Positions 1 through 64,000 of a stretch of 64,000 nt of DNA are shown here, in pieces; the stretch's first letter is position 1, and the number at the start of each line of letters is the position of its first letter. The notes under the pieces were generated by a model. The model did not search any database and was not told the DNA's origin. It saw only the letters and a program-made list of their open reading frames with translations. Source of the DNA: Bryobacterales bacterium (lineage in GTDB: Bacteria > Acidobacteriota > Terriglobia > Bryobacterales > Bryobacteraceae). A program made the translations under genes and the position numbers. The stretch spans positions 1 through 64,000 of the forward strand of contig JADZCM010000050.1 of NCBI GenBank assembly GCA_020851555.1, read 5' to 3'.

Positions 1-368
1 AGGCCCGCGGCGTCGGGGGTCTGGTAATCGACGGCGCGACCCGTGACACGGAAGCCATCGCGCAACGTGCGTTTCCCGTCTTCAGCCGGGGGCTGGCCAT
101 CGGGGCCTGCACGAAGGAGCGGCTCGGGAAGCTGAACGAACCGCTGGAGTTCTGCGGCGTGCGGGTGCGGCCCGGGGACGTGGTGGTGGGCGACGCGGAC
201 GGCGTGGTGGTGATTGGCCTGGAGGAGGCCGAGAAGGTATACGAAGCGGCGCTGGCCCGGCAGCAGCGTGAAAAGATCCTGATGGAGCAGTTGCTGCAGG
301 GCAAAACGACGCTGGAACTGCTGGGGCTCCCGAAGCCGAAGCACGACACGGAAGAGGAAAGGGACTGA
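1..368 (+). CDS. RraA-like aldolase/dimethylmenaquinone-methyltransferase-fold protein, C-terminal part
   Basis: The reading frame is open from base 3 to a TGA at 366-368, so the N-terminus lies outside the window. The visible 121 residues begin with GVGGLVIDGATRD, the substrate/metal-binding loop of the RraA family, followed by a VRPGDVVVGDADGVVVI block. Family members include 4-hydroxy-4-methyl-2-oxoglutarate aldolases, oxaloacetate decarboxylases and RNase E regulators. The catabolic neighbours (an Ldh2 dehydrogenase one base downstream, alcohol and aldehyde dehydrogenases, UxaC) favour a 2-keto-acid aldolase or decarboxylase over an RNase regulator. The exact substrate cannot be told. The charged C-terminal tail (KHDTEEERD) is ordinary for the family. 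Confidence 0.85.
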   Translation, partial: ARGVGGLVIDGATRDTEAIAQRAFPVFSRGLAIGACTKERLGKLNEPLEFCGVRVRPGDVVVGDADGVVVIGLEEAEKVYEAALARQQREKILMEQLLQGKTTLELLGLPKPKHDTEEERD

Positions 369-369
369 G

Positions 370-1452
370 GTGGCGGGGCCTGATGCACTGCCGCGCTTCC
401 CCGTCGACGATGTTCTGGCGTTCGGCTGCCGGGTTCTGGAGGCGCTCAGTGTCCCCGCGGATGACGCTCACGAAGTAAGCTCCTGCCTGGTGGAGGCCGA
501 CCTGCGCGGCGTCGGATCCCACGGCTTGGTTCGCCTGCCAGTGTATGCACGCAGGATCCGCGCCGGGGTGGTAAAGGCGCGGCCGGCCGTCCGGTTCACA
601 AGCGCGGCTCCCGCCACCGCCCTGGCCGACGGCGACAACGGTCTGGGACCGGCGGTAGGCGCGCGCGCGATGCTGAAGGCCCTGGAACTGGCCGAAGCGT
701 ACGGCGTCGGCATGGTGGGGACTTGCCACAGCAACCACTTCGGTCCGGCTTCGCGTTACGTTCAGAAGGCTGTGGACCGCGGCTGCATCGGGTTCGCCTG
801 CTCAAATGCTCCCCCCAATATGGCGCCGTACGGCGGGAGGATGCGGTTCCTGGGGACCAATCCATTTGCGGTGGGAGTCCCGGCCGGCAGAGAGCGGCCG
901 TTGATCTTCGACGCATCCAGCAGCGTGGTGGCGCGGGGCAAGATTATCGTCGCGGCACATAGCGGGAGCCCGATCCCGGAAGGCTGGGCTATCGACCCCG
1001 AGGGGCGTCCGACCACCAACGCGCAGACGGCCCTGGAAGGCGCCGTTCTTCCGTTTGGAGGCCCCAAGGGCTCCGCCATTTCCTTCCTTATCGATATCCT
1101 CTGTGGGGTGATGACCGGAGCCGGTTTCGCGCACTACTTGAACACGCTGGAGGACTTGAGCTCGATCCAGAATCTCGGGCACACTTTCGCCGCACTGCGC
1201 GCGGATCTGTTCATGCCCGCCGCAGATTTCGCCCGGCGCATGGAGGAGATTTTGGGAATGCTGCGGGCAAGCCCGCCCGCGCCGGGCGTGGAGCGTATCC
1301 TCGTACCGGGGGAGATCGAATACATGGAGGAGATGCGAAACCGGGAGCTTGGCGTCCCGCTGGTGCCCGAAGTGGTAGCCCAACTCGTGAAGCAGGGAGA
1401 GGAGGTCGGCGTACCGTTCCCCGCGGCACAGTCCGGGACGAAGGAGAAGTGA
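370..1452 (+). CDS. Ldh2-family malate/L-lactate-type NAD(P)-dependent oxidoreductase
   Basis: The 360-residue protein starts at a GTG one base after the upstream stop, which implies translational coupling. It has the Ldh2/MDH2 hallmarks: GVGSHGLVRLPVYARRI near residue 50, the VGTCHSNHFGPASRYV segment, the LGTNPFAVGVPAG nucleotide-binding stretch, and PEGWAIDPEGRPTTNAQ followed by PFGGPKGSAISFLIDILCG. The family reduces or oxidises 2-keto/2-hydroxy acids (lactate, malate, ureidoglycolate, 2,3-diketogulonate). It is not homologous to classical Rossmann lactate dehydrogenases. Here it probably works on a sugar-acid-derived 2-hydroxy acid in the cytoplasm. Length is normal. Confidence 0.9.
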   Translation: MAGPDALPRFPVDDVLAFGCRVLEALSVPADDAHEVSSCLVEADLRGVGSHGLVRLPVYARRIRAGVVKARPAVRFTSAAPATALADGDNGLGPAVGARAMLKALELAEAYGVGMVGTCHSNHFGPASRYVQKAVDRGCIGFACSNAPPNMAPYGGRMRFLGTNPFAVGVPAGRERPLIFDASSSVVARGKIIVAAHSGSPIPEGWAIDPEGRPTTNAQTALEGAVLPFGGPKGSAISFLIDILCGVMTGAGFAHYLNTLEDLSSIQNLGHTFAALRADLFMPAADFARRMEEILGMLRASPPAPGVERILVPGEIEYMEEMRNRELGVPLVPEVVAQLVKQGEEVGVPFPAAQSGTKEK

Positions 1453-1456
1453 AGAG

Positions 1457-2623
1457 ATGAGCACCGATGCGAGTTTCAGGTTTCTGCCGCTTCCCACCGA
1501 GATACATTTCGGGTGCGGAATACTCGGGGCACTGCCGGAAAGGCTGCAATCCCTGGGCTGCCGCAGGCCCATTCTCGTAACGGATCAAGGCATGCGTGCG
1601 GCGGGAGCAGCGGAGAAGGTGGAGCGGTTGCTGGCGGGCGCCGGCATGAGCTTCACGACCTACGATGAAGTAACCGCGGACTCCGGTACGGGCGTGATTG
1701 GCGACGCGACCGCTCGCGCAAAGGAGTTCGGAGCCGACTCAGTGGTCGGCTTGGGCGGCGGCAGCTCTCTGGATAGTTCCAAGGCGGTCGCTGCCATGAT
1801 CACCAATCCTGGCACGATTCTGGACTACACCGGAATTGACAAGTTGCGCCAGAAACCCGTCCCGGTTGTCGCGATCCCCACGGCTTCGGGGACCGGCAGC
1901 GAGGTCACCTACTGGTCGGTCTTCCTCGATGACCGCAACAAGTTGAAGGTGGCCGCCGGAGGCGTGCTGCTGTTTCCCGCGGTTGCATTGTGCGATCCCG
2001 AGATGACGCTGACCCTGCCGCCTGCCGCCACCGCCGCTACGGGCATGGACGCGCTCGGGCACGCCGTCGAATGTTACGTGAACGATGCTTGCCAGCCGAT
2101 CTCGGCGGCGCTGGCCCTGAAGGCGATTGAATTGATCGGTCTGCACCTCAGAAGCGCCGTCCTGAACGGGCGGCGGATCGACGCCCGCTACGGAATGCTT
2201 TTGGCCAGCACCATGGCCGGCATCGCCATGAACTCCACGCGGCTCGGACTGGCGCACGCACTGGCCATGCCTCTGGGCAGTTACGAACTGCGCATACCGC
2301 ACGGGCTGGCGATCGGCATCACGCTTCCACTGGTGATGAAGTTCAATCACGCCGCCCGGTTCCAGCGATACATCGAAGTGGCCCGTGCGCTCGGCGAAAG
2401 CGTCGACCGGCTGCCTGCGGCCGAGGCCGCCATGCGCAGTTGCGTGGCGGTGGAGCGTTTAGGGCGCGACATCGGGATTCCGGAGCGGCTCGGCGATGTG
2501 GGGCTTCGAGAGGAGCACATCGAACCCGTCGCCGCCGAGGCCATTAAGAGCGGAAATGTGGCGGTGAACCCGCGGCGCGCCACCGTCGAAGATCTGAAGA
2601 CTATTCTGAGGGAGGCTTTGTGA
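1457..2623 (+). CDS. iron-containing alcohol dehydrogenase (group III)
   Basis: The 388-residue protein carries the GGGSSLDSSKA nucleotide-binding signature at residues 100-110. The complete metal-ligand set of the Fe-ADH family can be placed: D198 and H202 in GMDALGHAVE, H267 in GLAHALAMPLG and H282 in PHGLAIG. The family interconverts alcohols or hydroxy-aldehydes with aldehydes using NAD(P)H. It sits four bases after the Ldh2 gene, and its stop overlaps the start of the aldehyde dehydrogenase (GTGA), so alcohol-to-aldehyde-to-acid oxidation by the pair is a reasonable inference. Substrate unknown. Confidence 0.92.
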   Translation: MSTDASFRFLPLPTEIHFGCGILGALPERLQSLGCRRPILVTDQGMRAAGAAEKVERLLAGAGMSFTTYDEVTADSGTGVIGDATARAKEFGADSVVGLGGGSSLDSSKAVAAMITNPGTILDYTGIDKLRQKPVPVVAIPTASGTGSEVTYWSVFLDDRNKLKVAAGGVLLFPAVALCDPEMTLTLPPAATAATGMDALGHAVECYVNDACQPISAALALKAIELIGLHLRSAVLNGRRIDARYGMLLASTMAGIAMNSTRLGLAHALAMPLGSYELRIPHGLAIGITLPLVMKFNHAARFQRYIEVARALGESVDRLPAAEAAMRSCVAVERLGRDIGIPERLGDVGLREEHIEPVAAEAIKSGNVAVNPRRATVEDLKTILREAL

Positions 2624-4077
2624 GCGTCCTGGAACCACACCACAACTTCATTGACGGCAAGTGGCAACCTGCCGAGGGGGGAGGCCGGCACCAGATTCGG
2701 AATCCCGCCCGGCCCGACGAGGTGCTCGGCGACTTCCCGAGTTCGGCGCCGGCCGACGTGGATGCCGCGGTCTCGGCCGCTGCCGGCGCGGCGAAGGAAT
2801 GGGCCCGAATGCCCGGTCCGCAGCGGGGCGCGATCCTGTCGCGCTTCGCGCAGCTATTGGAGTCGCGCAAGGCCGAGTTGGGAAGGATCGTTACGCTCGA
2901 GATGGGTAAGCCTCTCGGCGAAGCTGCTGGAGAGGTGGGCCGCGCCGCCACCGAGGCGCGCTTCTCGGCCGGCGAAGCCAGCCGCCTGGACGGACACACC
3001 TTCGCCACCGAGCGCGCCGGATACTCGTGCCAGACGGTCCTGGAGCCGCTGGGCGTCGTGGCGGCAATCTCGCCCTGGAACTTCCCGGTGGTCGCGCCCG
3101 TGCGCAAAGTCGCTCCGGCGCTCGCGTGCGGGAACGCCGTGGTACTCAAGCCCGCGTCCATCACACCCTGGTCGTCTTCGTACATCGTCGAGCTTTTCGA
3201 ATCAGCCGGAGTCCCTCCGGGGGTGGTCAACCTGGTGATCGGCAGCGGAAATGCGATCGGAAACCGGCTGGTGGACGATCCGCGCGTGGGCGGCATTACC
3301 TTCACCGGCTCCACCGCCGTAGGCATCCCCCTAAACGAGCGCGCAGCCCGCCGTCTGGCCAAAGTCCAGCTCGAATTAGGAGGGAAAAACCCCGCGGTGG
3401 TCGTGGACTACGACGATCTGGAGGGAGCCGCCCGGGAGATCGTCAGCGCCGCCCTGCAATGCAGCGGCCAGCGCTGCACCGCCATAAGCCGCGTAATCGT
3501 CGGCGAAGACCAGGCGGATGCGCTGGTGCAGGAACTACTGGCCCAGATCAGCCGGATCCGAGTGGGCGATGGACTCGACGAGAAGACCACCATGGGGCCT
3601 CTGTCCAGCAAGACGCAGTTGGAGACCGTGGAGCGTTATGTGCAGATCGGCCGGGACTCCAGCGCAAAGCTCCTGGCGGGCGGACGCCGTCTGGCGGAAG
3701 ACCCGGACCGCCAGGGGTACTTCTATGCCCCGACCTTATTTGACCATGTGTCGCCGGACTCTCCGCTGGCGCTGGAGGAGATTTTCGGCCCGGTCCTGCC
3801 GGTGATCCGGGTCCGCGATTTCGACCAGGCGCTGGAGGTGGCTAACGCCTCGCGTTATGGGCTGGCCGCCGCCCTGTTCACTACAAAGATGAAATGCGCG
3901 CAGGCGTTCATGCGAACCATCCGCGCGGGGATGATCCACATCAACCACGGAACAGCCAGCCAGGCGCACGTGCCCTTTGGGGGGGTCAAGGACTCCGGAC
4001 TGGGCGCATACTCCATCGGCCATACGGCCAAGGAGTTCTACACCAACGTCAAGGCGGTGTACGTCAAATGGGAATGA
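2620..4077 (+). CDS. NAD(P)-dependent aldehyde dehydrogenase
   Basis: A 485-residue ALDH-superfamily enzyme. The GTG start overlaps the Fe-ADH stop by four bases and follows a GGAGG at 2611-2615. Visible landmarks are SPWNFP at 151-156, FTGSTAVG near 228, the general base E252 in LELGGKNP and the nucleophile C286 in GQRCTA. Close relatives act on succinate semialdehyde, alpha-ketoglutarate semialdehyde or glycolaldehyde. In this locus it probably oxidises a sugar-acid-derived semialdehyde to a carboxylate. Which one is inference only. Confidence 0.92.
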   Translation: MSVLEPHHNFIDGKWQPAEGGGRHQIRNPARPDEVLGDFPSSAPADVDAAVSAAAGAAKEWARMPGPQRGAILSRFAQLLESRKAELGRIVTLEMGKPLGEAAGEVGRAATEARFSAGEASRLDGHTFATERAGYSCQTVLEPLGVVAAISPWNFPVVAPVRKVAPALACGNAVVLKPASITPWSSSYIVELFESAGVPPGVVNLVIGSGNAIGNRLVDDPRVGGITFTGSTAVGIPLNERAARRLAKVQLELGGKNPAVVVDYDDLEGAAREIVSAALQCSGQRCTAISRVIVGEDQADALVQELLAQISRIRVGDGLDEKTTMGPLSSKTQLETVERYVQIGRDSSAKLLAGGRRLAEDPDRQGYFYAPTLFDHVSPDSPLALEEIFGPVLPVIRVRDFDQALEVANASRYGLAAALFTTKMKCAQAFMRTIRAGMIHINHGTASQAHVPFGGVKDSGLGAYSIGHTAKEFYTNVKAVYVKWE

Positions 4078-4757
4078 ACCGGAACACGGTGGCTAATCTG
4101 ACGCTCGGCCCGTTGGAGGAGCCGGTCCAAAGGTCGGAGGTCGTCTACAACGCGCTGCTGGAGAGCATCATCCGAGGCGAACTGGAATCGGGCGCCCAAC
4201 TCAATGCGGATAGCGTGGCGCAGACTCTGAAAGTGAGCACCACCCCGGTCCGTGACGCGCTCAACTGCCTCGAGAAGGACGGCTTGGTGGTGAAGTTGCC
4301 GTACCAGGGCTGGTTCGTCCGGCAGTTCCAGGACCAGGAGATCCGTGATCTCTACGAGATGCGCTCGGGCCTGGAGTGCTTCAGCGTGGGGTTGGCGTGC
4401 GCGAGGATTACCACGGAGGAAATAGCGTGGCTTCGTGAACACCAGACGGCGGGAGAGGCGTCGCTGGAGCGCGGAGACATGGAGGCGTACCGGCTCTATA
4501 ACCAGGAACTGCACGCAGCTATCATGAGAGCCGCCAGGAACTCGGAACTGGCAGTCGCCACGGAGCACGTATCGCGAAAGATGCAGATGCTGAGCGCCCG
4601 GACCATACGGCTGGCCGGGCGGCCCTCCTACGCCGTGCGGGAGCACAGGCAACTCATCGGTCTCATTGAGCAGCGCCACGCGGAAGCCGCCAAGGATCTG
4701 ATGGAACGCCACATACTGAGCGCCATGGAGGACATCTTCCGTCATGGCCTCCGATGA
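4074..4757 (+). CDS. GntR-family regulator with FCD (FadR-type) ligand-binding domain
   Basis: The start is placed at the ATG overlapping the upstream stop (ATGA); a further ATG six bases upstream is possible. The 227-residue product has an N-terminal winged helix (YNALLESIIRGELESG, then VSTTPVRDALNCLEKDGLV) and an all-helical FCD domain from about residue 95, with EMRSGLECFSVGLA, HAAIMRAARNSEL and REHRQLIGLIEQR. FCD domains usually bind a metal and a small carboxylate such as a uronate, gluconate or lactate. Its place between the dehydrogenases and the transporter makes it the likely local repressor of the sugar-acid genes. Confidence 0.92.
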   Translation: MNRNTVANLTLGPLEEPVQRSEVVYNALLESIIRGELESGAQLNADSVAQTLKVSTTPVRDALNCLEKDGLVVKLPYQGWFVRQFQDQEIRDLYEMRSGLECFSVGLACARITTEEIAWLREHQTAGEASLERGDMEAYRLYNQELHAAIMRAARNSELAVATEHVSRKMQMLSARTIRLAGRPSYAVREHRQLIGLIEQRHAEAAKDLMERHILSAMEDIFRHGLR

Positions 4758-6009
4758 CGTCCTGAAGGACGCGGGAGCTACGGCCGCCGCTTCCTCCACG
4801 GGGCCGCCGCGCCGGAGGTTCCTGGTGATCGCGGGAGTGTTCGCCCTGTCCTGGATTCTGTACATAGATCGCGCCGCCATCTCCTCGGCGAAGGGACCGA
4901 TCGCCTCGGAGCTGGGCCTCTCGGACCAGGTCATGGGTCTGGTATTCAGCGCTTTCGTCCTGGGATACGCCTTGATGCAGATCCCGGCTGGGCGCTTCGC
5001 AGACCGCGTGGGGCCGCGAATCGCCCTGGCAACGATGGTTGCCTTGTGGAGTCTGTTCACCTTCCTGACGGGGACGGTTTCCAGCCTCGGCGTGCTGCTG
5101 GTGGTACGGCTGCTGTTCGGCGTCGCGGAAGCCGGCGCGTTCCCCGGTTCCGCCCGTGCTTTTTACAACTGGTTGCCTCCGGGCGAGCGGGGCATCGCCA
5201 ATGGAATACTGTTCTCGGGCGCCATGATCGGGGGTGGCATCTCCTTCCCGATCTGCGCGTGGCTGCTGGGCCTGAGCGGCTGGCGACCCATGTTCTATCT
5301 GCTGGCTGTCCCTGGGTTCCTCTGGGCTTTGCTCTGGGTGATCTTCTTCCGCGACCACCCTGCCAAACCCGTGGTTCAGGACACGGCGGCCGAAGGCGCA
5401 GGCATGACGTTCGGGCAGGTGTTTCGCTCCGGACCGATGAGCCTGGCAATGATCCAATACTTCGTTGGGAACTTCACGTTCTACATCGGCGTGACGTGGA
5501 TGCTTCCCTATCTGACCGAGCATTTCAAGCTATCCGCGACCGAAGCGGCGAATTACGCCACAGCGCCGCTCATCGCTGGAGCGATCTCCAATTGGACCTC
5601 CGGCTTCATCGTGGATGCGCTGTACCGCTCCGGCCGCCGGGCATGGTCGCGGCGGCTGCCGGGCGTCGCCGGCTTCCTGATCGCCGCCGGCGGCATCTAC
5701 TCGGTATCGCTGGCGACAACTCCGCTCGCCGCCGTGGCGGGTTTCGCGGTGGCAATCACGGGCGTGGAACTCACGATCAGTCCGAGTTGGGCTTTCTGCC
5801 TGGATATCGGCGGGAAAAGCTCCGGCGGCGTCGGGGGCGCGATGAACATGGTCGGGAACCTTGGCGGGTTCGTCAGTTCGAATGCGTTCCCATTTCTTAG
5901 CCGGCTCACCGGCAGCGCCAACGCCTACTTCTACACGGCGGCTCTCCTGAATCTGACTGGGGTTCTCTGCTGGGTTTGGATGCGGCCCAGGTCCAGACCC
6001 GTGCGATAA
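4744..6009 (+). CDS. MFS transporter, anion:cation symporter (ACS) type, probable sugar-acid uptake
   Basis: A 421-residue polytopic membrane protein that overlaps the regulator gene by 14 bases. It has about 12 hydrophobic segments. The opening SWILYIDRAAISSAKGPI and the loop GYALMQIPAGRFADRVGPR match the ACS family, which includes hexuronate (ExuT), glucarate (GudP) and galactonate (DgoT) transporters. Uptake of a hexuronate or aldonate across the inner membrane is inferred from the directly following uronate isomerase gene. Length is typical. Confidence 0.9.
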   Translation: MASDDVLKDAGATAAASSTGPPRRRFLVIAGVFALSWILYIDRAAISSAKGPIASELGLSDQVMGLVFSAFVLGYALMQIPAGRFADRVGPRIALATMVALWSLFTFLTGTVSSLGVLLVVRLLFGVAEAGAFPGSARAFYNWLPPGERGIANGILFSGAMIGGGISFPICAWLLGLSGWRPMFYLLAVPGFLWALLWVIFFRDHPAKPVVQDTAAEGAGMTFGQVFRSGPMSLAMIQYFVGNFTFYIGVTWMLPYLTEHFKLSATEAANYATAPLIAGAISNWTSGFIVDALYRSGRRAWSRRLPGVAGFLIAAGGIYSVSLATTPLAAVAGFAVAITGVELTISPSWAFCLDIGGKSSGGVGGAMNMVGNLGGFVSSNAFPFLSRLTGSANAYFYTAALLNLTGVLCWVWMRPRSRPVR

Positions 6010-6010
6010 T
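6002..6010 (+). promoter_or_regulatory. extended -10 promoter element of uxaC
   Basis: TGCGATAAT (6002-6010) is an extended -10 box whose hexamer ends six bases before the uxaC ATG, so transcription would start at or next to the A of the start codon. No Shine-Dalgarno sequence is present between the MFS stop and uxaC. The -35 region is weak. This is a sequence-only prediction. Confidence 0.45.
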
Positions 6011-6016
6011 TCCCGC

Positions 6017-7423
6017 ATGCGGCACCCCGACCGGTACTTTGACGCGGACCCGGCGGTGCGCGGAGTCGCCCGCGCACTGTACCAGCAGACGGCAGCGTTG
6101 CCGCTGGTCTGCCCCCACGGCCACGTTGACCCTGAGATACTCGCATCCGGCCGCCCCTTCCCCGACCCCGCCGCCCTGCTGGTCATTCCGGACCACTACC
6201 TGCTTCGGATGCTGTACTCGCAGGGCGTTCCGCTGGAGGATCTCGGCGTGCCGCGGCTGGACGGCAAGCCGGTCGAGACGAACCCGCGGAAGATCTGGCA
6301 ACGGCTGGCCGACAACTTCTTCCTCTTCCGGGGCACTCCGTCGGACTGCTGGCTGCGCGACGAACTGGCGGGCGTATTCGGCATCGAGGAGCAGCTCAAC
6401 GGCCGGACCGCCATGGATATCTATGACCGGATCAGCGAGCAACTGGCCCGCCCGGAGTTCCGCCCGCGCGCCCTTTTCGAGCGGTTCAACATCGAGGTTC
6501 TCTGCACCACCGATGCTGCAACCGATACTCTGGAGCACCATCGCGCCATCCTCGATTCCGGCTGGCGCGGCCGCGTGCTGCCGACTTTCCGGCCCGACGC
6601 CTGCGTGGCGATCCTTTCGCCCGCCTGGCGCGGCGAGATCGAAAGACTCGGGAGCCTGGCGGGGAGAGACATCACCGGCTTCGGGGATTTCATCGCGGCC
6701 CTGGAGAACCGCCGGACGTTTTTCAAGTCCATGGGCGCCACCGCCACGGATCACGCCGTCGTGGAACCCTACACGGCGGAATTGTCTCCGGAAGAGGCCC
6801 GGCGGGTCTTCGCCCGGGCGCTTCGCGGCGAGGCCACGGAGGCGGATGCACACGCCTTCACCGCGCACATGCTGATGGAGTTCGCGCGCATGAGCGCGGA
6901 GGATGGGCTGGTCATGCAACTGCACCCCGGCTCATGGCGCAACCATGATCCATGGGTCTTCGCCACCTTCGGTCCGGACAAGGGCTGCGATATCCCGGTC
7001 GCGACCGAGTACACGCGCAACCTGCGCGCGCTGCTCAACAAGTTCGGCCGCTGCCCCGGCTTCAGGCTGGTGCTGTTCACGCTGGACGAATCCACATACT
7101 CGCGCGAACTGGCGCCCCTGGCGGGCCACTACCCCGCGCTGCGGCTGGGTCCGCCCTGGTGGTTCCACGACAGCATTCAGGGGATGGTCCGCTTCCGGGA
7201 GCGGGTCACGGAGACCGCCGGGATCTACAACACCGCCGGCTTCAACGACGACACCAGGGCCTTCCTCTCCATTCCCGCGCGCCACGATCTCAGCCGCCGG
7301 GTGGACGCGAGTTTCCTGGCCGGCCTGGTAGCGCGCCACATCATCGAGTTGGAAGAGGCCGGGGAGATGGCCGTGGATCTCGCCTGCCGCCTGGCCCGGG
7401 AGACCTACAACCTGGGAAAGTGA
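6017..7423 (+). CDS. uxaC: uronate isomerase (glucuronate/galacturonate isomerase)
   Basis: The 468-residue protein matches UxaC, a divergent amidohydrolase-superfamily member that converts D-glucuronate to D-fructuronate and D-galacturonate to D-tagaturonate in the cytoplasm. Visible features are the N-terminal metal-binding PHGHVDP (residues 33-39), the WQRLADNFFLFRGTPS segment, QLHPGSWRNHDP near residue 302 and a C-terminal FNDDTRAF. Length is standard. It is the best functional marker in the locus and fixes the pathway as hexuronate catabolism. Its upstream -10 box lies where a leaderless transcript would begin, although read-through from the transporter is also likely. Confidence 0.95.
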   Translation: MRHPDRYFDADPAVRGVARALYQQTAALPLVCPHGHVDPEILASGRPFPDPAALLVIPDHYLLRMLYSQGVPLEDLGVPRLDGKPVETNPRKIWQRLADNFFLFRGTPSDCWLRDELAGVFGIEEQLNGRTAMDIYDRISEQLARPEFRPRALFERFNIEVLCTTDAATDTLEHHRAILDSGWRGRVLPTFRPDACVAILSPAWRGEIERLGSLAGRDITGFGDFIAALENRRTFFKSMGATATDHAVVEPYTAELSPEEARRVFARALRGEATEADAHAFTAHMLMEFARMSAEDGLVMQLHPGSWRNHDPWVFATFGPDKGCDIPVATEYTRNLRALLNKFGRCPGFRLVLFTLDESTYSRELAPLAGHYPALRLGPPWWFHDSIQGMVRFRERVTETAGIYNTAGFNDDTRAFLSIPARHDLSRRVDASFLAGLVARHIIELEEAGEMAVDLACRLARETYNLGK

Positions 7424-7428
7424 CGGGG

Positions 7429-7434
7429 TATACT
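7429..7434 (+). promoter_or_regulatory. -10 hexamer of the first DUF362 gene
   Basis: TATACT is a near-consensus -10 box ending seven bases before the ATG at 7442. The predicted transcription start coincides with the start codon. No ribosome binding site lies between them. The -35 region is poor. Confidence 0.45.
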
Positions 7435-7441
7435 GCTCGGC

Positions 7442-9046
7442 ATGAGCCGCGTTTCCCGCCGTAAATTCGTCCTTGCCTCGTCCCAGGCCGCAGCGGCCGC
7501 CGCGCTGTTCGGAGCCGCGCAGGCCAAGCCGCGGATCGGGCTGGTGCAGTCCACCCACAAGCGCCTGGCAAAGCCCCTTTCGGCGGACCACCCGCTGGAT
7601 TATGAGACCGTCCGCGACATGGTCTGGAAGGCCATTGAATACGGGCGGCCGCGCGCGGGCAGCCTGGAGGCCAAGATCAAGCCGGGCTCCTGGGTGGTCA
7701 TCAAGCCCAACATCGTGTATCTCAAGCCGCAGCCCGGCTACCGGCCCGGCGATATCACCGACCTGCGCGTGACGCGCGCCGTGCTCGAGTACGTCGCTTC
7801 CAAGTCCAGAGCGGGACGCATCACCATCGCCGAGGGAGGCAGCTACCGTTCTCTCGGCGATCCGCTCAAGGACAACGTGGTCACACAAGGCGGCGAGCGG
7901 GTGGATGCCACCAACTTCGATTGGGGCACGGAGGACTTTCCCGGCGCCGGAGGCACGCTGGACGGCATGCTCCAGGACTTCCGCAAGGCGCACCCCGGCA
8001 AGAAGTTCGACTACGTGGATTTGAGCTACGACGTGGTGCGCGACGCGGCGGGGAATCCGCTCCGGGTCGCCGTCCCGAGGCTGAACGGCGTGGGCTCGTT
8101 CTCCAACCGCCAGGAGTATTTCATCACCAACACCATCCGGAACTGCGACTTCCTGCTGAACGTCCCGGTGATGAAGGTCCACGAGAACTGCGGCACCACC
8201 GCCTGCTTCAAGAACTACGTCGGCACGGCGCCCCGGTGCGTTTACGGCAGACCCAACATCTTCTGGAACGCCGAACTGCACGATCAGCACTCGGTGGACA
8301 CCCGCATCGATCCTTTCATCGCAGACCTGGCGGCTTACCATCCACCCGACTACAACGTGGTCGACGGCATACGCGGGCTGCAATCAACCGAGCACAACAA
8401 CCGCCAGCCCGACCAGATGGTCCGCAGCAACCTGATTGTGGCGGGCGAGGATACGGTCGCGGCCGATGCGGTGGTGGCGAAGCTGCTCGGCTTCCAGCCC
8501 GCCGACATCGATTTCCTGCACATGGGCGCGGCGCGCGGGCTGGGCACAATGGAACTGAGCGGGATCGAAATAGCCGGCGACGAGTTGGACCGGCTTTCCC
8601 GCCAGTGGGCCAAGCCTCGAAGCTGGTACGCGCGCGCGAACCGCGACTGGCTGGTCAGCCGTGATCCGGATTCGAACCCCTCCGGGTGGAAACGCCACAC
8701 CTCCTTCGGCGACACGCTTTACTTTGCCAAAGCCCTCGACGGAACCGGCCCGGTGTACGCCGCCGCGGCCAAGGTCCGCGCCTCCGGAAACCTGAAAGGC
8801 TACCTGTGGCTGGGGTTGACCGGCAAGGTGGCGGTTACGCTCAACGGGCAGCAGATCATGACCGAGGAGAACGTGACGCGCTACCGGGTGGGACAGTTCC
8901 AGAAAGCCGTCGAACTGCGGCCCGGTGAGAACCAGCTCCTTTTCAGGGTGGAGGCCGTAGGGGACCGGCCGGCGCAGATGGCCGCAGTCCTGATCGGGCC
9001 GGCCAACAACGGGGACAGCCTGGAAGGCGCGCGCTGGACCGTCTGA
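7442..9046 (+). CDS. Tat-exported DUF362 protein with C-terminal beta-rich domain (copy 1)
   Basis: A 534-residue protein with an N-terminal twin-arginine leader (SRRKFVLASS, then an alanine-rich hydrophobic stretch ending AQA). Residues about 60-370 match DUF362: KIKPGSWVVIKPNIV, ITIAEGGSYR, NCDFLLNVPVMKVHENCGTT and VVDGIRGLQS. The last roughly 110 residues (KGYLWLGLTGKVAVTLNG to LIGPANNGDSLEGARW) form a separate beta-rich module resembling PA14-like or jelly-roll binding domains; that resemblance is by eye. DUF362 has no settled biochemical function. The paralogue at 12359 shares the same architecture. Between them lie two exported dehydratase-like enzymes. Confidence 0.88.
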   Translation: MSRVSRRKFVLASSQAAAAAALFGAAQAKPRIGLVQSTHKRLAKPLSADHPLDYETVRDMVWKAIEYGRPRAGSLEAKIKPGSWVVIKPNIVYLKPQPGYRPGDITDLRVTRAVLEYVASKSRAGRITIAEGGSYRSLGDPLKDNVVTQGGERVDATNFDWGTEDFPGAGGTLDGMLQDFRKAHPGKKFDYVDLSYDVVRDAAGNPLRVAVPRLNGVGSFSNRQEYFITNTIRNCDFLLNVPVMKVHENCGTTACFKNYVGTAPRCVYGRPNIFWNAELHDQHSVDTRIDPFIADLAAYHPPDYNVVDGIRGLQSTEHNNRQPDQMVRSNLIVAGEDTVAADAVVAKLLGFQPADIDFLHMGAARGLGTMELSGIEIAGDELDRLSRQWAKPRSWYARANRDWLVSRDPDSNPSGWKRHTSFGDTLYFAKALDGTGPVYAAAAKVRASGNLKGYLWLGLTGKVAVTLNGQQIMTEENVTRYRVGQFQKAVELRPGENQLLFRVEAVGDRPAQMAAVLIGPANNGDSLEGARWTV

Positions 9047-9071
9047 CAGGCTGCTCCCCCGGCGGTATCAT
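9043..9071 (+). promoter_or_regulatory. sigma70-like promoter of the first enolase-superfamily gene
   Basis: CTGACA (9043-9048) and TATCAT (9066-9071) are separated by 17 bases. The -10 box ends six bases before the ATG at 9078, so the transcript is predicted to be leaderless. The -35 box overlaps the stop codon of the DUF362 gene. This is the best-formed promoter in the sugar-acid region. Confidence 0.5.
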
Positions 9072-9077
9072 TCCTAC

Positions 9078-10322
9078 ATGCAGAGACGAGACTTCCTGGC
9101 TCAGGGCGCGGCGCTCGGCGTGCCCCTCGAAGCGGCCCTGATGCAGCAGAACCCTCCTCGCTACACCGGCAAGCCCGAACTGAAGATCTCGGACGTGCAG
9201 GTGTTTCTGGTAGGCGCCGGCCGGACCTACGTCTACGTGAAAGTGCTCACGGACCAGGGCATTCACGGATGGGGCGAGGCCTATTCCGCCGGTCCCGACG
9301 AGGCCACGGCCGCCACCGTCCGGGATTTCAAGGAGTGGCTCGTGGGCAAGGACCCCCGCAACGTGGAGTACCTGTGGGCCACGATGTACAACTTCACCCG
9401 CTTTCCGGGCGGCCTGGTGGTGAACGCCGCCATCAGCGGCATCGAGCAGGCGCTGTGGGATATCGCGGGCAAGGCGGCGGGGCTGCCGGTCTACATGCTC
9501 ATCGGCGGCAAGTGCCGCGACAAGATCCGGGTATATCAGAGCGCCGGCGGAAAGACACCGGAATTGCTCGCCGAGAACGCGAAGCAATTGATCGCGAAGT
9601 ACGGGTACACCGCCATCAAGTGCGCGCCCCATCCCGGAGGCGCGCAGTCGATGCCTTACAACGCGGTAACGCGGGCGGCGGGCCAAAGGGCCGAGGCGGT
9701 GCGCGAAGCGGTCGGCCCCGACGTGGACCTGGGCTTTGACGCGCACGCCGTGATCTGGGAGCCCTATCGCGCGCTCCAGATGGCGGAGGTGCTCAAGCCC
9801 GTCCGCCCGCTGTTCCTGGAAGAACCGCTGCGCATGGAGAACGTGGACGCGCTCGCCGGCTTGCGGCGCAAGGCTCAGGTTCCAATCGCCACGGGCGAGT
9901 GCCTGTACACCAAGTACGAATTCCGCCAGGTCCTGGCCAAGGAGGCGGCGGACATCGTGCAGCCGGACATCTGCCTGGCCGGCGGAGTGCTCGAGCAGAA
10001 GAAGATCGCGGCCATGGCGGAGGCGCATTACGTGATGGTCGCGCCGCACAATCCGCTCGGCCCGCTGGCCACGCTGGTGAACGTTCACTTCGCGGCCTCC
10101 ACGCCGAACTTCCTGATCCTGGAGTACGCTCCCGACGACCGGTCGCCGCGCAAGGACCTGATCAAAGGCGATCCCATCCTCGTCAAGGACGGCTACCTGC
10201 CCATTCCCGACAAGCCCGGCTGGGGATACGAAATGGACGAGGAGGCGTTCAAGCGGCTTCCCGGCAAACCCTGGCATCGCGGCTTCGCCTTCCGCGCGGA
10301 CGGCGCGCCTGACTTCATTTAG
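9078..10322 (+). CDS. Tat-exported mandelate racemase/muconate lactonizing-type enzyme, galactonate-dehydratase-like
   Basis: A 414-residue enolase-superfamily protein with a leader of the form MQRRDFLAQG, a probable Tat signal. All ligands of the D-galactonate dehydratase-like group can be placed: D221 and H223 in GFDAHAVIW, E248 in FLEEP, E274 in ATGECLYTKY, and H324 in VAPHNPLGP as general acid/base. The N-terminal capping domain contains ISGIEQALWDIAGKAAGLPVYMLIGG. The expected reaction is syn-dehydration of a sugar acid to a 2-keto-3-deoxy acid. Export of such an enzyme is unusual, because most characterised members are cytoplasmic. Substrate is not deducible. Confidence 0.9.
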   Translation: MQRRDFLAQGAALGVPLEAALMQQNPPRYTGKPELKISDVQVFLVGAGRTYVYVKVLTDQGIHGWGEAYSAGPDEATAATVRDFKEWLVGKDPRNVEYLWATMYNFTRFPGGLVVNAAISGIEQALWDIAGKAAGLPVYMLIGGKCRDKIRVYQSAGGKTPELLAENAKQLIAKYGYTAIKCAPHPGGAQSMPYNAVTRAAGQRAEAVREAVGPDVDLGFDAHAVIWEPYRALQMAEVLKPVRPLFLEEPLRMENVDALAGLRRKAQVPIATGECLYTKYEFRQVLAKEAADIVQPDICLAGGVLEQKKIAAMAEAHYVMVAPHNPLGPLATLVNVHFAASTPNFLILEYAPDDRSPRKDLIKGDPILVKDGYLPIPDKPGWGYEMDEEAFKRLPGKPWHRGFAFRADGAPDFI

Positions 10323-10338
10323 AGTATTGGAGGGAATC

Positions 10339-11577
10339 ATGAGCCTGGCTCCGGACCGGAGATACTTCCTCAAAATGGGCGCCGCCGCGGCGGCGCTGTC
10401 CCCCTTCCACGCCATGGCCGCCGCCGAACGGGGCCGCGTCAGGATCCGCGACATCAAGGTCATGGTGCTCAAGGGGCCGCGCACCTACACGCTGATCAAG
10501 GTGGAGAGCGACTCGGGGCTGTACGGTATCGGCGAAGGGTACGGGAGCCCGGGCGTGGGGGTGAAGGAGGGCGTACTGGAACTGCGCCCGTATTTCCTGG
10601 GAAAGGACCCGCTCGACATCGAAGCCCTGTACCTTGGACTGGGCCAGCGGGTCGACGGCTCGGCCCATATGCTGCTTCGCGCCGTCAGCGGCATCGAGTC
10701 GGCCCTGTGGGACCTGGCGGGCAAAATCCTCGGCGTGCCGGCGGCGACGCTGTTGGGCGGCCGCTTCCGCAATCGCGTCCGCATGTACCACGACGAGGGT
10801 CCGCGGAACATGCTCGACCCGGCGAGTTGCAGGGAGTGGGCGGCGAAGATGAAGTCCGACCTCGCCGGCTGGACCGCCTTCAAATTCGGTCCGCCGCGGT
10901 CGCGCCCGGAGCAGGACCGCGCGCGCGACGGCTCCAACCGCCTGCTCACGTCCAAGGAGTTGCGCGATATCCGGCGCGGCTTCGAGAATTGCCGCGACGC
11001 CATCGGGTGGGACTACGACCTGATCGTCCACTGTCACTGGGAGTACGACCTGCGCACGTCGCTGCTACTTGCCGAAGCGGTGGAGCCCATCAAGCCCCTG
11101 TTCCTGGAGGATCCCATGCCGCCGGACTTCTCCAACGCCTGGGTGCGCCTGACTGCGGAATCGAAGGTCCCGATCGGGATGGGCGAAAACCTGGCGCGCC
11201 GCCAGGGGTTCGCCGATTTCCTCCTCCAGAAGGGCTGCGATATCGCGCAGCTTGACGTGCGCAACACCGGGGGGCTGCTGGAGTCCAAGAAGATCGCCGA
11301 CCTGGCGGATCTGTGCCTGATCCCCATGTGCGCGCACGACACCGGCAGCATCGTCTGTAATTACGCGACCGTGCAGTGGGCGTGCGCCGTCCGCGATTTC
11401 CTGGCGGCGGAGACGGTCATCGGCCGGGGCGGGTGGATGGACGACGTGATTCTGCACGACGGGCCGGTGGTCAAGGATGGACACATCACTCTGCCCGACA
11501 AGCCGGGACTGGGGATCGAACTGAATCCGGACGTGGTCAAAGCACACCTGGCGGACGGTGAAACGTACTGGAGCTAG
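10339..11577 (+). CDS. Tat-exported enolase-superfamily (MR/MLE) protein with altered first metal ligand
   Basis: The start is set at the ATG 10339, five bases after GGAGGG; an upstream TTG at 10327 is less likely. The 412-residue product has a twin-arginine leader (DRRYFLKMG, alanine-rich stretch, AMAAAE). Enolase-superfamily features are SGIESALWDLAGKILG, E257 in FLEDPMPP, E283 in GMGENLARRQG and H333 in CAHDTGS. Where the upstream paralogue has D221-A-H223, this protein has H231-C-H233, so the usual Asp ligand is replaced by His. It is probably a sugar-acid dehydratase of a different subgroup. It is co-directional with the preceding gene, 16 bases downstream. Confidence 0.87.
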   Translation: MSLAPDRRYFLKMGAAAAALSPFHAMAAAERGRVRIRDIKVMVLKGPRTYTLIKVESDSGLYGIGEGYGSPGVGVKEGVLELRPYFLGKDPLDIEALYLGLGQRVDGSAHMLLRAVSGIESALWDLAGKILGVPAATLLGGRFRNRVRMYHDEGPRNMLDPASCREWAAKMKSDLAGWTAFKFGPPRSRPEQDRARDGSNRLLTSKELRDIRRGFENCRDAIGWDYDLIVHCHWEYDLRTSLLLAEAVEPIKPLFLEDPMPPDFSNAWVRLTAESKVPIGMGENLARRQGFADFLLQKGCDIAQLDVRNTGGLLESKKIADLADLCLIPMCAHDTGSIVCNYATVQWACAVRDFLAAETVIGRGGWMDDVILHDGPVVKDGHITLPDKPGLGIELNPDVVKAHLADGETYWS

Positions 11578-11675
11578 CCTGTAAGGCACCCACATCCGCT
11601 GGCGGAAAACCGCTTCTTCCGGCATACCTGAGTCTCCGGACAACAGTTGCCGCCGATGAGGAAACGGCTCTCGCT

Positions 11676-11787
11676 ATGACGGGGTGCACCCAATCCAGGT
11701 TCGGTTGTGAAGCCCATTTTGACGGGACGCTGGCGGCGGATTTCCTGGGCGGTGCGATGGCCTCGGATTCCGGTGCGCTGCTGAAGA
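11676..11787 (+). pseudogene. N-terminal remnant of an IS1380-family-like transposase
   Basis: From the ATG at 11676, about 37 codons read MTGCTQSRFG, then HFDG, FLGGAMASDSGALLK. This is the characteristic opening of IS1380-type transposases (TxCTQxxFxF, FxGGxxSSDxGALLL). The reading then runs into unrelated sequence and stops at 11861. No other transposase segment or clear terminal repeat is present, so only the first tenth or so of the gene survives. The assignment rests on motif recognition and needs a profile search. Confidence 0.6.
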
Positions 11788-12154
11788 CATGGCCATTCCG
11801 GAATATGCGGATGGTTTTCTGCTGGTGGAGGTGCCGCTCGGGGATGGCATCCTCGACATGAAATGGATCGTGGATACCGTGGCGCGTGCGCGCCCCAACA
11901 CGCGGTTCACGCTGGAGATGATGACCCGCAGTCCGCTGAAGATCCCCTGCCTTACCGGCCGGTATTGGGTTACATTCGACGGCATCAACGGACGGAACCT
12001 TGCACGCACGCTCGCCATGGTGCGTGCCAATCCGCCGCGGCGCCCTCTGCCTGACGTGGGAGCGTTGAGCCCGGAGGCGCGGCTCCAACTGGAGATCGAC
12101 AACGCCGTGAAGTGCATCGTCTGTTCCCGAGACCGGCTGGGGCTGGCCGCCTGA
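11780..12154 (+). pseudogene. C-terminal remnant of a sugar-phosphate isomerase/epimerase (xylose-isomerase-like TIM barrel)
   Basis: In the frame ending at the TGA 12152-12154, the peptide begins EDMAIPEYADGFLL and continues VEVPLGDGILDM, FTLEMMTRSPLKIPCL, TGRYWVTF, then a helical tail ending CSRDRLGLAA. This matches the last 120 or so residues of AP-endonuclease-2-like sugar isomerases/epimerases (KDMAVxEYxDGFLLSEVPLG, NLEMITRDPLKVPCL). Everything upstream of the DMA motif is missing and is replaced by the transposase remnant. The gene is therefore truncated and presumably non-functional. A short ORF from the ATG at 11789 could still be translated. Confidence 0.65.
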
Positions 12155-12358
12155 TTACTCACGCTCTGCACGTCTGCCGCTTCTTCGTCGGGTGCACCAT
12201 TGCCGTGCCGGGGAAGTCCGAAACGTCGAGGGTGAAGGTCCCTGTGACGGTCTGATGGAGGCGAAGTCACGGTGAGACGCAACGGCGTCTCCGCGAGGCG
12301 GGGTTTGTAAGTATCATGGATTTGAGGCACGAGCCGACGCGCAAGAACCGGACTGGAT
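12155..12358. other. intergenic spacer before the second DUF362 gene
   Basis: 204 bases with no credible coding frame. TATCAT at 12312-12317 could be a -10 box for the DUF362 gene that starts at 12359, leaving a leader of about 35 bases. No terminator-like hairpin is evident. Confidence 0.3.
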
Positions 12359-13954
12359 ATGTGGAAGGCCAACCGCCGTGATTTCCTCAGGGTTTCCGGG
12401 CAGGGCCTGGCCGCCCTGGCATTGCAGGGAGCGGACCGCGCCAAGACGCGCGTGGGGCTGGTGTCCTCGGCCTACGCCAAACTGCTCAAGCCGTCCTCTT
12501 TAGAGGATCCACTGGACTACCCGCGCGTCCGGGACATGGTCTGGAGGGCGATTGACTACGGCCGGCCGCGTGCCGGAAGCCTGGAGGCCAAGATCAAGCC
12601 CGGCTCCTGGGTGGTCATCAAGCCCAACCTCGTGAGCCTGCCCCCCCGCGCCACCTACCGCACCGGGGACGTCACCGACATGCGGGTGACCAAGGCCGTA
12701 ATCGAATACGTTGCATCACGGTCGCGCGCCGCGCGCATCACGGTAGCCGAGGGCGGCAGTTACCGCCGCATCGGAGATCCCCTGCCGGACAACGTCCTGC
12801 GGCAGAACGGCGTTCACGTGGACGCCCTGACCGCCGATTGGGGAGACGAGTTCGCGGGCCTCCCAGGGTCGCTTGGCGGCGTCCTCAAAGAGGCCTCCGC
12901 GTCGTTTCCCGGCAAGACGTTCGACTATGTGGATCTGTCATATGACGCCGTGCGCGACGCCGCGGGCGGGTTCAAGTGGATGGACGTGCCGAAAAGTCCG
13001 GACGGAATCGGCGCCTTCGGCGAGAAGAAGGTCTACGTTCCCGCCAATACCATCGTCAACTGCGACTTCCTCATCACCGTGCCGGTGATGAAGGTCCACC
13101 TGACCTGCGGCCTCACGGGCTGCCTGAAGAACTACGTGGGCACCGCTCCGCGCATCGTCTACGCCAATCCGGGCAACTTCTCCAATAACCTGCTGCACAG
13201 CGACCACTCGCTGGAAGGCCGCCTCGACTCCTTCATCGCCGACCTGGCGGCGTTTCATCCACCCGATTTCTGCGTGGTGGACGCCATCCGCGGCCTTCAG
13301 TACTCCGAGCACAGAATCAACCGGCCCGACCAGGAGGTCCGCAGCAATCTTGTCCTGGCGGGCGAGGACCCGGTGGCCACCGACGCCCTGCTGGCGACGC
13401 TCATGGGCTTCCAACCCCGGGACATTGAGTTCCTGCACCTGACGTCCCTGCGCCGGATGGGCGTCATGGATCTGGCCGCGGTGGACGTGGTGGGAGAGGA
13501 ACCGGACCGCCTCCGCCGCCGCTGGGGCAAGCCGGCCAACTGGTTCGGACGCTGCAACCGGGAGTGGACTCTGGCGCAGGGCGACGCGCAGGCCGGGGAG
13601 CGGTTCACCTCGCCCGTGGATACCCTGCATCTCGCCCGGTGGCGGCCGCCATCGGCCGCGCTCTCCTACCGCGCCACCGTACGGGCCATCCCCACCGGAG
13701 GCCGCAAAGGCTACCTGTGGGTGGGAGCGCGCGGGCGCGTCACCGCGTTTCTGAACGGGACGAAGGTTATGGAGGAGGAGGGAACCACCCGTTACCGGCC
13801 CGGTCAGTTCCAGCAGGCGGTCGAGTTGCGCGCCGGCGAAAACCTCCTGGCGTTCGAACTGAAACCGCTGGGGGATCAGGCTGACCTCAGCGTGCTGATC
13901 ACCGGTCCCTCAAACGACGGCGACACGCTGGAAGGTCTGCGCTGGACGGCGTGA
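12359..13954 (+). CDS. Tat-exported DUF362 protein with C-terminal beta-rich domain (copy 2)
   Basis: A 531-residue paralogue of the protein at 7442, colinear over its whole length. It has a twin-arginine leader (NRRDFLRVSGQG). The DUF362 core contains the same blocks (KIKPGSWVVIKPNLV, ITVAEGGSYRRIGDP, VPVMKVHLTCGLTG, VVDAIRGLQYSEH), followed by the same C-terminal module (KGYLWVGARGRVTAFLNG to GPSNDGDTLEGLRW). Conservation of both halves in two copies suggests the C-terminal module is functionally tied to the core. Role unknown; location suggests an accessory to extracytoplasmic sugar-acid or glycan processing. Confidence 0.87.
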   Translation: MWKANRRDFLRVSGQGLAALALQGADRAKTRVGLVSSAYAKLLKPSSLEDPLDYPRVRDMVWRAIDYGRPRAGSLEAKIKPGSWVVIKPNLVSLPPRATYRTGDVTDMRVTKAVIEYVASRSRAARITVAEGGSYRRIGDPLPDNVLRQNGVHVDALTADWGDEFAGLPGSLGGVLKEASASFPGKTFDYVDLSYDAVRDAAGGFKWMDVPKSPDGIGAFGEKKVYVPANTIVNCDFLITVPVMKVHLTCGLTGCLKNYVGTAPRIVYANPGNFSNNLLHSDHSLEGRLDSFIADLAAFHPPDFCVVDAIRGLQYSEHRINRPDQEVRSNLVLAGEDPVATDALLATLMGFQPRDIEFLHLTSLRRMGVMDLAAVDVVGEEPDRLRRRWGKPANWFGRCNREWTLAQGDAQAGERFTSPVDTLHLARWRPPSAALSYRATVRAIPTGGRKGYLWVGARGRVTAFLNGTKVMEEEGTTRYRPGQFQQAVELRAGENLLAFELKPLGDQADLSVLITGPSNDGDTLEGLRWTA

Positions 13955-14031
13955 CAGGGCCGCCCGGAAAGAGCGCGGACCGGCCGCCGGACTCAATACG
14001 GCATGGAAACGCAAGGAGATACTCAGGATCG

Positions 14032-14886
14032 ATGCAAAGACTGCCTTTCTTCAAGATGACCGGCTCCGGCAATGACTTCATGGTGATCGACAACCGGGAG
14101 GGCCTTCTCAACGCGGACCGGTGCCAGGATTTCGTGCGCCGGGCCTGCCGCCGCAAACTATCCGCCGGCGCCGACGGGGTTATTCTGATCGAACGCGATC
14201 CGGAGGTGGATTTCAAGTGGCGCTTCTTCAACGCCGACGGCAGTGAGGCGGAGATGTGCGGCAACGGGGCCCGCTGCGCCGCGCGGTTCGCCTACCTGAC
14301 GGGCATCGTCGCCCGGCCCAGCCTGGCGTTCCGCACCCTGGCCGGAGTGATCGAGGCGGTGATCTCCGGCAACCGGGTCAAAGTCCAGATGACCCGGCCT
14401 CACAGCTTCCAGACGGGCATCCGTCTCGAGGTCCACGAAAGATCCTTCGACCTGGATTTCATCAACACGGGAGTGCCTCATGTTGTCTGGTTCGCGGCAA
14501 GCGCGCGGGAACTGGAGTCCGCGGACGTCTTGAAATGGGGGCAGGCGCTCCGGCTCCATCCTCATTTCCAGCCGGCGGGCGCGAATGTGAATTTCGTTTG
14601 GCCGCGGGATGAGCGCCGCCTCACGGTCCGCACCTACGAGCGCGGCGTTGAAGGGGAGACCCTGGCCTGCGGCACCGGCGCCATAGCGGCCTCGCTGGTT
14701 TCCGCCGCGAAGCACGGAGCGGTTTCCCCGGTTGAGGTGGTTACAAGTGGCGGCGAGACGTTGACCGTTCATTTTGAGGCGGCGGCCTCGACCCCTCATC
14801 CGGGTGCGTCCCCCTTCGGCAAGGTATACCTGGAAGGAGAAGCGCGGGTGGTCTATGAGGCGCAGCTTTGGGAAGAGACGCTGTAG
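14032..14886 (+). CDS. dapF: diaminopimelate epimerase
   Basis: The start is placed at the ATG 14032 (MQRLPFFKMTGSGNDF), preceded by AGGA; the frame is open further upstream but that part does not resemble DapF. The 284-residue enzyme interconverts LL- and meso-diaminopimelate for lysine and peptidoglycan synthesis. The two catalytic cysteines are C76 in EMCGNGARC and C213 in LACGTGAIAAS. It is followed 23 bases later by dapL, so the two last steps to meso-DAP are co-transcribed. Length is normal. Confidence 0.96.
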   Translation: MQRLPFFKMTGSGNDFMVIDNREGLLNADRCQDFVRRACRRKLSAGADGVILIERDPEVDFKWRFFNADGSEAEMCGNGARCAARFAYLTGIVARPSLAFRTLAGVIEAVISGNRVKVQMTRPHSFQTGIRLEVHERSFDLDFINTGVPHVVWFAASARELESADVLKWGQALRLHPHFQPAGANVNFVWPRDERRLTVRTYERGVEGETLACGTGAIAASLVSAAKHGAVSPVEVVTSGGETLTVHFEAAASTPHPGASPFGKVYLEGEARVVYEAQLWEETL

Positions 14887-14909
14887 AGCATTTTCGGGAG
14901 GATCGTGGA

Positions 14910-16073
14910 ATGATTGAACGGGCGGATCGGTTGAAACGGCTCCCCCCTTATCTGTTTCAGGAAATTGACCGGTTGAAGGCCGGCCTCATGGCCAAAGGGG
15001 TGGACGTCATCAACCTGGGCGTAGGCGATCCCGATCTGCCGACCCCGAAGCACATCATCGAAGAACTGAATAGAGCGGCCCATGACCCGGCGAACCATCA
15101 GTATCCGTCCTATTCGGGCATGAACGAATTCAAGGGGAGCGTCGCCCGCTGGTACCGGCGCCGGTTCGGCGTGGATCTGGACGAGCGCGGCGAGGTGCTG
15201 ACCCTGATCGGTTCCAAGGAGGGGATCGCGCATCTGCCCCTGGCCTTCATCAACCCGGGCGACCTGGCGCTCGTGCCCAGTCCCGCCTATCCCGTCTATC
15301 AGATCAGCACCATGTTCGCCGGAGGCGAATCTTACCTGATGCCGCTGAGCCGCGAAAACCGCTTCCTGCCGGACCTGGACGCGATTCCCGCCGACGTGGC
15401 GCGGCGGGCGAAGCTGATCTTCATCAACTACCCCAACAATCCGACGGGGGCAACCGCGGAGCGGGACTTCTATCTGAAAGTGATCGATTTCGCCAAAGAG
15501 TACGGCCTCATGGTCTGTCATGACGCCGCGTACACGGAGATGGCGTTTGACGGATACCGTCCCATGAGCTTCCTGGAGCTTCCCGGCGCGAAAGATGTCG
15601 GCATCGAATTCCACTCCCTCTCGAAGACCTACAACATGACCGGCTGGCGTCTCGGCTCCGCCGCCGGGAACGCCGGGATGATCAACGCCCTGGGGCAGAT
15701 CAAGAGCAATATCGACTCGGGAGCGTTCAACGCGGTGCAGTTCGCCGGCATAGCCGCCTTGGAGGGAGACCAGAGCTGCGTTGCCGAGATGCAGAGAATC
15801 TACCAGGACAGGCGCGACGCTCTGCTGAACGGCCTGCGGAAGATTGGCCTTCACGCCGCAACGCCGAAGGCCACTTTCTATGTCTGGTGCCCGATCCCGG
15901 CCAAGTACAAATCGCAGGAATTCACCACTCTGCTTCTGCGCGAAGCGGGCATCGTAACGACCCCGGGAAGCGGGTTTGGAGAGCCGGGCGAAGGCTACGT
16001 CAGGCTGGCTCTCACGGTGAGCAGGGAACGCATCGAAGAAGCCGTGGATCGCATGGCGAAGATCGCGTTCTGA
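14910..16073 (+). CDS. dapL: LL-diaminopimelate aminotransferase
   Basis: A 387-residue class I/II PLP aminotransferase. The ATG at 14910 follows GGGAGG by eight bases. Key features are INLGVGDPDLPTPKHI, YPSYSGMNEFK, FINYPNNPTGA, D205 in CHDAAYTEMAF and the PLP lysine K239 in HSLSKTYNMTGWRLG. The opening and the SYSG motif fit DapL, which converts tetrahydrodipicolinate directly to LL-DAP and bypasses DapD/DapC/DapE. Placement between dapF and the dapA/dapB operon supports this over a generic aspartate aminotransferase. Confidence 0.9.
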   Translation: MIERADRLKRLPPYLFQEIDRLKAGLMAKGVDVINLGVGDPDLPTPKHIIEELNRAAHDPANHQYPSYSGMNEFKGSVARWYRRRFGVDLDERGEVLTLIGSKEGIAHLPLAFINPGDLALVPSPAYPVYQISTMFAGGESYLMPLSRENRFLPDLDAIPADVARRAKLIFINYPNNPTGATAERDFYLKVIDFAKEYGLMVCHDAAYTEMAFDGYRPMSFLELPGAKDVGIEFHSLSKTYNMTGWRLGSAAGNAGMINALGQIKSNIDSGAFNAVQFAGIAALEGDQSCVAEMQRIYQDRRDALLNGLRKIGLHAATPKATFYVWCPIPAKYKSQEFTTLLLREAGIVTTPGSGFGEPGEGYVRLALTVSRERIEEAVDRMAKIAF

Positions 16074-16121
16074 AAGGCCTGCCCGCGCCTCTCCGGTTCT
16101 GCGTGAACGAGATTCCGTACT

Positions 16122-17018
16122 TCAGCTTGCCGCGCGGGCGGAGGGCAGCATCGCGAGCCCGCGCAGTACGTTCTCGATCCTGGCCAGACTGGCCGGGGCG
16201 GGCGGGACCAGCGGCAGGCGCCACACGGGCTCAAGCAGGCCCATCAAGGCCATGGCGGCCTTGACCGGAATGGGGTTGGTTTCGACGAAGTTCACTTCCA
16301 TCAGCGGCAGGAACCTTCTGTGAACCTCTCGCGCGCCTGGAAAGTCGTTGGCCAGGCAGCGCCGCGCGATCTCGGTCATCTCCGCCGGGATCTCGTTGCC
16401 GGCCGTCGAGATCACTCCCTTGCCGCCCAGGGCCATGACGGGGATGGTCACCGCGTCGTCGCCGGATAGAACCGCGAAGCGGTCCGGAACCTGGTTCAGG
16501 ATGGCCGCAATCTGCGCGAGGTTCCCGGAAGCCTCTTTCACTCCGGCGATATTGTCGATCTCCGCGAGGCGTTTCAGCGTGCCCGCCTCGACGTTGACGC
16601 CGGTACGGCCCTGCACGCTGTAGACGATGATGGGGAGGCGGGTCCCGGCGGCGATGGCCTTGTAGTGCTGGTAAAGGCCCTCCTGCGTCGGCCGGTTGTA
16701 GTAGGGCGTAACCGATAGCAGCCCGTCGGCGCCCAGAGCCTCCAGTTCCCGGGCCAGGTGAATCACCTCCGCGGTATTGTACCCGCCCGCGCCGGCGGCC
16801 ACCGGAACCTTTCCTTTCGCCTCTTCCAGCGTGATCTCCACCACCCGCATGTGCTCCGCGCGGCTCAGCGTCGGGCTTTCACCGGTGGTCCCGCAGGGCA
16901 CCAGGAAATTGATCCCGGCGGCGATCTGCCGCCGGACCAGGCGCCGGAGCGCCGCCTCGTCCAGCGACAGGTCCTTCTGAAATGGCGTAACCAGTGCCGT
17001 GCCACAGCCTAGGAACAT
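16122..17018 (-). CDS. dapA: 4-hydroxy-tetrahydrodipicolinate synthase
   Basis: The start is at 17018 (MFLGCGTALVTPF); the frame is open further upstream only because it overlaps dapB. The 298-residue enzyme condenses pyruvate with aspartate semialdehyde. Catalytic residues fall at canonical positions: T44/T45 in PCGTTGES, Y133 in IVYSVQGRTG, R138, and the Schiff-base lysine K161 in AGVKEASGN. The usual Asn-Val-Pro after Tyr133 is Ser-Val-Gln here, a mild variation. It overlaps dapB by ten bases and is last in the minus-strand lysine operon, convergent with dapL. Confidence 0.96.
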   Translation of the reverse strand: MFLGCGTALVTPFQKDLSLDEAALRRLVRRQIAAGINFLVPCGTTGESPTLSRAEHMRVVEITLEEAKGKVPVAAGAGGYNTAEVIHLARELEALGADGLLSVTPYYNRPTQEGLYQHYKAIAAGTRLPIIVYSVQGRTGVNVEAGTLKRLAEIDNIAGVKEASGNLAQIAAILNQVPDRFAVLSGDDAVTIPVMALGGKGVISTAGNEIPAEMTEIARRCLANDFPGAREVHRRFLPLMEVNFVETNPIPVKAAMALMGLLEPVWRLPLVPPAPASLARIENVLRGLAMLPSARAAS

Positions 17019-17713
17019 GTGCCACCTCCGAACAGCACGTCCTCGAAATTGAAGAAGCCCTTCTTCCCTACAACCCATTGTGCCGCTTTGAGCGCTCCCC
17101 GTGCGAAGCCCTCGCGGCTGCGGGCGGTGTGCCGCAGGGTGACGGTGTCGGCGGCCGAGTCGAATCCGATCTCGTGGGTCCCCGGGTGCGCCCCGGCGCG
17201 GTTCGAAGAGACGCTCACCGGGCGCGCATAGCCGGCCCGCGCCATTTCCTCCACCGCCTTGAGCAGGGTGCCGGACGGCGCGTCCTTTTTCGCCGAATGG
17301 TGTATCTCCCAGCCCCAGGCGGCGTAGTTCGCCTCGTCCTTGAGGAGGCGCGCCGCCTCGGCCACGAGGCGGAAGAACACGTTGACTCCGATCGAGTAAT
17401 TGGGGCTCCACACCAGGCCGGTCCCGGACTTCTCCACGGCCAGTCTCACCCGCTCCGACTGCCCGCTCCAGCCGGTGGTTCCGAGCACCATATTGACTCC
17501 CAGAGCCGAGATCCGCTCGACGTTATCCGCCACCGCCGCGGGGATCGAGAAGTCGATGGCCGCGTCCACCCCCAGGAAATTCTCCGCGGTGACGCCCTCG
17601 AAGCCGGCGTTGTTGAACTCGTCCAGCTTCAGGCGCACCTCAAAGCCGTACTCGGGCGCGAGTTGTTCCACCAATCGCCCCATCTTGCCGTAGCCCACTA
17701 TGGCCAGGTTCAT
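17009..17713 (-). CDS. dapB: 4-hydroxy-tetrahydrodipicolinate reductase
   Basis: A 234-residue protein with the N-terminal nucleotide-binding VGYGKMGRLV and the catalytic EIHHSAKKDAPSGT at residues 136-149 (H138/H139 and the lysines that bind substrate). A C-terminal block reads FARGALKAAQWVVGKKGFFNFEDVL. It reduces the DapA product with NAD(P)H. It overlaps dapA by ten bases and lies 81 bases after lysC, within the same operon. It is somewhat shorter than the E. coli enzyme, as in many non-enteric bacteria. Confidence 0.95.
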   Translation of the reverse strand: MNLAIVGYGKMGRLVEQLAPEYGFEVRLKLDEFNNAGFEGVTAENFLGVDAAIDFSIPAAVADNVERISALGVNMVLGTTGWSGQSERVRLAVEKSGTGLVWSPNYSIGVNVFFRLVAEAARLLKDEANYAAWGWEIHHSAKKDAPSGTLLKAVEEMARAGYARPVSVSSNRAGAHPGTHEIGFDSAADTVTLRHTARSREGFARGALKAAQWVVGKKGFFNFEDVLFGGGTCS

Positions 17714-17794
17714 AGCATGCCCACTCCCTTACGGCCGTGGTCCGGCGCGGAGCCGGGCGCCGGACCGCGAGCGTTAGCGAACGGGCCGCCCGCT

Positions 17795-19165
17795 CTAGCC
17801 GGACACTGCCGGAGCAGGCTCGCCGAAGAACTCGTCGTGGAGCGCGCCGACCACCTTCGGCAGGTCCTGTTCCGCGACCACAAAAGTCAGGTTAAGCCGC
17901 GAGGCGCCCTGGGAGATCATGCGGATGTTCGCTCCGCCGGTGGCCCCGAAAGCGCGGGCGGCGACGCCCGGCGTGTGCCGTATGTTCTCGCCCACCAGGC
18001 ACACGATGGCCTGGTTCTCTTCCGTGTCCACTTCGGCGAACTCCCGCAACTCCCGGCAAATAACCGCCAGCCTGGCGGTGTTGTCAATCGTCATGGAAAC
18101 GCTGACCTCGCTCGTGGACACCACGTCTACCGGCGTCTGGTGCCGGTCGAAGACCTCGAAGATCCGCTTCAAGAAACCGTGCGCCATCAACATGCGCGTG
18201 GAATGGATGTTGACGACCGTGATCCGGTGTTTGCAGGCGATCGACTTGATGACGTTGGCGCAGGAGGTGGTCTCGGCCGTGATGCGCGTTCCGGCGGCTT
18301 CCGGACGCTTCGAGTTCAGGATGAGCACCGGGATGTTCTTCTCGACGGCCGGCAGGACGGTGGCGGGGTGCAGTACTTTCGCCCCGAAGTACGCCAGTTC
18401 CGCGGCCTCCGCGAAGGAGATCGCCTCGACCCTGTGGCCTCCGGGAAAAACCGTGGGGTCCGCGGAAAGCATCCCGTCCACGTCGGTCCAGATCTGGATT
18501 TCCTTCGCGCCGATGCCGGCCCCCACCAGGGCTGCGCTGTAGTCGGAGCCGCCGCGGCCGAGCGTGGAAGTCACTCCCCGCTCGGTGGAGCCGATGAAGC
18601 CGCCCATGACCACCACCTTCTCCCTGGCCAGCGGCGCCACCACGTCGGCCAGCAGCGCGTAGGTGCGGCTGAGCAGGGGCGCTGCCTGCGTGTGGTGTCC
18701 GTCGGTGATGATCACGTTGCGCGAGTCCACGTGGGCCGTGGGTATCCCCTGCCGGCGGAACGCCAGCGCGACGATGGCGCTGGAGAGGCGCTCGCCGTAG
18801 CTGGAGATGGCGTCCACGGAGCGCGGAGAAAGCTCGCCCACCAGTCCCAGCCCCTTGACCAGTTCGCCCAGCTCCTGAAAATGCTCCTCTATGATCCCGC
18901 GCACCGCGGGCCGGTCCTGCTCCAGAACGGCAGGTTCGGCTTCGCGCAGGTGGAAGGAGCGAAGGTCTTCCAGTTGAGCCAGGGCCGCGCTGCGGCGTCC
19001 GGCGGCCGCGTCGGCGGCGATAGACAGCAGCTTATTGGTGGTCTTCCCCATGGCGGAGACGACCACCGCCGGGCGCCGGTCGAGCCGCGCCTTCACGATG
19101 GAGGCAACCCGTTCCAGAGCGGCCGCCGATTCCACCGACGTTCCGCCGAATTTCATCACGATCAT
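17795..19165 (-). CDS. lysC: aspartate kinase with C-terminal ACT domains
   Basis: The start is set at 19165 (MIVMKFGGTSV); upstream codons of the open frame run into asd. The 456-residue monofunctional kinase phosphorylates aspartate, the first step of lysine, threonine and methionine synthesis. Visible features are KFGGTSVESAAAL, SYGERLSSAIVAL, the GGSDYSAALVGAGIGAKEIQIWTDVDG block and FAEAAELAYFGAKVLHP. The last 150 residues form paired ACT domains (TVVNIHSTRMLMAHGF; ANIRMISQGASRLNLTFVV), so allosteric feedback by lysine and/or threonine is expected. Confidence 0.95.
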   Translation of the reverse strand: MIVMKFGGTSVESAAALERVASIVKARLDRRPAVVVSAMGKTTNKLLSIAADAAAGRRSAALAQLEDLRSFHLREAEPAVLEQDRPAVRGIIEEHFQELGELVKGLGLVGELSPRSVDAISSYGERLSSAIVALAFRRQGIPTAHVDSRNVIITDGHHTQAAPLLSRTYALLADVVAPLAREKVVVMGGFIGSTERGVTSTLGRGGSDYSAALVGAGIGAKEIQIWTDVDGMLSADPTVFPGGHRVEAISFAEAAELAYFGAKVLHPATVLPAVEKNIPVLILNSKRPEAAGTRITAETTSCANVIKSIACKHRITVVNIHSTRMLMAHGFLKRIFEVFDRHQTPVDVVSTSEVSVSMTIDNTARLAVICRELREFAEVDTEENQAIVCLVGENIRHTPGVAARAFGATGGANIRMISQGASRLNLTFVVAEQDLPKVVGALHDEFFGEPAPAVSG

Positions 19166-19197
19166 AAAGACGTCTCCGCGCCGGGCATGTCCGGCGT

Positions 19198-20244
19198 CTA
19201 TACCAGGCCTTCCGACACCAGCAGCTCCGCGTTCAGCACCGCCGCGCCCGCCGCGCCCCGGACTGTGTTGTGCCCCATGGCCACGAACTTGTAGTCGAAG
19301 ACCGGACACGCGCGCAGCCGTCCGGCGAACACCGCCTGCCCGCGCTCCCGTTCCACGTCTTTGCGCGGCTGGGGCCGGTTGGGCTGAGTCATGTAGATCA
19401 CCGGAACAGGGGGCGCGCTCGGGAGCTTGCGCTGCTGCGGCACGCCGGCGAAGCTCCGGAAAGCCTCGAGCAGGTCCGACTCGGCGGGCTTGGAGGAAAA
19501 CTCTACCGATATGGTCGCCGTGTGGCCGTCAACCACGGGGACGCGGTTGCAGTGCGCGCTGACTCGCGCATCCAGGTTCCGCACCCGGCCGTCCTCGAAA
19601 TCGCCCAGGATCTTCTGGGTCTCCTGCTGCATCTTCTCTTCTTCGCCGCCGATGTAGGGGATGACATTCGCCACGATGTCCATGGACGCCACGCCCGGAT
19701 AGCCCGCCCCGGAGATGGCCTGCAACGTGGTCACCACGACGCGGCGAATGCCGAAGGGCTTGAGTGGAGCGAGCCCCATGGTCAGCACAACGGTGGAGCA
19801 GTTCGGGTTGGTTACGATCAACCCCTTCCAGCCGCGCCCGCCGCGCTGGATGGGCGCCAGCCTCAGGTGGTCCGCGTTGACCTCGGGAACCAGCAGCGGC
19901 ACGTCCACATCCATGCGGTGGTTGCGCGAGTTGGACACCACGGCATGACCGGCCTTGGCGAAGGCCTGCTCGATCTCGGTCGCCACGCTGGCGTCGGTGG
20001 CGGAAAACACGATCGGGGGCGCATTGCCGGGCTTGCATTCCTCCACCACCAGGTCCGCCACGCTGGCGGGCGTCTCTCCTCCCAGGTGCCATTGCGCCGC
20101 GTCACGATACTTCTTCCCGGCCGACCTGTCGCTCGCTCCCAACCATGTCAGGTCGAACCACGGATGATTCTGAAGAAACCTGACAAAGTGCTGGCCCACC
20201 ATGCCGGTGGCGCCCAGGATTCCTACTTGGATTTTTCGTTGCAT
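19198..20244 (-). CDS. asd: aspartate-semialdehyde dehydrogenase
   Basis: A 348-residue NADPH-dependent enzyme with N-terminal VGILGATGMVGQHF, VVSNSRNHRMD, and the catalytic cysteine C149 in VTNPNCSTVVLT. A histidine in RVSAHCNRVPVVDGH serves as the acid/base. Sequence style (SNSRNHRM, long QRKIQ start) resembles the archaeal/fungal-type Asd rather than the enterobacterial one. It lies 13 bases after the M20 gene and 32 bases before lysC on the minus strand. Product feeds DapA. Confidence 0.95.
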   Translation of the reverse strand: MQRKIQVGILGATGMVGQHFVRFLQNHPWFDLTWLGASDRSAGKKYRDAAQWHLGGETPASVADLVVEECKPGNAPPIVFSATDASVATEIEQAFAKAGHAVVSNSRNHRMDVDVPLLVPEVNADHLRLAPIQRGGRGWKGLIVTNPNCSTVVLTMGLAPLKPFGIRRVVVTTLQAISGAGYPGVASMDIVANVIPYIGGEEEKMQQETQKILGDFEDGRVRNLDARVSAHCNRVPVVDGHTATISVEFSSKPAESDLLEAFRSFAGVPQQRKLPSAPPVPVIYMTQPNRPQPRKDVERERGQAVFAGRLRACPVFDYKFVAMGHNTVRGAAGAAVLNAELLVSEGLV

Positions 20245-20257
20245 TATTTGTCCTTCG

Positions 20258-21271
20258 CTAAGTGGCGAGTAACTGCTTCACCATGCCCTTGTAGATCTGG
20301 ACGGCTTCGGCGAGCTGCCGCTTCGGCGCGTGTTCCTCCAGGGTGTGGGCCACGTGGATCGAGCCCGGCCCCAGCAGGAAAGGCTTGCCCCAAACTCCGC
20401 CGAACGCGGGGATGTCCGAAGTGTAGGCCACCACCGTGGTGGGGATGCCCGGCAGGCTGTCCAGCCGCACCGCGGGAATGCACAGGACCTCTTGCGCCTC
20501 CGCGCGCCCGGCCACCGTCCGGATCACGGCCCGCCGCACGGGCTCCGGGTCCCCCACCAGGCGGATCATGACCTCGGCGGAAGCACGGTCGGGAACTACG
20601 TTCGACGCCCGTCCTCCGGAGACCGTGCCGATATTCAGCGTCCCCGGCCCCAGCAGCGGGTCTACGGGCTGCTGCATCGCCCGCAGGTCCTGCAACACAT
20701 CCAGCAGCTTGTCGATGGCGGATTCGCCCAACTCGGGGTAGGCGGAGTGCGCCATCTTGCCTCGGGCTGCGATCTCATAGCGCAGAGCGCCTTTGGAGCC
20801 CAGGGCAAGCTGGTTCCCGCTCGGTTCGCCGTTGATCAGGAAGCGGGAGCCGCGCGGCCGCCGGGCGGCCTCCCGGGCGCCGGCGCTGTTCTTCTCTTCG
20901 CCCACCACGAACAGCAGCCCGAAGTCCCTCACGCCTTCCTCAAGCAACTCCGCAGCGGCGCAGACCATGGAGGCGAGGATGCCCTTGGCGTCGCAGGCGC
21001 CGCGCCCCCAGATGCGGTCCTCGTCCTCCCGGGAAGGGATATGCGGCGGCACCGTATCGATGTGCGTGGACAGGGTCACGGCCGGATTGCCCCAATGCGC
21101 GAAGACGTTGAAACGGCTGGGCTCGACCTCCATCCTCTCGGCCTGGCCCTGGTGGCGTCCGGCGAGCTCCGCGAGATGCGTGAACAGGAATTCGCCGGCT
21201 TCCTTCTCGTTGCCGGTGATCGATTCGATGTCGATCAGCCTTCGCGTCAGCTCAAACAGGTCCATAACCAT
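20258..21271 (-). CDS. M20-family metallo-deacylase (ArgE/DapE/LysK-like)
   Basis: A 337-residue di-zinc amidohydrolase; ATG codons at 21271 and 21265 are both possible. Metal and catalytic motifs are LSTHIDTVPP, WGRGACDAKG and the general base in VVGEEKNSAG, with a dimerisation domain around ARGKMAHSAYPELGES and a final HVAHTLEEH. It is first in the minus-strand asd-lysC-dapB-dapA operon. With DapL nearby, a succinyl-DAP desuccinylase is not strictly needed, so ArgE/LysK-type deacylation or another acyl-amino-acid role is open. Confidence 0.85.
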   Translation of the reverse strand: MVMDLFELTRRLIDIESITGNEKEAGEFLFTHLAELAGRHQGQAERMEVEPSRFNVFAHWGNPAVTLSTHIDTVPPHIPSREDEDRIWGRGACDAKGILASMVCAAAELLEEGVRDFGLLFVVGEEKNSAGAREAARRPRGSRFLINGEPSGNQLALGSKGALRYEIAARGKMAHSAYPELGESAIDKLLDVLQDLRAMQQPVDPLLGPGTLNIGTVSGGRASNVVPDRASAEVMIRLVGDPEPVRRAVIRTVAGRAEAQEVLCIPAVRLDSLPGIPTTVVAYTSDIPAFGGVWGKPFLLGPGSIHVAHTLEEHAPKRQLAEAVQIYKGMVKQLLAT

Positions 21272-21577
21272 CCAGTCTGCGGGTAGAGGCTAACGGAAGG
21301 GAGGAACCGCGGAGGCGTGCGGCCGGCGTTTCTTCGCTTCTCGATAGCGCTCCATCCACCCCGGCGGTGGATGACAGTGGGCAGGCGTTATCCTGACCCC
21401 CCAGCCGCCGCCGGAGATCGCTTCCGGGACGGCTTCGGCGGACTTACTTCAGGCCCCTTTCACCGGGCGTCCGGAGCAGCCCGGAAACGCGCGCCCCGCT
21501 ACTCATGACCTCCGCGCCTCTACCAAGAGAGGCCTTCAGGATATCGAAGGAACCGAATGGATGTCAAATTCCAGTCT
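21272..21577. other. non-coding region between the lysine operon and the insertion sequence
   Basis: About 300 bases with no convincing coding frame. The only structure seen is a perfect inverted repeat at 21353-21373. A lysine riboswitch was looked for upstream of the M20 gene and not recognised. Confidence 0.4.
21353..21373. repeat. perfect 8-bp inverted repeat upstream of the lysine operon
   Basis: CATCCACC (21353-21360), a 5-base loop, then GGTGGATG (21366-21373). It lies about 80 bases upstream of the M20 start. It could be an operator or an RNA hairpin; no U-tract follows on either strand. Confidence 0.4.
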
Positions 21578-21579
21578 TG

Positions 21580-21637
21580 TCTCATACAAGATGAGCCTGA
21601 AGCGAGGATGCGTTTCTCACACAAGATGAGCCTGAAG
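21580..21637 (+). repeat. tandem 23-bp direct repeats at IS left end
   Basis: Copy 1 occupies 21580-21602 and copy 2 occupies 21615-21637, with a 35-base period and one mismatch (TCTCATAC versus TCTCACAC). They are likely transposase-binding sites in the terminal region. Confidence 0.7.
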
Positions 21638-21659
21638 GCGGGATCAGCCATGCTGGGGA

Positions 21660-22901
21660 TTGACCGTCAGAGTGCAGCAGGGAGAAGGGTTGAGCCTGGA
21701 GCAGATCCGGGCGCTATTGAAGGCCGGCCATGAGCTTCGATTCCAAGGGCAGCGCCGGGAAGAGGTCTACGCTTGGGTGGATCGGACTTTGAGGCGGCAG
21801 CGCTACCAGGAACTGGGCCGGGCGGCGCGCGGGGTGGTGCGCTTGTACGTGGCGAAGATGACCGGATTGAGCCGGGCCCAGGTGACGCGGCGGATCAGCC
21901 AGTATTTGCGCGGGCAGCCGGTGAAGCCGAAGCTCTATCGGCGGCGCCGGTTTGCGAGCCAGTATACGGCGGCCGGCGCCGAATTGCTGGCGCGGGTGGA
22001 CGAGGGGCACGAGACGCTCAGCAGGCCGGCCACGCAGAAGATACTGCAACGGGAGTGCTACGACTTTGGCGGCCAGCGCTACCAGCGCTTGGCGCGCATT
22101 TCGGTGGCTCACCTGTACCGTTTGCGGCAGAGTCGGAGCTACCGCCAGCAGCGCGTGCGCTACCGGAAAACCCGGCCGACGGCGGTGGCCATCGGCGAGC
22201 GGCGCCGGCCGGAGCCGCAAGGCCGACCGGGGTTTCTGCGGGTGGACACGGTGCATCAGGGCGATCGGGATGGGGAGAAGGGGCTCTATCACATCAACGC
22301 CGTGGACGAGGTGACGCAGTGGCAGATCGTGGGAGCCACCGCGCACATCAGCGAAGCCTGGCTAGAACCGGTGCTGGCGGCCCTGCTGGAGCAGTTCCCG
22401 TTTCAGCTGCGGGGTTTTCATTCCGGCAATGGCAGCGAGTTCATCAACCAGACGGTGGCCCGGCTGCGGAACAAACTGCTGGTGGAGCAGACCAAGTCGC
22501 GGCCGCGGCACTCCAACGACAACGGCCTGGTGGAAGGCAAGAATGGGGCGGTGATCCGGAAGCACATCGGCTATGGGCACATCGCTGCGGAGCAGGCCGA
22601 AGCGTTGCAGACATTCTACCGGGAGCATTTCAACCCCGACCTGAATTTCCACCGGCCCTGCGGCCAGCCCGAGATCCGTACGGATGGCAAGGGCAAACAG
22701 AGGCGCGTCTACCCGTGGTACGCCACCCCCTGGGAGATGCTGCGGCGGTTGCCGGGAGTGTCCGGTTACCTCAAAGAGGGCGTAACGATCCACGCTCTGG
22801 AGGCTCAGGCGCGGGCCCAAAGCGATACGCAGGCGGCGGTGGCGATGCAGAGGGCCAAGCACGCACTGTTGGCCAAGATCTACCGGAGAAAGACGGCTTG
22901 A
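21660..22901 (+). CDS. integrase-core (rve) transposase, probably catalytically dead
   Basis: A 413-residue transposase with an N-terminal helix-turn-helix region (KMTGLSRAQVTRRISQY) and a DDE integrase core. D196 lies in LRVDTVHQGD and E292 in DNGLVEGKNG. The second acidic residue, expected in the block HSDNGSEF, is G256 (GGC at 22425-22427; a single A-to-G change from GAC). D196-G256-E292 keeps the exact DD(35)E spacing. The annotated TTG start is weak; GTG at 21672 is an alternative. It resembles IS families whose members lack a second ORF (ISNCY/IS481-like). Probably inactive, but it could still bind its ends. Confidence 0.85.
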   Translation: MTVRVQQGEGLSLEQIRALLKAGHELRFQGQRREEVYAWVDRTLRRQRYQELGRAARGVVRLYVAKMTGLSRAQVTRRISQYLRGQPVKPKLYRRRRFASQYTAAGAELLARVDEGHETLSRPATQKILQRECYDFGGQRYQRLARISVAHLYRLRQSRSYRQQRVRYRKTRPTAVAIGERRRPEPQGRPGFLRVDTVHQGDRDGEKGLYHINAVDEVTQWQIVGATAHISEAWLEPVLAALLEQFPFQLRGFHSGNGSEFINQTVARLRNKLLVEQTKSRPRHSNDNGLVEGKNGAVIRKHIGYGHIAAEQAEALQTFYREHFNPDLNFHRPCGQPEIRTDGKGKQRRVYPWYATPWEMLRRLPGVSGYLKEGVTIHALEAQARAQSDTQAAVAMQRAKHALLAKIYRRKTA

Positions 22902-22905
22902 AGCA

Positions 22906-23011
22906 GGCTGTGGAAATGCCGGGCGGTGGAAGCCGTGGAAAACCGCCAGCGGTTTCCCACCACTCCCACCGCCCTTGGAAATCGCTGCGCGATTCCCACA
23001 TTGCCACAGCC
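22906..23011. repeat. multi-arm (cloverleaf-like) palindrome downstream of the transposase
   Basis: Outer stem: 22906-22918 pairs with 22999-23011 (12 of 13 bases). Inside it, GGGCGGTGG (22921-22929) pairs perfectly with 22966-22974. That stem encloses a third arm, 22935-22946 with 22949-22960 (11 of 12). A separate arm pairs 22977-22985 with 22989-22996 with one bulged A. All arms reuse a GTGGAAA/TTTCCCAC word. This could fold as RNA or as single-stranded DNA; function unknown. Confidence 0.75.
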
Positions 23012-23079
23012 ACGACGACTCCGATCCCTTTCTCCGAACTTCAAAACCAAGGGAGACTCAGCTCAGGCTGGACCCGCTC

Positions 23080-23103
23080 CTCCAGGCTCATCCTTCGAGG
23101 AGA
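23080..23103 (-). repeat. degenerate right terminal repeat of the IS
   Basis: The sequence has a 10-base perfect match (CAGGCTCATC, 23083-23092) to the inverted left repeat, then a diverged segment with one extra base ending GAGA. It marks the probable right end of the element. Confidence 0.5.
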
Positions 23104-23331
23104 ATATGCTATTCCATGGACGGTCCGGTGCACGCGACGGAAATCTGACCTGAGGCGATTCTCGGGCAAGAACCCATTCATCTGACGGCGCTTCCGAGAC
23201 TGGGACGGGCGCCGGGTGAGGCCGGGCATTCGGCCCGCGGCCGGCCGGAACCGCCGCCCGGTTGTCTGCGGGCGTGCGCCGTGCTAACTTCAGACTCGGA
23301 CAAGAACATCTCGAAAGCGAGGATAGGGCCG

Positions 23332-24135
23332 ATGAATCGCAACGTCTACATCATTTGTTTGCTCGTCCTGATTCTGGCCGCATTGAGCGGCTGTTCCAGC
23401 ACCCCGCCCGCCAAGGAGAAGAAGGGAGCAGCCGCCGTGCCGGACAAGATCCAGGGGAAGGCTCAGGTATTGAAGCCGGCGAATGCAACCGATGCCGCCA
23501 TGAACGCCGGCGGCGAATCCGTCTACATCTGGGAAGGCGTGCGCCGCTACCGCCTGTACCTCCGGGAGCCTGCCGAGGTGGCCCACGGGAAGGAGTATGC
23601 CGTTGAAGGGGTGAACGCGCAGAAGCTGATTGACGAGATAGGCGACCCGGACCAGGGAAAGAACGGCTATCCTCTCCTGTCAAGCTGTGAGCGGGTCATT
23701 AAGACCGCCTGGACCGGCCTGGGGTTCTATGAGGCCGACGAGAAGGCCTCGGTTTTGCGCCAGGCTGTGAGCCGCTATCCCGCCCGGCCGGTATTCCTGG
23801 TCTCCAAGATCTCGCCCGTTACCCCCAAGGAGGGCGCGGAGAAGAAGGAGGCGGAGAAGGAAGCTCCGGAGGTCACTGTTGCGGCGGACAGGCAGAGCGC
23901 TCTCCTGATTGAAGGCCCGACGGCGCAGACTGCGCCTCTTTGGGCGCCCGCCGGCGGGACGGCGCGCTGCAAGGTCCTCATCAGCACGTACGGAGAGATC
24001 TCGGAATTGCAGACCGGCGTACAGCTCTGCGAGGCCGTGCCGTGGTCTCAGTTCCGTTACAAGCCCACGGTTCAGGGCGGCCGTCCCGTGAACGTGAAGA
24101 CCGAGGTGACCGTGACTTTTGAGCCGCGCAAGTAG
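23332..24135 (+). CDS. lipoprotein with TonB-C-like C-terminal domain
   Basis: The start is set at the ATG 23332 because it gives a classic lipoprotein leader: MNRNVY, a hydrophobic core and the lipobox LSGC. The 267-residue product has a middle region of no recognised family with a charged stretch KEGAEKKEAEKEAPE. Its last 70 residues (ARCKVLISTYGEISELQ, WSQFRYKPTVQGGRPVNV, TVTFEPR) resemble the TonB C-terminal fold that appears in many stand-alone Acidobacterial proteins. It has no TonB transmembrane anchor, so it is not a normal energy transducer. Role unknown. Confidence 0.7.
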   Translation: MNRNVYIICLLVLILAALSGCSSTPPAKEKKGAAAVPDKIQGKAQVLKPANATDAAMNAGGESVYIWEGVRRYRLYLREPAEVAHGKEYAVEGVNAQKLIDEIGDPDQGKNGYPLLSSCERVIKTAWTGLGFYEADEKASVLRQAVSRYPARPVFLVSKISPVTPKEGAEKKEAEKEAPEVTVAADRQSALLIEGPTAQTAPLWAPAGGTARCKVLISTYGEISELQTGVQLCEAVPWSQFRYKPTVQGGRPVNVKTEVTVTFEPRK

Positions 24136-24165
24136 CGGCCCGGAGGCGTGCAGGCGGCCGGCCTG

Positions 24166-25059
24166 TCACTCCCCCGCCGGCGGCTCATGCCGGCCGGCGA
24201 TCCCGCCCGGCCACTGGCGGCGGACGCCGGCATGGCTGACGATTTCCCGCCACCGCGCGTTGAAGCGTTCTGCGATATCCTGACGGGCGAGCAGCACGGG
24301 CCCCAGACCGAGCTGCTCGTGGGGGAGCCGGGAACCGGCCTGCGAAGACAGCCGTTGTTCGATTTCGGGCCAGTGATCGGTCAGGCCCCCCGGGTCCAGC
24401 AGCACCACGCGATCGCCCGCCACCCCGAAGTTCTTGAGGTGCGCATCCACCGAGAACAGGCCACGCTGCCAGCCGGCCTGCCGCAGCGCAAGGAAGCGCT
24501 CCAGCCAGGTCTCGACTTGCTCGTAGCGGTTCTGCGCCGCCAGTTCCACCAGCCGGTGGTATAAGGTGTCCTCCACCCGCTCGACGGCCTCGCTCACCGT
24601 GAGCCAGCCCGGCCAGCCGCCCACTCGCACGCGTACCGGAGGAAAAGTCACGCGCTCGGGGACAAGCGGCGTCCCCGCCAGGTGGGTCTGAGCCAGACGC
24701 TCGCCGCGCACGTCGCGGGCGTGGTACACGCGCCACATCTCCCCGGCGTGCGTCATCATCCACAAGCTGCGGGGAATTACCAGAACGAAAGCCCGCACCA
24801 CCACCCGCAGCAGGCCAATCCACCTTGAAGGGTGGCGCAGCAGCGGCTCGCCCAGGCGGGCGGGAAGAGCCCGTGCCACGCGGCTCAGGACCTTCCAGAT
24901 CACGATCAGGGCGAGGATGTCGGCTGCGGACCGCTCCCGCTTGACCACCCAGTGCTCCGAAGCGTAGATGACCTTCCCGGCGCCCTCGCCCAGCCGGCGC
25001 AGCGTGCCGCGGGTCAGCTCAACGGGGGCATGCAGCAGTACGTGGGATTGGGAAGACAT
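24166..25059 (-). CDS. protein with kinase-like (APH/WaaP-type) motifs
   Basis: A 297-residue protein. Its start is one base after the stop of the upstream frame ending at 25061, so the two were probably translationally coupled. The segment SVDAHLKNFGV followed by VVLLDPGGLTDHWPE resembles the catalytic HxxxxN and metal-binding D-x-G motifs of protein-kinase-like phosphotransferases such as WaaP/Kdo kinases. An N-terminal VIYASEHWVVKRERSAAD could hold the ATP-binding lysine. A hydrophobic stretch around residues 80-105 may be membrane-associated. No closer family recognised; substrate unknown. Confidence 0.6.
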   Translation of the reverse strand: MSSQSHVLLHAPVELTRGTLRRLGEGAGKVIYASEHWVVKRERSAADILALIVIWKVLSRVARALPARLGEPLLRHPSRWIGLLRVVVRAFVLVIPRSLWMMTHAGEMWRVYHARDVRGERLAQTHLAGTPLVPERVTFPPVRVRVGGWPGWLTVSEAVERVEDTLYHRLVELAAQNRYEQVETWLERFLALRQAGWQRGLFSVDAHLKNFGVAGDRVVLLDPGGLTDHWPEIEQRLSSQAGSRLPHEQLGLGPVLLARQDIAERFNARWREIVSHAGVRRQWPGGIAGRHEPPAGE

Positions 25060-25060
25060 C

Positions 25061-25851
25061 TCAGGGAATCAGCATTACGCAGCCCGCGTCCGGGCCCACC
25101 CTGTGCCGCAGCATGCCGGCGGAATAGAGGCTGAAGGCCGACAGATCCGGCGCGCCGCCGGCGTCCGGGTTCCCGGCCTCGATTGCGCATTGGGCGAAGG
25201 CGGGCAGCATACGGAACTTCCGGATGGTCTGTATGATTTCTTATGATGCCGCAAAACGGCGGAAGTTGCCGGGTAGCGCCAGCAGGGCTCGCCCGTGAGC
25301 GCCCTCCCCTGGCGGCAAACGCAGTCCAGCGCCGCAAAGGGCCCGGGGCTCGCCTCGACGAAACGGCGGAGATCGTCGTAGCTGGCCACCGCGTGCTCCA
25401 CCCGGATGGACTTGTTCACCGGCGTCGTCCGCATCTGCGGCGTCGGCAGGGTGAGGACCGCCTCCCCGAATCCCTCGGCCATGTAAGCGCGCACGTCACG
25501 CTCCAGCTCCGGCGTCAGGCGGTTGACCTGGTACTCGTACATCCCGACCACCAGCGGGGCCTTCCCGTAACGGGCGCCGCGCCGGCCCGCCGCGCCTTGG
25601 ATAATGCCCTTGGCCGCCATGCGCTCCAGGGCTTCGCTCAATTGCTCCCGGCTCATCTGAAGCCGCACCCGCCGGTGGATGATGTGCACGGGCTCGGGAA
25701 TCGCGTTCAAGGACAGCGCCGGCCGCGCTTCTTCCGGCGTGAACAAGCGCTTCAAGATGCGGATTTCCACGCCCGATTCGGTGGCCGGCAGAGGCGCCGG
25801 CATGCGGTCCAGGCGCCGCCGCAGTTCGCAGTAGATTGTGTCATCCTCTAT
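25061..25851 (-). pseudogene. degraded iron-sulfur (4Fe-4S ferredoxin-like) protein gene
   Basis: From 25851 the frame reads EDDTIYCELRRRLDRMPAPLPATES, then RILKRLFTPEEA, YGKAPLVVGMYEYQVNRLT, TPVNKSIRVEH and the cysteine block DCVCRQGRALTGEPC, as in a family of 4Fe-4S proteins. Two defects are visible. The codon following a perfect AAGGAG (25859-25864) by seven bases is ATA, not ATG. After GEPC the frame loses coding character; a GC3-rich tail (QTIRKFRMLPAFAQ to VMLIP, stop at 25061) continues in another frame. The distal ferredoxin cysteines are absent, so an internal deletion or frameshift is likely. An ORF from the ATG at 25803 could still be made. Confidence 0.55.
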
Positions 25852-25900
25852 GGGGCCGCTCCTTCCTGCGGCGATTCTACCTCCGCCGGCGGCCGGATGG

Positions 25901-25906
25901 TACTCT
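25901..25906 (+). promoter_or_regulatory. -10 hexamer of the conserved hypothetical gene at 25914
   Basis: TACTCT ends seven bases before the ATG at 25914, again predicting a leaderless message. No Shine-Dalgarno is present. The -35 region is unconvincing. Confidence 0.35.
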
Positions 25907-25913
25907 GGGCTGC

Positions 25914-26351
25914 ATGGAAGCGCAAGCCACTTTTGACGACGTGAATTTGATACTGCGGCTGTACGAACTGCGCCGCGAGTCCAAGATGCGGACGGCCCGC
26001 GACTGGTTCGCCAGGAACTTCAAAGCCGCCACCGTGGAAGAGTACAACACGCTCTGCCCCATGGGTTCGGAGGAGAACGCCTACGCGCGGATGGTGCTCA
26101 GCTACTGGGAGATGGCGGCGTCTTTCATCACCGGCGGCGTGCTCAACCAGGAACTGTTCTTCCAGAGCGGCGGAGAGCTGCTGTACGTCTGGGAGAGGCT
26201 GCGGACGGTCCTCCCGGAGTTCCGGGAGCGGAACCGGAGCCCGCGCGCCTACAAGAACCTGGAGACCGTGGCCCAGTCCTTCATCCAGTGGATGAACCGG
26301 CACTCCCCCGGCGCGTACGAAGCCTTCTCGGCCAGAGTCAGAGGGGTGTGA
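25914..26351 (+). CDS. conserved hypothetical protein (DUF4760-like)
   Basis: The ATG at 25914 is chosen because the protein resemblance starts there; upstream codons in the frame are antisense to the iron-sulfur gene. The 145-residue, mostly helical protein contains ARDWFARNFKAATVEEY, CPMGSEENAYARMVLSYWEM, NQELFFQSGGELLYVWERL. This style is common in Acidobacterial small proteins and recalls DUF4760, but I cannot confirm that family. The stop overlaps the start of the next gene, so the two are coupled. No function can be proposed. Confidence 0.65.
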   Translation: MEAQATFDDVNLILRLYELRRESKMRTARDWFARNFKAATVEEYNTLCPMGSEENAYARMVLSYWEMAASFITGGVLNQELFFQSGGELLYVWERLRTVLPEFRERNRSPRAYKNLETVAQSFIQWMNRHSPGAYEAFSARVRGV

Positions 26352-26653
26352 ACCGGGGCGGCGCCGTGCGCAGGGACGCGGAGTATTTCGGGGATCGCGA
26401 GGCCGAGCTCATCTACATCGCGAAGAGACTCGCCGAAGCGCGCGCGCTCGAAGGACTGCTGACCTCGGGCGGAATAGACTACGCGGTGGAGCCCGACGAG
26501 TACCTCGGCGGTCTCATCTTCCGGCGGGTGCGGATCGGCGCCTTCTTTTACGTTCTCCCGGAAGCCGCCGCGCAGGCGCGCCGGTTCATGGAGGGACGCG
26601 GATACCGCCCGTACCGTCCGCCGCCGGACGGGGCTACGGCTCGGCGGGATTGA
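26348..26653 (+). CDS. small conserved hypothetical protein (DUF2007-like signal-transducer type)
   Basis: Start set at GTG 26348, overlapping the preceding stop (GTGTGA). The 101-residue product contains ELIYIAKRLAEARALEGLL and GIDYAVEPDEYLGG, then FFYVLPEAAAQARRFM. This pattern (change of compartment or index, then EAARALLE) recalls DUF2007 putative signal-transducing proteins. The 3' end overlaps the antisense end of the secreted propeller gene by 20 bases. Function not deducible. Confidence 0.6.
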   Translation: MNRGGAVRRDAEYFGDREAELIYIAKRLAEARALEGLLTSGGIDYAVEPDEYLGGLIFRRVRIGAFFYVLPEAAAQARRFMEGRGYRPYRPPPDGATARRD

Positions 26654-29525
26654 AGACCGGGATGGTCACGACGTTGCTGACGTAAACGTCCTGGGCGATG
26701 GTCAGTTGCGTGAGCGGGTTGGTGGACTGGCCCGAGTTCAGCTCCAGATGCACTTCGTAGATGCCCACGGTTCCGGGCCTCATGCCCGTGGCCAGAACGT
26801 TCGCCGTCTTGCCGCCGGCGAGCGAGGAGACAAACTCCTGCGGCTCGTTGAACGCCGGCCCCTCGTAGTTCTTCCCGGTGAGAACCCGGGACTGCGCTTC
26901 GGCCGGCTTGATCAGCCCCAGTCCCGTCGCGTAGACGACGATCGTCTCTCCCGGCAGCGCCGGGTTTTGCGGAGTGATCAGGCTGCCGGCTTCGTTGGCA
27001 CAGCACAGCCGGTCGTTGAACGGCGTCAGAATCACGGAGGAGCCCTCGGGACTGCTCACGGAAATGCGGAGCCCGTTGGCCTCCGGTCCCGGGATACGCG
27101 CGCGCAGCCGGACCCGGGTCCAGATGCTTGAGGGGAAGGCCTCCACCAGCGGGTCCGCGTTCAGCATTCTCACGAACGCGTCGCGGATGGAGTTGAGCGT
27201 GTCCCCTTCCTGGACCGCGTAAGTGTACTTCCGGTCCTCGATGTTAATGCTGACGACGTCGCCCGCCACCACGCTCCCGTCGATCGACACGGTGCCGGTT
27301 GCGTGGCTGCTGAAGTGCATCGCCACGGCGGGCCGCGGGTCCAGCCCGCCGTACGCGAAGATGCCGGGGTTCTGGGCCACGACCGGAACGGCAACCGCAT
27401 TGGTGGCCGTCACGCGGCCGTCGCTCCAGCGCACGCGAACGTAGGCGCTAACGCTGGTGGTGTCGCTAACCTCAAACGGGATCTGCGCGTTGATCTGGGT
27501 TGGGGACACGTACAGCAGGGGAGCACGGATTCCGTCGAAGTACACCTGCACGCCGCCCAAATCCGTGGGCAGTGGGTTGGCGCCGGAGGGAGCCGAGGCG
27601 GTCGTGCCGGCCAGCCGTTCCCCGATAATCTCCACCAGCGTGCCGGGCGCGATCTTCGCCGCGTCCTTCCCGCCGGCCAGCGTCGCTCCCGAGGCGGTGG
27701 CGACAATGCCCGCGTCGGTGGACGTTTTCGTGGAGATCGTGATCTCGTCGCCGGCGGGGCCTTCCACCCGCGCCACCAGCACCAGGCTGGCCAGCGGCAG
27801 GTTGGCGACGGCGTACACCAGGGGATCGCCGCCCTCCCCGTTGATCTGGTCGACGAAGGCGGTGACGATCGTGTCGAAGCTGTCCGATTCAACCAGCTTG
27901 TGGCTGTACTCCTTCCCGCCGATCGTGATAGTAACCTCGTCGTCCTTCTTCAACTGGCCCGAAAACCCGACCGAGCCGAGAGCGTAGATGAACCGGCTGG
28001 CGCTGTTGCGCACCCCGGTATAGGGAATCGACGGCTCCGCCTGGCTGAACACCATGATCCGGCGGTTGAAGGGGTCGGTGACGTAGAGGTTGACGCCGTC
28101 CCAGGCCAGGGCCAGCGGCGTGCGCAGGGAGTCCGCGCTGGACCGGCGCCACTCGTAGGCCGAATCGGACGCGAGGTTGACGTCATCGCTGGGCTGCCCC
28201 AGGATCACGTCGGCCGGCTGGCCGTTGGAGGTCGGGACGCTGTTGTACACCAGCACCCGGTCGTTGCCTCCATCCGCGATGAAGAGCCGCTGGCCGTCGG
28301 AGAGAGCGAAGCGCGGGAAATCCATGGTGCCGGCGCACCGTGCCGGGTACGCCACCACGGAGAGGGCGCCGCTGAGCGGGCCGAAACCGGTGGAATCCAC
28401 GGCAATCGTGAACGTGTCTTCGTCCTTGACGGAGACCACGAAACTGCTGTTGACCGGAGTCCAGGATCCCGTGGCGCCGGAGATCTTGACGATCTGGCCC
28501 GTCACCAGACCGTGGTGCGCGGCCGTGAAGACCACCGGGGCGGCCTGCGTGGCGGCCGTAATGGACACCGGACTGCCCAGCGCCTTGCAAAGCCCGACGG
28601 AGTTGTTCGCCAGGGCGCTGGTCATATCCGGCTGTCCCACCACCACGTCGGCGGGCTGGCCGTTCCGCGCGGGCAAGGAATTCCAGATGAGAACCCGGTT
28701 GTGGCCGAGATCGGAGACGTAGAGACGCTGGCCGTCGGAGGTCACCGAAACCGGACTCACCAGGTTATCGGCCTTGGGGTTGAGACCGGCCTGGGTAAGG
28801 TCGATCTGCACCCGGACGTTGAAATCAGTCTGTCCGATCACCAGGTCGGCGGCCTTTCCGTTGGACGTCGGGATGGAGTTCCAGATGAGGACCCGGTTGT
28901 TGAACGTGTCGGCTACGAAGAGCCTGCCGTTCTGAATCCAGACGCCCTGGGGGCCGCGCAGCGAACTGGAGTTCGGCGGCTGGGCCACGGCAACGCTCGT
29001 GAAATTCGCCTGTCCGACGACCACGTCGGCCGGCGCGTTGTTGGAGAACGGGATGGAATTCCAGATCAGGACGCGGTTATTGTCCGAATCCGCCACCACC
29101 AGCCTCACCCCGTCGGAGGCGATTCCCGTGGGCGTTCGCAAAGTGGACTGCGTCGGCGGCATGGACGGCGCAGTCTCCACAAAATCTTTCTGCCCCAGCA
29201 CCACCGACGCGGCGCCCCCGCAAACCGGGCACCGGCGCGTCCACTCCAACTCCGCGGTCGGGGACGGGAGCATGCGGGACAGGTCCTTGTAGATCAACGC
29301 GCGGTGATTGATGGGATCGGCGGCGACACGGTTCGCGTCCGTCACGAAGAGCATGTCGCCGGCGTAGGCGATACCGCCCACACCGCCTACCAGGGCTTCG
29401 TGCGCGCCCTGGGCCTGCTCGGTGAAGAACGACTGCCCGATGACCAACCGCGCGGCCTGCCCCGTCGTGAAACTCTCCGCAAAGCATGCGCTGGCCGCTA
29501 AAAGAAAGAGCCCAAAGAACTTCAT
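26634..29525 (-). CDS. secreted NHL-type beta-propeller protein with TIGR03437-type C-terminus
   Basis: Start at 29525 gives a Sec signal peptide (MKFFGLFLLAASACFAES); upstream codons of the open frame are not supported. The 963-residue protein has at least five propeller-blade repeats in its first half, each with a RVLIWNSIPxxN-type strand then DVVVGQ; at DNA level they recur about every 185 bases. An inserted module (ITAATQAAPVVFTAAHHGL) resembles an E1 FCCH-like domain. Later, two copies of a GGKEYSHKLVESDSFDTI-like module occur, one splitting the TIGR03437 region (VEIIGERLAG; GETIVVYATGLGLI). TIGR03437 domains are typical of Solibacter-group proteins. Probably surface or extracellular; ligand unknown. 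Confidence 0.85.
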   Translation of the reverse strand: MKFFGLFLLAASACFAESFTTGQAARLVIGQSFFTEQAQGAHEALVGGVGGIAYAGDMLFVTDANRVAADPINHRALIYKDLSRMLPSPTAELEWTRRCPVCGGAASVVLGQKDFVETAPSMPPTQSTLRTPTGIASDGVRLVVADSDNNRVLIWNSIPFSNNAPADVVVGQANFTSVAVAQPPNSSSLRGPQGVWIQNGRLFVADTFNNRVLIWNSIPTSNGKAADLVIGQTDFNVRVQIDLTQAGLNPKADNLVSPVSVTSDGQRLYVSDLGHNRVLIWNSLPARNGQPADVVVGQPDMTSALANNSVGLCKALGSPVSITAATQAAPVVFTAAHHGLVTGQIVKISGATGSWTPVNSSFVVSVKDEDTFTIAVDSTGFGPLSGALSVVAYPARCAGTMDFPRFALSDGQRLFIADGGNDRVLVYNSVPTSNGQPADVILGQPSDDVNLASDSAYEWRRSSADSLRTPLALAWDGVNLYVTDPFNRRIMVFSQAEPSIPYTGVRNSASRFIYALGSVGFSGQLKKDDEVTITIGGKEYSHKLVESDSFDTIVTAFVDQINGEGGDPLVYAVANLPLASLVLVARVEGPAGDEITISTKTSTDAGIVATASGATLAGGKDAAKIAPGTLVEIIGERLAGTTASAPSGANPLPTDLGGVQVYFDGIRAPLLYVSPTQINAQIPFEVSDTTSVSAYVRVRWSDGRVTATNAVAVPVVAQNPGIFAYGGLDPRPAVAMHFSSHATGTVSIDGSVVAGDVVSINIEDRKYTYAVQEGDTLNSIRDAFVRMLNADPLVEAFPSSIWTRVRLRARIPGPEANGLRISVSSPEGSSVILTPFNDRLCCANEAGSLITPQNPALPGETIVVYATGLGLIKPAEAQSRVLTGKNYEGPAFNEPQEFVSSLAGGKTANVLATGMRPGTVGIYEVHLELNSGQSTNPLTQLTIAQDVYVSNVVTIPVFNPAEP

Positions 29526-29552
29526 GATTAAGCTGAGGACTTCAGATATCTG

Positions 29553-29558
29553 AGTATA
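29553..29558 (-). promoter_or_regulatory. -10 box for the secreted propeller gene
   Basis: The reverse strand reads TTGGTATACTC, a perfect TATACT about 27 bases upstream of the ATG. The expected start gives a leader of about 20 bases. The -35 is not obvious. Confidence 0.4.
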
Positions 29559-29755
29559 CCAACTCTCCCGGACCCGTGATCCGTCCGGGAACAGGACCGG
29601 TCCGGCCGCGCCGCCTGACGCGGGCGTGCGGTGAACGCGGGGCTTTGCCTCAAGCCCTATGATGCGCAGAACGTGGACCGGTCTCGCGCCCGGACTGACG
29701 CACCGTTCCACTCCCTTCGCGCTGCGGGCGGATTTTCTTCCAGTCCCCACCCGGT

Positions 29756-29785
29756 TTGCGTTCGCGCGGGCCGCGCCGATAGTAT
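29756..29785 (+). promoter_or_regulatory. sigma70-like promoter of the bactofilin gene
   Basis: TTGCGT (29756-29761) and TAGTAT (29780-29785) are 18 bases apart. The predicted transcript carries a leader of about 60 bases that includes two hairpins, at 29804-29820 and 29823-29840. Confidence 0.4.
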
Positions 29786-29803
29786 AGGACATCGGCCTCA
29801 TTC

Positions 29804-29840
29804 CGGCTGATCTACAGCCGTCCCTTGTGACGGTACAAGG
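29804..29840 (+). promoter_or_regulatory. two leader hairpins, the second masking the bactofilin ribosome binding site
   Basis: Hairpin 1 pairs CGGCTG (29804-29809) with CAGCCG (29815-29820). Hairpin 2 pairs CCTTGT (29823-29828) with ACAAGG (29835-29840). Its 3' arm is the first part of the AAGGAGG Shine-Dalgarno of the ATG at 29852. Translation could be controlled by this structure; inference only. Confidence 0.35.
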
Positions 29841-29851
29841 AGGATGCGCGT

Positions 29852-30418
29852 ATGTGGAGCAAGCGCAGAGACGAGGAGCCAATCATGCGACCTTCGGCCC
29901 CTCCCACTTCCGCCGAGTTGGCGCGGGAAGGGATTCCGATTTCGACGCTTTCCAGCAGGAGTCCCGAGTCCGACGCGAATCGCGGCACGGCCTTGATGGG
30001 CAAGTCGGTCGTGGTCAAGGGACAGGTCTTCTCCAGGGAAGATCTGACCGTGGACGGGGAGATGGAGGGAACGCTCGAGTTGCAGGAACACCGATTGACC
30101 ATCGGCCCCAACGGCAGGGTACAGGCCACCATCAAGGCGCGGGAAGTGGTGATCCTCGGGACGGTTCACGGCAACGTCGAGGCCAGCGAGAAGATCGACA
30201 TCCGCAAGGACGCCAAGCTGGTGGGCGATCTCAAGACCGCCCGCATCATGATTGAGGACGGGGCCTATTTCAAGGGCAGCATCGACATTCAGAAGCCGGA
30301 AGTCGCCCGGCCGCCGGCTGCCGCGCGCCCGCAACCGCCTGCCGCGCCACCGGCGCCCAGTCTGCCTCAGCAGCCCCCGCTCGTTTCGGGCGGCAATCCC
30401 GCGGACGTCAAACGCTAG
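29852..30418 (+). CDS. bactofilin (polymer-forming cytoskeletal protein)
   Basis: A 188-residue protein. The ATG follows AAGGAGG by eight bases. The central 110 residues form the bactofilin right-handed beta-helix: VVKGQVFSREDLTVDGEMEG, IGPNGRVQATIKAREVVILG, VHGNVEASEKIDIRKDAKLVGDL, IMIEDGAYFKGSIDI. Disordered proline-rich tails flank it, as usual. Bactofilins polymerise without nucleotide and position cell-wall or envelope enzymes. The following methyltransferase, AsnB and glycosyltransferase genes suggest a role in placing envelope polysaccharide machinery. Confidence 0.92.
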   Translation: MWSKRRDEEPIMRPSAPPTSAELAREGIPISTLSSRSPESDANRGTALMGKSVVVKGQVFSREDLTVDGEMEGTLELQEHRLTIGPNGRVQATIKAREVVILGTVHGNVEASEKIDIRKDAKLVGDLKTARIMIEDGAYFKGSIDIQKPEVARPPAAARPQPPAAPPAPSLPQQPPLVSGGNPADVKR

Positions 30419-30439
30419 TCTCAGCGGAGGTGCCCGCCG

Positions 30440-31168
30440 TTGGTGAAGGATCTCTTAAGGCGGCTGTTGCCCGGGAGAACGCCCGTGCAGGGGCCTGCGC
30501 CGGCGAGTCCTCACGAAGCCGGGGACCCGGCCGGCCTGCGTGGACCCCTCCCGCCGGACGGCGGTTCGCCGCGCACGGAAGGCTACGCGCGCCACAGCCA
30601 CGGCCTGGAGCAGTTCCTCAACCATTTGCACTCCCAGGAGCCTCTGAGTGTGCTCGATGTCGGAGGCGCGAACCAGGCCAATGTGGAGTTCCTGACCGGC
30701 CTGGGACATAAGCTGCTCAGCGAGGATTTCCTTCGTGTGCTGGATGCCACCGCCGCCGCCGGACCTTCCGGCGGCGCGGAAGCCGGGGGCGAACAGGAAC
30801 AGGTCGATTCGTTCCTCGAGCAGTGCCTGGATTTTCCCGTGGAGTGCGTTGACGGCGTGCTGTTGTGGGACTCGCTGGAGTACCTGCCGCCGCCGCTCCT
30901 CAAGGCAGCCGTGGACCGCCTGTACTACGTAACCAGGCCTGGGGCCTACCTGCTGGCCTTCTTCCACGCCGATGAAAAGGCCGCCGAGGTCCCGGCGTAT
31001 AAGTACCGCATCCACGACGCCAGGACGCTCATGCTGACGCAAGAACGCATGCGCCGCCCCTGCCAGATCTTCAACAACCGTTCGGTCGAGAAGCTGTTCC
31101 GCCGCTTCCAGTCGGTGAAGTTCTTCCTGGCGCGGGACCATCTCCGCGAGGTCATCGTGCGGAGGTGA
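30440..31168 (+). CDS. SAM-dependent methyltransferase (class I fold), probable
   Basis: A 242-residue protein with a proline-rich disordered N-terminus (to about residue 50). A Rossmann-like core follows: SVLDVGGANQANVEFL (motif I), a mid-domain VDGVLLWDSLEYLPPPLLKAAVDRLYYV (motifs IV-V) and a late FHADEKAAEVPAYKYRI segment. The pattern is that of class I methyltransferases, with a diverged glycine loop (GGAN). It starts 22 bases after bactofilin, so it is likely in the same transcript. Substrate unknown; lipid or glycan precursor plausible. Confidence 0.7.
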   Translation: MVKDLLRRLLPGRTPVQGPAPASPHEAGDPAGLRGPLPPDGGSPRTEGYARHSHGLEQFLNHLHSQEPLSVLDVGGANQANVEFLTGLGHKLLSEDFLRVLDATAAAGPSGGAEAGGEQEQVDSFLEQCLDFPVECVDGVLLWDSLEYLPPPLLKAAVDRLYYVTRPGAYLLAFFHADEKAAEVPAYKYRIHDARTLMLTQERMRRPCQIFNNRSVEKLFRRFQSVKFFLARDHLREVIVRR

Positions 31169-31207
31169 GCGCCGGGGCGGCTCTCTCCTGAACCCGGTCT
31201 TCTGTGG

Positions 31208-31213
31208 TATGCT
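31208..31213 (+). promoter_or_regulatory. -10 hexamer upstream of asnB
   Basis: TATGCT lies about 50 bases before the GTG start of asnB. The -35 region is poorly matched. A leader of about 40 bases would result. Confidence 0.3.
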
Positions 31214-31261
31214 CTGCGAAACGGCGAGCAGTAAGGTGAGTAAACGGGGAGTATTGAGTGT

Positions 31262-33193
31262 GTGTGCGGTATCGCGGGCTTTACACATCTGAGCCGGCCC
31301 GCCGGCAGTGATCGGATCAGCCGGGCCGCGCGGGCCCTGGTGCATCGCGGCCCGGACCAGCAGGGCATCTACCAATCGGAGCGCGTCTCGCTGGGCGCTG
31401 TCCGCCTGAAGATCATCGACCTGGCCGCGGGGGACCAGCCGATGGTCAGCGCCGACGGCGGCACGGTTCTCGTATTCAACGGCGAGATCTACAACCGGGC
31501 GGAATTGCGCCGCGAACTCGCTGCGCGGGGCCGCTCTTTCGCCGGCCACGGCGACACGGAGGTCGTTCTGCAAGCCTTCCTCGAGTGGGGCCGCCAGTGC
31601 CTGCCGCGCCTCCGCGGGATGTTCGCGCTCGCCGTTTGGGAGGAGTCCTCCGGCCGCCTGCTGCTGGCCAGGGACCGCATGGGCATCAAGCCGCTCTACC
31701 TTCTCAGGCGGGGAGACGAGTTGTACTTTGCGTCCGAGCTGAAGGCCATCCTCTGCCATGCGGAAGTGGACCGCCGAATCGACCCCGTGGGGCTTCACTA
31801 CTACCTCGGCCTGAATTACGTTCCCGGTCCGCACACGCTCGTGGAGGGCATCGGGAAACTGCCGCCCGGCCATTGGCTGGAGTGGCGCAGCGGCCGGGTC
31901 GAAACCGGCGCTTACTGGCGGCTGGACTTCCGTCCGGACCGCACCCGGACCATTGAGAGCGCCAAAGAGGAATTGGACTGTCTGCTGCAATCCGCGGTCC
32001 GGGAGCACCTGGTCTCGGATGTCCCCCTGGGCCTTTGGTCCAGCGGCGGGTTGGACTCCACGACGATTCTCCACTACGCGGCCCAGGCCGCCCCCGGCCG
32101 CCTCAAGACTTTCTCCGTCTCGTTCCCGGGCCGCAGCTTTGACGAGAGCCGGTATTTCCGCCTGGTGTCGTCGGTTTACGGGACCGACCACCACCAGTTC
32201 AACCTTAACCCCGGCGCGGACCTGGCGTCCGTCATCGAGGACCTGGTGCGCTACGCGGACGAACCGACGGCCGACGCCGGCGCCGTGCCGGTCTGGTATC
32301 TGGCCCGCATGAGCCGCCGCCACGTCACGGTCGCCCTGAGCGGCGAGGGCGCCGATGAGTTGTTCGGCGGCTACGTGACCTACCTGGCCGGCCGGCTGGC
32401 CGGGTTCGCCCGGCGCGTCCCCGCCGGCATCCGGCGCCTGGCCCTGCTGGGCCTGCGTCATTGGCCGGCGTCGGACGAGAAGATCGGCTTCGACTACAAG
32501 CTGCAACGGTTCCTGGCGGGTTCCCTCATGGACCCCGACGAGGCGCACGTCTACTGGAACGGGACTTTCAGCGAGGCGGAAAAGCGCGCGCTGTACGGCG
32601 GCGGCGGCCCGGACGCCGGAGCGGTCAGGCTGCTCTATGAGGCGGCTGCGCTGCCTGCGGCGGACGCCGGTCCGGTCAACCGGTATCTCTGCTTCGACCA
32701 GCTCCGCTACCTGCCGGACGACATCCTGGCCAAGTGCGACCGCATGAGTATGGCGCATTCGCTCGAGGTGCGGCCGCCGTTTCTCGATCACCGTATCGTG
32801 GAGTTCGCCGCATCGCTGCCCGAGAACTTTAAGGTCCGGGGCCGTACGTTGAAGTACCTCCTGCGCGACTTGATGCGCGCCAAACTGCCGGGTGAGATCA
32901 TTCGCCGCAAGAAGGAAGGGCTCGACATTCCGATTCACGACTGGTTCCGGGGTCCGCTCCGCGCCCTGCTTCTGGATACACTGTCAGAGGAGGCGGTCCG
33001 CCGCCACGGGCTGTTCCGTCCCGAGGTGGTGCGGTCGCTCATTGGCGCGCACCTGGAAAGACGCGCCAATCTCGGCTATCACCTATGGGGACTTCTGATC
33101 CTGTTCCTCTGGCTGCGCACGTGGCGGATCGAAACGGCGCCCTGCGCCCTGGGGGAGGAGGGGGTCTCTGCCCGGGCGTCCGCTGGGGGCTGA
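31262..33193 (+). CDS. asnB: glutamine-hydrolysing asparagine synthetase
   Basis: A 643-residue protein. A GTG start is chosen because it puts the amidotransferase nucleophile at Cys2 (MCGIAGF). The N-terminal Ntn glutaminase domain has HRGPDQQG, FNGEIYNRAELR and GDTEVVLQAF. The C-terminal synthetase domain has the PP-loop SSGGLDST, SGEGADELFGGY, and DDILAKCDRMSMAHSLEVRPPFLDH. It makes asparagine from aspartate, or amidates a sugar or peptide in capsule clusters, as several AsnB paralogues do. The neighbourhood (bactofilin, glycosyltransferases, polysaccharide ABC exporter) supports the latter possibility. Confidence 0.93.
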   Translation: MCGIAGFTHLSRPAGSDRISRAARALVHRGPDQQGIYQSERVSLGAVRLKIIDLAAGDQPMVSADGGTVLVFNGEIYNRAELRRELAARGRSFAGHGDTEVVLQAFLEWGRQCLPRLRGMFALAVWEESSGRLLLARDRMGIKPLYLLRRGDELYFASELKAILCHAEVDRRIDPVGLHYYLGLNYVPGPHTLVEGIGKLPPGHWLEWRSGRVETGAYWRLDFRPDRTRTIESAKEELDCLLQSAVREHLVSDVPLGLWSSGGLDSTTILHYAAQAAPGRLKTFSVSFPGRSFDESRYFRLVSSVYGTDHHQFNLNPGADLASVIEDLVRYADEPTADAGAVPVWYLARMSRRHVTVALSGEGADELFGGYVTYLAGRLAGFARRVPAGIRRLALLGLRHWPASDEKIGFDYKLQRFLAGSLMDPDEAHVYWNGTFSEAEKRALYGGGGPDAGAVRLLYEAAALPAADAGPVNRYLCFDQLRYLPDDILAKCDRMSMAHSLEVRPPFLDHRIVEFAASLPENFKVRGRTLKYLLRDLMRAKLPGEIIRRKKEGLDIPIHDWFRGPLRALLLDTLSEEAVRRHGLFRPEVVRSLIGAHLERRANLGYHLWGLLILFLWLRTWRIETAPCALGEEGVSARASAGG

Positions 33194-34932
33194 TCGTCGT
33201 CCTGGCCGCCGCCGCCATCTTTCTCGGCTGCATCGTGAGCCCGCCGTCGCTGATGGACGACGTGGACGCCGTGCAGGCTCAGATCGCCCGCAACATGCTC
33301 GAGTCGGGCGATTGGGTGACGGCGCGCCTCAACGGCGTCGCCTACCTGGAGAAAGCGCCGCTGAAGTACTGGATGATCGCGGTCTCCTACCTGATTTTCG
33401 GCGTGCACGATTGGGCGGCCCGCATCCCCATCGCCCTGGCTGCCATTTTGCTCGCCTGGGTGACCTGCCGCTTCGCCGCGTGGGCCTTTTCCGGGACGGC
33501 GGGCTTTGCCGCCGGGCTGGTAGTGGCCACCTCCGCCGGCCTGTTCCTTTTCACGCGGATCCTGATCCCGGACGTGGTGCTGACCCTGGCCATCACCGTG
33601 GCCATGTGGAGCCTCCTGCGCGCGCTCGACGAGGACGAACCGAACCCCCGCTGGTGGGCGCTGCTGCTGGCCGTCTCGATCGCCTGCGGCCTGCTCCTGA
33701 AGGGCCTCATCGCCGCGCTGTTCACCTGCGGCGCGGGAGGCGTGTACCTGCTTGCCACCCGGCAGTTGTTTTCCCGGCGCACCTGGCGGCGTTTGCGGCC
33801 GTGGAGCGGCCTGGCGGTGATCCTCCTGATCGCCGCGCCGTGGCACGTTCTGGCCACGCTCCGCAATCCGCCCTATTTCGACCTCACCATGCGCAGCGAG
33901 AGCGGCGCTTACCACGGCTTCTTCTGGTTCTACTTCCTGAACGAGCACGTGTTCCGCTTCCTCAACATGCGCCACCCGCGGGACTACAACACCGTGCCGC
34001 GGGCCCTGTTCTGGCTCCTGCACCTGGTGTGGCTGTTCCCCTGGAGCGTCTTCTTCCCGGCGGCGGCGCGGCAGTCCTACCGGCCCGTGGACCGCGCGGG
34101 GCGCACCCGTCTGCTGGCGCTCTGCTGGGCGGGCTTCGTGCTGGTTTTCTTCACCTTCTCCACGACGCAGGAGTACTACTCCATGCCGTGCTACCCGGCG
34201 CTGGCCCTGCTCGTGGGTTCCGCGGTGGCCGCCGGGGGGAGTTGGATCAGGGGTGGATTCCGCGTAGCCGCGATGATCGCGGCGGCGGCTGCCGCGGTCT
34301 GTGCCGTGCTGCTGCTGCTCGTATGGAATACACCGGCGCCCGGAGACATCTCCACCGCTTTGACGCAGAATCCCGAGGTCTACACGCTTTCGCTCGGCCA
34401 TATGAGCGACCTGACGTTGCGCTCCTTCGCCTACTTGAAGACGCCGCTGGCTCTGGCCGTCATCGCGTTCCTGGCAGGCGCGATCGGAGCCTGGCGGTTC
34501 AAGGGACACGCCGCCGCGCTTTCGCTGGCGGCGATGATGGTGGTGTTTGCTCACGCCGCGCGGCTGGCGCTGGTGGCGTTCGACCCCTATCTCTCCTCCC
34601 GCCCGCTGGCCGAAGCGCTGGTGCGCGCCCCGCAGGGGCGCCTGATCCTGGACGACCAGTACTACACGTTTTCATCGGTCGTCTTCTACTCCAACCGCCG
34701 GGCTCTGCTCCTGAACGGGCGGGTCAACAACCTGGAGTACGGCTCCTACGCGCCGGACGCGCCGGATGTATTCCTGGACGACGCGCAGTTCCGGCGCCTG
34801 TGGAGCGGGAGCGGGCGGTGCTACCTGGCGGCCGCCTCCACCGCCGTGCCCCGCCTGGAGGGACTGGTGGGCCGCGCGGCCCTGCGGGAAGTGGCCTCGG
34901 CGGGCGGCAAGCATCTGTTCACGAACCGGTAG
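33085..34932 (+). CDS. ArnT-like glycosyltransferase (GT83/GT39 family, polyprenyl-phosphate-sugar dependent)
   Basis: A polytopic membrane protein of up to 615 residues. The start is uncertain: ATG 33085 overlaps asnB by 109 bases, and GTG 33121 is an alternative that still keeps the first membrane segment (WGLIVVLAAAAIFLGC). The periplasmic loop MDDVDAVQAQIARNMLESGDWVTARLNG and the LEKAPLKYW motif are diagnostic of ArnT/PMT-type transferases. They use lipid-phosphate-linked sugars to modify lipid A, glycans or proteins in the periplasm. About a dozen further hydrophobic segments follow. Acceptor and donor are unknown. Confidence 0.88.
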   Translation: MGTSDPVPLAAHVADRNGALRPGGGGGLCPGVRWGLIVVLAAAAIFLGCIVSPPSLMDDVDAVQAQIARNMLESGDWVTARLNGVAYLEKAPLKYWMIAVSYLIFGVHDWAARIPIALAAILLAWVTCRFAAWAFSGTAGFAAGLVVATSAGLFLFTRILIPDVVLTLAITVAMWSLLRALDEDEPNPRWWALLLAVSIACGLLLKGLIAALFTCGAGGVYLLATRQLFSRRTWRRLRPWSGLAVILLIAAPWHVLATLRNPPYFDLTMRSESGAYHGFFWFYFLNEHVFRFLNMRHPRDYNTVPRALFWLLHLVWLFPWSVFFPAAARQSYRPVDRAGRTRLLALCWAGFVLVFFTFSTTQEYYSMPCYPALALLVGSAVAAGGSWIRGGFRVAAMIAAAAAAVCAVLLLLVWNTPAPGDISTALTQNPEVYTLSLGHMSDLTLRSFAYLKTPLALAVIAFLAGAIGAWRFKGHAAALSLAAMMVVFAHAARLALVAFDPYLSSRPLAEALVRAPQGRLILDDQYYTFSSVVFYSNRRALLLNGRVNNLEYGSYAPDAPDVFLDDAQFRRLWSGSGRCYLAAASTAVPRLEGLVGRAALREVASAGGKHLFTNR

Positions 34933-34938
34933 ACGCAC

Positions 34939-36021
34939 GTGCGCATCGCCATCGATTGCATACCGCTTCTCCTGCGCAGCGCCGGCGTCAAGACCTACGT
35001 CTACAACTGGTTCCGGAGCATGCAGCGCCAGGCGGCGGGCGACACGCTGCTGGCCTGGCCCTATGTGACGGTCGCGGACCGCTACTCTCACGAGGAGTCG
35101 CTGGTGAGCCGGCCGGGAACGCTGGCGCGGCTTGCGCTGCTGCACGCGGCCACGCACCTGCGCCTGCCGGTGGTGGACTGGCTGGGTCCCCGGGTGGACG
35201 TGTTCCACGCTTCGCAGCAGATGTGGAACGCCCCGCGGTCCGCCGTGGTCACGGCCACTCTCTACGACATGACCTGCTGGCTGGTTCCCGAGACGCATTC
35301 GGCCCGCAACGTACAGGGGGCGAGGCTCTTCGCCGAGCGGGTCCTGCGGCGGGCCGGCGGATTGATCGCTATCTCCGAGAGCACCCGGCAGGATGCGGTG
35401 CGGATCCTCGGCCTGGACCCCTTGAAGATCGAGGTCATCTATCCCGGCATCGCGGAGGCCTTTTTTCACGCCTTGCCGAAACCCGCCTCCCGCCCCTACG
35501 TTCTATTCGTCGGCACGGTGGAACCGCGCAAGAACCTCGATACTCTGCTGAATGCATGGAAACAGGTCCCGCCCGGCCTGCGCGCCGCGTTCGACCTGGT
35601 GGTGGCGGGTCCGGCGGGCTGGGGCAATCCCGCCACTCTGGCGCGGTTGCGCGCCGGCGACGGCGGCGTCCGCTATCTGGGTTATGTCCCTGAAGAGGAC
35701 CTGCCGGGACTGACGGCGGGCGCGGCGGTCTTCGTCTATCCCTCGCTGTATGAGGGCTTCGGCCTGCCGCTCGGGCAGGCCATGGCGGCCGGAGTCCCGG
35801 TGGTGACGTCGAATGTGTCCTCGATGCCCGAGGTGGCGGGCGACGCGGCGTTGCTGGTGGATCCCCGCAGCCCCGCCGGGATCGCGGCGGCCCTCGAACG
35901 CCTGCTGCTTTCACCCGAACTGCGCGGCCGCCTGTCGCGGAGCGGCCGCGCGCGCTCGCACCTTTTTACCTGGGATTCCTGCGCCCGCCGGTCGCTGGCC
36001 TTTTTCCGGCGGTTCGCGTAG
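34939..36021 (+). CDS. GT4-family glycosyltransferase
   Basis: A 360-residue GT-B fold enzyme. N-terminal acceptor domain: MRIAIDCIPLLLRSAGVKTYVYNW. C-terminal donor domain: YVLFVGTVEPRKNLDTLLNAW, the EX7E motif region YPSLYEGFGLPLGQAMAAGVPVV and SSMPEVAGDAALLVDP. This family includes mannosyl- and other hexosyltransferases of capsule or lipopolysaccharide synthesis. It starts seven bases after the ArnT-like gene and is probably co-transcribed. Confidence 0.92.
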   Translation: MRIAIDCIPLLLRSAGVKTYVYNWFRSMQRQAAGDTLLAWPYVTVADRYSHEESLVSRPGTLARLALLHAATHLRLPVVDWLGPRVDVFHASQQMWNAPRSAVVTATLYDMTCWLVPETHSARNVQGARLFAERVLRRAGGLIAISESTRQDAVRILGLDPLKIEVIYPGIAEAFFHALPKPASRPYVLFVGTVEPRKNLDTLLNAWKQVPPGLRAAFDLVVAGPAGWGNPATLARLRAGDGGVRYLGYVPEEDLPGLTAGAAVFVYPSLYEGFGLPLGQAMAAGVPVVTSNVSSMPEVAGDAALLVDPRSPAGIAAALERLLLSPELRGRLSRSGRARSHLFTWDSCARRSLAFFRRFA

Positions 36022-36060
36022 CGCCGCGCCTCGGCGCGCTTCGGCCCGGCGGGCGGCGCT
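36020..36060. terminator. possible bidirectional hairpin between convergent genes
   Basis: Between the convergent GT4 and ABC-ATPase genes, AGCGCCGC (36020-36027) pairs with GCGGCGCT (36053-36060), and a smaller GCGCCG/CGGCGC hairpin nests at 36021-36037. There is no U-tract, so intrinsic termination is uncertain. Confidence 0.3.
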
Positions 36061-36785
36061 CAGCCTATGGAAGCTTCGTAGGCCGTGATCAGTTCCTCCG
36101 CCGTCCCCTCCCGCTGCACCCGGCCGTGTTCCAGCCAGATTCCGCGGTTGCAGAGGTCTCTCAAGGTCCCCATCACGTGGGAGGCGCAGATCAGCACCCG
36201 GCCCGCCTGCTTCAGTTCCTGGATCTTGCGGATGCACTTCTGCTGGAACGCCGGGTCGCCCACCGCCAGAACCTCGTCGATCAGCAGGATGTCCGGATCC
36301 ACGGCCGCCGCCACCGAGAAGGCCAGCCGCATGATCATCCCCGCGGAGTAGGTCCGCAGCGGCTCGGCGATGAACTGGCCGATTTCGGAGAACTCCACGA
36401 TCTCGTCGAACTTCTCGCGCGTCCGCTGCCGCGAGAAACCCAGCAGCGCGGCGTTCAGCCGGACGTTCTCCGCACCGGTCAGGTCCGGGTGGAAGCCGGA
36501 GCCTAATTCCAGCAGGGCGGCCACCCGCCCGTTGACCAGAACCCGCCCCTCGTCGGGCCAGGAGAGCCCGGCCACCAGGCTGAGCAGCGTGCTCTTCCCC
36601 GCCCCGTTCGGTCCGACCACCGCCAGGCTGTCTCCCTCCCGGAGTTCCAGGTTCACCCGCTTCAGGGCGTAGAACTGCTCGTGGCGCGCCGGGCGGAACC
36701 GGGCGCTCAGGTAACTCTTCACGAACTGCCGCCCCACCTTTCGGGAGTAGGTCTTCGAGACGCCTTCCAGCCGTACGACACTCAT
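36060..36785 (-). CDS. polysaccharide/teichoate-type ABC exporter ATP-binding subunit (Wzt/TagH-like)
   Basis: A 241-residue ABC ATPase. Walker A is GPNGAGKST at 58-66 and Walker B DILLIDE ends at E172. The signature is YSAGM (146-150), the variant typical of Wzt/TagH/KpsT exporters. An N-terminal [16 protein letters not shown] matches that class. The protein ends right after the ATPase core, so it lacks the C-terminal glycan-recognition domain found in some Wzt proteins. That fits export without terminal-sugar checking. It is coupled with the permease four bases upstream. Confidence 0.93.
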
Positions 36786-36789
36786 GGGG

Positions 36790-37554
36790 TCACAGGTAGT
36801 CCGCGAACCGGCGCTTGAGCCTGCCGAACACCAGCAGGCCCGCCGCGAGGAAGAGGACGGAGACGAAAAGCAGCTTGTACAGCAGCGTCGGCGGCGGCGC
36901 GGCGCCGTCCATCAGGATGTTGCGGCAGGCCAGCACCACCGCCGCCACCGGGTTGTACTGGTACAGCGGGTGAAAGCGGGGCGGGACCAGCGTGAACGAG
37001 TAGAAGATCGGCACCATCCAGAACAGCACCGTATTGGCGGACTCCACGACGTAGCGCACGTCGCGGAAGTATACGTCCAGGGCCGAAGAGACCAGCGAAA
37101 GGCCGCAGACGAACACGACCTCCAGGCCGAACACCGCCGGCAGCAGCGCCCAGTGGCGGTTGACCGGATAGCCGGCGGCCAGCACCACGGCCACCAGCAG
37201 CCCGATCTGTATCACGAAGTGGATGCAGTTGGCCAGCACGGTCGAGACCGGCACCACCTCCCGCGGCAAGATGACGCGTTTCACCAGGCCGGCGTTCTGG
37301 AACACGGACGTCGTGCCGCTCACCCATGCCACGGCGAAGAAGTTGTACGGGATGATGCCGCACAGGACGAACACGTGGAAGTTCCGCGTGCCGCCGGCGA
37401 GAAAGACCTTGGTGAAGATGAAGGTCAGCACCGACATCATCACCAGCGGATTCAGCAGCGACCAGAAAACCCCCAGCGACATGTTCCGGTAGCGGATCCG
37501 GAAGTCCCGCAGAACCAGATTGCTGAGCAGAAAACCGTAGTTCCAGACGCGCAT
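36790..37554 (-). CDS. polysaccharide ABC-2 type exporter permease (Wzm/TagG-like)
   Basis: A 254-residue membrane protein with six predicted hydrophobic segments. The N-terminal [24 protein letters not shown] amphipathic motif is characteristic of ABC-2 O-antigen/capsule permeases. The conserved [19 protein letters not shown] and [21 protein letters not shown] follow. It pairs with the ATPase gene at 36060. The pair would move undecaprenyl-linked glycan across the inner membrane, consistent with the adjacent glycosyltransferases. Confidence 0.93.
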
Positions 37555-37595
37555 CGGGGCAAACTCCGCAGTCTACCACGGCCGGGCCGCCGTGC

Positions 37596-37601
37596 TATAC
37601 T
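37596..37601 (+). promoter_or_regulatory. -10 hexamer upstream of rpmI-rplT
   Basis: TGCTATACT contains a perfect TATACT, giving a leader of about 50 bases before rpmI. The leader contains a small hairpin (CGCCC/GGGCG, 37627-37640). In many bacteria L20 autoregulates this leader; whether that applies here is not visible. Confidence 0.4.
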
Positions 37602-37659
37602 GTGGAGGTTTGGAGCACTCCCCAGTCGCCCATCCGGGCGATGCAGGAAACCCAATCCA

Positions 37660-37857
37660 ATGCCGAAACTGAAGACTCATAAGGGCGCGGCCAAGAGGTT
37701 CAAGAAGACGGGCACGGGCAAGATCGCCCGGCGGCGTTCTTTCGGCCGTCACAATCTGACCTCCAAAGGCCCCGCCCGGAAGCGCCGGCTCGGGCAGTCC
37801 GCGATCGCCGATAAGGCCGATCAGGCCGAGCTGAAACTGATGCTTCCCTATAAGTGA
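37660..37857 (+). CDS. rpmI: 50S ribosomal protein L35
   Basis: A 65-residue strongly basic protein beginning [21 protein letters not shown] and containing the conserved [14 protein letters not shown] segment, typical of bacterial L35. Length is standard. It precedes rplT by 74 bases as in most bacteria. infC, normally directly upstream, is not here: the upstream gene is the divergent ABC permease. Confidence 0.97.
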
Positions 37858-37931
37858 ACAACCCCGAGCGCGGACGGCGCGCGAGGCACGTGCCCGAGCC
37901 GCCTCAGATTCTGCTCTTTAAGGAGTGAAAC

Positions 37932-38297
37932 GTGCCGAGAGTCAAACGCGGTACCAAACGCCGGGCATCCCGCCGCAAGGTTCTGGAGCGCGCGTCCGGT
38001 TTCTTCCTCACCAAAAGCAAGCTGCACCGCTCCGCGCAGGAGGCGGTGGAAAAGTCGCTGCGCTACGCCTACGTCGGGCGCAGGCGCAAGAAGCGGGACT
38101 TCCGGTCTCTCTGGATCGTGCGCATCAACGCGGCCTCCAGCCAGCTCGGCCTGTCCTACAGCAAGTTCATGAGCGGCCTGAAGAAGGCCGGGGTCAGCTT
38201 GAACCGCAAGATCCTGGCGGAGATGGCCGCCGGCGGCGACGCCGGCTTCGCCGCTCTGGTCGAGAAGGCCAAAGCCGCCCTCGCCGAGGTTGAGTGA
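37932..38297 (+). CDS. rplT: 50S ribosomal protein L20
   Basis: A 121-residue basic protein with a GTG start and an AAGGAG upstream. It begins [19 protein letters not shown], followed by [37 protein letters not shown] and [17 protein letters not shown], all diagnostic for L20. L20 binds 23S rRNA early in assembly and can repress its own operon. The stop overlaps the next gene (TGATG). Confidence 0.97.
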
Positions 38298-38527
38298 TGA
38301 GCAGTCCCGGCCCCGCCGGCCCCGAAGTGGACCCCCTCGGGCGCCTGGAGGAACGTGTACTCCAGGCGGCGGCCCAGGTGGCCGCGCTGCGCCGGGAGGC
38401 GGCCGAAGCCCGCGCCCTGGCAGACAGGCTTTCCGGGGAATTGGAGACCCTGCGCAAGGAGCGTGCGCAGGTCAGGCTGCGCATTGAGAACCTCATCGGC
38501 AAGATGGACGAACTGGGCGGGATTTAG
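38297..38527 (+). CDS. short coiled-coil protein, ZapB-like
   Basis: The ATG at 38297 overlaps the rplT stop. The 76-residue product is almost entirely one predicted coiled coil (RLEERVLQAAAQVAALRREAAEAR, GELETLRKERAQVRLRIENLI) ending KMDELGGI. Size, composition and position directly before zapA suggest a ZapB-type division factor. Sequence similarity in coiled coils is weak evidence, so the name is tentative. Confidence 0.6.
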   Translation: MSSPGPAGPEVDPLGRLEERVLQAAAQVAALRREAAEARALADRLSGELETLRKERAQVRLRIENLIGKMDELGGI

Positions 38528-38547
38528 CCGCCCCGGGAGCGGGTTGC

Positions 38548-38853
38548 ATGGATTCTTCGAACGCCCCGAAGAAGCCGGTCCGGGTTACCATCTACAACCA
38601 GTCCTATACGCTTCGCGCGGCCGGTGAGCCGGCCGGGATCGAAGAACTGGCGCGGGAGATCGACGGCCTCATGGAGGATATCGCTTCCAAGTCGGGCGAC
38701 GTGGATCCCGCGCGCGTCGCGGTGCTGGCCTGTCTCCACCTGGCGGACCGGCTGCGCGCGCTGGAGCAGGAACTGGCCCAGCTTCGCGAGCGCGTGGACC
38801 GTAAGAGCCGGGAGTTCACGCTGCTGCTGGAGACGGCCCTGGGAGAGGACTAG
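38548..38853 (+). CDS. zapA: cell division protein ZapA
   Basis: A 101-residue protein with the ZapA signature: VRVTIYNQSYTLRAAGEPAGIEELAREIDGLM in two parts, then VDPARVAVLACLHLADRL and a C-terminal coiled coil. ZapA bundles FtsZ filaments at the division site. In many bacteria it follows pheT; here pheS/pheT are missing between rplT and zapA. The last four bases overlap the antisense lptD stop. Confidence 0.88.
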   Translation: MDSSNAPKKPVRVTIYNQSYTLRAAGEPAGIEELAREIDGLMEDIASKSGDVDPARVAVLACLHLADRLRALEQELAQLRERVDRKSREFTLLLETALGED

Positions 38854-41153
38854 AACAACCTGTCCTGCCGCCGCAGCGTGCCGAACGAGCCGATGTTGGC
38901 CACGGAGAAAGCGAAGCGGAACTGGTTCTCGCTGCGGTCCACCAGTCCGATCCGGCGGTATTGCACGCTGAAACCGCAGCAGTCCGTATTGTAGGTGAGC
39001 TGGGCGGTTGAGTACCGCATGACGCCGTTGCGGAAGTCGTAGACCGAGTCGAACGCCCCGTTCCACCCCCGGCGGCTCTCCCCGCCCACGCCTACGCGGC
39101 CCCTGAACTCGTTGGCGCTCGCGGAGAGCTGCCGTCCGCTTCGCACCATGTTGTGGCCCAGCGTGATGGAATAGATCGAACGGCGCCAATCCCCCGTCAC
39201 CCAGCTATTGACCGGCCGGCGCCGCGCCGGATCGTAGTCCATGCGCCACTCGACGCCGAAGCCCGACAGGGGCGCGATGCGCAGCGCCGACACCACCGGC
39301 GAGTACCGCCGCGGGCCATCGAGGAACGAGAAGGCGGTGAGCCTCGTGGAGCTCTCGATGACGTTCCGCCTCGGCTTGCCCGTCAGCGGATCGAGTTCGG
39401 TGACCGCGCCGCCGAAGGCCGGATCGAAGTAACGGCTGTGCCACAGTTCCCAGCTCGCCAGCTCGTTCACCTCGCTGCCGCGCTTCACGAACAGCCGGTT
39501 TGCCACCGAGAGCTCGAGTTCGGTGGTATTGGTGGCGAGTTCGGTCTCGTCAAACCGCAGGTACTTGTCGAAGTCCTCGATTCCGGCGGCGTGCCGGAAG
39601 ACGGCGCGCGGCTCGATCACGTGCTTCACCTTGTCGCCGAGCCAGCGCGGACCGCCGGAAATCCGCGCCAGTGAAGGCGGCGTCAGTTCCAGGGTGAATT
39701 CCCGGGCGTGGCGCCGGATATTCGAGCCGGCTACCCGCCCCGCTTCCAGCCGCGAACCGTAGAGCGTCTCCCGCACCGATACGCTCGGCAGCAGGCTGAA
39801 ACCTTTCCAGCGGATCGCCGTCATGAGCCTCGGCTGGAAATCGATCCGGCTCATGAACCGGCGCGTGGTGAAGCGCGGCTCGCTTCGCCGCAGCAGCCCG
39901 GCGCTCGATTCCATCGAGACCCAGAAGGGCAGACGCCATAACGTGAACTCCCGGTCGCGCACCGTGAATTCCGCTTGCGGCAGCTTCCGGATCGAGACCT
40001 TCTCGTCCGGCAGGTAGCCTTTCAACTGGCCGTCGTACGCTCCCGCGGTCTGTATGTTCTCGATGCGCGCGCCCACCAGGCTGAGCCCGAAGCTGGACCA
40101 GTGCCGGTCCACGTAGCCCACCGAGTGCACCTCGGAGGCGATCGCTTCGTCGATCGATTCGCTGAACGCCGTGCGGAAGCGGAGAGAAGTAAGGTAGTTG
40201 CCGTCCAGCCGCGCCTGGAACCCCCGCCCCAGTTGGGCCTGTCCGCTGGCCGAGGCCAGGAATCCGCCCTGCTTCCGGCGTTCCCCGTTGTCGAGCTTCT
40301 GCCCACGGTCGTTGACGCCGTAGAAGTAGACGTTGTAGTCGGAACCCGCCGTCGGCCGGCCTCGCAGGTCCACGTTGTGCGCGAAGCCGCGCTCGGTGTA
40401 CCACTGGCTCCGGTAGCTGGCATCGTGGCTCCGGCTGTACGCCCAGTAGTAGCCCGCCCCCACCATCTTCCCCCGCCGCGAGCTGTTCCCCATGTTGGGC
40501 GTCAGCCAGCCGCTCTTACGTGGCCGCTCGGCGAGCGACTTGTAGAACACCGGCGCGTACAGCAGCGGAAACGCCCGCAGCCGGAAGACCGCGCGGTAGG
40601 CCAGAGCGCGGTCCCCCGGAATGATGTCGAACCTCGGCGCGCGCAGCGTCCACCAGGGCTTGGGCAGGCGGCAGTCGGTGACCATGCCGTCGTAGAGAAG
40701 GTACTTTCCGTTGACCCGCTCCGCCCGGAGCCCTTCGAAGTAGAAAGGGTTGGCCGTGGTCAGCAGGCCGGGCCGGTAATCGACACGCGGCGGTGCCGTG
40801 CCCCGTACCTTCTGGAACTGCCCCGTCTGCTGCTTCAGGTCGTACTCCGCTTCATCCGCCCAGAGTTCCTCCCCGCGGATGAAGTGCTGGAAATGGACGT
40901 GGCCGCGGGCCTTCGCCTCGCCGGTCTCTTCGTTATAGTCCAGTTCGTCCGCCCACAACTGGAGTTCCGTGGTCTGCAAGGAGGCGTTGCCCCGCAGGTG
41001 ATACGACGGACCTTCGGTCCATTTCGACAGGGCCCACACCACCACCTCGTCCGGACCGGGCGCCTGAATCCCCGCCGGCCTGCTGGGCTGGGCCGAAACC
41101 GGCAACACGCCGGCCGCCACGAATAAAAAAGAGACGGCGGCCCGTGAAAGCAT
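38850..41153 (-). CDS. lptD: LPS-assembly outer-membrane protein LptD
   Basis: The start at 41153 gives a signal peptide (MLSRAAVSFLFVAAGVLPVSAQ). The 767-residue protein has an N-terminal OstA/LptA-like jelly roll (LWADELDYNEETGEAKARGHVHF, LWADEAEYDLKQQTGQFQ) and a C-terminal beta-barrel. Diagnostic barrel blocks include FYKSLAERPRKSGWLTPN and GYYWAYSRSHDASYRSQWY, with a final aromatic-rich strand. LptD with LptE inserts LPS in the outer leaflet. It marks the organism as having an LPS-type outer membrane. Convergent with zapA, sharing a CTAG stop overlap. Confidence 0.93.
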   Translation of the reverse strand: MLSRAAVSFLFVAAGVLPVSAQPSRPAGIQAPGPDEVVVWALSKWTEGPSYHLRGNASLQTTELQLWADELDYNEETGEAKARGHVHFQHFIRGEELWADEAEYDLKQQTGQFQKVRGTAPPRVDYRPGLLTTANPFYFEGLRAERVNGKYLLYDGMVTDCRLPKPWWTLRAPRFDIIPGDRALAYRAVFRLRAFPLLYAPVFYKSLAERPRKSGWLTPNMGNSSRRGKMVGAGYYWAYSRSHDASYRSQWYTERGFAHNVDLRGRPTAGSDYNVYFYGVNDRGQKLDNGERRKQGGFLASASGQAQLGRGFQARLDGNYLTSLRFRTAFSESIDEAIASEVHSVGYVDRHWSSFGLSLVGARIENIQTAGAYDGQLKGYLPDEKVSIRKLPQAEFTVRDREFTLWRLPFWVSMESSAGLLRRSEPRFTTRRFMSRIDFQPRLMTAIRWKGFSLLPSVSVRETLYGSRLEAGRVAGSNIRRHAREFTLELTPPSLARISGGPRWLGDKVKHVIEPRAVFRHAAGIEDFDKYLRFDETELATNTTELELSVANRLFVKRGSEVNELASWELWHSRYFDPAFGGAVTELDPLTGKPRRNVIESSTRLTAFSFLDGPRRYSPVVSALRIAPLSGFGVEWRMDYDPARRRPVNSWVTGDWRRSIYSITLGHNMVRSGRQLSASANEFRGRVGVGGESRRGWNGAFDSVYDFRNGVMRYSTAQLTYNTDCCGFSVQYRRIGLVDRSENQFRFAFSVANIGSFGTLRRQDRLF

Positions 41154-41178
41154 GGAAAGTGCGTGACAAAAACTCCCG

Positions 41179-41184
41179 ATTATG
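41179..41184 (-). promoter_or_regulatory. -10 box for lptD
   Basis: On the minus strand the AT-rich segment GTAACATAATCGG contains CATAAT about 25 bases upstream of the lptD ATG. The intergenic region to the divergent RDD gene is only 144 bases and probably holds both promoters. Confidence 0.35.
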
Positions 41185-41297
41185 TTACTTACAGGAGGAG
41201 GGACCTGACGGTACACCTGGCGCGGAATGCCCAAGCGAAAACCCTAGCATGGGGTGTTTGTTTCCCGCAAGGCCGCCGCGGGGTGTTGTGACGACGC

Positions 41298-42086
41298 ATG
41301 ATTTGCCGGTACTGCGGCGCCCAAAACACGGAAGAAGAGCACCGCTGTTCACGGTGCGGCCGCCGGTTGGGCGCCCCGTTCACGCCGGTCTCGAGGGGTT
41401 CGGCCGCGCCGGCTCCCGTGCTCCAATCGCCTCGCGTCGTTGCGCTCCCGGAACGTGTGTCCCATCCCGTGCAGGAGCCTCACCAGCAGGACCTGTTCCG
41501 GGTGATTCCATTCGATGCGATCACCCCGCCCCGTCCGCGGCCCGGCCAGGCGCCGCGACGTCCGCCGCCGCGCCGGAACGCCGGCCGGCAGGTGGACCCG
41601 GACCAGGGACGTCTGGCCTTCGCCGACCCGGTGGTCCGGCCCGGCTGCCCCGCGCCGCAGTGCCGGGGGTCCGTTGCGCCCATCGCGAGCCGTGTCCGCG
41701 CCGGTTCTTTTGACGCCGCCATGGTGCTGGCGGGCGTTCTCCTGTTTGTCCTGCTCACCCTCATCTGGGAGAGCAGCCTGCCGGTGGAGAAGGGTCTGCT
41801 GTGGGCGCCCATCTCGGTCGTCGCCGTGGCTCTTTGCCTGTACAAGCTCCTGTTCTGCGCGCTTTCGGACCGGTCCCCCGGGATGCGCAGGGCCGGCCTG
41901 TCTCTGCTGCACGTCACCGGACGTCCCGCCGCCCGGCGCGAGCGCCTGGTCCGCGAACTGGTCAGCCTGCTGAGCCTGCTGGTAGGAGGCATCGGTCATC
42001 TCTGGGCCCTGGTCGACGAAGAGCACCTCGCCTTCCACGACCACATTTCCGAGACCTTCCCTACCGCCGAGCCTTCCGCCCGCTGA
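41298..42086 (+). CDS. zinc-ribbon plus RDD-family membrane protein
   Basis: A 262-residue protein. The first 26 residues form a zinc ribbon (CRYCGAQN...CSRCGRRLG; four cysteines). A long proline/arginine-rich linker follows, to about residue 130. The C-terminal 130 residues contain an RDD domain: RVRAGSFDAAMVLAGVLLFVLL, YKLLFCALSDRSPGMRRAGLSLL and LLVGGIGHLWALVDEEHLAFHDHISET. RDD proteins are membrane proteins of poorly known function, some being cation antiporters. It is not obviously in an operon. Confidence 0.8.
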   Translation: MICRYCGAQNTEEEHRCSRCGRRLGAPFTPVSRGSAAPAPVLQSPRVVALPERVSHPVQEPHQQDLFRVIPFDAITPPRPRPGQAPRRPPPRRNAGRQVDPDQGRLAFADPVVRPGCPAPQCRGSVAPIASRVRAGSFDAAMVLAGVLLFVLLTLIWESSLPVEKGLLWAPISVVAVALCLYKLLFCALSDRSPGMRRAGLSLLHVTGRPAARRERLVRELVSLLSLLVGGIGHLWALVDEEHLAFHDHISETFPTAEPSAR

Positions 42087-42123
42087 TATCCCCGCTCCCG
42101 CCGGCCCGGCCATCTGTCGCAAG

Positions 42124-43527
42124 ATGGTAGTCATGCGGATTCAGTTCGATGAAACCAACCTGCGAGCCGCCATGGTCGGCGTCGCTCATGGTGTTACGGA
42201 GAAGGAGATTGGGAAGATGGCGCCCAGAGCCGCGGATGCTCTGGCGGGCTTCCGGAGAGCCAGTGAAGAAGGCCGCTACGGTTTTGCTCACATGCCCTAC
42301 CGGCCGGCGCTCGTGAAGGCGATCCTCGGCTATGCCGCGAGCGTGCGGGGTTCCTATGAGACGGTCTGCGTGGCCGGGATTGGCGGCAGCGCGCTCGGCG
42401 CATGGGCTTTGGATTGCGGGTTGCGTGGTCCGCACCCGGTGCAGGGCAGTTTCTCCGCGGCCAACCCCCGGCTGGTGATCCTGGACAACGTCGATCCAAC
42501 CCTGGTCCAGGCCGCGTTGGACTCCATGAATCCGCGAAAGACGCTGGTGCTGGCCATCGCCAAGTCGGGAGCGACGGCGGAGACCGTGGCCGGGTTCCTG
42601 ATCCTGCGCGACTGGCTCACGAAGAAGCTCGGGGCCAGGGCCGCATCGAGAATCGCGGTGGTGACCTCGCATGGCCGGGGCGAGTTGTCCGTGCTCGCGG
42701 AGCGGGAAGGCTACCGGACTTTCCCCGTCCCCGAAAATGTCGGCGGGCGTTTCAGCGTCCTCTCCGCCGTGGGGCTGCTGCCCGCGGCGCTGACCGGCGT
42801 GAACATCCGCAAGCTCCTCCGCGGCGCCGCCGCCATGAACCGCCTGTGCTGGTCCCGGGACCTCGCGGCCAACCCCGCGCTGCGCTCCGCCGTCATGCAC
42901 TACCTGGTCTGGCGCCACAAGAACAAGCCCATCCAGGTAGCCTTTCCCTACTCGAACCGGCTGTGGGGCGCGGCCTTCTGGTTCCGGCAGCTATGGGCCG
43001 AATCGCTGGGCAAGGCCAGGACGCGCAGGGAAGAGAAGGTCAACATAGGCCAGACCCCCGTCGCCGCTCTCGGCACCACCGACCAGCACTCTCAGGTCCA
43101 GCTTTACATGGAGGGGCCCAACGACAAGGTGTTCACCTTCTGGGCCGTCCGCAAGCCCCCGGCCATCGGGAGAATCCCAAAGCAGCGCGTCGGGCTGGAG
43201 GCCTTCGATTACCTGGCGGGCAGAAGCCTGGCCGAGTTGCTGGATGCGGAACGCGCCGCAACCGCCGCCGCTCTCACCAGCAACGGCCGTCCGAACTGCA
43301 CCTTCACGCTGGACCGCATCGACGAAGAGCACCTCGGAGCTTTCCTCCAGATGCTTATGTTCCAGACCGCCTTCATGGGAGAATTGCTGGACATCAACGC
43401 CTTCGATCAGGAGGGAGTCGAGCTTGGCAAGCGCTTCACCTTCGGTTTGATGGGCCGCCCCGGGTACGAGACCTATCGGCAACGGTTCCAGAGCTACGAG
43501 GAGAAACGCGCCGCCGCCGGGCGCTGA
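42124..43527 (+). CDS. pgi: glucose-6-phosphate isomerase
   Basis: A 467-residue SIS-domain enzyme; ATG 42133 (MRIQFDE) is an alternative start. Motifs include VAGIGGSALGAWAL, AIAKSGATAETVAGFL, the PGI signature PENVGGRFSVLSAVGLLPAAL and GTTDQHSQVQLYMEG. It interconverts glucose-6-phosphate and fructose-6-phosphate in glycolysis and gluconeogenesis. It is shorter than the E. coli enzyme and belongs with the roughly 450-residue bacterial Pgi group. Apparently transcribed alone. Confidence 0.94.
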   Translation: MVVMRIQFDETNLRAAMVGVAHGVTEKEIGKMAPRAADALAGFRRASEEGRYGFAHMPYRPALVKAILGYAASVRGSYETVCVAGIGGSALGAWALDCGLRGPHPVQGSFSAANPRLVILDNVDPTLVQAALDSMNPRKTLVLAIAKSGATAETVAGFLILRDWLTKKLGARAASRIAVVTSHGRGELSVLAEREGYRTFPVPENVGGRFSVLSAVGLLPAALTGVNIRKLLRGAAAMNRLCWSRDLAANPALRSAVMHYLVWRHKNKPIQVAFPYSNRLWGAAFWFRQLWAESLGKARTRREEKVNIGQTPVAALGTTDQHSQVQLYMEGPNDKVFTFWAVRKPPAIGRIPKQRVGLEAFDYLAGRSLAELLDAERAATAAALTSNGRPNCTFTLDRIDEEHLGAFLQMLMFQTAFMGELLDINAFDQEGVELGKRFTFGLMGRPGYETYRQRFQSYEEKRAAAGR

Positions 43528-43617
43528 GCGGCGGACAACTCGAAAGGCCGGCCTGCCGGCGCCGGCGAGTCTCCTGCGCTGTCCTGGAAGCAACCCGCGC
43601 AGGCTTGCGGCAGGCGC

Positions 43618-44559
43618 CTAGGCGCCGGACTTCGCGCCCGCGCCGCGCGCCCCTTCGATCACCGTGATCTTCCGGAGTTTCTCCAGTTCCTGCCGGGCTA
43701 CGTCGGCCCAATCGCCGGAGGGGTCGATCCGCAGGTAGGCCTTCCAGTGGCGCACCGCGCGTATCACCTGGCCGCTGGCCTGGTAGATCAGCGCCAGGTT
43801 GTAGTGTGCGTCGCCATAGCCGGGCTCCAGGCGCAGCGCGATGAGGTAGTGCAGGATCGCTTTGCTCTGTTCGCCCCGCTCGTCGAACAGGTTGCCGAGG
43901 TTGAAGTGCGCCAGGGCGTATTGGGGGTCCGTTTCGATGGCGCGGCGGTAGTACTCTTCCGCTTCCGCCCAGTTCCTCAGATGGAAGTGCACGGTTCCCA
44001 GGTTGACCAGGGCGCCGGTAGAACGGGGATCCAGTTCCAGCGCGTTTTCGTAGGCCCGTATCATCTCCGCCGGGGGAGCGCCCTCGCTCTCCAGTTGCAG
44101 CCCCTTCTCGAACCAGAGAGCCGAATCGTACCGCCGGGCGGCTTCGGCCGCCTTCAGCGCGTCGTGCGCCGCCTGCTCGGGGAACGCCAGCACCGCCGGG
44201 AACTCGCCGGGCTCGAAGTCCAGAAGCAACTGCCCGGAGAGCGCTTCCATGGTGGCCTCGCCGGTCTTCACGGCGATCCTGCCCCGGTCGCAGTAGAGGC
44301 GCAGTTGCTTCAGCGGCTCTTCCACCGCGGCGAAGCGCTCCCGCAGCGCCGCCAGGGCGCGGCGTATCTTGGCGGGCGAGGCCCCTCCCTTGCGCAGCCG
44401 GATCAGGGCCTGCAACGTGACCAGGTCCGTGAAGCTGTAGCTTCCCAGCCTGGGCGTCAGGCCTTGCCTTTCCCAGCCTGCCAGCCGGCGCTCGGAGAGA
44501 GCCAGCAGGCGGCGGACTTCGGCGCGGGTGTAGGTCTCACGGACCGGGGGCGCGGTCAC
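43618..44559 (-). CDS. MerR-like DNA-binding domain fused to TPR repeats
   Basis: The start is set at GTG 44559 (TAPPVRETYTRAEVRRLL); upstream codons lie in the AT-rich promoter region. The 313-residue protein begins with a MerR-type winged helix (YTRAEVRRLLALSERRLAGWERQG, then SYSFTDLVTLQALIRLRKGGAS). It ends with at least four tetratricopeptide repeats (ENALELDPRSTGALVNLG, RRAIETDPQYALAHFNLGNLF, ALRLEPGYGDAHYNLALIY). TPRs presumably bind partner proteins, so it may be a DNA-bound scaffold. No known homologue function. Divergent from dnaB. Confidence 0.75.
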   Translation of the reverse strand: MTAPPVRETYTRAEVRRLLALSERRLAGWERQGLTPRLGSYSFTDLVTLQALIRLRKGGASPAKIRRALAALRERFAAVEEPLKQLRLYCDRGRIAVKTGEATMEALSGQLLLDFEPGEFPAVLAFPEQAAHDALKAAEAARRYDSALWFEKGLQLESEGAPPAEMIRAYENALELDPRSTGALVNLGTVHFHLRNWAEAEEYYRRAIETDPQYALAHFNLGNLFDERGEQSKAILHYLIALRLEPGYGDAHYNLALIYQASGQVIRAVRHWKAYLRIDPSGDWADVARQELEKLRKITVIEGARGAGAKSGA

Positions 44560-44670
44560 GCGACAGATTGTAGCACGGGCGCCGGCCGCGGTCGGATCGC
44601 CGGCTGCGCTCCCCCCTGGCTTCCTCCGGCGGTTTGGTACAAAATAGGGTAGATTTGTTTTCGGAAATGC

Positions 44671-44679
44671 TGTGGATAA
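44671..44679 (-). promoter_or_regulatory. perfect DnaA box upstream of dnaB
   Basis: TGTGGATAA on the plus strand is the complement of the consensus DnaA box TTATCCACA. It lies 162 bases before the dnaB ATG, in an unusually AT-rich patch (44636-44667) of the divergent intergenic region. It may regulate dnaB and/or the MerR-TPR gene. Confidence 0.5.
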
Positions 44680-44840
44680 AGAGGCGGCCCCCGGCGTGAA
44701 CGATTGGCGGCTAAGCACTTGCCGGATCCGGACCGCGCGGTCCGAATACGCCGGTTTTCCTCGGTTCAACTATCGGCGGCGGCGTGCTTTACGGACGGGG
44801 TACGAAATGCCTCTTATGAGCGTAAGCTTGAGAGTCTCCC

Positions 44841-46211
44841 ATGGCCTCATTGGACGTTAATCTCGACAAGGGTCTTCCCGTCAGCCTGGACGCGGAGAAG
44901 TATGTCCTTGGCTCGATCCTCCTGGATGACACGCTGTTTGTGGAGGTCGCCGCCACGCTGGAGGCTCAGGACTTCTCGCTCGAGAAGCACCGGCGGATCT
45001 TCCTGCGCATGGGCGAACTGAACGCCCGCGGGGAACGGATCGACCGCCTCACCGTGGCCGAGGAGTTGATGCGCCACAACCAACTGGAAGCCTGCGACGG
45101 GGTGGGCTATCTGGTCTCGCTCGACGACGGGCTGCCCCAGATCCGGAACCTGGACAGCTACGTCCGGCTGGTGAAGGACAAGTCCCTCCTGCGCCGGGTG
45201 ATCTACGCCTCCCAGAGCCTGATCAACCGCTGCCTCGCCGGCGAAGAGGCGCCCCAGGAAATCCTGGCGAACGCCGAGGAAGCGCTCCTCCGGCTGGGGG
45301 AGTCCTCCACCAGGACGACGCTCTTCTCCCCCGGCGAAATCATCGACGAGTTCCAGGGCGGCCTCAACGCCTTTCTTGATCCGGAACGGCGCATCCAGGG
45401 GCTGAGCACCGGCTTCAGGCGGTTCGATGAGATGACCGGCGGGCTGCATCCCGGAGAACTCGTCATCGTAGCCGGCCGGCCGTCCATGGGCAAGACCGCC
45501 CTGGCGCTGAACATCGCGCAGCACGTGGCGGTCAAGCTCCAGAAAACGGTGGCGGTCTTCTCCCTGGAAATGTCCAAGGAAGCTCTCCTGATGCGCCTGT
45601 TGTGCGCCGCGGCGCGCGTCGACAGCCACCGCTTCCGCCAGGGCTACCTCGACGCCGAGGAACGGCGGCGTTTGCAGGCGGCGGCCGCTGAACTGGTGGA
45701 GGCTCCGCTGTATATCGACGAGACCTCCGGCAGCAACCTCCTTGAGATGCATGCCAAGCTCCGCCGGCTCAAGGCCGAGCGGCCGCTGGGGCTGGTGGTG
45801 CTCGATTACCTCCAGTTGATGAGCAGCCGGGGACGGTTCGACAGCCGGGTGCAGGAGATCAGCGCGTTGTCGCGGGGGTTGAAACTGCTGGCCAAGGAAT
45901 TGGGGGTCCCGATGCTCGTCCTCTCGCAGTTGAACCGGATGCCGGAAACCCGGAAGGATGATCACCGCCCGCAGCTCAGCGACCTGCGTGACTCGGGCTC
46001 CATCGAGCAGGACGCCGACGTGGTGGCCTTCATTTTCCGCGAGGAAGTCTACAAGAGGGACCGCGAGGACCTGCGCGGCGAGGCGGAACTGCTGCTCTCC
46101 AAGCAGCGCAACGGCCCTACGGGCGCGATCAAACTGGTCTTCCTGCATCACCTCACCAAGTTCGAGAACCGCGTTTCCGACCTGGAAAGCGACGACGCGC
46201 CGCCGGAATAG
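44841..46211 (+). CDS. dnaB: replicative DNA helicase
   Basis: A 456-residue DnaB. The N-terminal domain (PVSLDAEKYVLGSILLDD) and linker are followed by the RecA-like ATPase: LSTGFRRFDEMTGGLHPGELVIVAGRPSMGKTA in parts, Walker A GRPSMGKT, VFSLEMSKEALLMRLL, LVVLDYLQLMSSRG (Walker B) and LSQLNRMPETRKDDHRPQLSDLRDSGSIEQDADVV in parts. It unwinds DNA at the replication fork as a hexamer. Length is normal and no intein is present. The upstream region carries a DnaA box. Confidence 0.96.
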   Translation: MASLDVNLDKGLPVSLDAEKYVLGSILLDDTLFVEVAATLEAQDFSLEKHRRIFLRMGELNARGERIDRLTVAEELMRHNQLEACDGVGYLVSLDDGLPQIRNLDSYVRLVKDKSLLRRVIYASQSLINRCLAGEEAPQEILANAEEALLRLGESSTRTTLFSPGEIIDEFQGGLNAFLDPERRIQGLSTGFRRFDEMTGGLHPGELVIVAGRPSMGKTALALNIAQHVAVKLQKTVAVFSLEMSKEALLMRLLCAAARVDSHRFRQGYLDAEERRRLQAAAAELVEAPLYIDETSGSNLLEMHAKLRRLKAERPLGLVVLDYLQLMSSRGRFDSRVQEISALSRGLKLLAKELGVPMLVLSQLNRMPETRKDDHRPQLSDLRDSGSIEQDADVVAFIFREEVYKRDREDLRGEAELLLSKQRNGPTGAIKLVFLHHLTKFENRVSDLESDDAPPE

Positions 46212-46317
46212 CCCGTCTGTTCAAGGTCCTGTCCGGCGGCTGTTGCGCGCCGGCGGGCGCTTCCGGGCGGCGTCGCTCCTCGGCGCGCCCCCCCAAGACG
46301 CAGCCGGTGGACGGGCC

Positions 46318-46956
46318 TCAGTCGATCAGGCCGTTTCTCAGCGCGAAGCGCACCAGTTCCCCGATGCTGTGCAGGTTCAGCTTCTCCATGATGTGTCCGC
46401 GGTGCGAGTCCACCGTGTAGATGCTGAGGTTCAGCGCCGAGGCGATTTCCTTGTTGGTCTTGCCCTCCGCCAGCGACTGGAGGATCTCGCGTTCCCGGCC
46501 CGTGAGCAGTTCCAGCGGAGCGCTGACGTGCTTGCGGTAATCCGACAGCACGGCTTCCGACACCGCGGGACTCAGATACCCCTCCCCGGAGGCCACCGCC
46601 CGCACCGCCGCCACCAGGTCCCGGTCGAAGGCGTCCTTGAGCAGATACCCGCGGGCTCCCGCTCGCAGGATCTCACGGACGTAGGCCGAATCCTTGTGCA
46701 TGCTCAGCGCCAGGATGCGGGTCATGGGCGCTTGCTCGCTCAGTCGCCGGGTGGCCTCAATCCCGTTCAGTTCGGGCATCGCGACGTCCATCACGACTAC
46801 CTCGGGCCGGAGCTTGATCGCCAGTTCCACGGCTTCCCGGCCGTTCGCCGCCTCCCCGACGACTTCCATGTCGGGTTCCGTGTTCAGGATCATGAGGAAG
46901 CCTCTGCGGACCAGCACATGATCGTCCGCCAGCAGGACCCGGATCTTCTTACGCAT
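46318..46956 (-). CDS. NarL/FixJ-type response regulator (first pair)
   Basis: Start at 46956 (MRKKIRVLLADDH); the frame upstream overlaps the kinase. The 212-residue protein has a receiver domain with acidic pocket DDH (11-13), phospho-acceptor D57 in VVMDVAMP and K in GYLLKD. A C-terminal LuxR-type helix-turn-helix follows: LTGREREILQSLAEGKTNKEIA, SIYTVDSHRGHIMEKL. It overlaps its kinase gene by eight bases, so the pair is cognate. Regulon unknown. Confidence 0.93.
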   Translation of the reverse strand: MRKKIRVLLADDHVLVRRGFLMILNTEPDMEVVGEAANGREAVELAIKLRPEVVVMDVAMPELNGIEATRRLSEQAPMTRILALSMHKDSAYVREILRAGARGYLLKDAFDRDLVAAVRAVASGEGYLSPAVSEAVLSDYRKHVSAPLELLTGREREILQSLAEGKTNKEIASALNLSIYTVDSHRGHIMEKLNLHSIGELVRFALRNGLID

Positions 46957-48250
46957 GTTCGCCCGCCGGCAGGGGGAACCGGACTTCCACCAGCAGGCCG
47001 CCGCCCGGCTGGGCCGCGACGCTGAGTTCGCCGCCTGCGCTGCGGGCTCTGGCGCGCATCCCGACCAGCCCCATTCCTTTATTCGGCGCGCCGCCGTTGG
47101 CCGCCAGGCCCACGCCGTCATCGGAGATGGACAGGCGCAAGTCCGGCCCGTCGGCGTGCAGCCTCAACCGGACCAGCTTCGCGCGCGAGTGCCGGGCCAC
47201 GTTGGTCAGGGCCTCCTGCGCGATTCGGAACAGGTGCGTCTCGGTCTGGTCCGCCACGCGGCCCGTGAAGTCCGACTGGTAGTCGACTTCGATGCGGGTG
47301 CGTTCGTGGAAGCGGTCGGTCAGCCAGCGCAGGCTCGCGTCTAGTCCGAAGTCGTCCAGGATCGTGGGCCTCAGCAGTTGCGACAGTTCCCGCACGTTGC
47401 GGATGGCGGTGTCCACCAACTCCAGACAGTCCCTTTTGCGCCCGTTGGGCGCGCCGTCGGGAAGCGCCGAGATGCTGGCCTTGAGGGCCGTGAGCGACTG
47501 GCCGAGTTCGTCGTGCAGTTCGTGCGAAAAGCGCCGGGCGGTCGTCTCCTGGCTCTCCAGCATGTGCCAGGAAACCCGGCTGAGTTCGCTGGCCTGGGCC
47601 TCCATCTTCCGGAACAGGCCGGCGGTCAGCCTGACCGTGACCAGACTGCAAAGCACCGCCAGCAACAGGCACGCGCCCAGAAGCGCGGACGACTCGACGA
47701 AGAACCGGTGGCTCTGGCTCCGGATCATGGCCTGCGCGGCCTGCGACTTCTCCCGCCCCGCGGCCATCAGGTTCACCGCGGCATTGGTAACGTGCCGGTG
47801 GTGCCGGAACATATCGTGGGAAATGAAAGTCGGCGGGTTCGACAACGCCAGCACCCGCCGGGCCTCCGCCGTGAATGCCTCGGTCGCCACCTTGAGTTCT
47901 CTTCCCAGAGCTTCGTCCGGGGTCCCGTCGGTTTGCTCCGCGATGCCGGCCACGTCCCGGTCCGCGTCGTCCAGTTCCGCCAGGATCCTGGCGCGGTCGG
48001 CGGACTGGGGGCCGCGCGTCAGGTGGTAGAAGGCCGCGCCGAACGCTTCCTGCTCACTGCGGATCTCGTCCAGCAGGTCGGAGGCCTCCTGCTGCTGGTC
48101 CGCCAGGGTCGCCGCGTTCTTCTGGATCGAGCGCAGGTTGGACATTTCCACGAAGGCGGCAGCCAGCAGCAGGACAATGACCAGCCCGAATCCCAACACG
48201 AGGACCGCCAGGATGCTTCTGGTGGTGACCTCTCGGGACAGAACGTTCAT
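46949..48250 (-). CDS. NarX-type sensor histidine kinase (first pair)
   Basis: A 433-residue membrane kinase; start at 48250 (MNVLSREVTTRS). One transmembrane helix lies at about 12-35 and another at 187-205, enclosing a helical periplasmic sensor of about 150 residues (four-helix-bundle type). The HisKA_3 phosphoacceptor H246 is in RFSHELHDELGQSL, and HATPase_c carries EALTNVARHS and ISDDGVGL. It overlaps the response-regulator gene. The signal is not deducible. Confidence 0.92.
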   Translation of the reverse strand: MNVLSREVTTRSILAVLVLGFGLVIVLLLAAAFVEMSNLRSIQKNAATLADQQQEASDLLDEIRSEQEAFGAAFYHLTRGPQSADRARILAELDDADRDVAGIAEQTDGTPDEALGRELKVATEAFTAEARRVLALSNPPTFISHDMFRHHRHVTNAAVNLMAAGREKSQAAQAMIRSQSHRFFVESSALLGACLLLAVLCSLVTVRLTAGLFRKMEAQASELSRVSWHMLESQETTARRFSHELHDELGQSLTALKASISALPDGAPNGRKRDCLELVDTAIRNVRELSQLLRPTILDDFGLDASLRWLTDRFHERTRIEVDYQSDFTGRVADQTETHLFRIAQEALTNVARHSRAKLVRLRLHADGPDLRLSISDDGVGLAANGGAPNKGMGLVGMRARARSAGGELSVAAQPGGGLLVEVRFPLPAGEHA

Positions 48251-48425
48251 TTCAGCGGCCCAAGGCGGCGGGCCTGCTTCCAGTGTAGGACAGGCTTTTG
48301 CGGCCGTCGCGGCCATACCCCCGGATAGGACCGTTCCTTAGCCTCCGCGGGCTATTCCCCGCGCGCGAAAACCGGAACATGATGAAGCTGACGAGCAGGA
48401 ACCTGTCAAGTAAGGAGCGTAGCTA

Positions 48426-48749
48426 ATGAAAAAGATGTTTGTCGCAGTTGTGATTACGGCTCTGACGGTATCCCTGGGCCTGGCCCAGAAACCTCAGACC
48501 AAGGCGGGCGGGGCCAAGCAGCCTCATGCAGCAGCCGCCGCCGCCACCAGCAAGCCGGTGCGCCACGCCGTCGCTCTCACCAGCCTGCCCCAGGCGACGC
48601 AGGACGCGATCGCCAAGGCTGTGGGCAGCGGCAAGATCAAGCGGCTGACCTCGATCACTACCGACGGGGTCGTCACTTACCAGGCGCAGGTGGCCACGGG
48701 CACGAAGACCTCCGTCATGAAGTTCGACGCCCACGGGAATGTGATCTAG
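48426..48749 (+). CDS. small secreted PepSY-like protein
   Basis: A 107-residue protein with a Sec signal peptide (MKKMFVAVVITALTVSLGLAQ) and an AAGGAG 11 bases upstream. An alanine-rich linker is followed by one PepSY-like repeat: LPQATQDAIAKAVGSGKIKRLTSI, TYQAQVATGTKTSVMKFD, ending HGNVI. This layout matches PepSY-like (DUF2874-type) periplasmic proteins. It lies next to a two-component system, as many PepSY-like genes do, but on the opposite strand. Function unknown. Confidence 0.65.
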   Translation: MKKMFVAVVITALTVSLGLAQKPQTKAGGAKQPHAAAAAATSKPVRHAVALTSLPQATQDAIAKAVGSGKIKRLTSITTDGVVTYQAQVATGTKTSVMKFDAHGNVI

Positions 48750-48909
48750 CCGTTTCCGCGCCGTTTTTCCCGGGCGCAGCACTGTAGGCTCCTCGCGCCG
48801 CCAACGTCCTCGTCGGTTCTCCGCGGCGCGAGGCTGCCTATCCCCCGCGCATGTGGCTGCGCCCGCCTTCCGCACTTCCGGCGGCAGCGGCCCCTTTACG
48901 GCGCCCCGC

Positions 48910-49938
48910 TCACGGATTCACCTTCGGATGCGACGCCGTGCTGCCTTCCGTCAAACCCAACGCCCACTTGATGCCTTCCAGGTACATCTTCCGGACATCG
49001 GGGTTGGTGAAAGAGGCTTTCGTGTGTCCGAGGCTGGTGTAGAAGACACGGCCCTTGCCGTACATCTTGGCCCACGCCAGGGCGTAGTCCTTGTCTTCGC
49101 GGATTCCCTGGCTGACCGACGCCGCCAGGGGGTTGTTCGCGCCGCTCATCATGGCGCCCAGCCCTGACAGCGTCGCGTAGGGCTCCTGAATCCCCGGAGG
49201 CGGCAGTTTGGTCTCGTCCAGGCGCATCAGGACGTTCATTTTGCTGCGGGACCAGGTCTCCGCCCGCGGGACGTACATCTCGTCGTAGAACACCATCCGC
49301 GTGCCCGCCAGGTGACGCATGGCGGGAAACGAGGGGTCTTCGATGATGACCGGCGCTGCGAAGGTGAACCATGGGTGCGAGACGAACTCCCCGCCGAGCA
49401 TCTCGGTGTACTCCGGCCATGCGCCGTTGCGGTTGGAGTCCAGCGCCGCATGGACCGCCACGAAGCCCTTTCCGTCGTCGTGGATGGCCGAGAGGAAGTC
49501 CTTCTTCTGCTGGTCGTTCAGAGGCCAGATGCCCGTGGTGTTCACTGCCACGATCGCGTCGAACCAGTTCAGGTTCCGGGCTTCGCCTCCTCCCGCGTTC
49601 CCTTTCGTCACCCACTTCGTATCGGTCCTGATTTCCGTGTCGAACAGGCCGGACTCGTTGCCCAGTTGCCAGATGGTGGCGGCGCCGTCGGACGTCGAGC
49701 CGTGATGGAACCCCTCGGTGAAAGCCAGAACCAGAACGTGCTTCTTGGGCGCCGCCGGGTCCACCATCGGGCCGCGTGCCGCCAGGCCCGCTCCCGTGCC
49801 TACGGGGCCGCCGATTCCATGCCCCGGCACTGGTCCTTGCGGGGCCGGCGCCTGCGCGTGCAGCCCCCACGGAAGAAGTGCGCACGCGGCAGCCAGGTGA
49901 AGCGCCGCCTTTTGCATTCCAATACATCGTCTCTGCAT
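48910..49938 (-). CDS. secreted ThuA-like (trehalose utilisation/GATase1-like) protein
   Basis: Start at 49938 gives a signal peptide (MQKAALHLAAACALLPWGLHAQ within the first 30 residues). After a proline/glycine-rich linker, the 342-residue protein carries the ThuA domain: KHVLVLAFTEGFHHGSTSDG, WFDAIVAVNTTGIWPLND, KGFVAVHAALDS, EYTEMLGGEFVSHPWF and GRVFYTSLGHTKASF. ThuA-like domains have a glutamine-amidotransferase-like fold and are linked to sugar metabolism in Acidobacteria and Planctomycetes. Probably periplasmic. Divergent from the alpha/beta hydrolase at 50190. Confidence 0.88.
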   Translation of the reverse strand: MQRRCIGMQKAALHLAAACALLPWGLHAQAPAPQGPVPGHGIGGPVGTGAGLAARGPMVDPAAPKKHVLVLAFTEGFHHGSTSDGAATIWQLGNESGLFDTEIRTDTKWVTKGNAGGGEARNLNWFDAIVAVNTTGIWPLNDQQKKDFLSAIHDDGKGFVAVHAALDSNRNGAWPEYTEMLGGEFVSHPWFTFAAPVIIEDPSFPAMRHLAGTRMVFYDEMYVPRAETWSRSKMNVLMRLDETKLPPPGIQEPYATLSGLGAMMSGANNPLAASVSQGIREDKDYALAWAKMYGKGRVFYTSLGHTKASFTNPDVRKMYLEGIKWALGLTEGSTASHPKVNP

Positions 49939-50157
49939 ACAGTTGCCCTCGTTATGCGCTCGTATGAATGGTGTCCAAACCAGCCGCAACGCTGAGACCC
50001 GCCCCGCAACGGGATCCTCCCTCGGATTCCCGGGGGTCCGGCCCTTGAACGCCCGCGGCCTGCCCCAGTCTATCAAAGAACGCCGCTGGAACTGCCGCAT
50101 ACGCCTTGCCGCGCGCCCTGCCGGCCGTCCCGCCTGACGGTGCGGCGCTGCCTGGGG

Positions 50158-50163
50158 TAGACT
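50158..50163 (+). promoter_or_regulatory. -10 hexamer for the alpha/beta hydrolase gene
   Basis: GGTAGACTGG contains TAGACT 27 bases upstream of the ATG at 50190. An AAGAGG that could serve as ribosome binding site follows at 50177-50182. The -35 is weak. Confidence 0.3.
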
Positions 50164-50189
50164 GGACCGTTGAACAAAGAGGTTGCGTC

Positions 50190-51110
50190 ATGAGAGCCCC
50201 GGTCCTCTGCGTCCTGTCCGCGGCCATCGCTGCGGCCGCGGTTTACGAGCATCCCGGCAGCACCACTCCGATCCCGCACCAGAAGTACATCCGCGTCGTG
50301 AGTGAGACGGACTCGCCCGTTCAGCAGACCTACATCAAGTCCAAAGACGGCCTGTATGTGGCCGCCGCCATCCGCAAACCCAAGGGCGACGGCCCGTTCC
50401 CGGCCATTATCATCTTCCACGGAGCGCCGGGCGGGCGCGGCATGGAGCAGTTGGTGGGATGGTCGAGAGGAGACACCGGGGGCCCCGTGTGGGAGCGCTT
50501 CCTCCAGGAAGGGTACGTGGTCGCCGTGGCCGACTACCGCGGCGGCAACATGAATCTTGTCTCCACGCCCTCCACCACCGGCGTGATCACCGCCATCGAC
50601 GACGGTCTGGCAGTGATCGACTACGTCCGGGGCCTCAAGTACGTGAACCCGGACCGGCTCAACCTGTACGGCGTCAGCCTCGGCGGAAACCTCGTGATGC
50701 AGCTTGTCTCGCGCGTCCACGTCAACGCCGCGATCCTGGGCGCTCCCGCCGTCATGTGGTATCTGGGGATCCAGGCGCCGCCGGGCGCCGCCGGAGCCGA
50801 CCGGTTCAAGGCCGCCAAGCCGGACCCCGAGGTTGCCCGTAAGAACATCGAACCGGTCAAGACTCCCGTCCTGATCCTGGTAGGCACCGCCGACAGCCTC
50901 CAACCCATGGCCCGCATGCTCCACGATGCTCTGGCGGCCGCGGGCAAAACCGTGCGGCTGGATGTCTACGAGCACGGTTACCACGATTTCTGCCTTGGCC
51001 CCCAGGGCCAGAATCGCCCGACCTTGCCTCAGGGCGAGGTCCTGTTGGATTCGGCGCTCGATGCGTTGGAGAAGTCGGTGCTCTTCGTCAAGGGCGAACT
51101 GAAGCCGTAG
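50190..51110 (+). CDS. secreted alpha/beta hydrolase (prolyl-oligopeptidase/dienelactone-hydrolase type)
   Basis: The ATG 50190 gives a short signal peptide (MRAPVLCVLSAAIAAAAV). The 306-residue product has the alpha/beta hydrolase fold: FPAIIIFHGAPGGRG (oxyanion region), YVVAVADYRGGN, nucleophile elbow GVSLGGN, acid in LVGTADSLQP and histidine in YEHGYHDF. Probably an extracytoplasmic esterase or peptidase. It sits alone, divergent from the ThuA-like gene. Confidence 0.87.
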   Translation: MRAPVLCVLSAAIAAAAVYEHPGSTTPIPHQKYIRVVSETDSPVQQTYIKSKDGLYVAAAIRKPKGDGPFPAIIIFHGAPGGRGMEQLVGWSRGDTGGPVWERFLQEGYVVAVADYRGGNMNLVSTPSTTGVITAIDDGLAVIDYVRGLKYVNPDRLNLYGVSLGGNLVMQLVSRVHVNAAILGAPAVMWYLGIQAPPGAAGADRFKAAKPDPEVARKNIEPVKTPVLILVGTADSLQPMARMLHDALAAAGKTVRLDVYEHGYHDFCLGPQGQNRPTLPQGEVLLDSALDALEKSVLFVKGELKP

Positions 51111-51265
51111 CGGGCCGGAGCCGCGGCCCTCGTCCAGGAGCGGCGGCCTGCTCACCCGCACCGTGAGTCTCCCGTCTGCTCTCCTCGCCGGCCGCGCAAT
51201 CTGCCGGCGTCTCTCCCGGCTCGTTCCGCCGCTATCGTGTGTTATCATAAGCTTCCGCGAACGAC

Positions 51266-52129
51266 TTGGACGCCCCTGAACTACACACTCTGGTCGCCGA
51301 AATTGTGGACCGTGTTCTCGCCTCCTCGAAAGCGCATGAGGCCGGGCCTTACCCCTGCGGGTGGGAGTGCGCGGGTTGCCCTGACACCGCCCCGGAGAAT
51401 TGCGCCGGGCAGGCGGAAACGGTGATCGCCGCGGGCGCGGACCGGCTGTCTTGTTGCACCCGGCTGGCCCGCTCGGCCCCCGGGGTGGCGGGGCTGATCG
51501 ACCATACGCTCTTGCGGCCCGAGGCCACGCACGGCGACATCCTGCGCGTCTGCCGCGAGGCCCGCGAACACGGCTTCGCCAGCGTCTGCATCAACCCCTA
51601 CTGGGTTCCTCTGGCCGCCGCCGAACTGGCGGGATCGGGGGTGAAGGTGTGCAGCGTGGCCGGCTTTCCCCTGGGAGCCGTTCCCGCCGGAATTAAGTGC
51701 GCCGAGGCTGCGGGCGCCGTGCGGAACGGCGCGCGCGAGATCGACATGGTCATCAATGTGGGCGCCCTGCGGTCGGGGAGCTACGATGTGGTGGACCGGG
51801 AGATCCGTGCCGTCGCTGCGGTTTGCCACGGGGCCGGGGCCCTGGTCAAGACCATTCTGGAGACCGCCCTTCTGGACGAGAACCAGAAGATCGTCGCGTC
51901 GGCCATAGCCCGGCTGGCCGGCGCGGACTACGTGAAGACCTCGACCGGTTTCGCCTCCGCCGGAGCCACCGTGGAAGACGTCGCCCTTCTGCGGCGGGTG
52001 GTGGGGCCGGATGCCGGCGTGAAAGCCGCGGGAGGCATTCGCACCATCCAGGATCTGCGGCGCATGGTGGCCGCCGGCGCGGACCGCATCGGGGCCAGCG
52101 CCAGCGTCCGGATCGTCGAGGCGGCCTGA
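51266..52129 (+). CDS. deoC: deoxyribose-phosphate aldolase with cysteine-rich N-terminal extension
   Basis: A 287-residue protein from a TTG start. Residues from about 75 onward are canonical DeoC: LIDHTLLRPEATHGDI, D160 in EIDMVINVGALRSG, the Schiff-base lysine K224 in DYVKTSTGF and K253 in VKAAGGIRT. It cleaves 2-deoxyribose-5-phosphate to acetaldehyde and glyceraldehyde-3-phosphate. The first 70 residues add an extension with C31, C35, C38, C46 and C63/C64, a possible metal site. Such extensions occur in some Acidobacterial DeoC proteins. It precedes the SpoIIE phosphatase by eight bases. Confidence 0.92.
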   Translation: MDAPELHTLVAEIVDRVLASSKAHEAGPYPCGWECAGCPDTAPENCAGQAETVIAAGADRLSCCTRLARSAPGVAGLIDHTLLRPEATHGDILRVCREAREHGFASVCINPYWVPLAAAELAGSGVKVCSVAGFPLGAVPAGIKCAEAAGAVRNGAREIDMVINVGALRSGSYDVVDREIRAVAAVCHGAGALVKTILETALLDENQKIVASAIARLAGADYVKTSTGFASAGATVEDVALLRRVVGPDAGVKAAGGIRTIQDLRRMVAAGADRIGASASVRIVEAA

Positions 52130-52137
52130 GCCCATCC

Positions 52138-53892
52138 ATGGAGAACGCCGGCCATCCGTCTCTGCGTTTCCGCGAGCGCGCGGAGTTGCTCGACTTCTTT
52201 CTGGAGATTGCCGCCGTCACCAGCGAGACGCTCGACCTGGACCGCCTGCTGGCCGGCGTGGCCGGCATCACGACTCGCGTCATCCCTTGCGAGTTGTTCG
52301 CCATCCTGCTTTACAGCGAGCGCCGCCGCCGGCTGAGAATCCACTACGCCATCGGGCACCGGCGCGAGGTGGTGGAAAAACTGGAAGTGGCGCTGGGCGA
52401 AGGATTGTCGGGCCTGGCGGCCATCGAGCGGCGTCCGATCTTGTCGGGCGATGTTCAGAACGACCCCCGTTATCTTCGGGTGGTGGACGCGGTGCAGACG
52501 GAACTGGCGGTCCCCATGTTGAGCCGGGGCGGAAAGCTGGTCGGCGTGATCGACATGCAGTCCACCACGCCGCACGCCTACACCGCCTACGAGCAGTCTA
52601 CTCTCCAACTGATCGCCTCGCGCGTCGCGGCGGCGATCGACCACGCGCGCCTCCACCGCCGCATCGAACGGCAGAACCGGACGCTCCGCGCGTTGACGCG
52701 GCTGTCCCAGGAGTTCTCCTCGATCCTCGATCTCGACACGCTGCTGACCAAGATCGCCGGCGCGGTCCGGTCGCTGGTCCTGTTCGACTCCTTCAGCATC
52801 ATGCTGCTGGACGAGCAGCGCGGCGTGCTGCGGCACCGGTTCAGCTCGCGTTACGACGAGCGCGTCACCGGGGACAACTTCCCCCTCGACCAGGGCATCA
52901 CCGGCGCCGCCGCGCGGCAGCGCGAGGCCATCCGCGTGGACGACGCGCTGGCCGATCCCCGCTACATCCCCCTGCACCCCGACATCCGGTCGGAGGTGGC
53001 CGTGCCGCTGGTGATCCGGGACAAGGTGATCGGCGTCATGGACCTCGAGAGCGAGCGGATCGGTTTCTTCACCGAGGACCATGTGAGGGTGTTGTCGCTG
53101 CTGGCGCCGCAGATTGCCATCTCCATCGAGAACGCGCGGCTCTACCAGGAACTGGCGGAGCGCAAGAAAGGGATGGAGGCGGACCTGGCGGCGGCCCGGG
53201 AACTTCAGTCGGTGCTGCTTCCCCGGCAGGCTCCGGAAGTGCCCGGCTTGGAGATCGCCTCCGGCGTCCGTCCCGCCCATGAAATCAGCGGCGACTTGTA
53301 CGATTTCTTCCCGCAGGGACGGGAGCGCACCGTGGTCGCCGTGGGAGATGTGAGCGGAAAGGGCGCGGCCGCCGCGCTCTATGCCGCGCTCGTCAGCGGA
53401 TTGCTGAGGATCATGGCGCCGGCCCGCGCCCGGCCGTCCCAGCTCATGAAGTCGCTGAACACGGCGCTGCTCGAGCGCAAGGTCGACGCCCGTTTCGTCA
53501 CCCTGCTGGTGCTCGAGTGGCGCCACCGGAAGCGCCAGTTGCGGATGGCGAATGCGGGCGCCATGCCTCCCCTGATCGTGCGCGCGGGCGAAGTGCAGGC
53601 GCCGCGCGTGGAAGGCGTGCCGCTGGGCCTCCTCGAAGACCGTGAGTATGACGAGCTCTCGTTCCAGGCGCAGCCCGGCGACCTCATCGTCCTCTACTCG
53701 GACGGCGTCGAGGACCAGCGCAATTCGGCCGGCGGGCACTACGGCCGCGGGCGCCTGAAGGGCCTGATCGAACTCCACTGGCAGGCGGCTCCCCAGACCC
53801 TGGTGGACGCCGTGTTCGAGGATCTCAACCGCTTCTCCGACGGCGCGCGGACGTCGGACGACCAAACGCTCATCGTAATGAAGGTGAAATGA
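52138..53892 (+). CDS. tandem-GAF SpoIIE/RsbU-type PP2C phosphatase
   Basis: The start is the ATG 52138, eight bases after deoC; the frame is open upstream only as a shadow. The 584-residue protein has two GAF domains (about 35-175 and 205-345), then a short coiled linker (QELAERKKGMEADLAAARELQ). A SpoIIE PP2C domain follows (about 385-580): HEISGDLYDFF, VVAVGDVSGKGAAAALYAALV, LVLEWRHRKRQLRMANAGAMPP, YSDGVEDQRN and SDDQTLIVMKV. It likely dephosphorylates an anti-anti-sigma factor in response to a small ligand. Its stop overlaps lysA. Confidence 0.92.
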   Translation: MENAGHPSLRFRERAELLDFFLEIAAVTSETLDLDRLLAGVAGITTRVIPCELFAILLYSERRRRLRIHYAIGHRREVVEKLEVALGEGLSGLAAIERRPILSGDVQNDPRYLRVVDAVQTELAVPMLSRGGKLVGVIDMQSTTPHAYTAYEQSTLQLIASRVAAAIDHARLHRRIERQNRTLRALTRLSQEFSSILDLDTLLTKIAGAVRSLVLFDSFSIMLLDEQRGVLRHRFSSRYDERVTGDNFPLDQGITGAAARQREAIRVDDALADPRYIPLHPDIRSEVAVPLVIRDKVIGVMDLESERIGFFTEDHVRVLSLLAPQIAISIENARLYQELAERKKGMEADLAAARELQSVLLPRQAPEVPGLEIASGVRPAHEISGDLYDFFPQGRERTVVAVGDVSGKGAAAALYAALVSGLLRIMAPARARPSQLMKSLNTALLERKVDARFVTLLVLEWRHRKRQLRMANAGAMPPLIVRAGEVQAPRVEGVPLGLLEDREYDELSFQAQPGDLIVLYSDGVEDQRNSAGGHYGRGRLKGLIELHWQAAPQTLVDAVFEDLNRFSDGARTSDDQTLIVMKVK

Positions 53893-55148
53893 TGCCGGAC
53901 CTCCCCAACGCTTTTTGGTACCAGGAAGACGCGCTGTACTGCGAGCAGGCGGCCCTCGCGGACATCGCCGCGCGCGCCGGCACGCCGTGTTACGTTTACT
54001 CCCTGCGAGCCGTGCTCGAGCGCTTTGCGGCCTATCAGGAAGGACTCAGCGGGCTGCCGCACCTGGTGTGCTACGCGGTGAAGGCCAATTCCAACCTCCA
54101 CCTGCTCGCCATGCTCGCCAAAGCCGGGGCCGGCTTCGACGTGGTTTCGGCCGGCGAGCTCTTCCGGGTCATCCGGGCCGGAGGCGATCCGGCGCGCGTC
54201 GTCTTCTCGGGTGTGGGCAAGACCGCCGACGAGATCGAGTACGCCCTCGCGCGCGGCATCCACAGCTTCAATTGCGAGTCGGACTCGGAGGTGGCCCTCA
54301 TCGATGCGCTGGCGGCGCGGCGCGGGGTTCGGGCGCGCATCGCCATCCGGGTCAATCCGCACGTGGAGGCGGGGGCGCACCCCTACATCTCCACCGGCCT
54401 GCGGCAGCACAAGTTCGGCATCGATTTCTCGGAGGTGGAGGACGTCTACCGCCGCGCTCTGGCTTGCCCCAACGTGGTGGCCGAGGGCGTAAGCTGTCAC
54501 ATCGGCTCCCAGATCCTGAACCCCGAACGCATCTTCGAGGCCGTGGACCGCATGCTGGAGCTGGTGGCCCGGTTGCGCGGCATGGGGCTGCCCATCCGGC
54601 ATCTGGATCTCGGCGGTGGGCTGGGCGTGGCCTACAAGCCCGGGGACCGTACGCCCGACATCCGGGAGTTCGCCGGATGGATCCGCCGCAAGGTCGAAGG
54701 CGCGGACTTGTTTCTCATGCTCGAACCCGGCCGGTCCATCGTCGGCGAAGCCGGCGCCCTGCTCACGCGCGTCCTGTACCGGAAGCGCACGCCTTCCCGG
54801 GAGTTCATCGTGGTGGACGCCGCCATGACCGACCTGATCCGGCCGTCGCTGTATCAGTCGTATCACGAGATCCTGCCGGTCCGCCGCTCCTCGCGCGGGA
54901 CGGTCCTGGCCGACGTCGTGGGGCCGGTGTGCGAATCGGGCGACTTTTTGGCTCTGGATCGCGAGATGCCCAACGTGCTTCCCGGCGACCTTCTGGCGGT
55001 CTGCACCGCGGGCGCCTACGGTTTCGTGCTGAGTTCGAACTACAACGCCCGCCCGCGCCCGCCCGAGATCCTGGTGGAGGGAGACGCCTGGCGGACCGTG
55101 CGCGTCCGTGAGACCTTCGAGGACCTGATCCGCGGCGAATCCCTTTGA
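53889..55148 (+). CDS. lysA: diaminopimelate decarboxylase
   Basis: A 419-residue fold-III PLP enzyme with K65 (CYAVKANSN) binding PLP, HIGSQI, DLGGGLGV, the EPGRSIVG phosphate/substrate loop, and CESGDF as the dimer-partner catalytic cysteine block. It converts meso-DAP to lysine, the only lysine-pathway gene away from the dap cluster. It overlaps the phosphatase stop by four bases (ATGA), so its translation is coupled to a regulator gene of no obvious metabolic link. Confidence 0.95.
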   Translation: MMPDLPNAFWYQEDALYCEQAALADIAARAGTPCYVYSLRAVLERFAAYQEGLSGLPHLVCYAVKANSNLHLLAMLAKAGAGFDVVSAGELFRVIRAGGDPARVVFSGVGKTADEIEYALARGIHSFNCESDSEVALIDALAARRGVRARIAIRVNPHVEAGAHPYISTGLRQHKFGIDFSEVEDVYRRALACPNVVAEGVSCHIGSQILNPERIFEAVDRMLELVARLRGMGLPIRHLDLGGGLGVAYKPGDRTPDIREFAGWIRRKVEGADLFLMLEPGRSIVGEAGALLTRVLYRKRTPSREFIVVDAAMTDLIRPSLYQSYHEILPVRRSSRGTVLADVVGPVCESGDFLALDREMPNVLPGDLLAVCTAGAYGFVLSSNYNARPRPPEILVEGDAWRTVRVRETFEDLIRGESL

Positions 55149-55152
55149 TCCC

Positions 55153-55181
55153 TTGCGGCTCCCGCCCGGCGGACCTACAAT
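55153..55181 (+). promoter_or_regulatory. sigma70-like promoter of the small basic protein gene
   Basis: TTGCGG (55153-55158), a 17-base spacer and TACAAT (55176-55181). The predicted leader is about 30 bases and includes GGAGG shortly before the ATG at 55219. Confidence 0.5.
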
Positions 55182-55218
55182 CTAAGCAGACGGTTGCAGT
55201 ATCGAACGGAGGCGGTCT

Positions 55219-55530
55219 ATGGCGAATCAAGGCAAGCACCCGAAAGACCCGATTCAGGAGTGGATCCTGGGCGAGGAGGGGGACGTCCCCACCAGTACGC
55301 GGGGCGCCCACGTTGTGGGCGGCTACATTAAGAGAGGCAAGCCGGCGCTGAAGAAAGCCCGCAAACCCGCGGCGCCTGAGACGCCCGCCAAGCCGGAACC
55401 GGCTTTGATAAGGGAATCCTCTCCGCCTCACAAGACCGAAGCGAAGCCGTCCCAGGCTGCTTCCTGGGAGCATCAGCGGCGCCTGGAGAGGCTCTCCCAG
55501 TTGCGCGCCCCGCACTCGCGAGGCCACTGA
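55219..55530 (+). CDS. small basic hypothetical protein
   Basis: A 103-residue protein with an ATG start and GGAGG ribosome site. The first 50 residues contain DPIQEWILGEEGDVPTSTRGAHVVGGYIKRG. The remainder is lysine/proline/alanine rich and presumably disordered (KKARKPAAPETPAKPEP). It has no signal peptide or membrane segment. I recognise no family. A good promoter and ribosome site argue that it is expressed. Convergent with the second response regulator. Confidence 0.6.
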   Translation: MANQGKHPKDPIQEWILGEEGDVPTSTRGAHVVGGYIKRGKPALKKARKPAAPETPAKPEPALIRESSPPHKTEAKPSQAASWEHQRRLERLSQLRAPHSRGH

Positions 55531-55538
55531 CCGGCCCG

Positions 55539-56189
55539 TCAGGTGATGATTTTCTTGCGCACCGCGTAAAGCACGATCTCGGCGGTGCTGTGCAGGCCCA
55601 GTTTCTGCATGAGATTGGAGCGGTGCGTCTCAACCGTGTAGAGGCTGAGGTCGAGCAGGGCGGCGGCCTCCTTGTTGGACTTGCCCTCGGCCAGAAGCTG
55701 CAAGACCTCCTTCTCCCGGTCTGTCAGCAGGTCGTAGGAATCCGTCAGGTGCTGCTGCTGCAAGCGCCGCATGTAGTCCTCGAGCAGCGTACGGGCAATC
55801 GCCGGACTGAAGAAGGGACGCCCCTGGCTGACCGCCTTCACGGCGTGGATCAGGTCAGCCTCCGCGGAGTCCTTGAGCAGGTAGCCCTTCGCGCCCGCCG
55901 AGAGCGCCCGGACCAGGTAAGTTTCGTCCGAGTGCATGCTGAGGATGACCACCCCGGCGGCGGGCGTCTTCTTCACGATCTGCGCCGTTGCGTCCAGCCC
56001 GTTCAGGTTGGGCATGGCGATGTCCATGACCACCACGTCCGGATTGAGTTCCTCCGACAGCTTCACGGCTTCCCGCCCGTCGCCCGCCTCGCCCACCACC
56101 TCGAAGCCCTCGGTTCGCTCCAACAGGTAGTGCAGCCCCCGCCGCACGACCGCGTGATCGTCGGCCAGCAGTACGCGAATGGCGCTCAT
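55539..56189 (-). CDS. NarL/FixJ-type response regulator (second pair)
   Basis: A 216-residue regulator paralogous to the one at 46318. Receiver: VLLADDHAVVRRGL, D56 in VVVMDIAMP, GYLLKD. LuxR-type helix-turn-helix: LTDREKEVLQLLAEGKSNKEAA, SLYTVETHRSNLMQKL. The ATG overlaps the kinase stop (four bases), so the pair is co-translated. Regulon unknown. Confidence 0.94.
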   Translation of the reverse strand: MSAIRVLLADDHAVVRRGLHYLLERTEGFEVVGEAGDGREAVKLSEELNPDVVVMDIAMPNLNGLDATAQIVKKTPAAGVVILSMHSDETYLVRALSAGAKGYLLKDSAEADLIHAVKAVSQGRPFFSPAIARTLLEDYMRRLQQQHLTDSYDLLTDREKEVLQLLAEGKSNKEAAALLDLSLYTVETHRSNLMQKLGLHSTAEIVLYAVRKKIIT

Positions 56190-57523
56190 GCCCGTGTTTC
56201 CTCCGCCCAGGGTAGCTCAACGCGGAGCGTCGTGCCCTTTCCGGGCTCCGAACGCAGCGCCACGGAACCTCCCAGTTCCCTGGCCCGCTCCTCGATTCCG
56301 ATCAGGCCCAGGCCCCGGCCTTCCGCCCCGCTGAAGCCCACGCCGTCGTCCTGCACGCTCAGGTACACCGTCTTGGGCGCTCCGTGTACCGTGATCCGCA
56401 CGGACTTCGCCTGCGCGTGGCGCGCGCAGTTGGTCAGCGCCTCCTGCACGATGCGGAAGACGCAGGTCCGGTGCGTATCGGGCAGCGCGTCCACGACGCC
56501 GTCAATTTCCACCGCCGCCGGGATGCCGCTGCGCCGCGAGAACTCCCTGCCTTGCCACTCCAGGGCCGGCCCCAGCCCCAGGTCGTCCAGCATGGCCGGC
56601 CGCAGCCCCATGGCCAGGTCCCGTACGGACGTCATGGTCTGCTCGGCCAGCAGTTTGGCCTCCTGTAGCCTCCCCGCGAATTCCTCGCCGGATGAGGTCC
56701 GCAACCCCTCAAGATTGGCGAGTTCCATCCGCAGGGCCGTCAGGCTCTGGCCCACCTCGTCGTGCAGTTCGCGGGAGAGCGACCGCCTCTCGGCCTCCTG
56801 CGCCCGGACCAGCTCCTGCGACAACCGCCGCAATTCCCGTTCGGCGCGCGCGCTCCGCGCCCGGTTGCCCTCGCTTTCCCGCTCCAGCCGGGAGATCCTG
56901 AAGATGCTCGTGCCCGCCACCAGCAGGCCCAGGGATACGGCGACCCCCAGCATCCACAGCAGGTAACGGTTGAACGCCGCCTGCCCCTGCTCCAGGCGCT
57001 GCTGCTGCGACTCGAGCGCGGAATCGTTGATGAGGCTGATCCTTCTGGCTATCTCCAGGGCGGCGTCGCGCCGCGGCAGCACCCTCTGCTGGAGGAAGAA
57101 GCTGCCCAGGGCTCTTCTCCGCCCGCCGGTCCAGGAGAACAGCGGGTCGATGGAGTCCCAGTAGGCGTCCAGTTCCTGGTTGAGTTCGGCGAGGACGCTT
57201 TCCTGTTCCGGACCCTCCAGCCGCTTGAGTTGCTCCAGTTCCTTCGCCATGCCGGCGCGGATCTCGAGCAGCTTCTGCCGGTGCATAAAGGCCGTCAAAT
57301 CGGAAGGGTCCAGCAGGTAATCGCGCACAAAAATGCCCGAGAGGTTCACCCCCGATCGGATTTCGTCAAAGATGCGCGTGCTCTCGCGGTGGGCCCTGGA
57401 GATGGCGTCCATCTCCGCAAAGAGCTGCGCGGCCCGCCGGGCCGAGCCCAATCCGGCCAGCCCGATCAGCACGACCAGGCTGCCAAAGCCGAAAAACAGA
57501 ACTGGCGAGCTTCGCGATCGCAT
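56186..57523 (-). CDS. NarX-type sensor histidine kinase (second pair)
   Basis: A 445-residue membrane kinase. Transmembrane helices lie at about 7-27 and 188-208, bracketing a periplasmic helical bundle (CHASE3-like by length and composition). The dimerisation/phosphotransfer helix has H254 in SRELHDEVGQSL. HATPase_c shows VQEALTNCARHA, SVQDDGVGF and GLGLIGIEERA. It resembles the kinase at 46949 in layout but the sensor domains differ in sequence. Confidence 0.93.
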   Translation of the reverse strand: MRSRSSPVLFFGFGSLVVLIGLAGLGSARRAAQLFAEMDAISRAHRESTRIFDEIRSGVNLSGIFVRDYLLDPSDLTAFMHRQKLLEIRAGMAKELEQLKRLEGPEQESVLAELNQELDAYWDSIDPLFSWTGGRRRALGSFFLQQRVLPRRDAALEIARRISLINDSALESQQQRLEQGQAAFNRYLLWMLGVAVSLGLLVAGTSIFRISRLERESEGNRARSARAERELRRLSQELVRAQEAERRSLSRELHDEVGQSLTALRMELANLEGLRTSSGEEFAGRLQEAKLLAEQTMTSVRDLAMGLRPAMLDDLGLGPALEWQGREFSRRSGIPAAVEIDGVVDALPDTHRTCVFRIVQEALTNCARHAQAKSVRITVHGAPKTVYLSVQDDGVGFSGAEGRGLGLIGIEERARELGGSVALRSEPGKGTTLRVELPWAEETRA

Positions 57524-57651
57524 GCCGCCCTCCCGGGCCTGCTCCTATTGTTTCATTACCCCGGGGCTGAGGTCCCGGGCAACGGAATCGCCGCTTCCCG
57601 GTTCCACTGGACGCCGGGCTGGAGCGCCGCCGCGGCGTTGTGCGGCCGCGG

Positions 57652-57657
57652 TAATCT
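57652..57657 (+). promoter_or_regulatory. -10 hexamer of the phosphoglycerate-glycoside phosphatase gene
   Basis: TAATCT ends seven bases before the GTG start at 57665, again predicting a leaderless message. No ribosome binding site is present, and the -35 is poor. Confidence 0.35.
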
Positions 57658-57664
57658 GGTGGGC

Positions 57665-58462
57665 GTGCTGGCCGTATTCACGGACCTGGACGGGACGCTG
57701 CTGGACCGCGACACCTACGCTTTCGAGGCGGCCCGCCCGGCGCTAGACCTGCTGTCCCGCCACGGCATTCCGGTGGTTCTGTGCACCAGCAAGACTCGGG
57801 CAGAGACGGAAGTCTGGCGCCGCCGGCTGGGGAACTCCGCGCCTTTCATCGTGGAAAACGGCGGGGCCGCTTTCGTGCCTCCCGGTTGCTTCCCTTTTCC
57901 CGTACCCGGCGCCGTGGAACGCGGAGGCTACCTCGCCATTGAATTCGGCGATCCGTACCTGTCCCTGGTTTCCGCGCTCAAAGACGCCTCCCTCGCTTGC
58001 GGAGTGCGGGTTCGCGGCTTCCATGACATGAGCCCGGAGGAGGTCGCGCAGCGCTCCGGCCTCAGCGTGGAGGAAGCGCGGCTGGCCAGGCAGCGGGAAT
58101 ACGGCGAGCCCTTCCTGATCCTCGATCCCACGGGAGAACCCGCCCTGCTCGCCGCCATTGAAAGGAGCGGCAAGCGCTGGACGCGCGGCGGACGGTTTCA
58201 TCACATCACCGGAGGCAATGACAAGGCCGGGGCCGTCCGCATCCTCTCGGATGCTTTCCGGCGCCTGCACCCCGACCTCACCACTGTGGGACTCGGCGAC
58301 GGGTTGAACGACGCCGGGTTCCTCCGGGTTGTCGACGTTGCTTTCCTGGTGCGTTCGCCGGACTCCGGCGCGCTGAGCGTCATGGTGCCCCGGGGGCGGC
58401 TGACCGCCGGAACAGGACCCGAGGGCTGGAACGAAGCGATCCTCCAGTTGGGCGTCCGTTAG
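57665..58462 (+). CDS. mannosyl/glucosyl-3-phosphoglycerate phosphatase (HAD-IIB)
   Basis: A 265-residue HAD phosphatase; GTG 57665 is chosen, with GTG 57659 as an alternative. Motif I FTDLDGTLLD, motif II VVLCTSKTRAETE, VENGGAAFVPPG, GGNDKAGAVR (motif III lysine) and motif IV GLGDGLNDAGFL match the MpgP/YedP family. These enzymes remove phosphate from mannosyl- or glucosyl-3-phosphoglycerate to yield the osmolyte. The GpgS-like transferase at 60842, on the opposite strand of the same island, would make the substrate. A usual gene symbol is mpgP or gpgP, left open because the sugar is unknown. Confidence 0.87.
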   Translation: MLAVFTDLDGTLLDRDTYAFEAARPALDLLSRHGIPVVLCTSKTRAETEVWRRRLGNSAPFIVENGGAAFVPPGCFPFPVPGAVERGGYLAIEFGDPYLSLVSALKDASLACGVRVRGFHDMSPEEVAQRSGLSVEEARLARQREYGEPFLILDPTGEPALLAAIERSGKRWTRGGRFHHITGGNDKAGAVRILSDAFRRLHPDLTTVGLGDGLNDAGFLRVVDVAFLVRSPDSGALSVMVPRGRLTAGTGPEGWNEAILQLGVR

Positions 58463-58481
58463 AACCCGGCCGCGCGCCGGC

Positions 58482-58733
58482 TCATTCCTCGCCCGCGGGC
58501 TTGGCCCGCGCCCGCTTTCGCGGCGGCGGCTTAAGGCGCGCCTTCAATTCCAGTTCGGCCCGGAACCAATCCTCCGCCGCCGAGCCTCCGGTGCGGCCCC
58601 TCGCCTCCCAATAGGAGTAAGCCAGCCGGGCGATCTCCTCGCTGGATACTGCGGCGGCCGGTTGGGCCTTCTTGGTGCGCGTGGCGGCTGGGCGCGTGGG
58701 GCCGCCGGCCTTCTTCCTTCCAGAGACTGGCAT
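58482..58733 (-). CDS. DUF2934 small protein
   Basis: Start at 58733 (MPVSGRKKAGG) with AGGAGG ten bases upstream; the much longer open frame upstream is a shadow. The 83-residue product has a basic disordered N-terminus. A single DUF2934 helix pair follows: EEIARLAYSYWEARGRTGGSAAEDWFRAELEL. DUF2934 is common in Acidobacteria and Planctomycetes and has no known function. It is last in the minus-strand osmolyte operon. Confidence 0.8.
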   Translation of the reverse strand: MPVSGRKKAGGPTRPAATRTKKAQPAAAVSSEEIARLAYSYWEARGRTGGSAAEDWFRAELELKARLKPPPRKRARAKPAGEE

Positions 58734-58795
58734 CGCAGGTCCTCCTAATGCAATTTTAGCGGAACCTGCGCCTCGCCAGCCGCCTCCGGCCTCCG

Positions 58796-59500
58796 CTACA
58801 GATGGGTCCAGAGCGACCGGGAACCTCCTTCGCCTTCGCGCGCGGCCTTGTCCTCCATGTAGCGGTGTGCCGCGTCGCGGCCCGCCAGCCCCAGGGCCAG
58901 GCTCGCCGCCAGCGCCGCGCCGCTGAGCAGGATGATGAACGCCGCCAGAAAGACGCTTCGCGCGAAATCGAGGTGGTCCGCCGCGGCGACCACCGCCACG
59001 AACAGGATCACGATCCGGACCGCCACGGCGATCCGGCGCGGTGAAGGAAGGCTCTCGTTCACGGCCCAGACCAGCGCGCTGCGTCCCAGGTAGTGCCCCA
59101 GCCAGAAGCCCGTCAGCAGAATCAGGCCGGCGACGGCCAACTTCGGCAGCAACAACACGAAACTCTGCGTCATCTGCGAGGTCAGGTTGGTGTTGAACAC
59201 GCTCAGGCCGGTCAGGAAGCCCGCCAGCAGGATGAGCCAGTAGGCGGTCTCCGACACGATCCGGGTGGCCCGCAACCGTCCGGAACTGTCGATCAAAAAA
59301 GCCAGCCCGCTGCGGCGCAGGAACCGGTCCACCCCGGCGCCCTTGAACAGCCGGTTCAGGAGCCACCGCGCCAGAGCTGCCGTAAGATACGCGGCCAGCA
59401 GGATGATCATGGCCGCCAGCAGAGGCGGCAGATACGTCGTCACCTGGAACCGGAGCCGCTCCAGCACCGATTCCAGAACCAGTCGCATGGTCTCGATCAT
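58796..59500 (-). CDS. conserved-TM-helix membrane protein, mechanosensitive-channel related (CmpX/MscS-like without the beta domain)
   Basis: A 234-residue protein with about five hydrophobic segments. Each repeated unit resembles the conserved TM helix of small mechanosensitive channels: LARWLLNRLFKGAGVDRFLRRSGLAFL and FWLGHYLGRSALVWAV, ending with LALGLAGRDAAHRYMEDKA. The cytoplasmic beta domain of true MscS is absent, so it is closer to CmpX-type proteins. It starts three bases before the glycosyltransferase gene ends. Placement in an osmolyte operon suggests a tension-gated or modulatory role; inferred. Confidence 0.75.
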   Translation of the reverse strand: MIETMRLVLESVLERLRFQVTTYLPPLLAAMIILLAAYLTAALARWLLNRLFKGAGVDRFLRRSGLAFLIDSSGRLRATRIVSETAYWLILLAGFLTGLSVFNTNLTSQMTQSFVLLLPKLAVAGLILLTGFWLGHYLGRSALVWAVNESLPSPRRIAVAVRIVILFVAVVAAADHLDFARSVFLAAFIILLSGAALAASLALGLAGRDAAHRYMEDKAAREGEGGSRSLWTHL

Positions 59501-59503
59501 GGT

Positions 59504-60832
59504 CTATACCTCCAGAGCGGCCTGCTCGTCCCTCGACGCTTCCGCCGGCGCGGGCGCTGTCTCGCCCGTCCACTGGCCGGCCAGGTAGGGTTTCTCTTCT
59601 TCGAACACCTGGCATAGCCGCTCGATTCTCTCTTCGACCTGCGAGGAGATCAGGTCCCGGGTCTCGATGACAAAGGACGCCACCCTCGCCAGATATAGCG
59701 GCGTGAGGGACGGAAGCAGGTGTCCCCTCGCCACCCGCCGGTGGTGGTGCGCGCACGCGAAATCCAGCACCACGCGCGTCCACAGCCGGTCGTCTATGTG
59801 AAAGTCCGCCGCCCCCTCGGCGGCCTGCCGCCCGAGCGCCCGAACCTGGGCGTGGGTTTCCGGCTGGAGGGCCTTGCTCCACACCTCGGACAACTCCTCG
59901 CATCCCCGGCGGAAGGCGCTCAGCATGCGACCGACGTTGACTTCGATCGAGTCCAGCCCCACGTCGTAACGGAAGCCGAACAGATCCACGGGCACGCTCG
60001 AGGTTCTCCGCGACCAGACGGGCGCGTACTCCCCCATGAGGGCGAAGACGCTGCCTACTACCTGGTGCAGCATGGCGCTGAGGTCCGCGCCCGGGTCCTT
60101 GGCGTCGTGGAGTTTGGCGCCCAGGAAGCTCTGGCAGACGCGGTAGCCCTCGGCGATGGCGATGGTGGTCATCCAGATGTCGATGCCGTAACGGGCTACG
60201 TCGGTCTCCCAATCCTCGCGTTCCAGATAGCGCCGGATGAGCCTTCCGGAGACACCGAATTCTCCGCCGATGGGCTGGCGCACCCGCAGCCCGTACAGGG
60301 CCCTCGTGAGCGGATAGACGATGCTGTTGGTGATGGTCCCGTCGTACTTGTGGCGGTGGTAGTAAGGCGCCACGAAATCAAAGTTCGCCAGCAGGATCGG
60401 CCGCAAGAGGAGATCGAACCACTCCGGCGTGATCGACCGCAGGTCGCTGTCCACCACGGCGCACGCTTTCGCCCCCAGCCTCGCCGCCATCTGGAAGATC
60501 AGGCGGAAGGCGCTCCCCTTGCCTGGAATGCCGTGGTAAGGGAACGAGAGGCGGTGAACCCCGGTGAGCGGCGTGGAGACGAGCAGCAGGTGGGAGTCTT
60601 CCATGCGCGCCGAGAGCACGGCTTCCGCCGTCGCGTCCGTCGAGCCGCCGTCCGCGTTGATGATGACGCTCTTCAGGTCGGGGAAGTACTTGGCCGCTCC
60701 CGCGCACGCCGCGCGCGTCACGTGTCCGATGGTGCGCGCGTTGTTGAAGCTCGGGATGCCGATGACGATGTCCGCCTGCCGGATCGTGTGGGCGGCTCTC
60801 AGGGCGTCTGCCGGTAGGACGGTGTGGCTCAT
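59504..60832 (-). CDS. GT2-fold glycosyltransferase, candidate second sugar transferase of the osmolyte pathway
   Basis: A 442-residue cytoplasmic GT-A enzyme. Nucleotide-sugar-binding start: IVIGIPSFNNARTIGHVTRA and VIINADGGSTDATAEAV. DXD-type VVDSDLRSITPEW and acceptor-side PIGGEFGVSGRLIRRYL follow, then ARYGIDIWMTTIAIAEGY. The C-terminal 150 residues are helical. It lies nine bases downstream of the GpgS-like gene, so a role adding another sugar (for example to glucosyl-3-phosphoglycerate, as in mannosylglucosylglycerate synthesis) is attractive but unproven. Confidence 0.75.
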   Translation of the reverse strand: MSHTVLPADALRAAHTIRQADIVIGIPSFNNARTIGHVTRAACAGAAKYFPDLKSVIINADGGSTDATAEAVLSARMEDSHLLLVSTPLTGVHRLSFPYHGIPGKGSAFRLIFQMAARLGAKACAVVDSDLRSITPEWFDLLLRPILLANFDFVAPYYHRHKYDGTITNSIVYPLTRALYGLRVRQPIGGEFGVSGRLIRRYLEREDWETDVARYGIDIWMTTIAIAEGYRVCQSFLGAKLHDAKDPGADLSAMLHQVVGSVFALMGEYAPVWSRRTSSVPVDLFGFRYDVGLDSIEVNVGRMLSAFRRGCEELSEVWSKALQPETHAQVRALGRQAAEGAADFHIDDRLWTRVVLDFACAHHHRRVARGHLLPSLTPLYLARVASFVIETRDLISSQVEERIERLCQVFEEEKPYLAGQWTGETAPAPAEASRDEQAALEV

Positions 60833-60841
60833 GGTCGCTCA

Positions 60842-62071
60842 TCAGGTGGCGCGGCCGGCGGGCTGCCGCGAGTCTCTCTCTATCGCGTCCAACAGGAGGT
60901 CGAAGAACTCCGGCACGGCGGCCAGCACCCGGTTCCAGTTGGGGATCAGCGGAAGGCCCAGCGGGTCTTCGATGAACTCCGCGGCGGCCTGCCGCAGGCT
61001 CCTGGCGAAAGCCGCCACGGCGAACTCTTCGCCGTGCCGGTCGAACTTCAGCCCGTTCAGCATGGCGTCGGCGTAGTAGCGGGCGATGGTGTCCTGGGCC
61101 AGGCGCACGTAGCGCACTTCCAGGCTCCGGAAATGGTCGGCCGTGAACACCACGCCCTCGGCCGCCATGGTCCGGAACAGCGACTTGGCGATGTCTGCCG
61201 TCATGCGCCGGAGCCCCTTGCTGGCGTCTTCCTCCGACAGCGGCTGGTGCTTGTGCTCGTAGGTTTCGGCCAGGTCCACCTGGCAGATGCGGCTCAACGC
61301 GCAGTTGCGAAACACCTCGGCCAGCACCCCCACCTCCAGGCCCCAGTCGCCGGGAATCCGGTTCACCCTCGCCAGGTTTACGTCCATCGCGAACTCGCCG
61401 GCCAGCGGGTAGCGGAAGCTGTCCAGGAACTGGAGGAAAGGCGCGCCGCTCGACAGGCTTTCCATGGCCCGGATGAGCGGAGTCATGAACAGGCGGGTCA
61501 CCCGGCCGTGCATCCGGTCCGTCACGCGCGAGTAGTATCCCTTGCAGAACTCGAATCCCAGGTTGGGATGCGCCACCGGATAGCACAAGCGGGCCAGCAT
61601 CTGCCGGTCGTAGTTCACGATGTCGCAGTCGTGCAGGGCGATCACGTTGCAGTCCCGCGCCGCCAGGATGGCGCCGTAGGACAGCCAGCAGGAGCGGCCC
61701 TTGCCGTCGCCGCCTGCGGACAGAGCCTTCTCCTCGAGCATCCGCAGCAGGCCCTGGATCCGTTCGCTCTCAATCCAGATGAACGTCACCGGGGTGTAGA
61801 AGTCCTTGAAGTAGCCGCGCACCTGGTCGAATTGGGCCGGCGTGGCGCGCCCCAGCGCCAGCACGATCCGCTGGAGGTACCGCACCTTCTGAAGTTCCCC
61901 CACGATCCGCTGCATGGCGGGCGTCTCAAACTCGGCGTAGAGGGCCGGAAGCACAAGGCCGATGGGACGATTACGCGCGAATTTCTCCAGATCGCCCTCG
62001 AGCCGCTCGATGTTGTTCGACTTCAGACGGTGCAGAGTGGTCACGGCGCCCGTTTGATAGAAATCGGCCAT
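60842..62071 (-). CDS. glucosyl-3-phosphoglycerate synthase-like (GT81) glycosyltransferase
   Basis: A 409-residue protein. Features matching the GpgS family are IGLVLPALYAEFETPAMQRIV, VIALHDCDIVNYDRQMLARL (DXD site), GFEFCKGYYSRV and the hallmark segment GEFAMDVNLARVNRIPGDWGLEVGVLAEV in parts. GpgS transfers a hexose from NDP-sugar to 3-phosphoglycerate, the first step of glucosylglycerate or related osmolyte synthesis. It is first in the minus-strand operon, preceded by GAGGGGAAG. The MpgP-like phosphatase nearby completes the two-step route. Confidence 0.82.
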   Translation of the reverse strand: MADFYQTGAVTTLHRLKSNNIERLEGDLEKFARNRPIGLVLPALYAEFETPAMQRIVGELQKVRYLQRIVLALGRATPAQFDQVRGYFKDFYTPVTFIWIESERIQGLLRMLEEKALSAGGDGKGRSCWLSYGAILAARDCNVIALHDCDIVNYDRQMLARLCYPVAHPNLGFEFCKGYYSRVTDRMHGRVTRLFMTPLIRAMESLSSGAPFLQFLDSFRYPLAGEFAMDVNLARVNRIPGDWGLEVGVLAEVFRNCALSRICQVDLAETYEHKHQPLSEEDASKGLRRMTADIAKSLFRTMAAEGVVFTADHFRSLEVRYVRLAQDTIARYYADAMLNGLKFDRHGEEFAVAAFARSLRQAAAEFIEDPLGLPLIPNWNRVLAAVPEFFDLLLDAIERDSRQPAGRAT

Positions 62072-62347
62072 TGGTACTTCCCCTCTACCAGCCTAGGTCC
62101 GCGGACGGCGGGCGGCCATCCCCCGGTAAGGGTATGGAGCGCCGGAAAACCCGGTAGCGCCTCTGGCGTCCCTCGAGACGTTCCTCCGCTTCCCGCGCCT
62201 TGGGTTTGCCTTCCGCCGGATGCGGCGCCTCGCTTCCAGGCCCTCAGGCCGGCCGCTTGCACCGTATGGGCGGTGCAGTCAGCCGCCGTCTTCCGCTCCG
62301 CGCAGCAGCCGGGCGGGAGCGCCGGGCGGAAACAGCGGCCGCGCGGG
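62072..62347. other. intergenic region upstream of the osmolyte operon
   Basis: 276 bases between the antiporter stop and the GpgS start, both genes on the minus strand. No coding frame or strong hairpin is recognised. On the minus strand GCTGGTAGAGGGGAAG precedes the GpgS ATG. An osmotically controlled promoter would be expected here but no consensus is clear. Confidence 0.3.
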
Positions 62348-63541
62348 TCAGCCCAGGTGAAAAACCTCTTCCTCCGGCCCGGGCTTGGCCACGCCCCGGT
62401 AGACGAGGTTCAGCAGCGGCGGCGCCGCCAGGGTGGTGGCTACCGCCATGAACACGACCACTCCGTACACCGGTTGCCGGATGACCCCGAGAGAAAGGCC
62501 GATCTGCGCCACCACCATGCCCACTTCGCCCCGCGGTATCATCCCCACGCCGATCCGGACTGCATCCCCCCGCCCCAAGCCGATTGCGCCGGCCCCGCAT
62601 CCAATAAACTTGGACAGCAGCGCCGCGGCCAGAATGACCAGCGACAGCAGCAGGGTGGAGGCTTCCGTGAAAGACCTCAGGTCGAAGTGCAGGCCGATTC
62701 CCGCCAGGAAGAACGGCACCAGCAGTTCGGTGACGCCGTGCGCCAGGTCGTGAACCCGGTGTCCAACGCTGTCGGCCAGCGCCATGCCCGCCAGGAAGGC
62801 GCCGATGATGGCCGCTACGCCCACGTACGCCGACAGCAACGCGAGGCCGAACAGCAGCACCATCGAAAGAGCGAACTGCCCTTCCTCCAGGCGCAGCCGT
62901 TTCCCGACGCGCGGGACGATTCTTTCCATCGTCTTCGTCCCCCACTTGGCGACCAGGACGATGAACCCGAACGCCGCCGCGGCGGTGGTCGCCAGCGCCG
63001 GCACCGAAACCGTGCCCTTCGCCAGGCTGCTCACCAGCGCCAGCACCAGCAGCCCGAGCACGTCGTCGATGACGGCCGCGGCCAGAATGATCTTGCTGGC
63101 TCTCGCCTGGAGCAGACCCTTGGAAGCCAGAACCTGGGCCGTGATTCCGACGCTGGTAGCTACCATCGCCGCGCCCACGAAGATCGCCTCCACCTGCGGC
63201 TCTCCCCACAGCCGGAGGATTCCCCAGCCGAGCACGAAGGGAACCAGTACCCCCAGCATGGCCACGACCATCGCCGTTCCGCCCACCTTGAGCAGTTCCG
63301 AGGACTTCACCTGTAGCCCCACGCGGAACAGCAGAAACATCACGCCCAGGTCCGCCAGGGCCGAAAGGAAGTCGGTCGGAGACATCCATCCGAGCACGCT
63401 CGGCCCGATCAGCACGCCTGCCAGAATCTCGCCCACGATCGCCGGCTGGCGCAGCCGTTCGAAAAGTTCGGCCATCACCTTGGCCGAGCCGAACACCGCC
63501 AGCATCGCCAGGGGGATGTCGATCGCGTGTGAGGCGGCCAT
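62348..63541 (-). CDS. CPA2-family cation/proton antiporter (KefB-type, integral membrane)
   Basis: A 397-residue membrane protein with about 12 hydrophobic segments. Typical CPA2 motifs are LRQPAIVGEILAGVLIGPSVLG, DLGVMFLLFRVGL, the ion-binding IDD in LAAAVIDDVLGLLVLAL, and MIPRGEVGMVVAQIGL. It exchanges K+ or Na+ for protons. The protein ends after the membrane domain and lacks a RCK/TrkA_N regulatory domain. It lies upstream of the osmolyte operon, consistent with combined ion and osmolyte homeostasis. Confidence 0.9.
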   Translation of the reverse strand: MAASHAIDIPLAMLAVFGSAKVMAELFERLRQPAIVGEILAGVLIGPSVLGWMSPTDFLSALADLGVMFLLFRVGLQVKSSELLKVGGTAMVVAMLGVLVPFVLGWGILRLWGEPQVEAIFVGAAMVATSVGITAQVLASKGLLQARASKIILAAAVIDDVLGLLVLALVSSLAKGTVSVPALATTAAAAFGFIVLVAKWGTKTMERIVPRVGKRLRLEEGQFALSMVLLFGLALLSAYVGVAAIIGAFLAGMALADSVGHRVHDLAHGVTELLVPFFLAGIGLHFDLRSFTEASTLLLSLVILAAALLSKFIGCGAGAIGLGRGDAVRIGVGMIPRGEVGMVVAQIGLSLGVIRQPVYGVVVFMAVATTLAAPPLLNLVYRGVAKPGPEEEVFHLG

Positions 63542-63547
63542 AGGGCA

Positions 63548-63553
63548 ATCATA
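63548..63553 (-). promoter_or_regulatory. -10 hexamer of the antiporter gene
   Basis: On the minus strand TATGAT ends six bases before the ATG at 63541, another leaderless-type arrangement. No Shine-Dalgarno is seen. The -35 is weak. Confidence 0.4.
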
Positions 63554-63610
63554 ACGTCGCGGCAGGCCGGACCGCCTTGCCGGACGCGGGTGGAGCGCCG
63601 GCGGCGCGGG

Positions 63611-64000
63611 CTACCGGGCCAGCCGGCGCAGCGTTTCGAAGAACTCGGGAAAGGAGACGGCGGCCGCGCCGGCCCCGTCGATCCGGGACTCGCCGTCGGC
63701 GATGAGGGCGGCCACGGCGCAGGCCATGGCGATCCGGTGGTCGCCGAACGAATCCAGGCGCGCGGCTCTCAGTTTCTGTCCGCCCGGCACCGTGAAGCCG
63801 TCCTCCCAGACCTCCACGGCCGCGCCCATGCGGCCCAGATTGTCGGCCACGGTGGCGATGCGATCCGTCTCCTTGAGCCTCAACTCGCGGGCGTCGCGGA
63901 CCGCGAGGCCCTCTTCGCTGGCCGCGCCCAGCACCGCCAGAACCGGAATCTCGTCGATCAGCGCGGCGGTCGCCGCCCCTTCGATGACGCCGCCCCGCAG
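63611..64000 (-). CDS. aroA: 3-phosphoshikimate 1-carboxyvinyltransferase (EPSP synthase), C-terminal part
   Basis: The frame runs off the right edge; only about 129 C-terminal residues are visible. IDEIPVLAVLGA, RLKETDRIATVADNLGRMGA and SFGDHRIAMACAVAALIADGES are diagnostic of EPSP synthase (conserved Asp/Glu near IDE, KETDR and DHR). The enzyme transfers enolpyruvyl from PEP to shikimate-3-phosphate in aromatic amino acid synthesis. The GTG at 63934 lies inside the gene and is not its start. Confidence 0.95.
   Translation of the reverse strand: MRGGVIEGAATAALIDEIPVLAVLGAASEEGLAVRDARELRLKETDRIATVADNLGRMGAAVEVWEDGFTVPGGQKLRAARLDSFGDHRIAMACAVAALIADGESRIDGAGAAAVSFPEFFETLRRLAR

Follow-up and report, generated by a model that had tools for sequence, protein, structure and literature searches.

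Immediately behind a transposase gene of a Bryobacterales bacterium lies a 106-base palindrome, at positions 22906–23011 of the 64,000-nucleotide stretch of DNA analysed here (contig JADZCM010000050.1; hereafter the window). Its branching structure raises the question of whether it is an accident of one insertion sequence (IS), a member of a repeat family or a part that mobile elements share, and what its fold could be for.

Fold of the palindrome and its insertion sequence

Folding of 22900–23020 confirmed that the palindrome, here called the Y-element, forms a three-way junction. In the minimum-free-energy (MFE) structure, 22906–22913 pairs with 23004–23011, and the outermost pair, 22906/23011, coincides with the ends drawn in an earlier note made from the sequence alone. 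The outer stem (22906–22919/22998–23011) encloses a long inner arm, arm 1 (22921–22974), and a short separate hairpin, arm 2 (22977–22997); a short unpaired tail lies beside the outer stem at 23012–23019 on the minus strand. Alignments and flanks give this tail the consensus CGTCGTCG, which is frequent among copies in this or a similar form and not invariant, CGCCGCCG and CGGATTCG being variants. The earlier note had described a cloverleaf of four stems built from one repeated word; the word, GTGGAAA/TTTCCCAC, is real, and the outer stem, inner arm and separate hairpin are retained, while a single three-way junction describes the fold better than four separate stems do. The predicted energy is −62.5 kcal/mol for plus-strand RNA (shuffles −37.8, z −7.2), −80.6 kcal/mol for minus-strand RNA (shuffles −45.8, z −9.6) and −37.0 kcal/mol for plus-strand DNA (z −6.7), and no shuffled sequence equalled the real energy in any of the three. 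The stems contain A.C mismatches on the plus strand and are nearly perfect, with G-U pairs, on the minus strand, on which the covariance model described below matches 22903–23021 with 113.6 bits. Rfam, searched at a permissive threshold, returned no family for the Y-element; its hits there were weak chance matches to eukaryotic miRNA hairpins, scoring far under the gathering thresholds. Within 22850–23200, neither an intrinsic terminator (a G+C hairpin followed by a T run) nor, by the sigma-70 consensus only, a promoter-like site was detected.

The Y-element lies between the transposase stop and the right end of the IS, and four bases separate the end of the reading frame at 22901 from 22906. 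The IS measures 1538 bp (21573–23110, plus strand), is bordered by a 5-bp target duplication, ATTCC (21568–21572 and 23111–23115), and has subterminal inverted GATGAGCCTG repeats, doubled at the left with a 35-base spacing and single at the right; the right end is conserved in four relatives (L017, L019, L124 and L055). Its transposase (413 aa from a TTG start, 21660–22901, plus strand) has a weak IS481/IS3/rve match below curated cut-offs, scoring 44.3 bits against the NCBIfam IS481 equivalog, whose cut-off is 224; by its sequence, it is of the rve type and outside the NCBIfam-named groups. The catalytic region reads GNGSEF, whereas a relative encoded on contig C1 of this genome reads DNGSEF; this supports the earlier view of the transposase as dead, and a truncated copy on the same contig, 97% alike, carries the same change. 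No Y-element was found in the approximately 110 bases of the DNGSEF relative that precede a G homopolymer; the contig ends in this run of about 80 bases (L012, G000:C1:1–80), which is probably an assembly or sequencing artefact. The left 76 bp of the window IS recur alone, 97% identical, on contig C17 (L010, approximately 1930–2020), as a relic or a single-end event.

The IS is inserted next to a lysine riboswitch (21337–21530, minus strand; 55.2 bits, gathering score 30). Downstream of the riboswitch, the minus-strand reading frames, named by eye, resemble those for an M20 peptidase/DapE (20258–21271), an aspartate-semialdehyde dehydrogenase (19198–20244) and an aspartokinase (17795–19309). 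Since the IS sits approximately 42 bp beyond the riboswitch 5′ end, its insertion may have separated the riboswitch from its promoter.

Copies, carriers and exchange between insertion sequences

The same genome contains a second copy, 79% identical over 120 bases, which starts approximately 32 bases past an istB stop codon on contig C38 and, used as a query, found matches in 20 of 61 related genomes. A covariance model (R1) built on the minus strand from an alignment of 13 full copies was positive in 50 of 150 genomes of the family, in 78 of 396 genomes of the phylum Acidobacteriota, and in 2 of 200 genomes of the phylum to which a Gemmatimonadaceae record (G607) belongs. Among the 80 matches listed in a GTDB pattern scan, nearly all were from Acidobacteriota (Granulicella, Terriglobus, Bryobacter, Sulfotelmatobacter and others), the remainder being a single Gemmatimonadaceae record and two contigs from the same Betaproteobacteria record; plasmid matches came from Acidisarcina and Granulicella only. 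The phage records searched contained no match, which leaves a phage origin without support; three stretches matching the Y-element were seen in viral contigs. Copies span approximately 106–155 bp and have 44 consensus pairs. At one locus (L219, G483:C139:5715–5839), an A+T-rich version of the fold adjoins, by eye, a Pal/OmpA-like gene, and further copies, whose contexts were surveyed briefly, occur in more distant classes.

The pairing is conserved across these copies. In a MAFFT alignment of the 13 full copies, which was not fitted to the structure and shows the same helices, 13 of the 44 consensus pairs have double changes. In an alignment of 78 matches that was fitted to the structure, and whose counts therefore lean toward it, 94.6% of cells are paired (37–63% in slid-structure controls), both-side changes occur in 26 of 44 pairs compared with 12.2 in shuffles, and the covariation score is 0.145 compared with 0.068; none of 500 shuffles reached the paired fraction, the double-change count or the covariation score. 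The genome searches and alignments found the dispersed copies with compensatory changes that the earlier note had looked for as the mark of a repeat family, and the opposite expectation, of no other copies and a fold no better than shuffles, failed on both counts.

To identify the carriers, the reading frames upstream of the copies were matched against 13 transposase references and named by NCBIfam. Above cut-off were the IS21 helper IstB (six lineages), IS3 and IS481 (two), with ISNCY represented by one carrier above cut-off and two below; in total, the carriers comprise at least four NCBIfam families (IS21, IS3, IS481 and ISNCY) and the rve group of the window. Among 65 distinct Y-elements near a transposase that could be classified, 64 are oriented in its sense; in the exception (L071), the transposase lies on the other side at a distance of 784 bp. 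Most groups have the Y-element start at most a few tens of bases from the stop codon; this distance is 70–300 bases in some IS21 copies, and in 20 sense-oriented ISNCY copies no stop codon closes the transposase frame before it enters the Y-element, and usually none within it. Three copies from other classes (L226 of G357, L232 of G497 and L224 of G461) lie on the 5′ side of genes that are encoded on the opposite strand and resemble, by eye, those of the IS110, IS256 and rve types; these ISs were possibly inserted beside a Y-element. Many window-type and some IS21 carriers also have AAAACCAA and GAAAGGA(G) motifs 20–100 bases downstream (GAAAGGA, 13 compared with 1.2 expected; AAAACCAA, 12 compared with 0.8), nearly absent on the reverse strand; they are Shine-Dalgarno-like, mostly lack a start codon and are common mainly to one IS group.

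Two simple accounts of this association were rejected. The Y-element does not mark dead ISs, being carried by active ones that multiplied recently: in genome G123, for which the covariance model lists 15 copies of identical score, the four ISs compared are identical over 1521 bp, have 16–18 bp duplications and contain the Y-element, and in genome G168, with nine copies, the two ISs compared are identical over 1504 bp. Nor is it a fixed part of IS21; it was found within the fetched flanks at 1 of 30 IstB loci and 0 of 30 DDE_Tnp_1 loci of the family, the best-scoring loci in each case and not a random sample, and it is thus dispensable for IS21.

A tree of Y-elements intermixes the IS families, and mean identity is 0.78 within IS groups and 0.75 between them. 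Eight cross-family pairs are 78–89% identical within the Y-element, apart from one at 69% owing to a long loop insert; the closest pair across ISs, one copy behind a window-type transposase (L055) and one behind IstB (L116), reaches 90%. The same cross-family pairs are 15–38% alike over the 40 bases upstream and mostly 24–27% alike downstream (one pair is without downstream sequence), with 42–49% downstream in the two pairs that share a second hairpin. Because the copies are alike while their flanks are at chance level, the unit moves between ISs, and these alignments show that what the ISs exchange is the folded unit, sometimes together with a second hairpin built from the same words. No target duplication was seen at the Y-element borders in the cross-IS pairs. 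The second hairpin, a simple GGAAAAGTGGAAAACC...GGTTTCCCACTTTTCC structure, directly follows the Y-element at seven loci (L047, L051, L104, L062, L018, L079 and L154), is common to different IS families and has its own GCGACGACGA tail in some copies.

Copies outside complete ISs were seen in an Acidobacteriaceae-like genus (g91, family f8), where most lie inside longer dispersed repeats with an IS481-like right end. By sequence they look like IS remnants or MITEs, the latter being elements with terminal inverted repeats and target duplication of their own; that the Acidobacteriaceae copies are independent intergenic repeats was mostly not borne out. In conjugation operons of this genus, with gene names assigned by reading the protein ends, the Y-element immediately follows the stop codon of a TrbE/VirB4-like gene. 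In other genomes the operon is empty: the two genes overlap, or almost do, and the Y-element is missing; one genome retains a remnant.

These sequence comparisons show the Y-element to be a portable, structure-conserved cassette of Acidobacteriota mobile DNA, which sits at the transposase 3′ end of unrelated IS families, has been exchanged between them as a unit and has also entered a conjugation operon. Of the earlier proposal of a mobile palindrome inserted in the IS, the repeat family and the portability hold; a single accident in a dead IS does not, given the many unrelated ISs that carry it. The same place and orientation across carriers suggests that the cassette has a shared job.

Relation to described repeats and signals

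The REP superfamily is the nearest described kind. Like REP repeats, the Y-element is palindromic, dispersed and often downstream of coding regions; its short CGTCGTCG-like unpaired tail may correspond to their end tag, CGTC in one of the two types, and its words may resemble their ATTCCC/GGGAAT-like words. CGTC- and GTAG-tagged REP repeats, however, are 20–40 bp long and form a single hairpin with a 5–13 bp stem, and the CGTC repeats have been reported in five phyla, Acidobacteria not among them, and any links of theirs to transposase genes were judged fortuitous (Di Nocera et al. 2013, PMC3733652). The Y-element is a three-way junction of 106–155 bp and 44 pairs, lies inside ISs in a fixed orientation, and has a common but variable tail where those repeats carry an unpaired terminal GTAG or CGTC tag; it is dispersed as REP repeats are, though mostly IS-borne in its own family. 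Linkage to RAYT, a trait of GTAG-type REP repeats, was seen at 0 of 30 Y1_Tnp loci of carrier genomes within the fetched flanks. Because its size, fold and orientation differ and no RAYT linkage was seen at these 30 loci, the Y-element is not filed as a REP repeat; from the REP/BIME-type assignment of the earlier note, the dispersed repeat family remains, and the REP definition falls with the three-way junction, the fixed wobble motif and the lack of RAYT linkage at those loci.

BIMEs and ERIC sequences resemble the Y-element as intergenic, transcribed palindromes of approximately 100 bp; they are not known as a unit common to the transposase 3′ ends of unrelated IS families. A possible functional analogy is offered by ssi, sso and Frpo, single-strand initiation (primer-start) signals of plasmids and phages, which likewise would combine an orientation-specific folded strand with host dependence and borrowing by unrelated mobile elements. 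The attC sites of integrons are also analogous in having a bottom-strand fold directly behind a reading frame in a fixed orientation, but they carry integrase core sites at both palindrome ends; at the Y-element ends such boxes are not evident, no GTTRRRY-like end was found by eye at 23000–23020, and no cassette or integron context was seen. A literature search, covering sources outside subscription journals, found no description of the Y-element.

Acting strand and possible function

On the minus strand, each of the four stems contains 5′-UGGGAA/UUUCCA; one of its pairs, always at the same position, is a G-U wobble whose plus-strand counterpart is A.C. In a set of 37 copies that was not chosen by the search pattern (A3), G-U is kept, and not replaced by G-C or A-U, in 32, 27, 28 and 24 copies at the four wobble sites; in another set (A2), the pattern itself fixes two of the four. 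Outside these sites, the ratio of G-U to A.C is 84:19 under a model built on the minus strand, and the minus strand folds more stably in 13 of 13 seeds. Because the minus strand pairs better, with G-U where the plus strand has A.C, the bottom strand is favoured as the acting one, as single-stranded DNA or RNA; a ssDNA fold and an IS-encoded structured RNA had been the other two suggestions of the earlier note. A fixed wobble in four stems would be more easily explained by recognition of a hairpin than by binding of double-stranded DNA. Together, the fixed wobble motif and the strong covariation indicate, at the sequence level, selection on the fold, which could act on the spread of the Y-element itself.

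We tentatively hypothesize, as a possibility somewhat short of probable and with its variants included, that the Y-element is a bottom-strand docking signal read by a host factor. The folded strand itself, most probably the bottom one, would be what acts, either in single-stranded DNA form while its carrier transposes, is replicated or is transferred by conjugation, or as antisense RNA. A host factor of the phylum would recognise the three-way junction through the four UGGGAA/UUUCCA stem copies, which hold the fixed G-U pair (G-T in DNA), and mobile elements would have borrowed this docking signal, a logic like that of ssi/sso signals or REP hairpins; that it recruits the factor is a guess. 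The specific form of this hypothesis, in which a phylum-specific single-strand signal was independently borrowed by unrelated ISs and conjugative elements and recruits a host replication or transcription factor, is more doubtful. Several observations weigh against a docking signal: the strand argument depends on an alignment fitted to a minus-strand model and, in A2, on a pattern that fixes two wobble sites; IS21 mostly does without the Y-element, as the IstB loci indicate; the surroundings (22850–23200) offer no promoter- or terminator-like site; and the exchange between ISs could be ordinary recombination of a neutral passenger.

The fixed orientation relative to the gene would also suit a sense-strand element at the 3′ end of the mRNA, which would shield or destabilise the transposase transcript or stall ribosomes near the stop codon, as has been proposed for some REP repeats. 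The start a few to a few tens of bases past the stop in most non-ISNCY carriers and the common orientation in 64 of 65 elements agree with such a role, as does the conjugation operon, where the Y-element parts two otherwise overlapping genes and adds a ribosome-binding-like stretch. We nevertheless consider it rather unlikely, since every sense-strand stem has A.C mismatches where the other strand has G-U, and ribosomes would read through the fold in the 20 ISNCY copies, whose open frame disfavours a role as untranslated sense RNA.

Sporadic presence at the IstB and DDE_Tnp_1 loci and exchange between IS families are also what would be expected of a neutral or parasitic palindrome that settles in the one free site that an IS offers, the gap from the stop codon to the right end, and brings its carrier no advantage. 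This is unlikely, as random insertion should yield both orientations and the fixed wobble motif and covariation point to selection on the fold. The least probable reading is a structured antisense regulator, transcribed off the minus strand from the right end of the IS inward to the 3′ end of the transposase gene: the strand does fold strongly with G-U pairs (z −9.6), but the window has no promoter-like site by the sigma-70 consensus in 22850–23200, carriers so unrelated are not expected to offer long complementarity to a common target, and the orientation in the conjugation operon would be left unexplained.

The same folded module accompanies transposase families that have no DNA in common, in one place and one orientation. 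If the Y-element is functional as a docking signal or otherwise, ISs would swap regulatory or replication modules like cassettes, and the Y-fold could lead to a host factor serving many mobile elements of one phylum; if it is only a parasite, it would be a mobile palindrome nested in other mobile elements and living on them.
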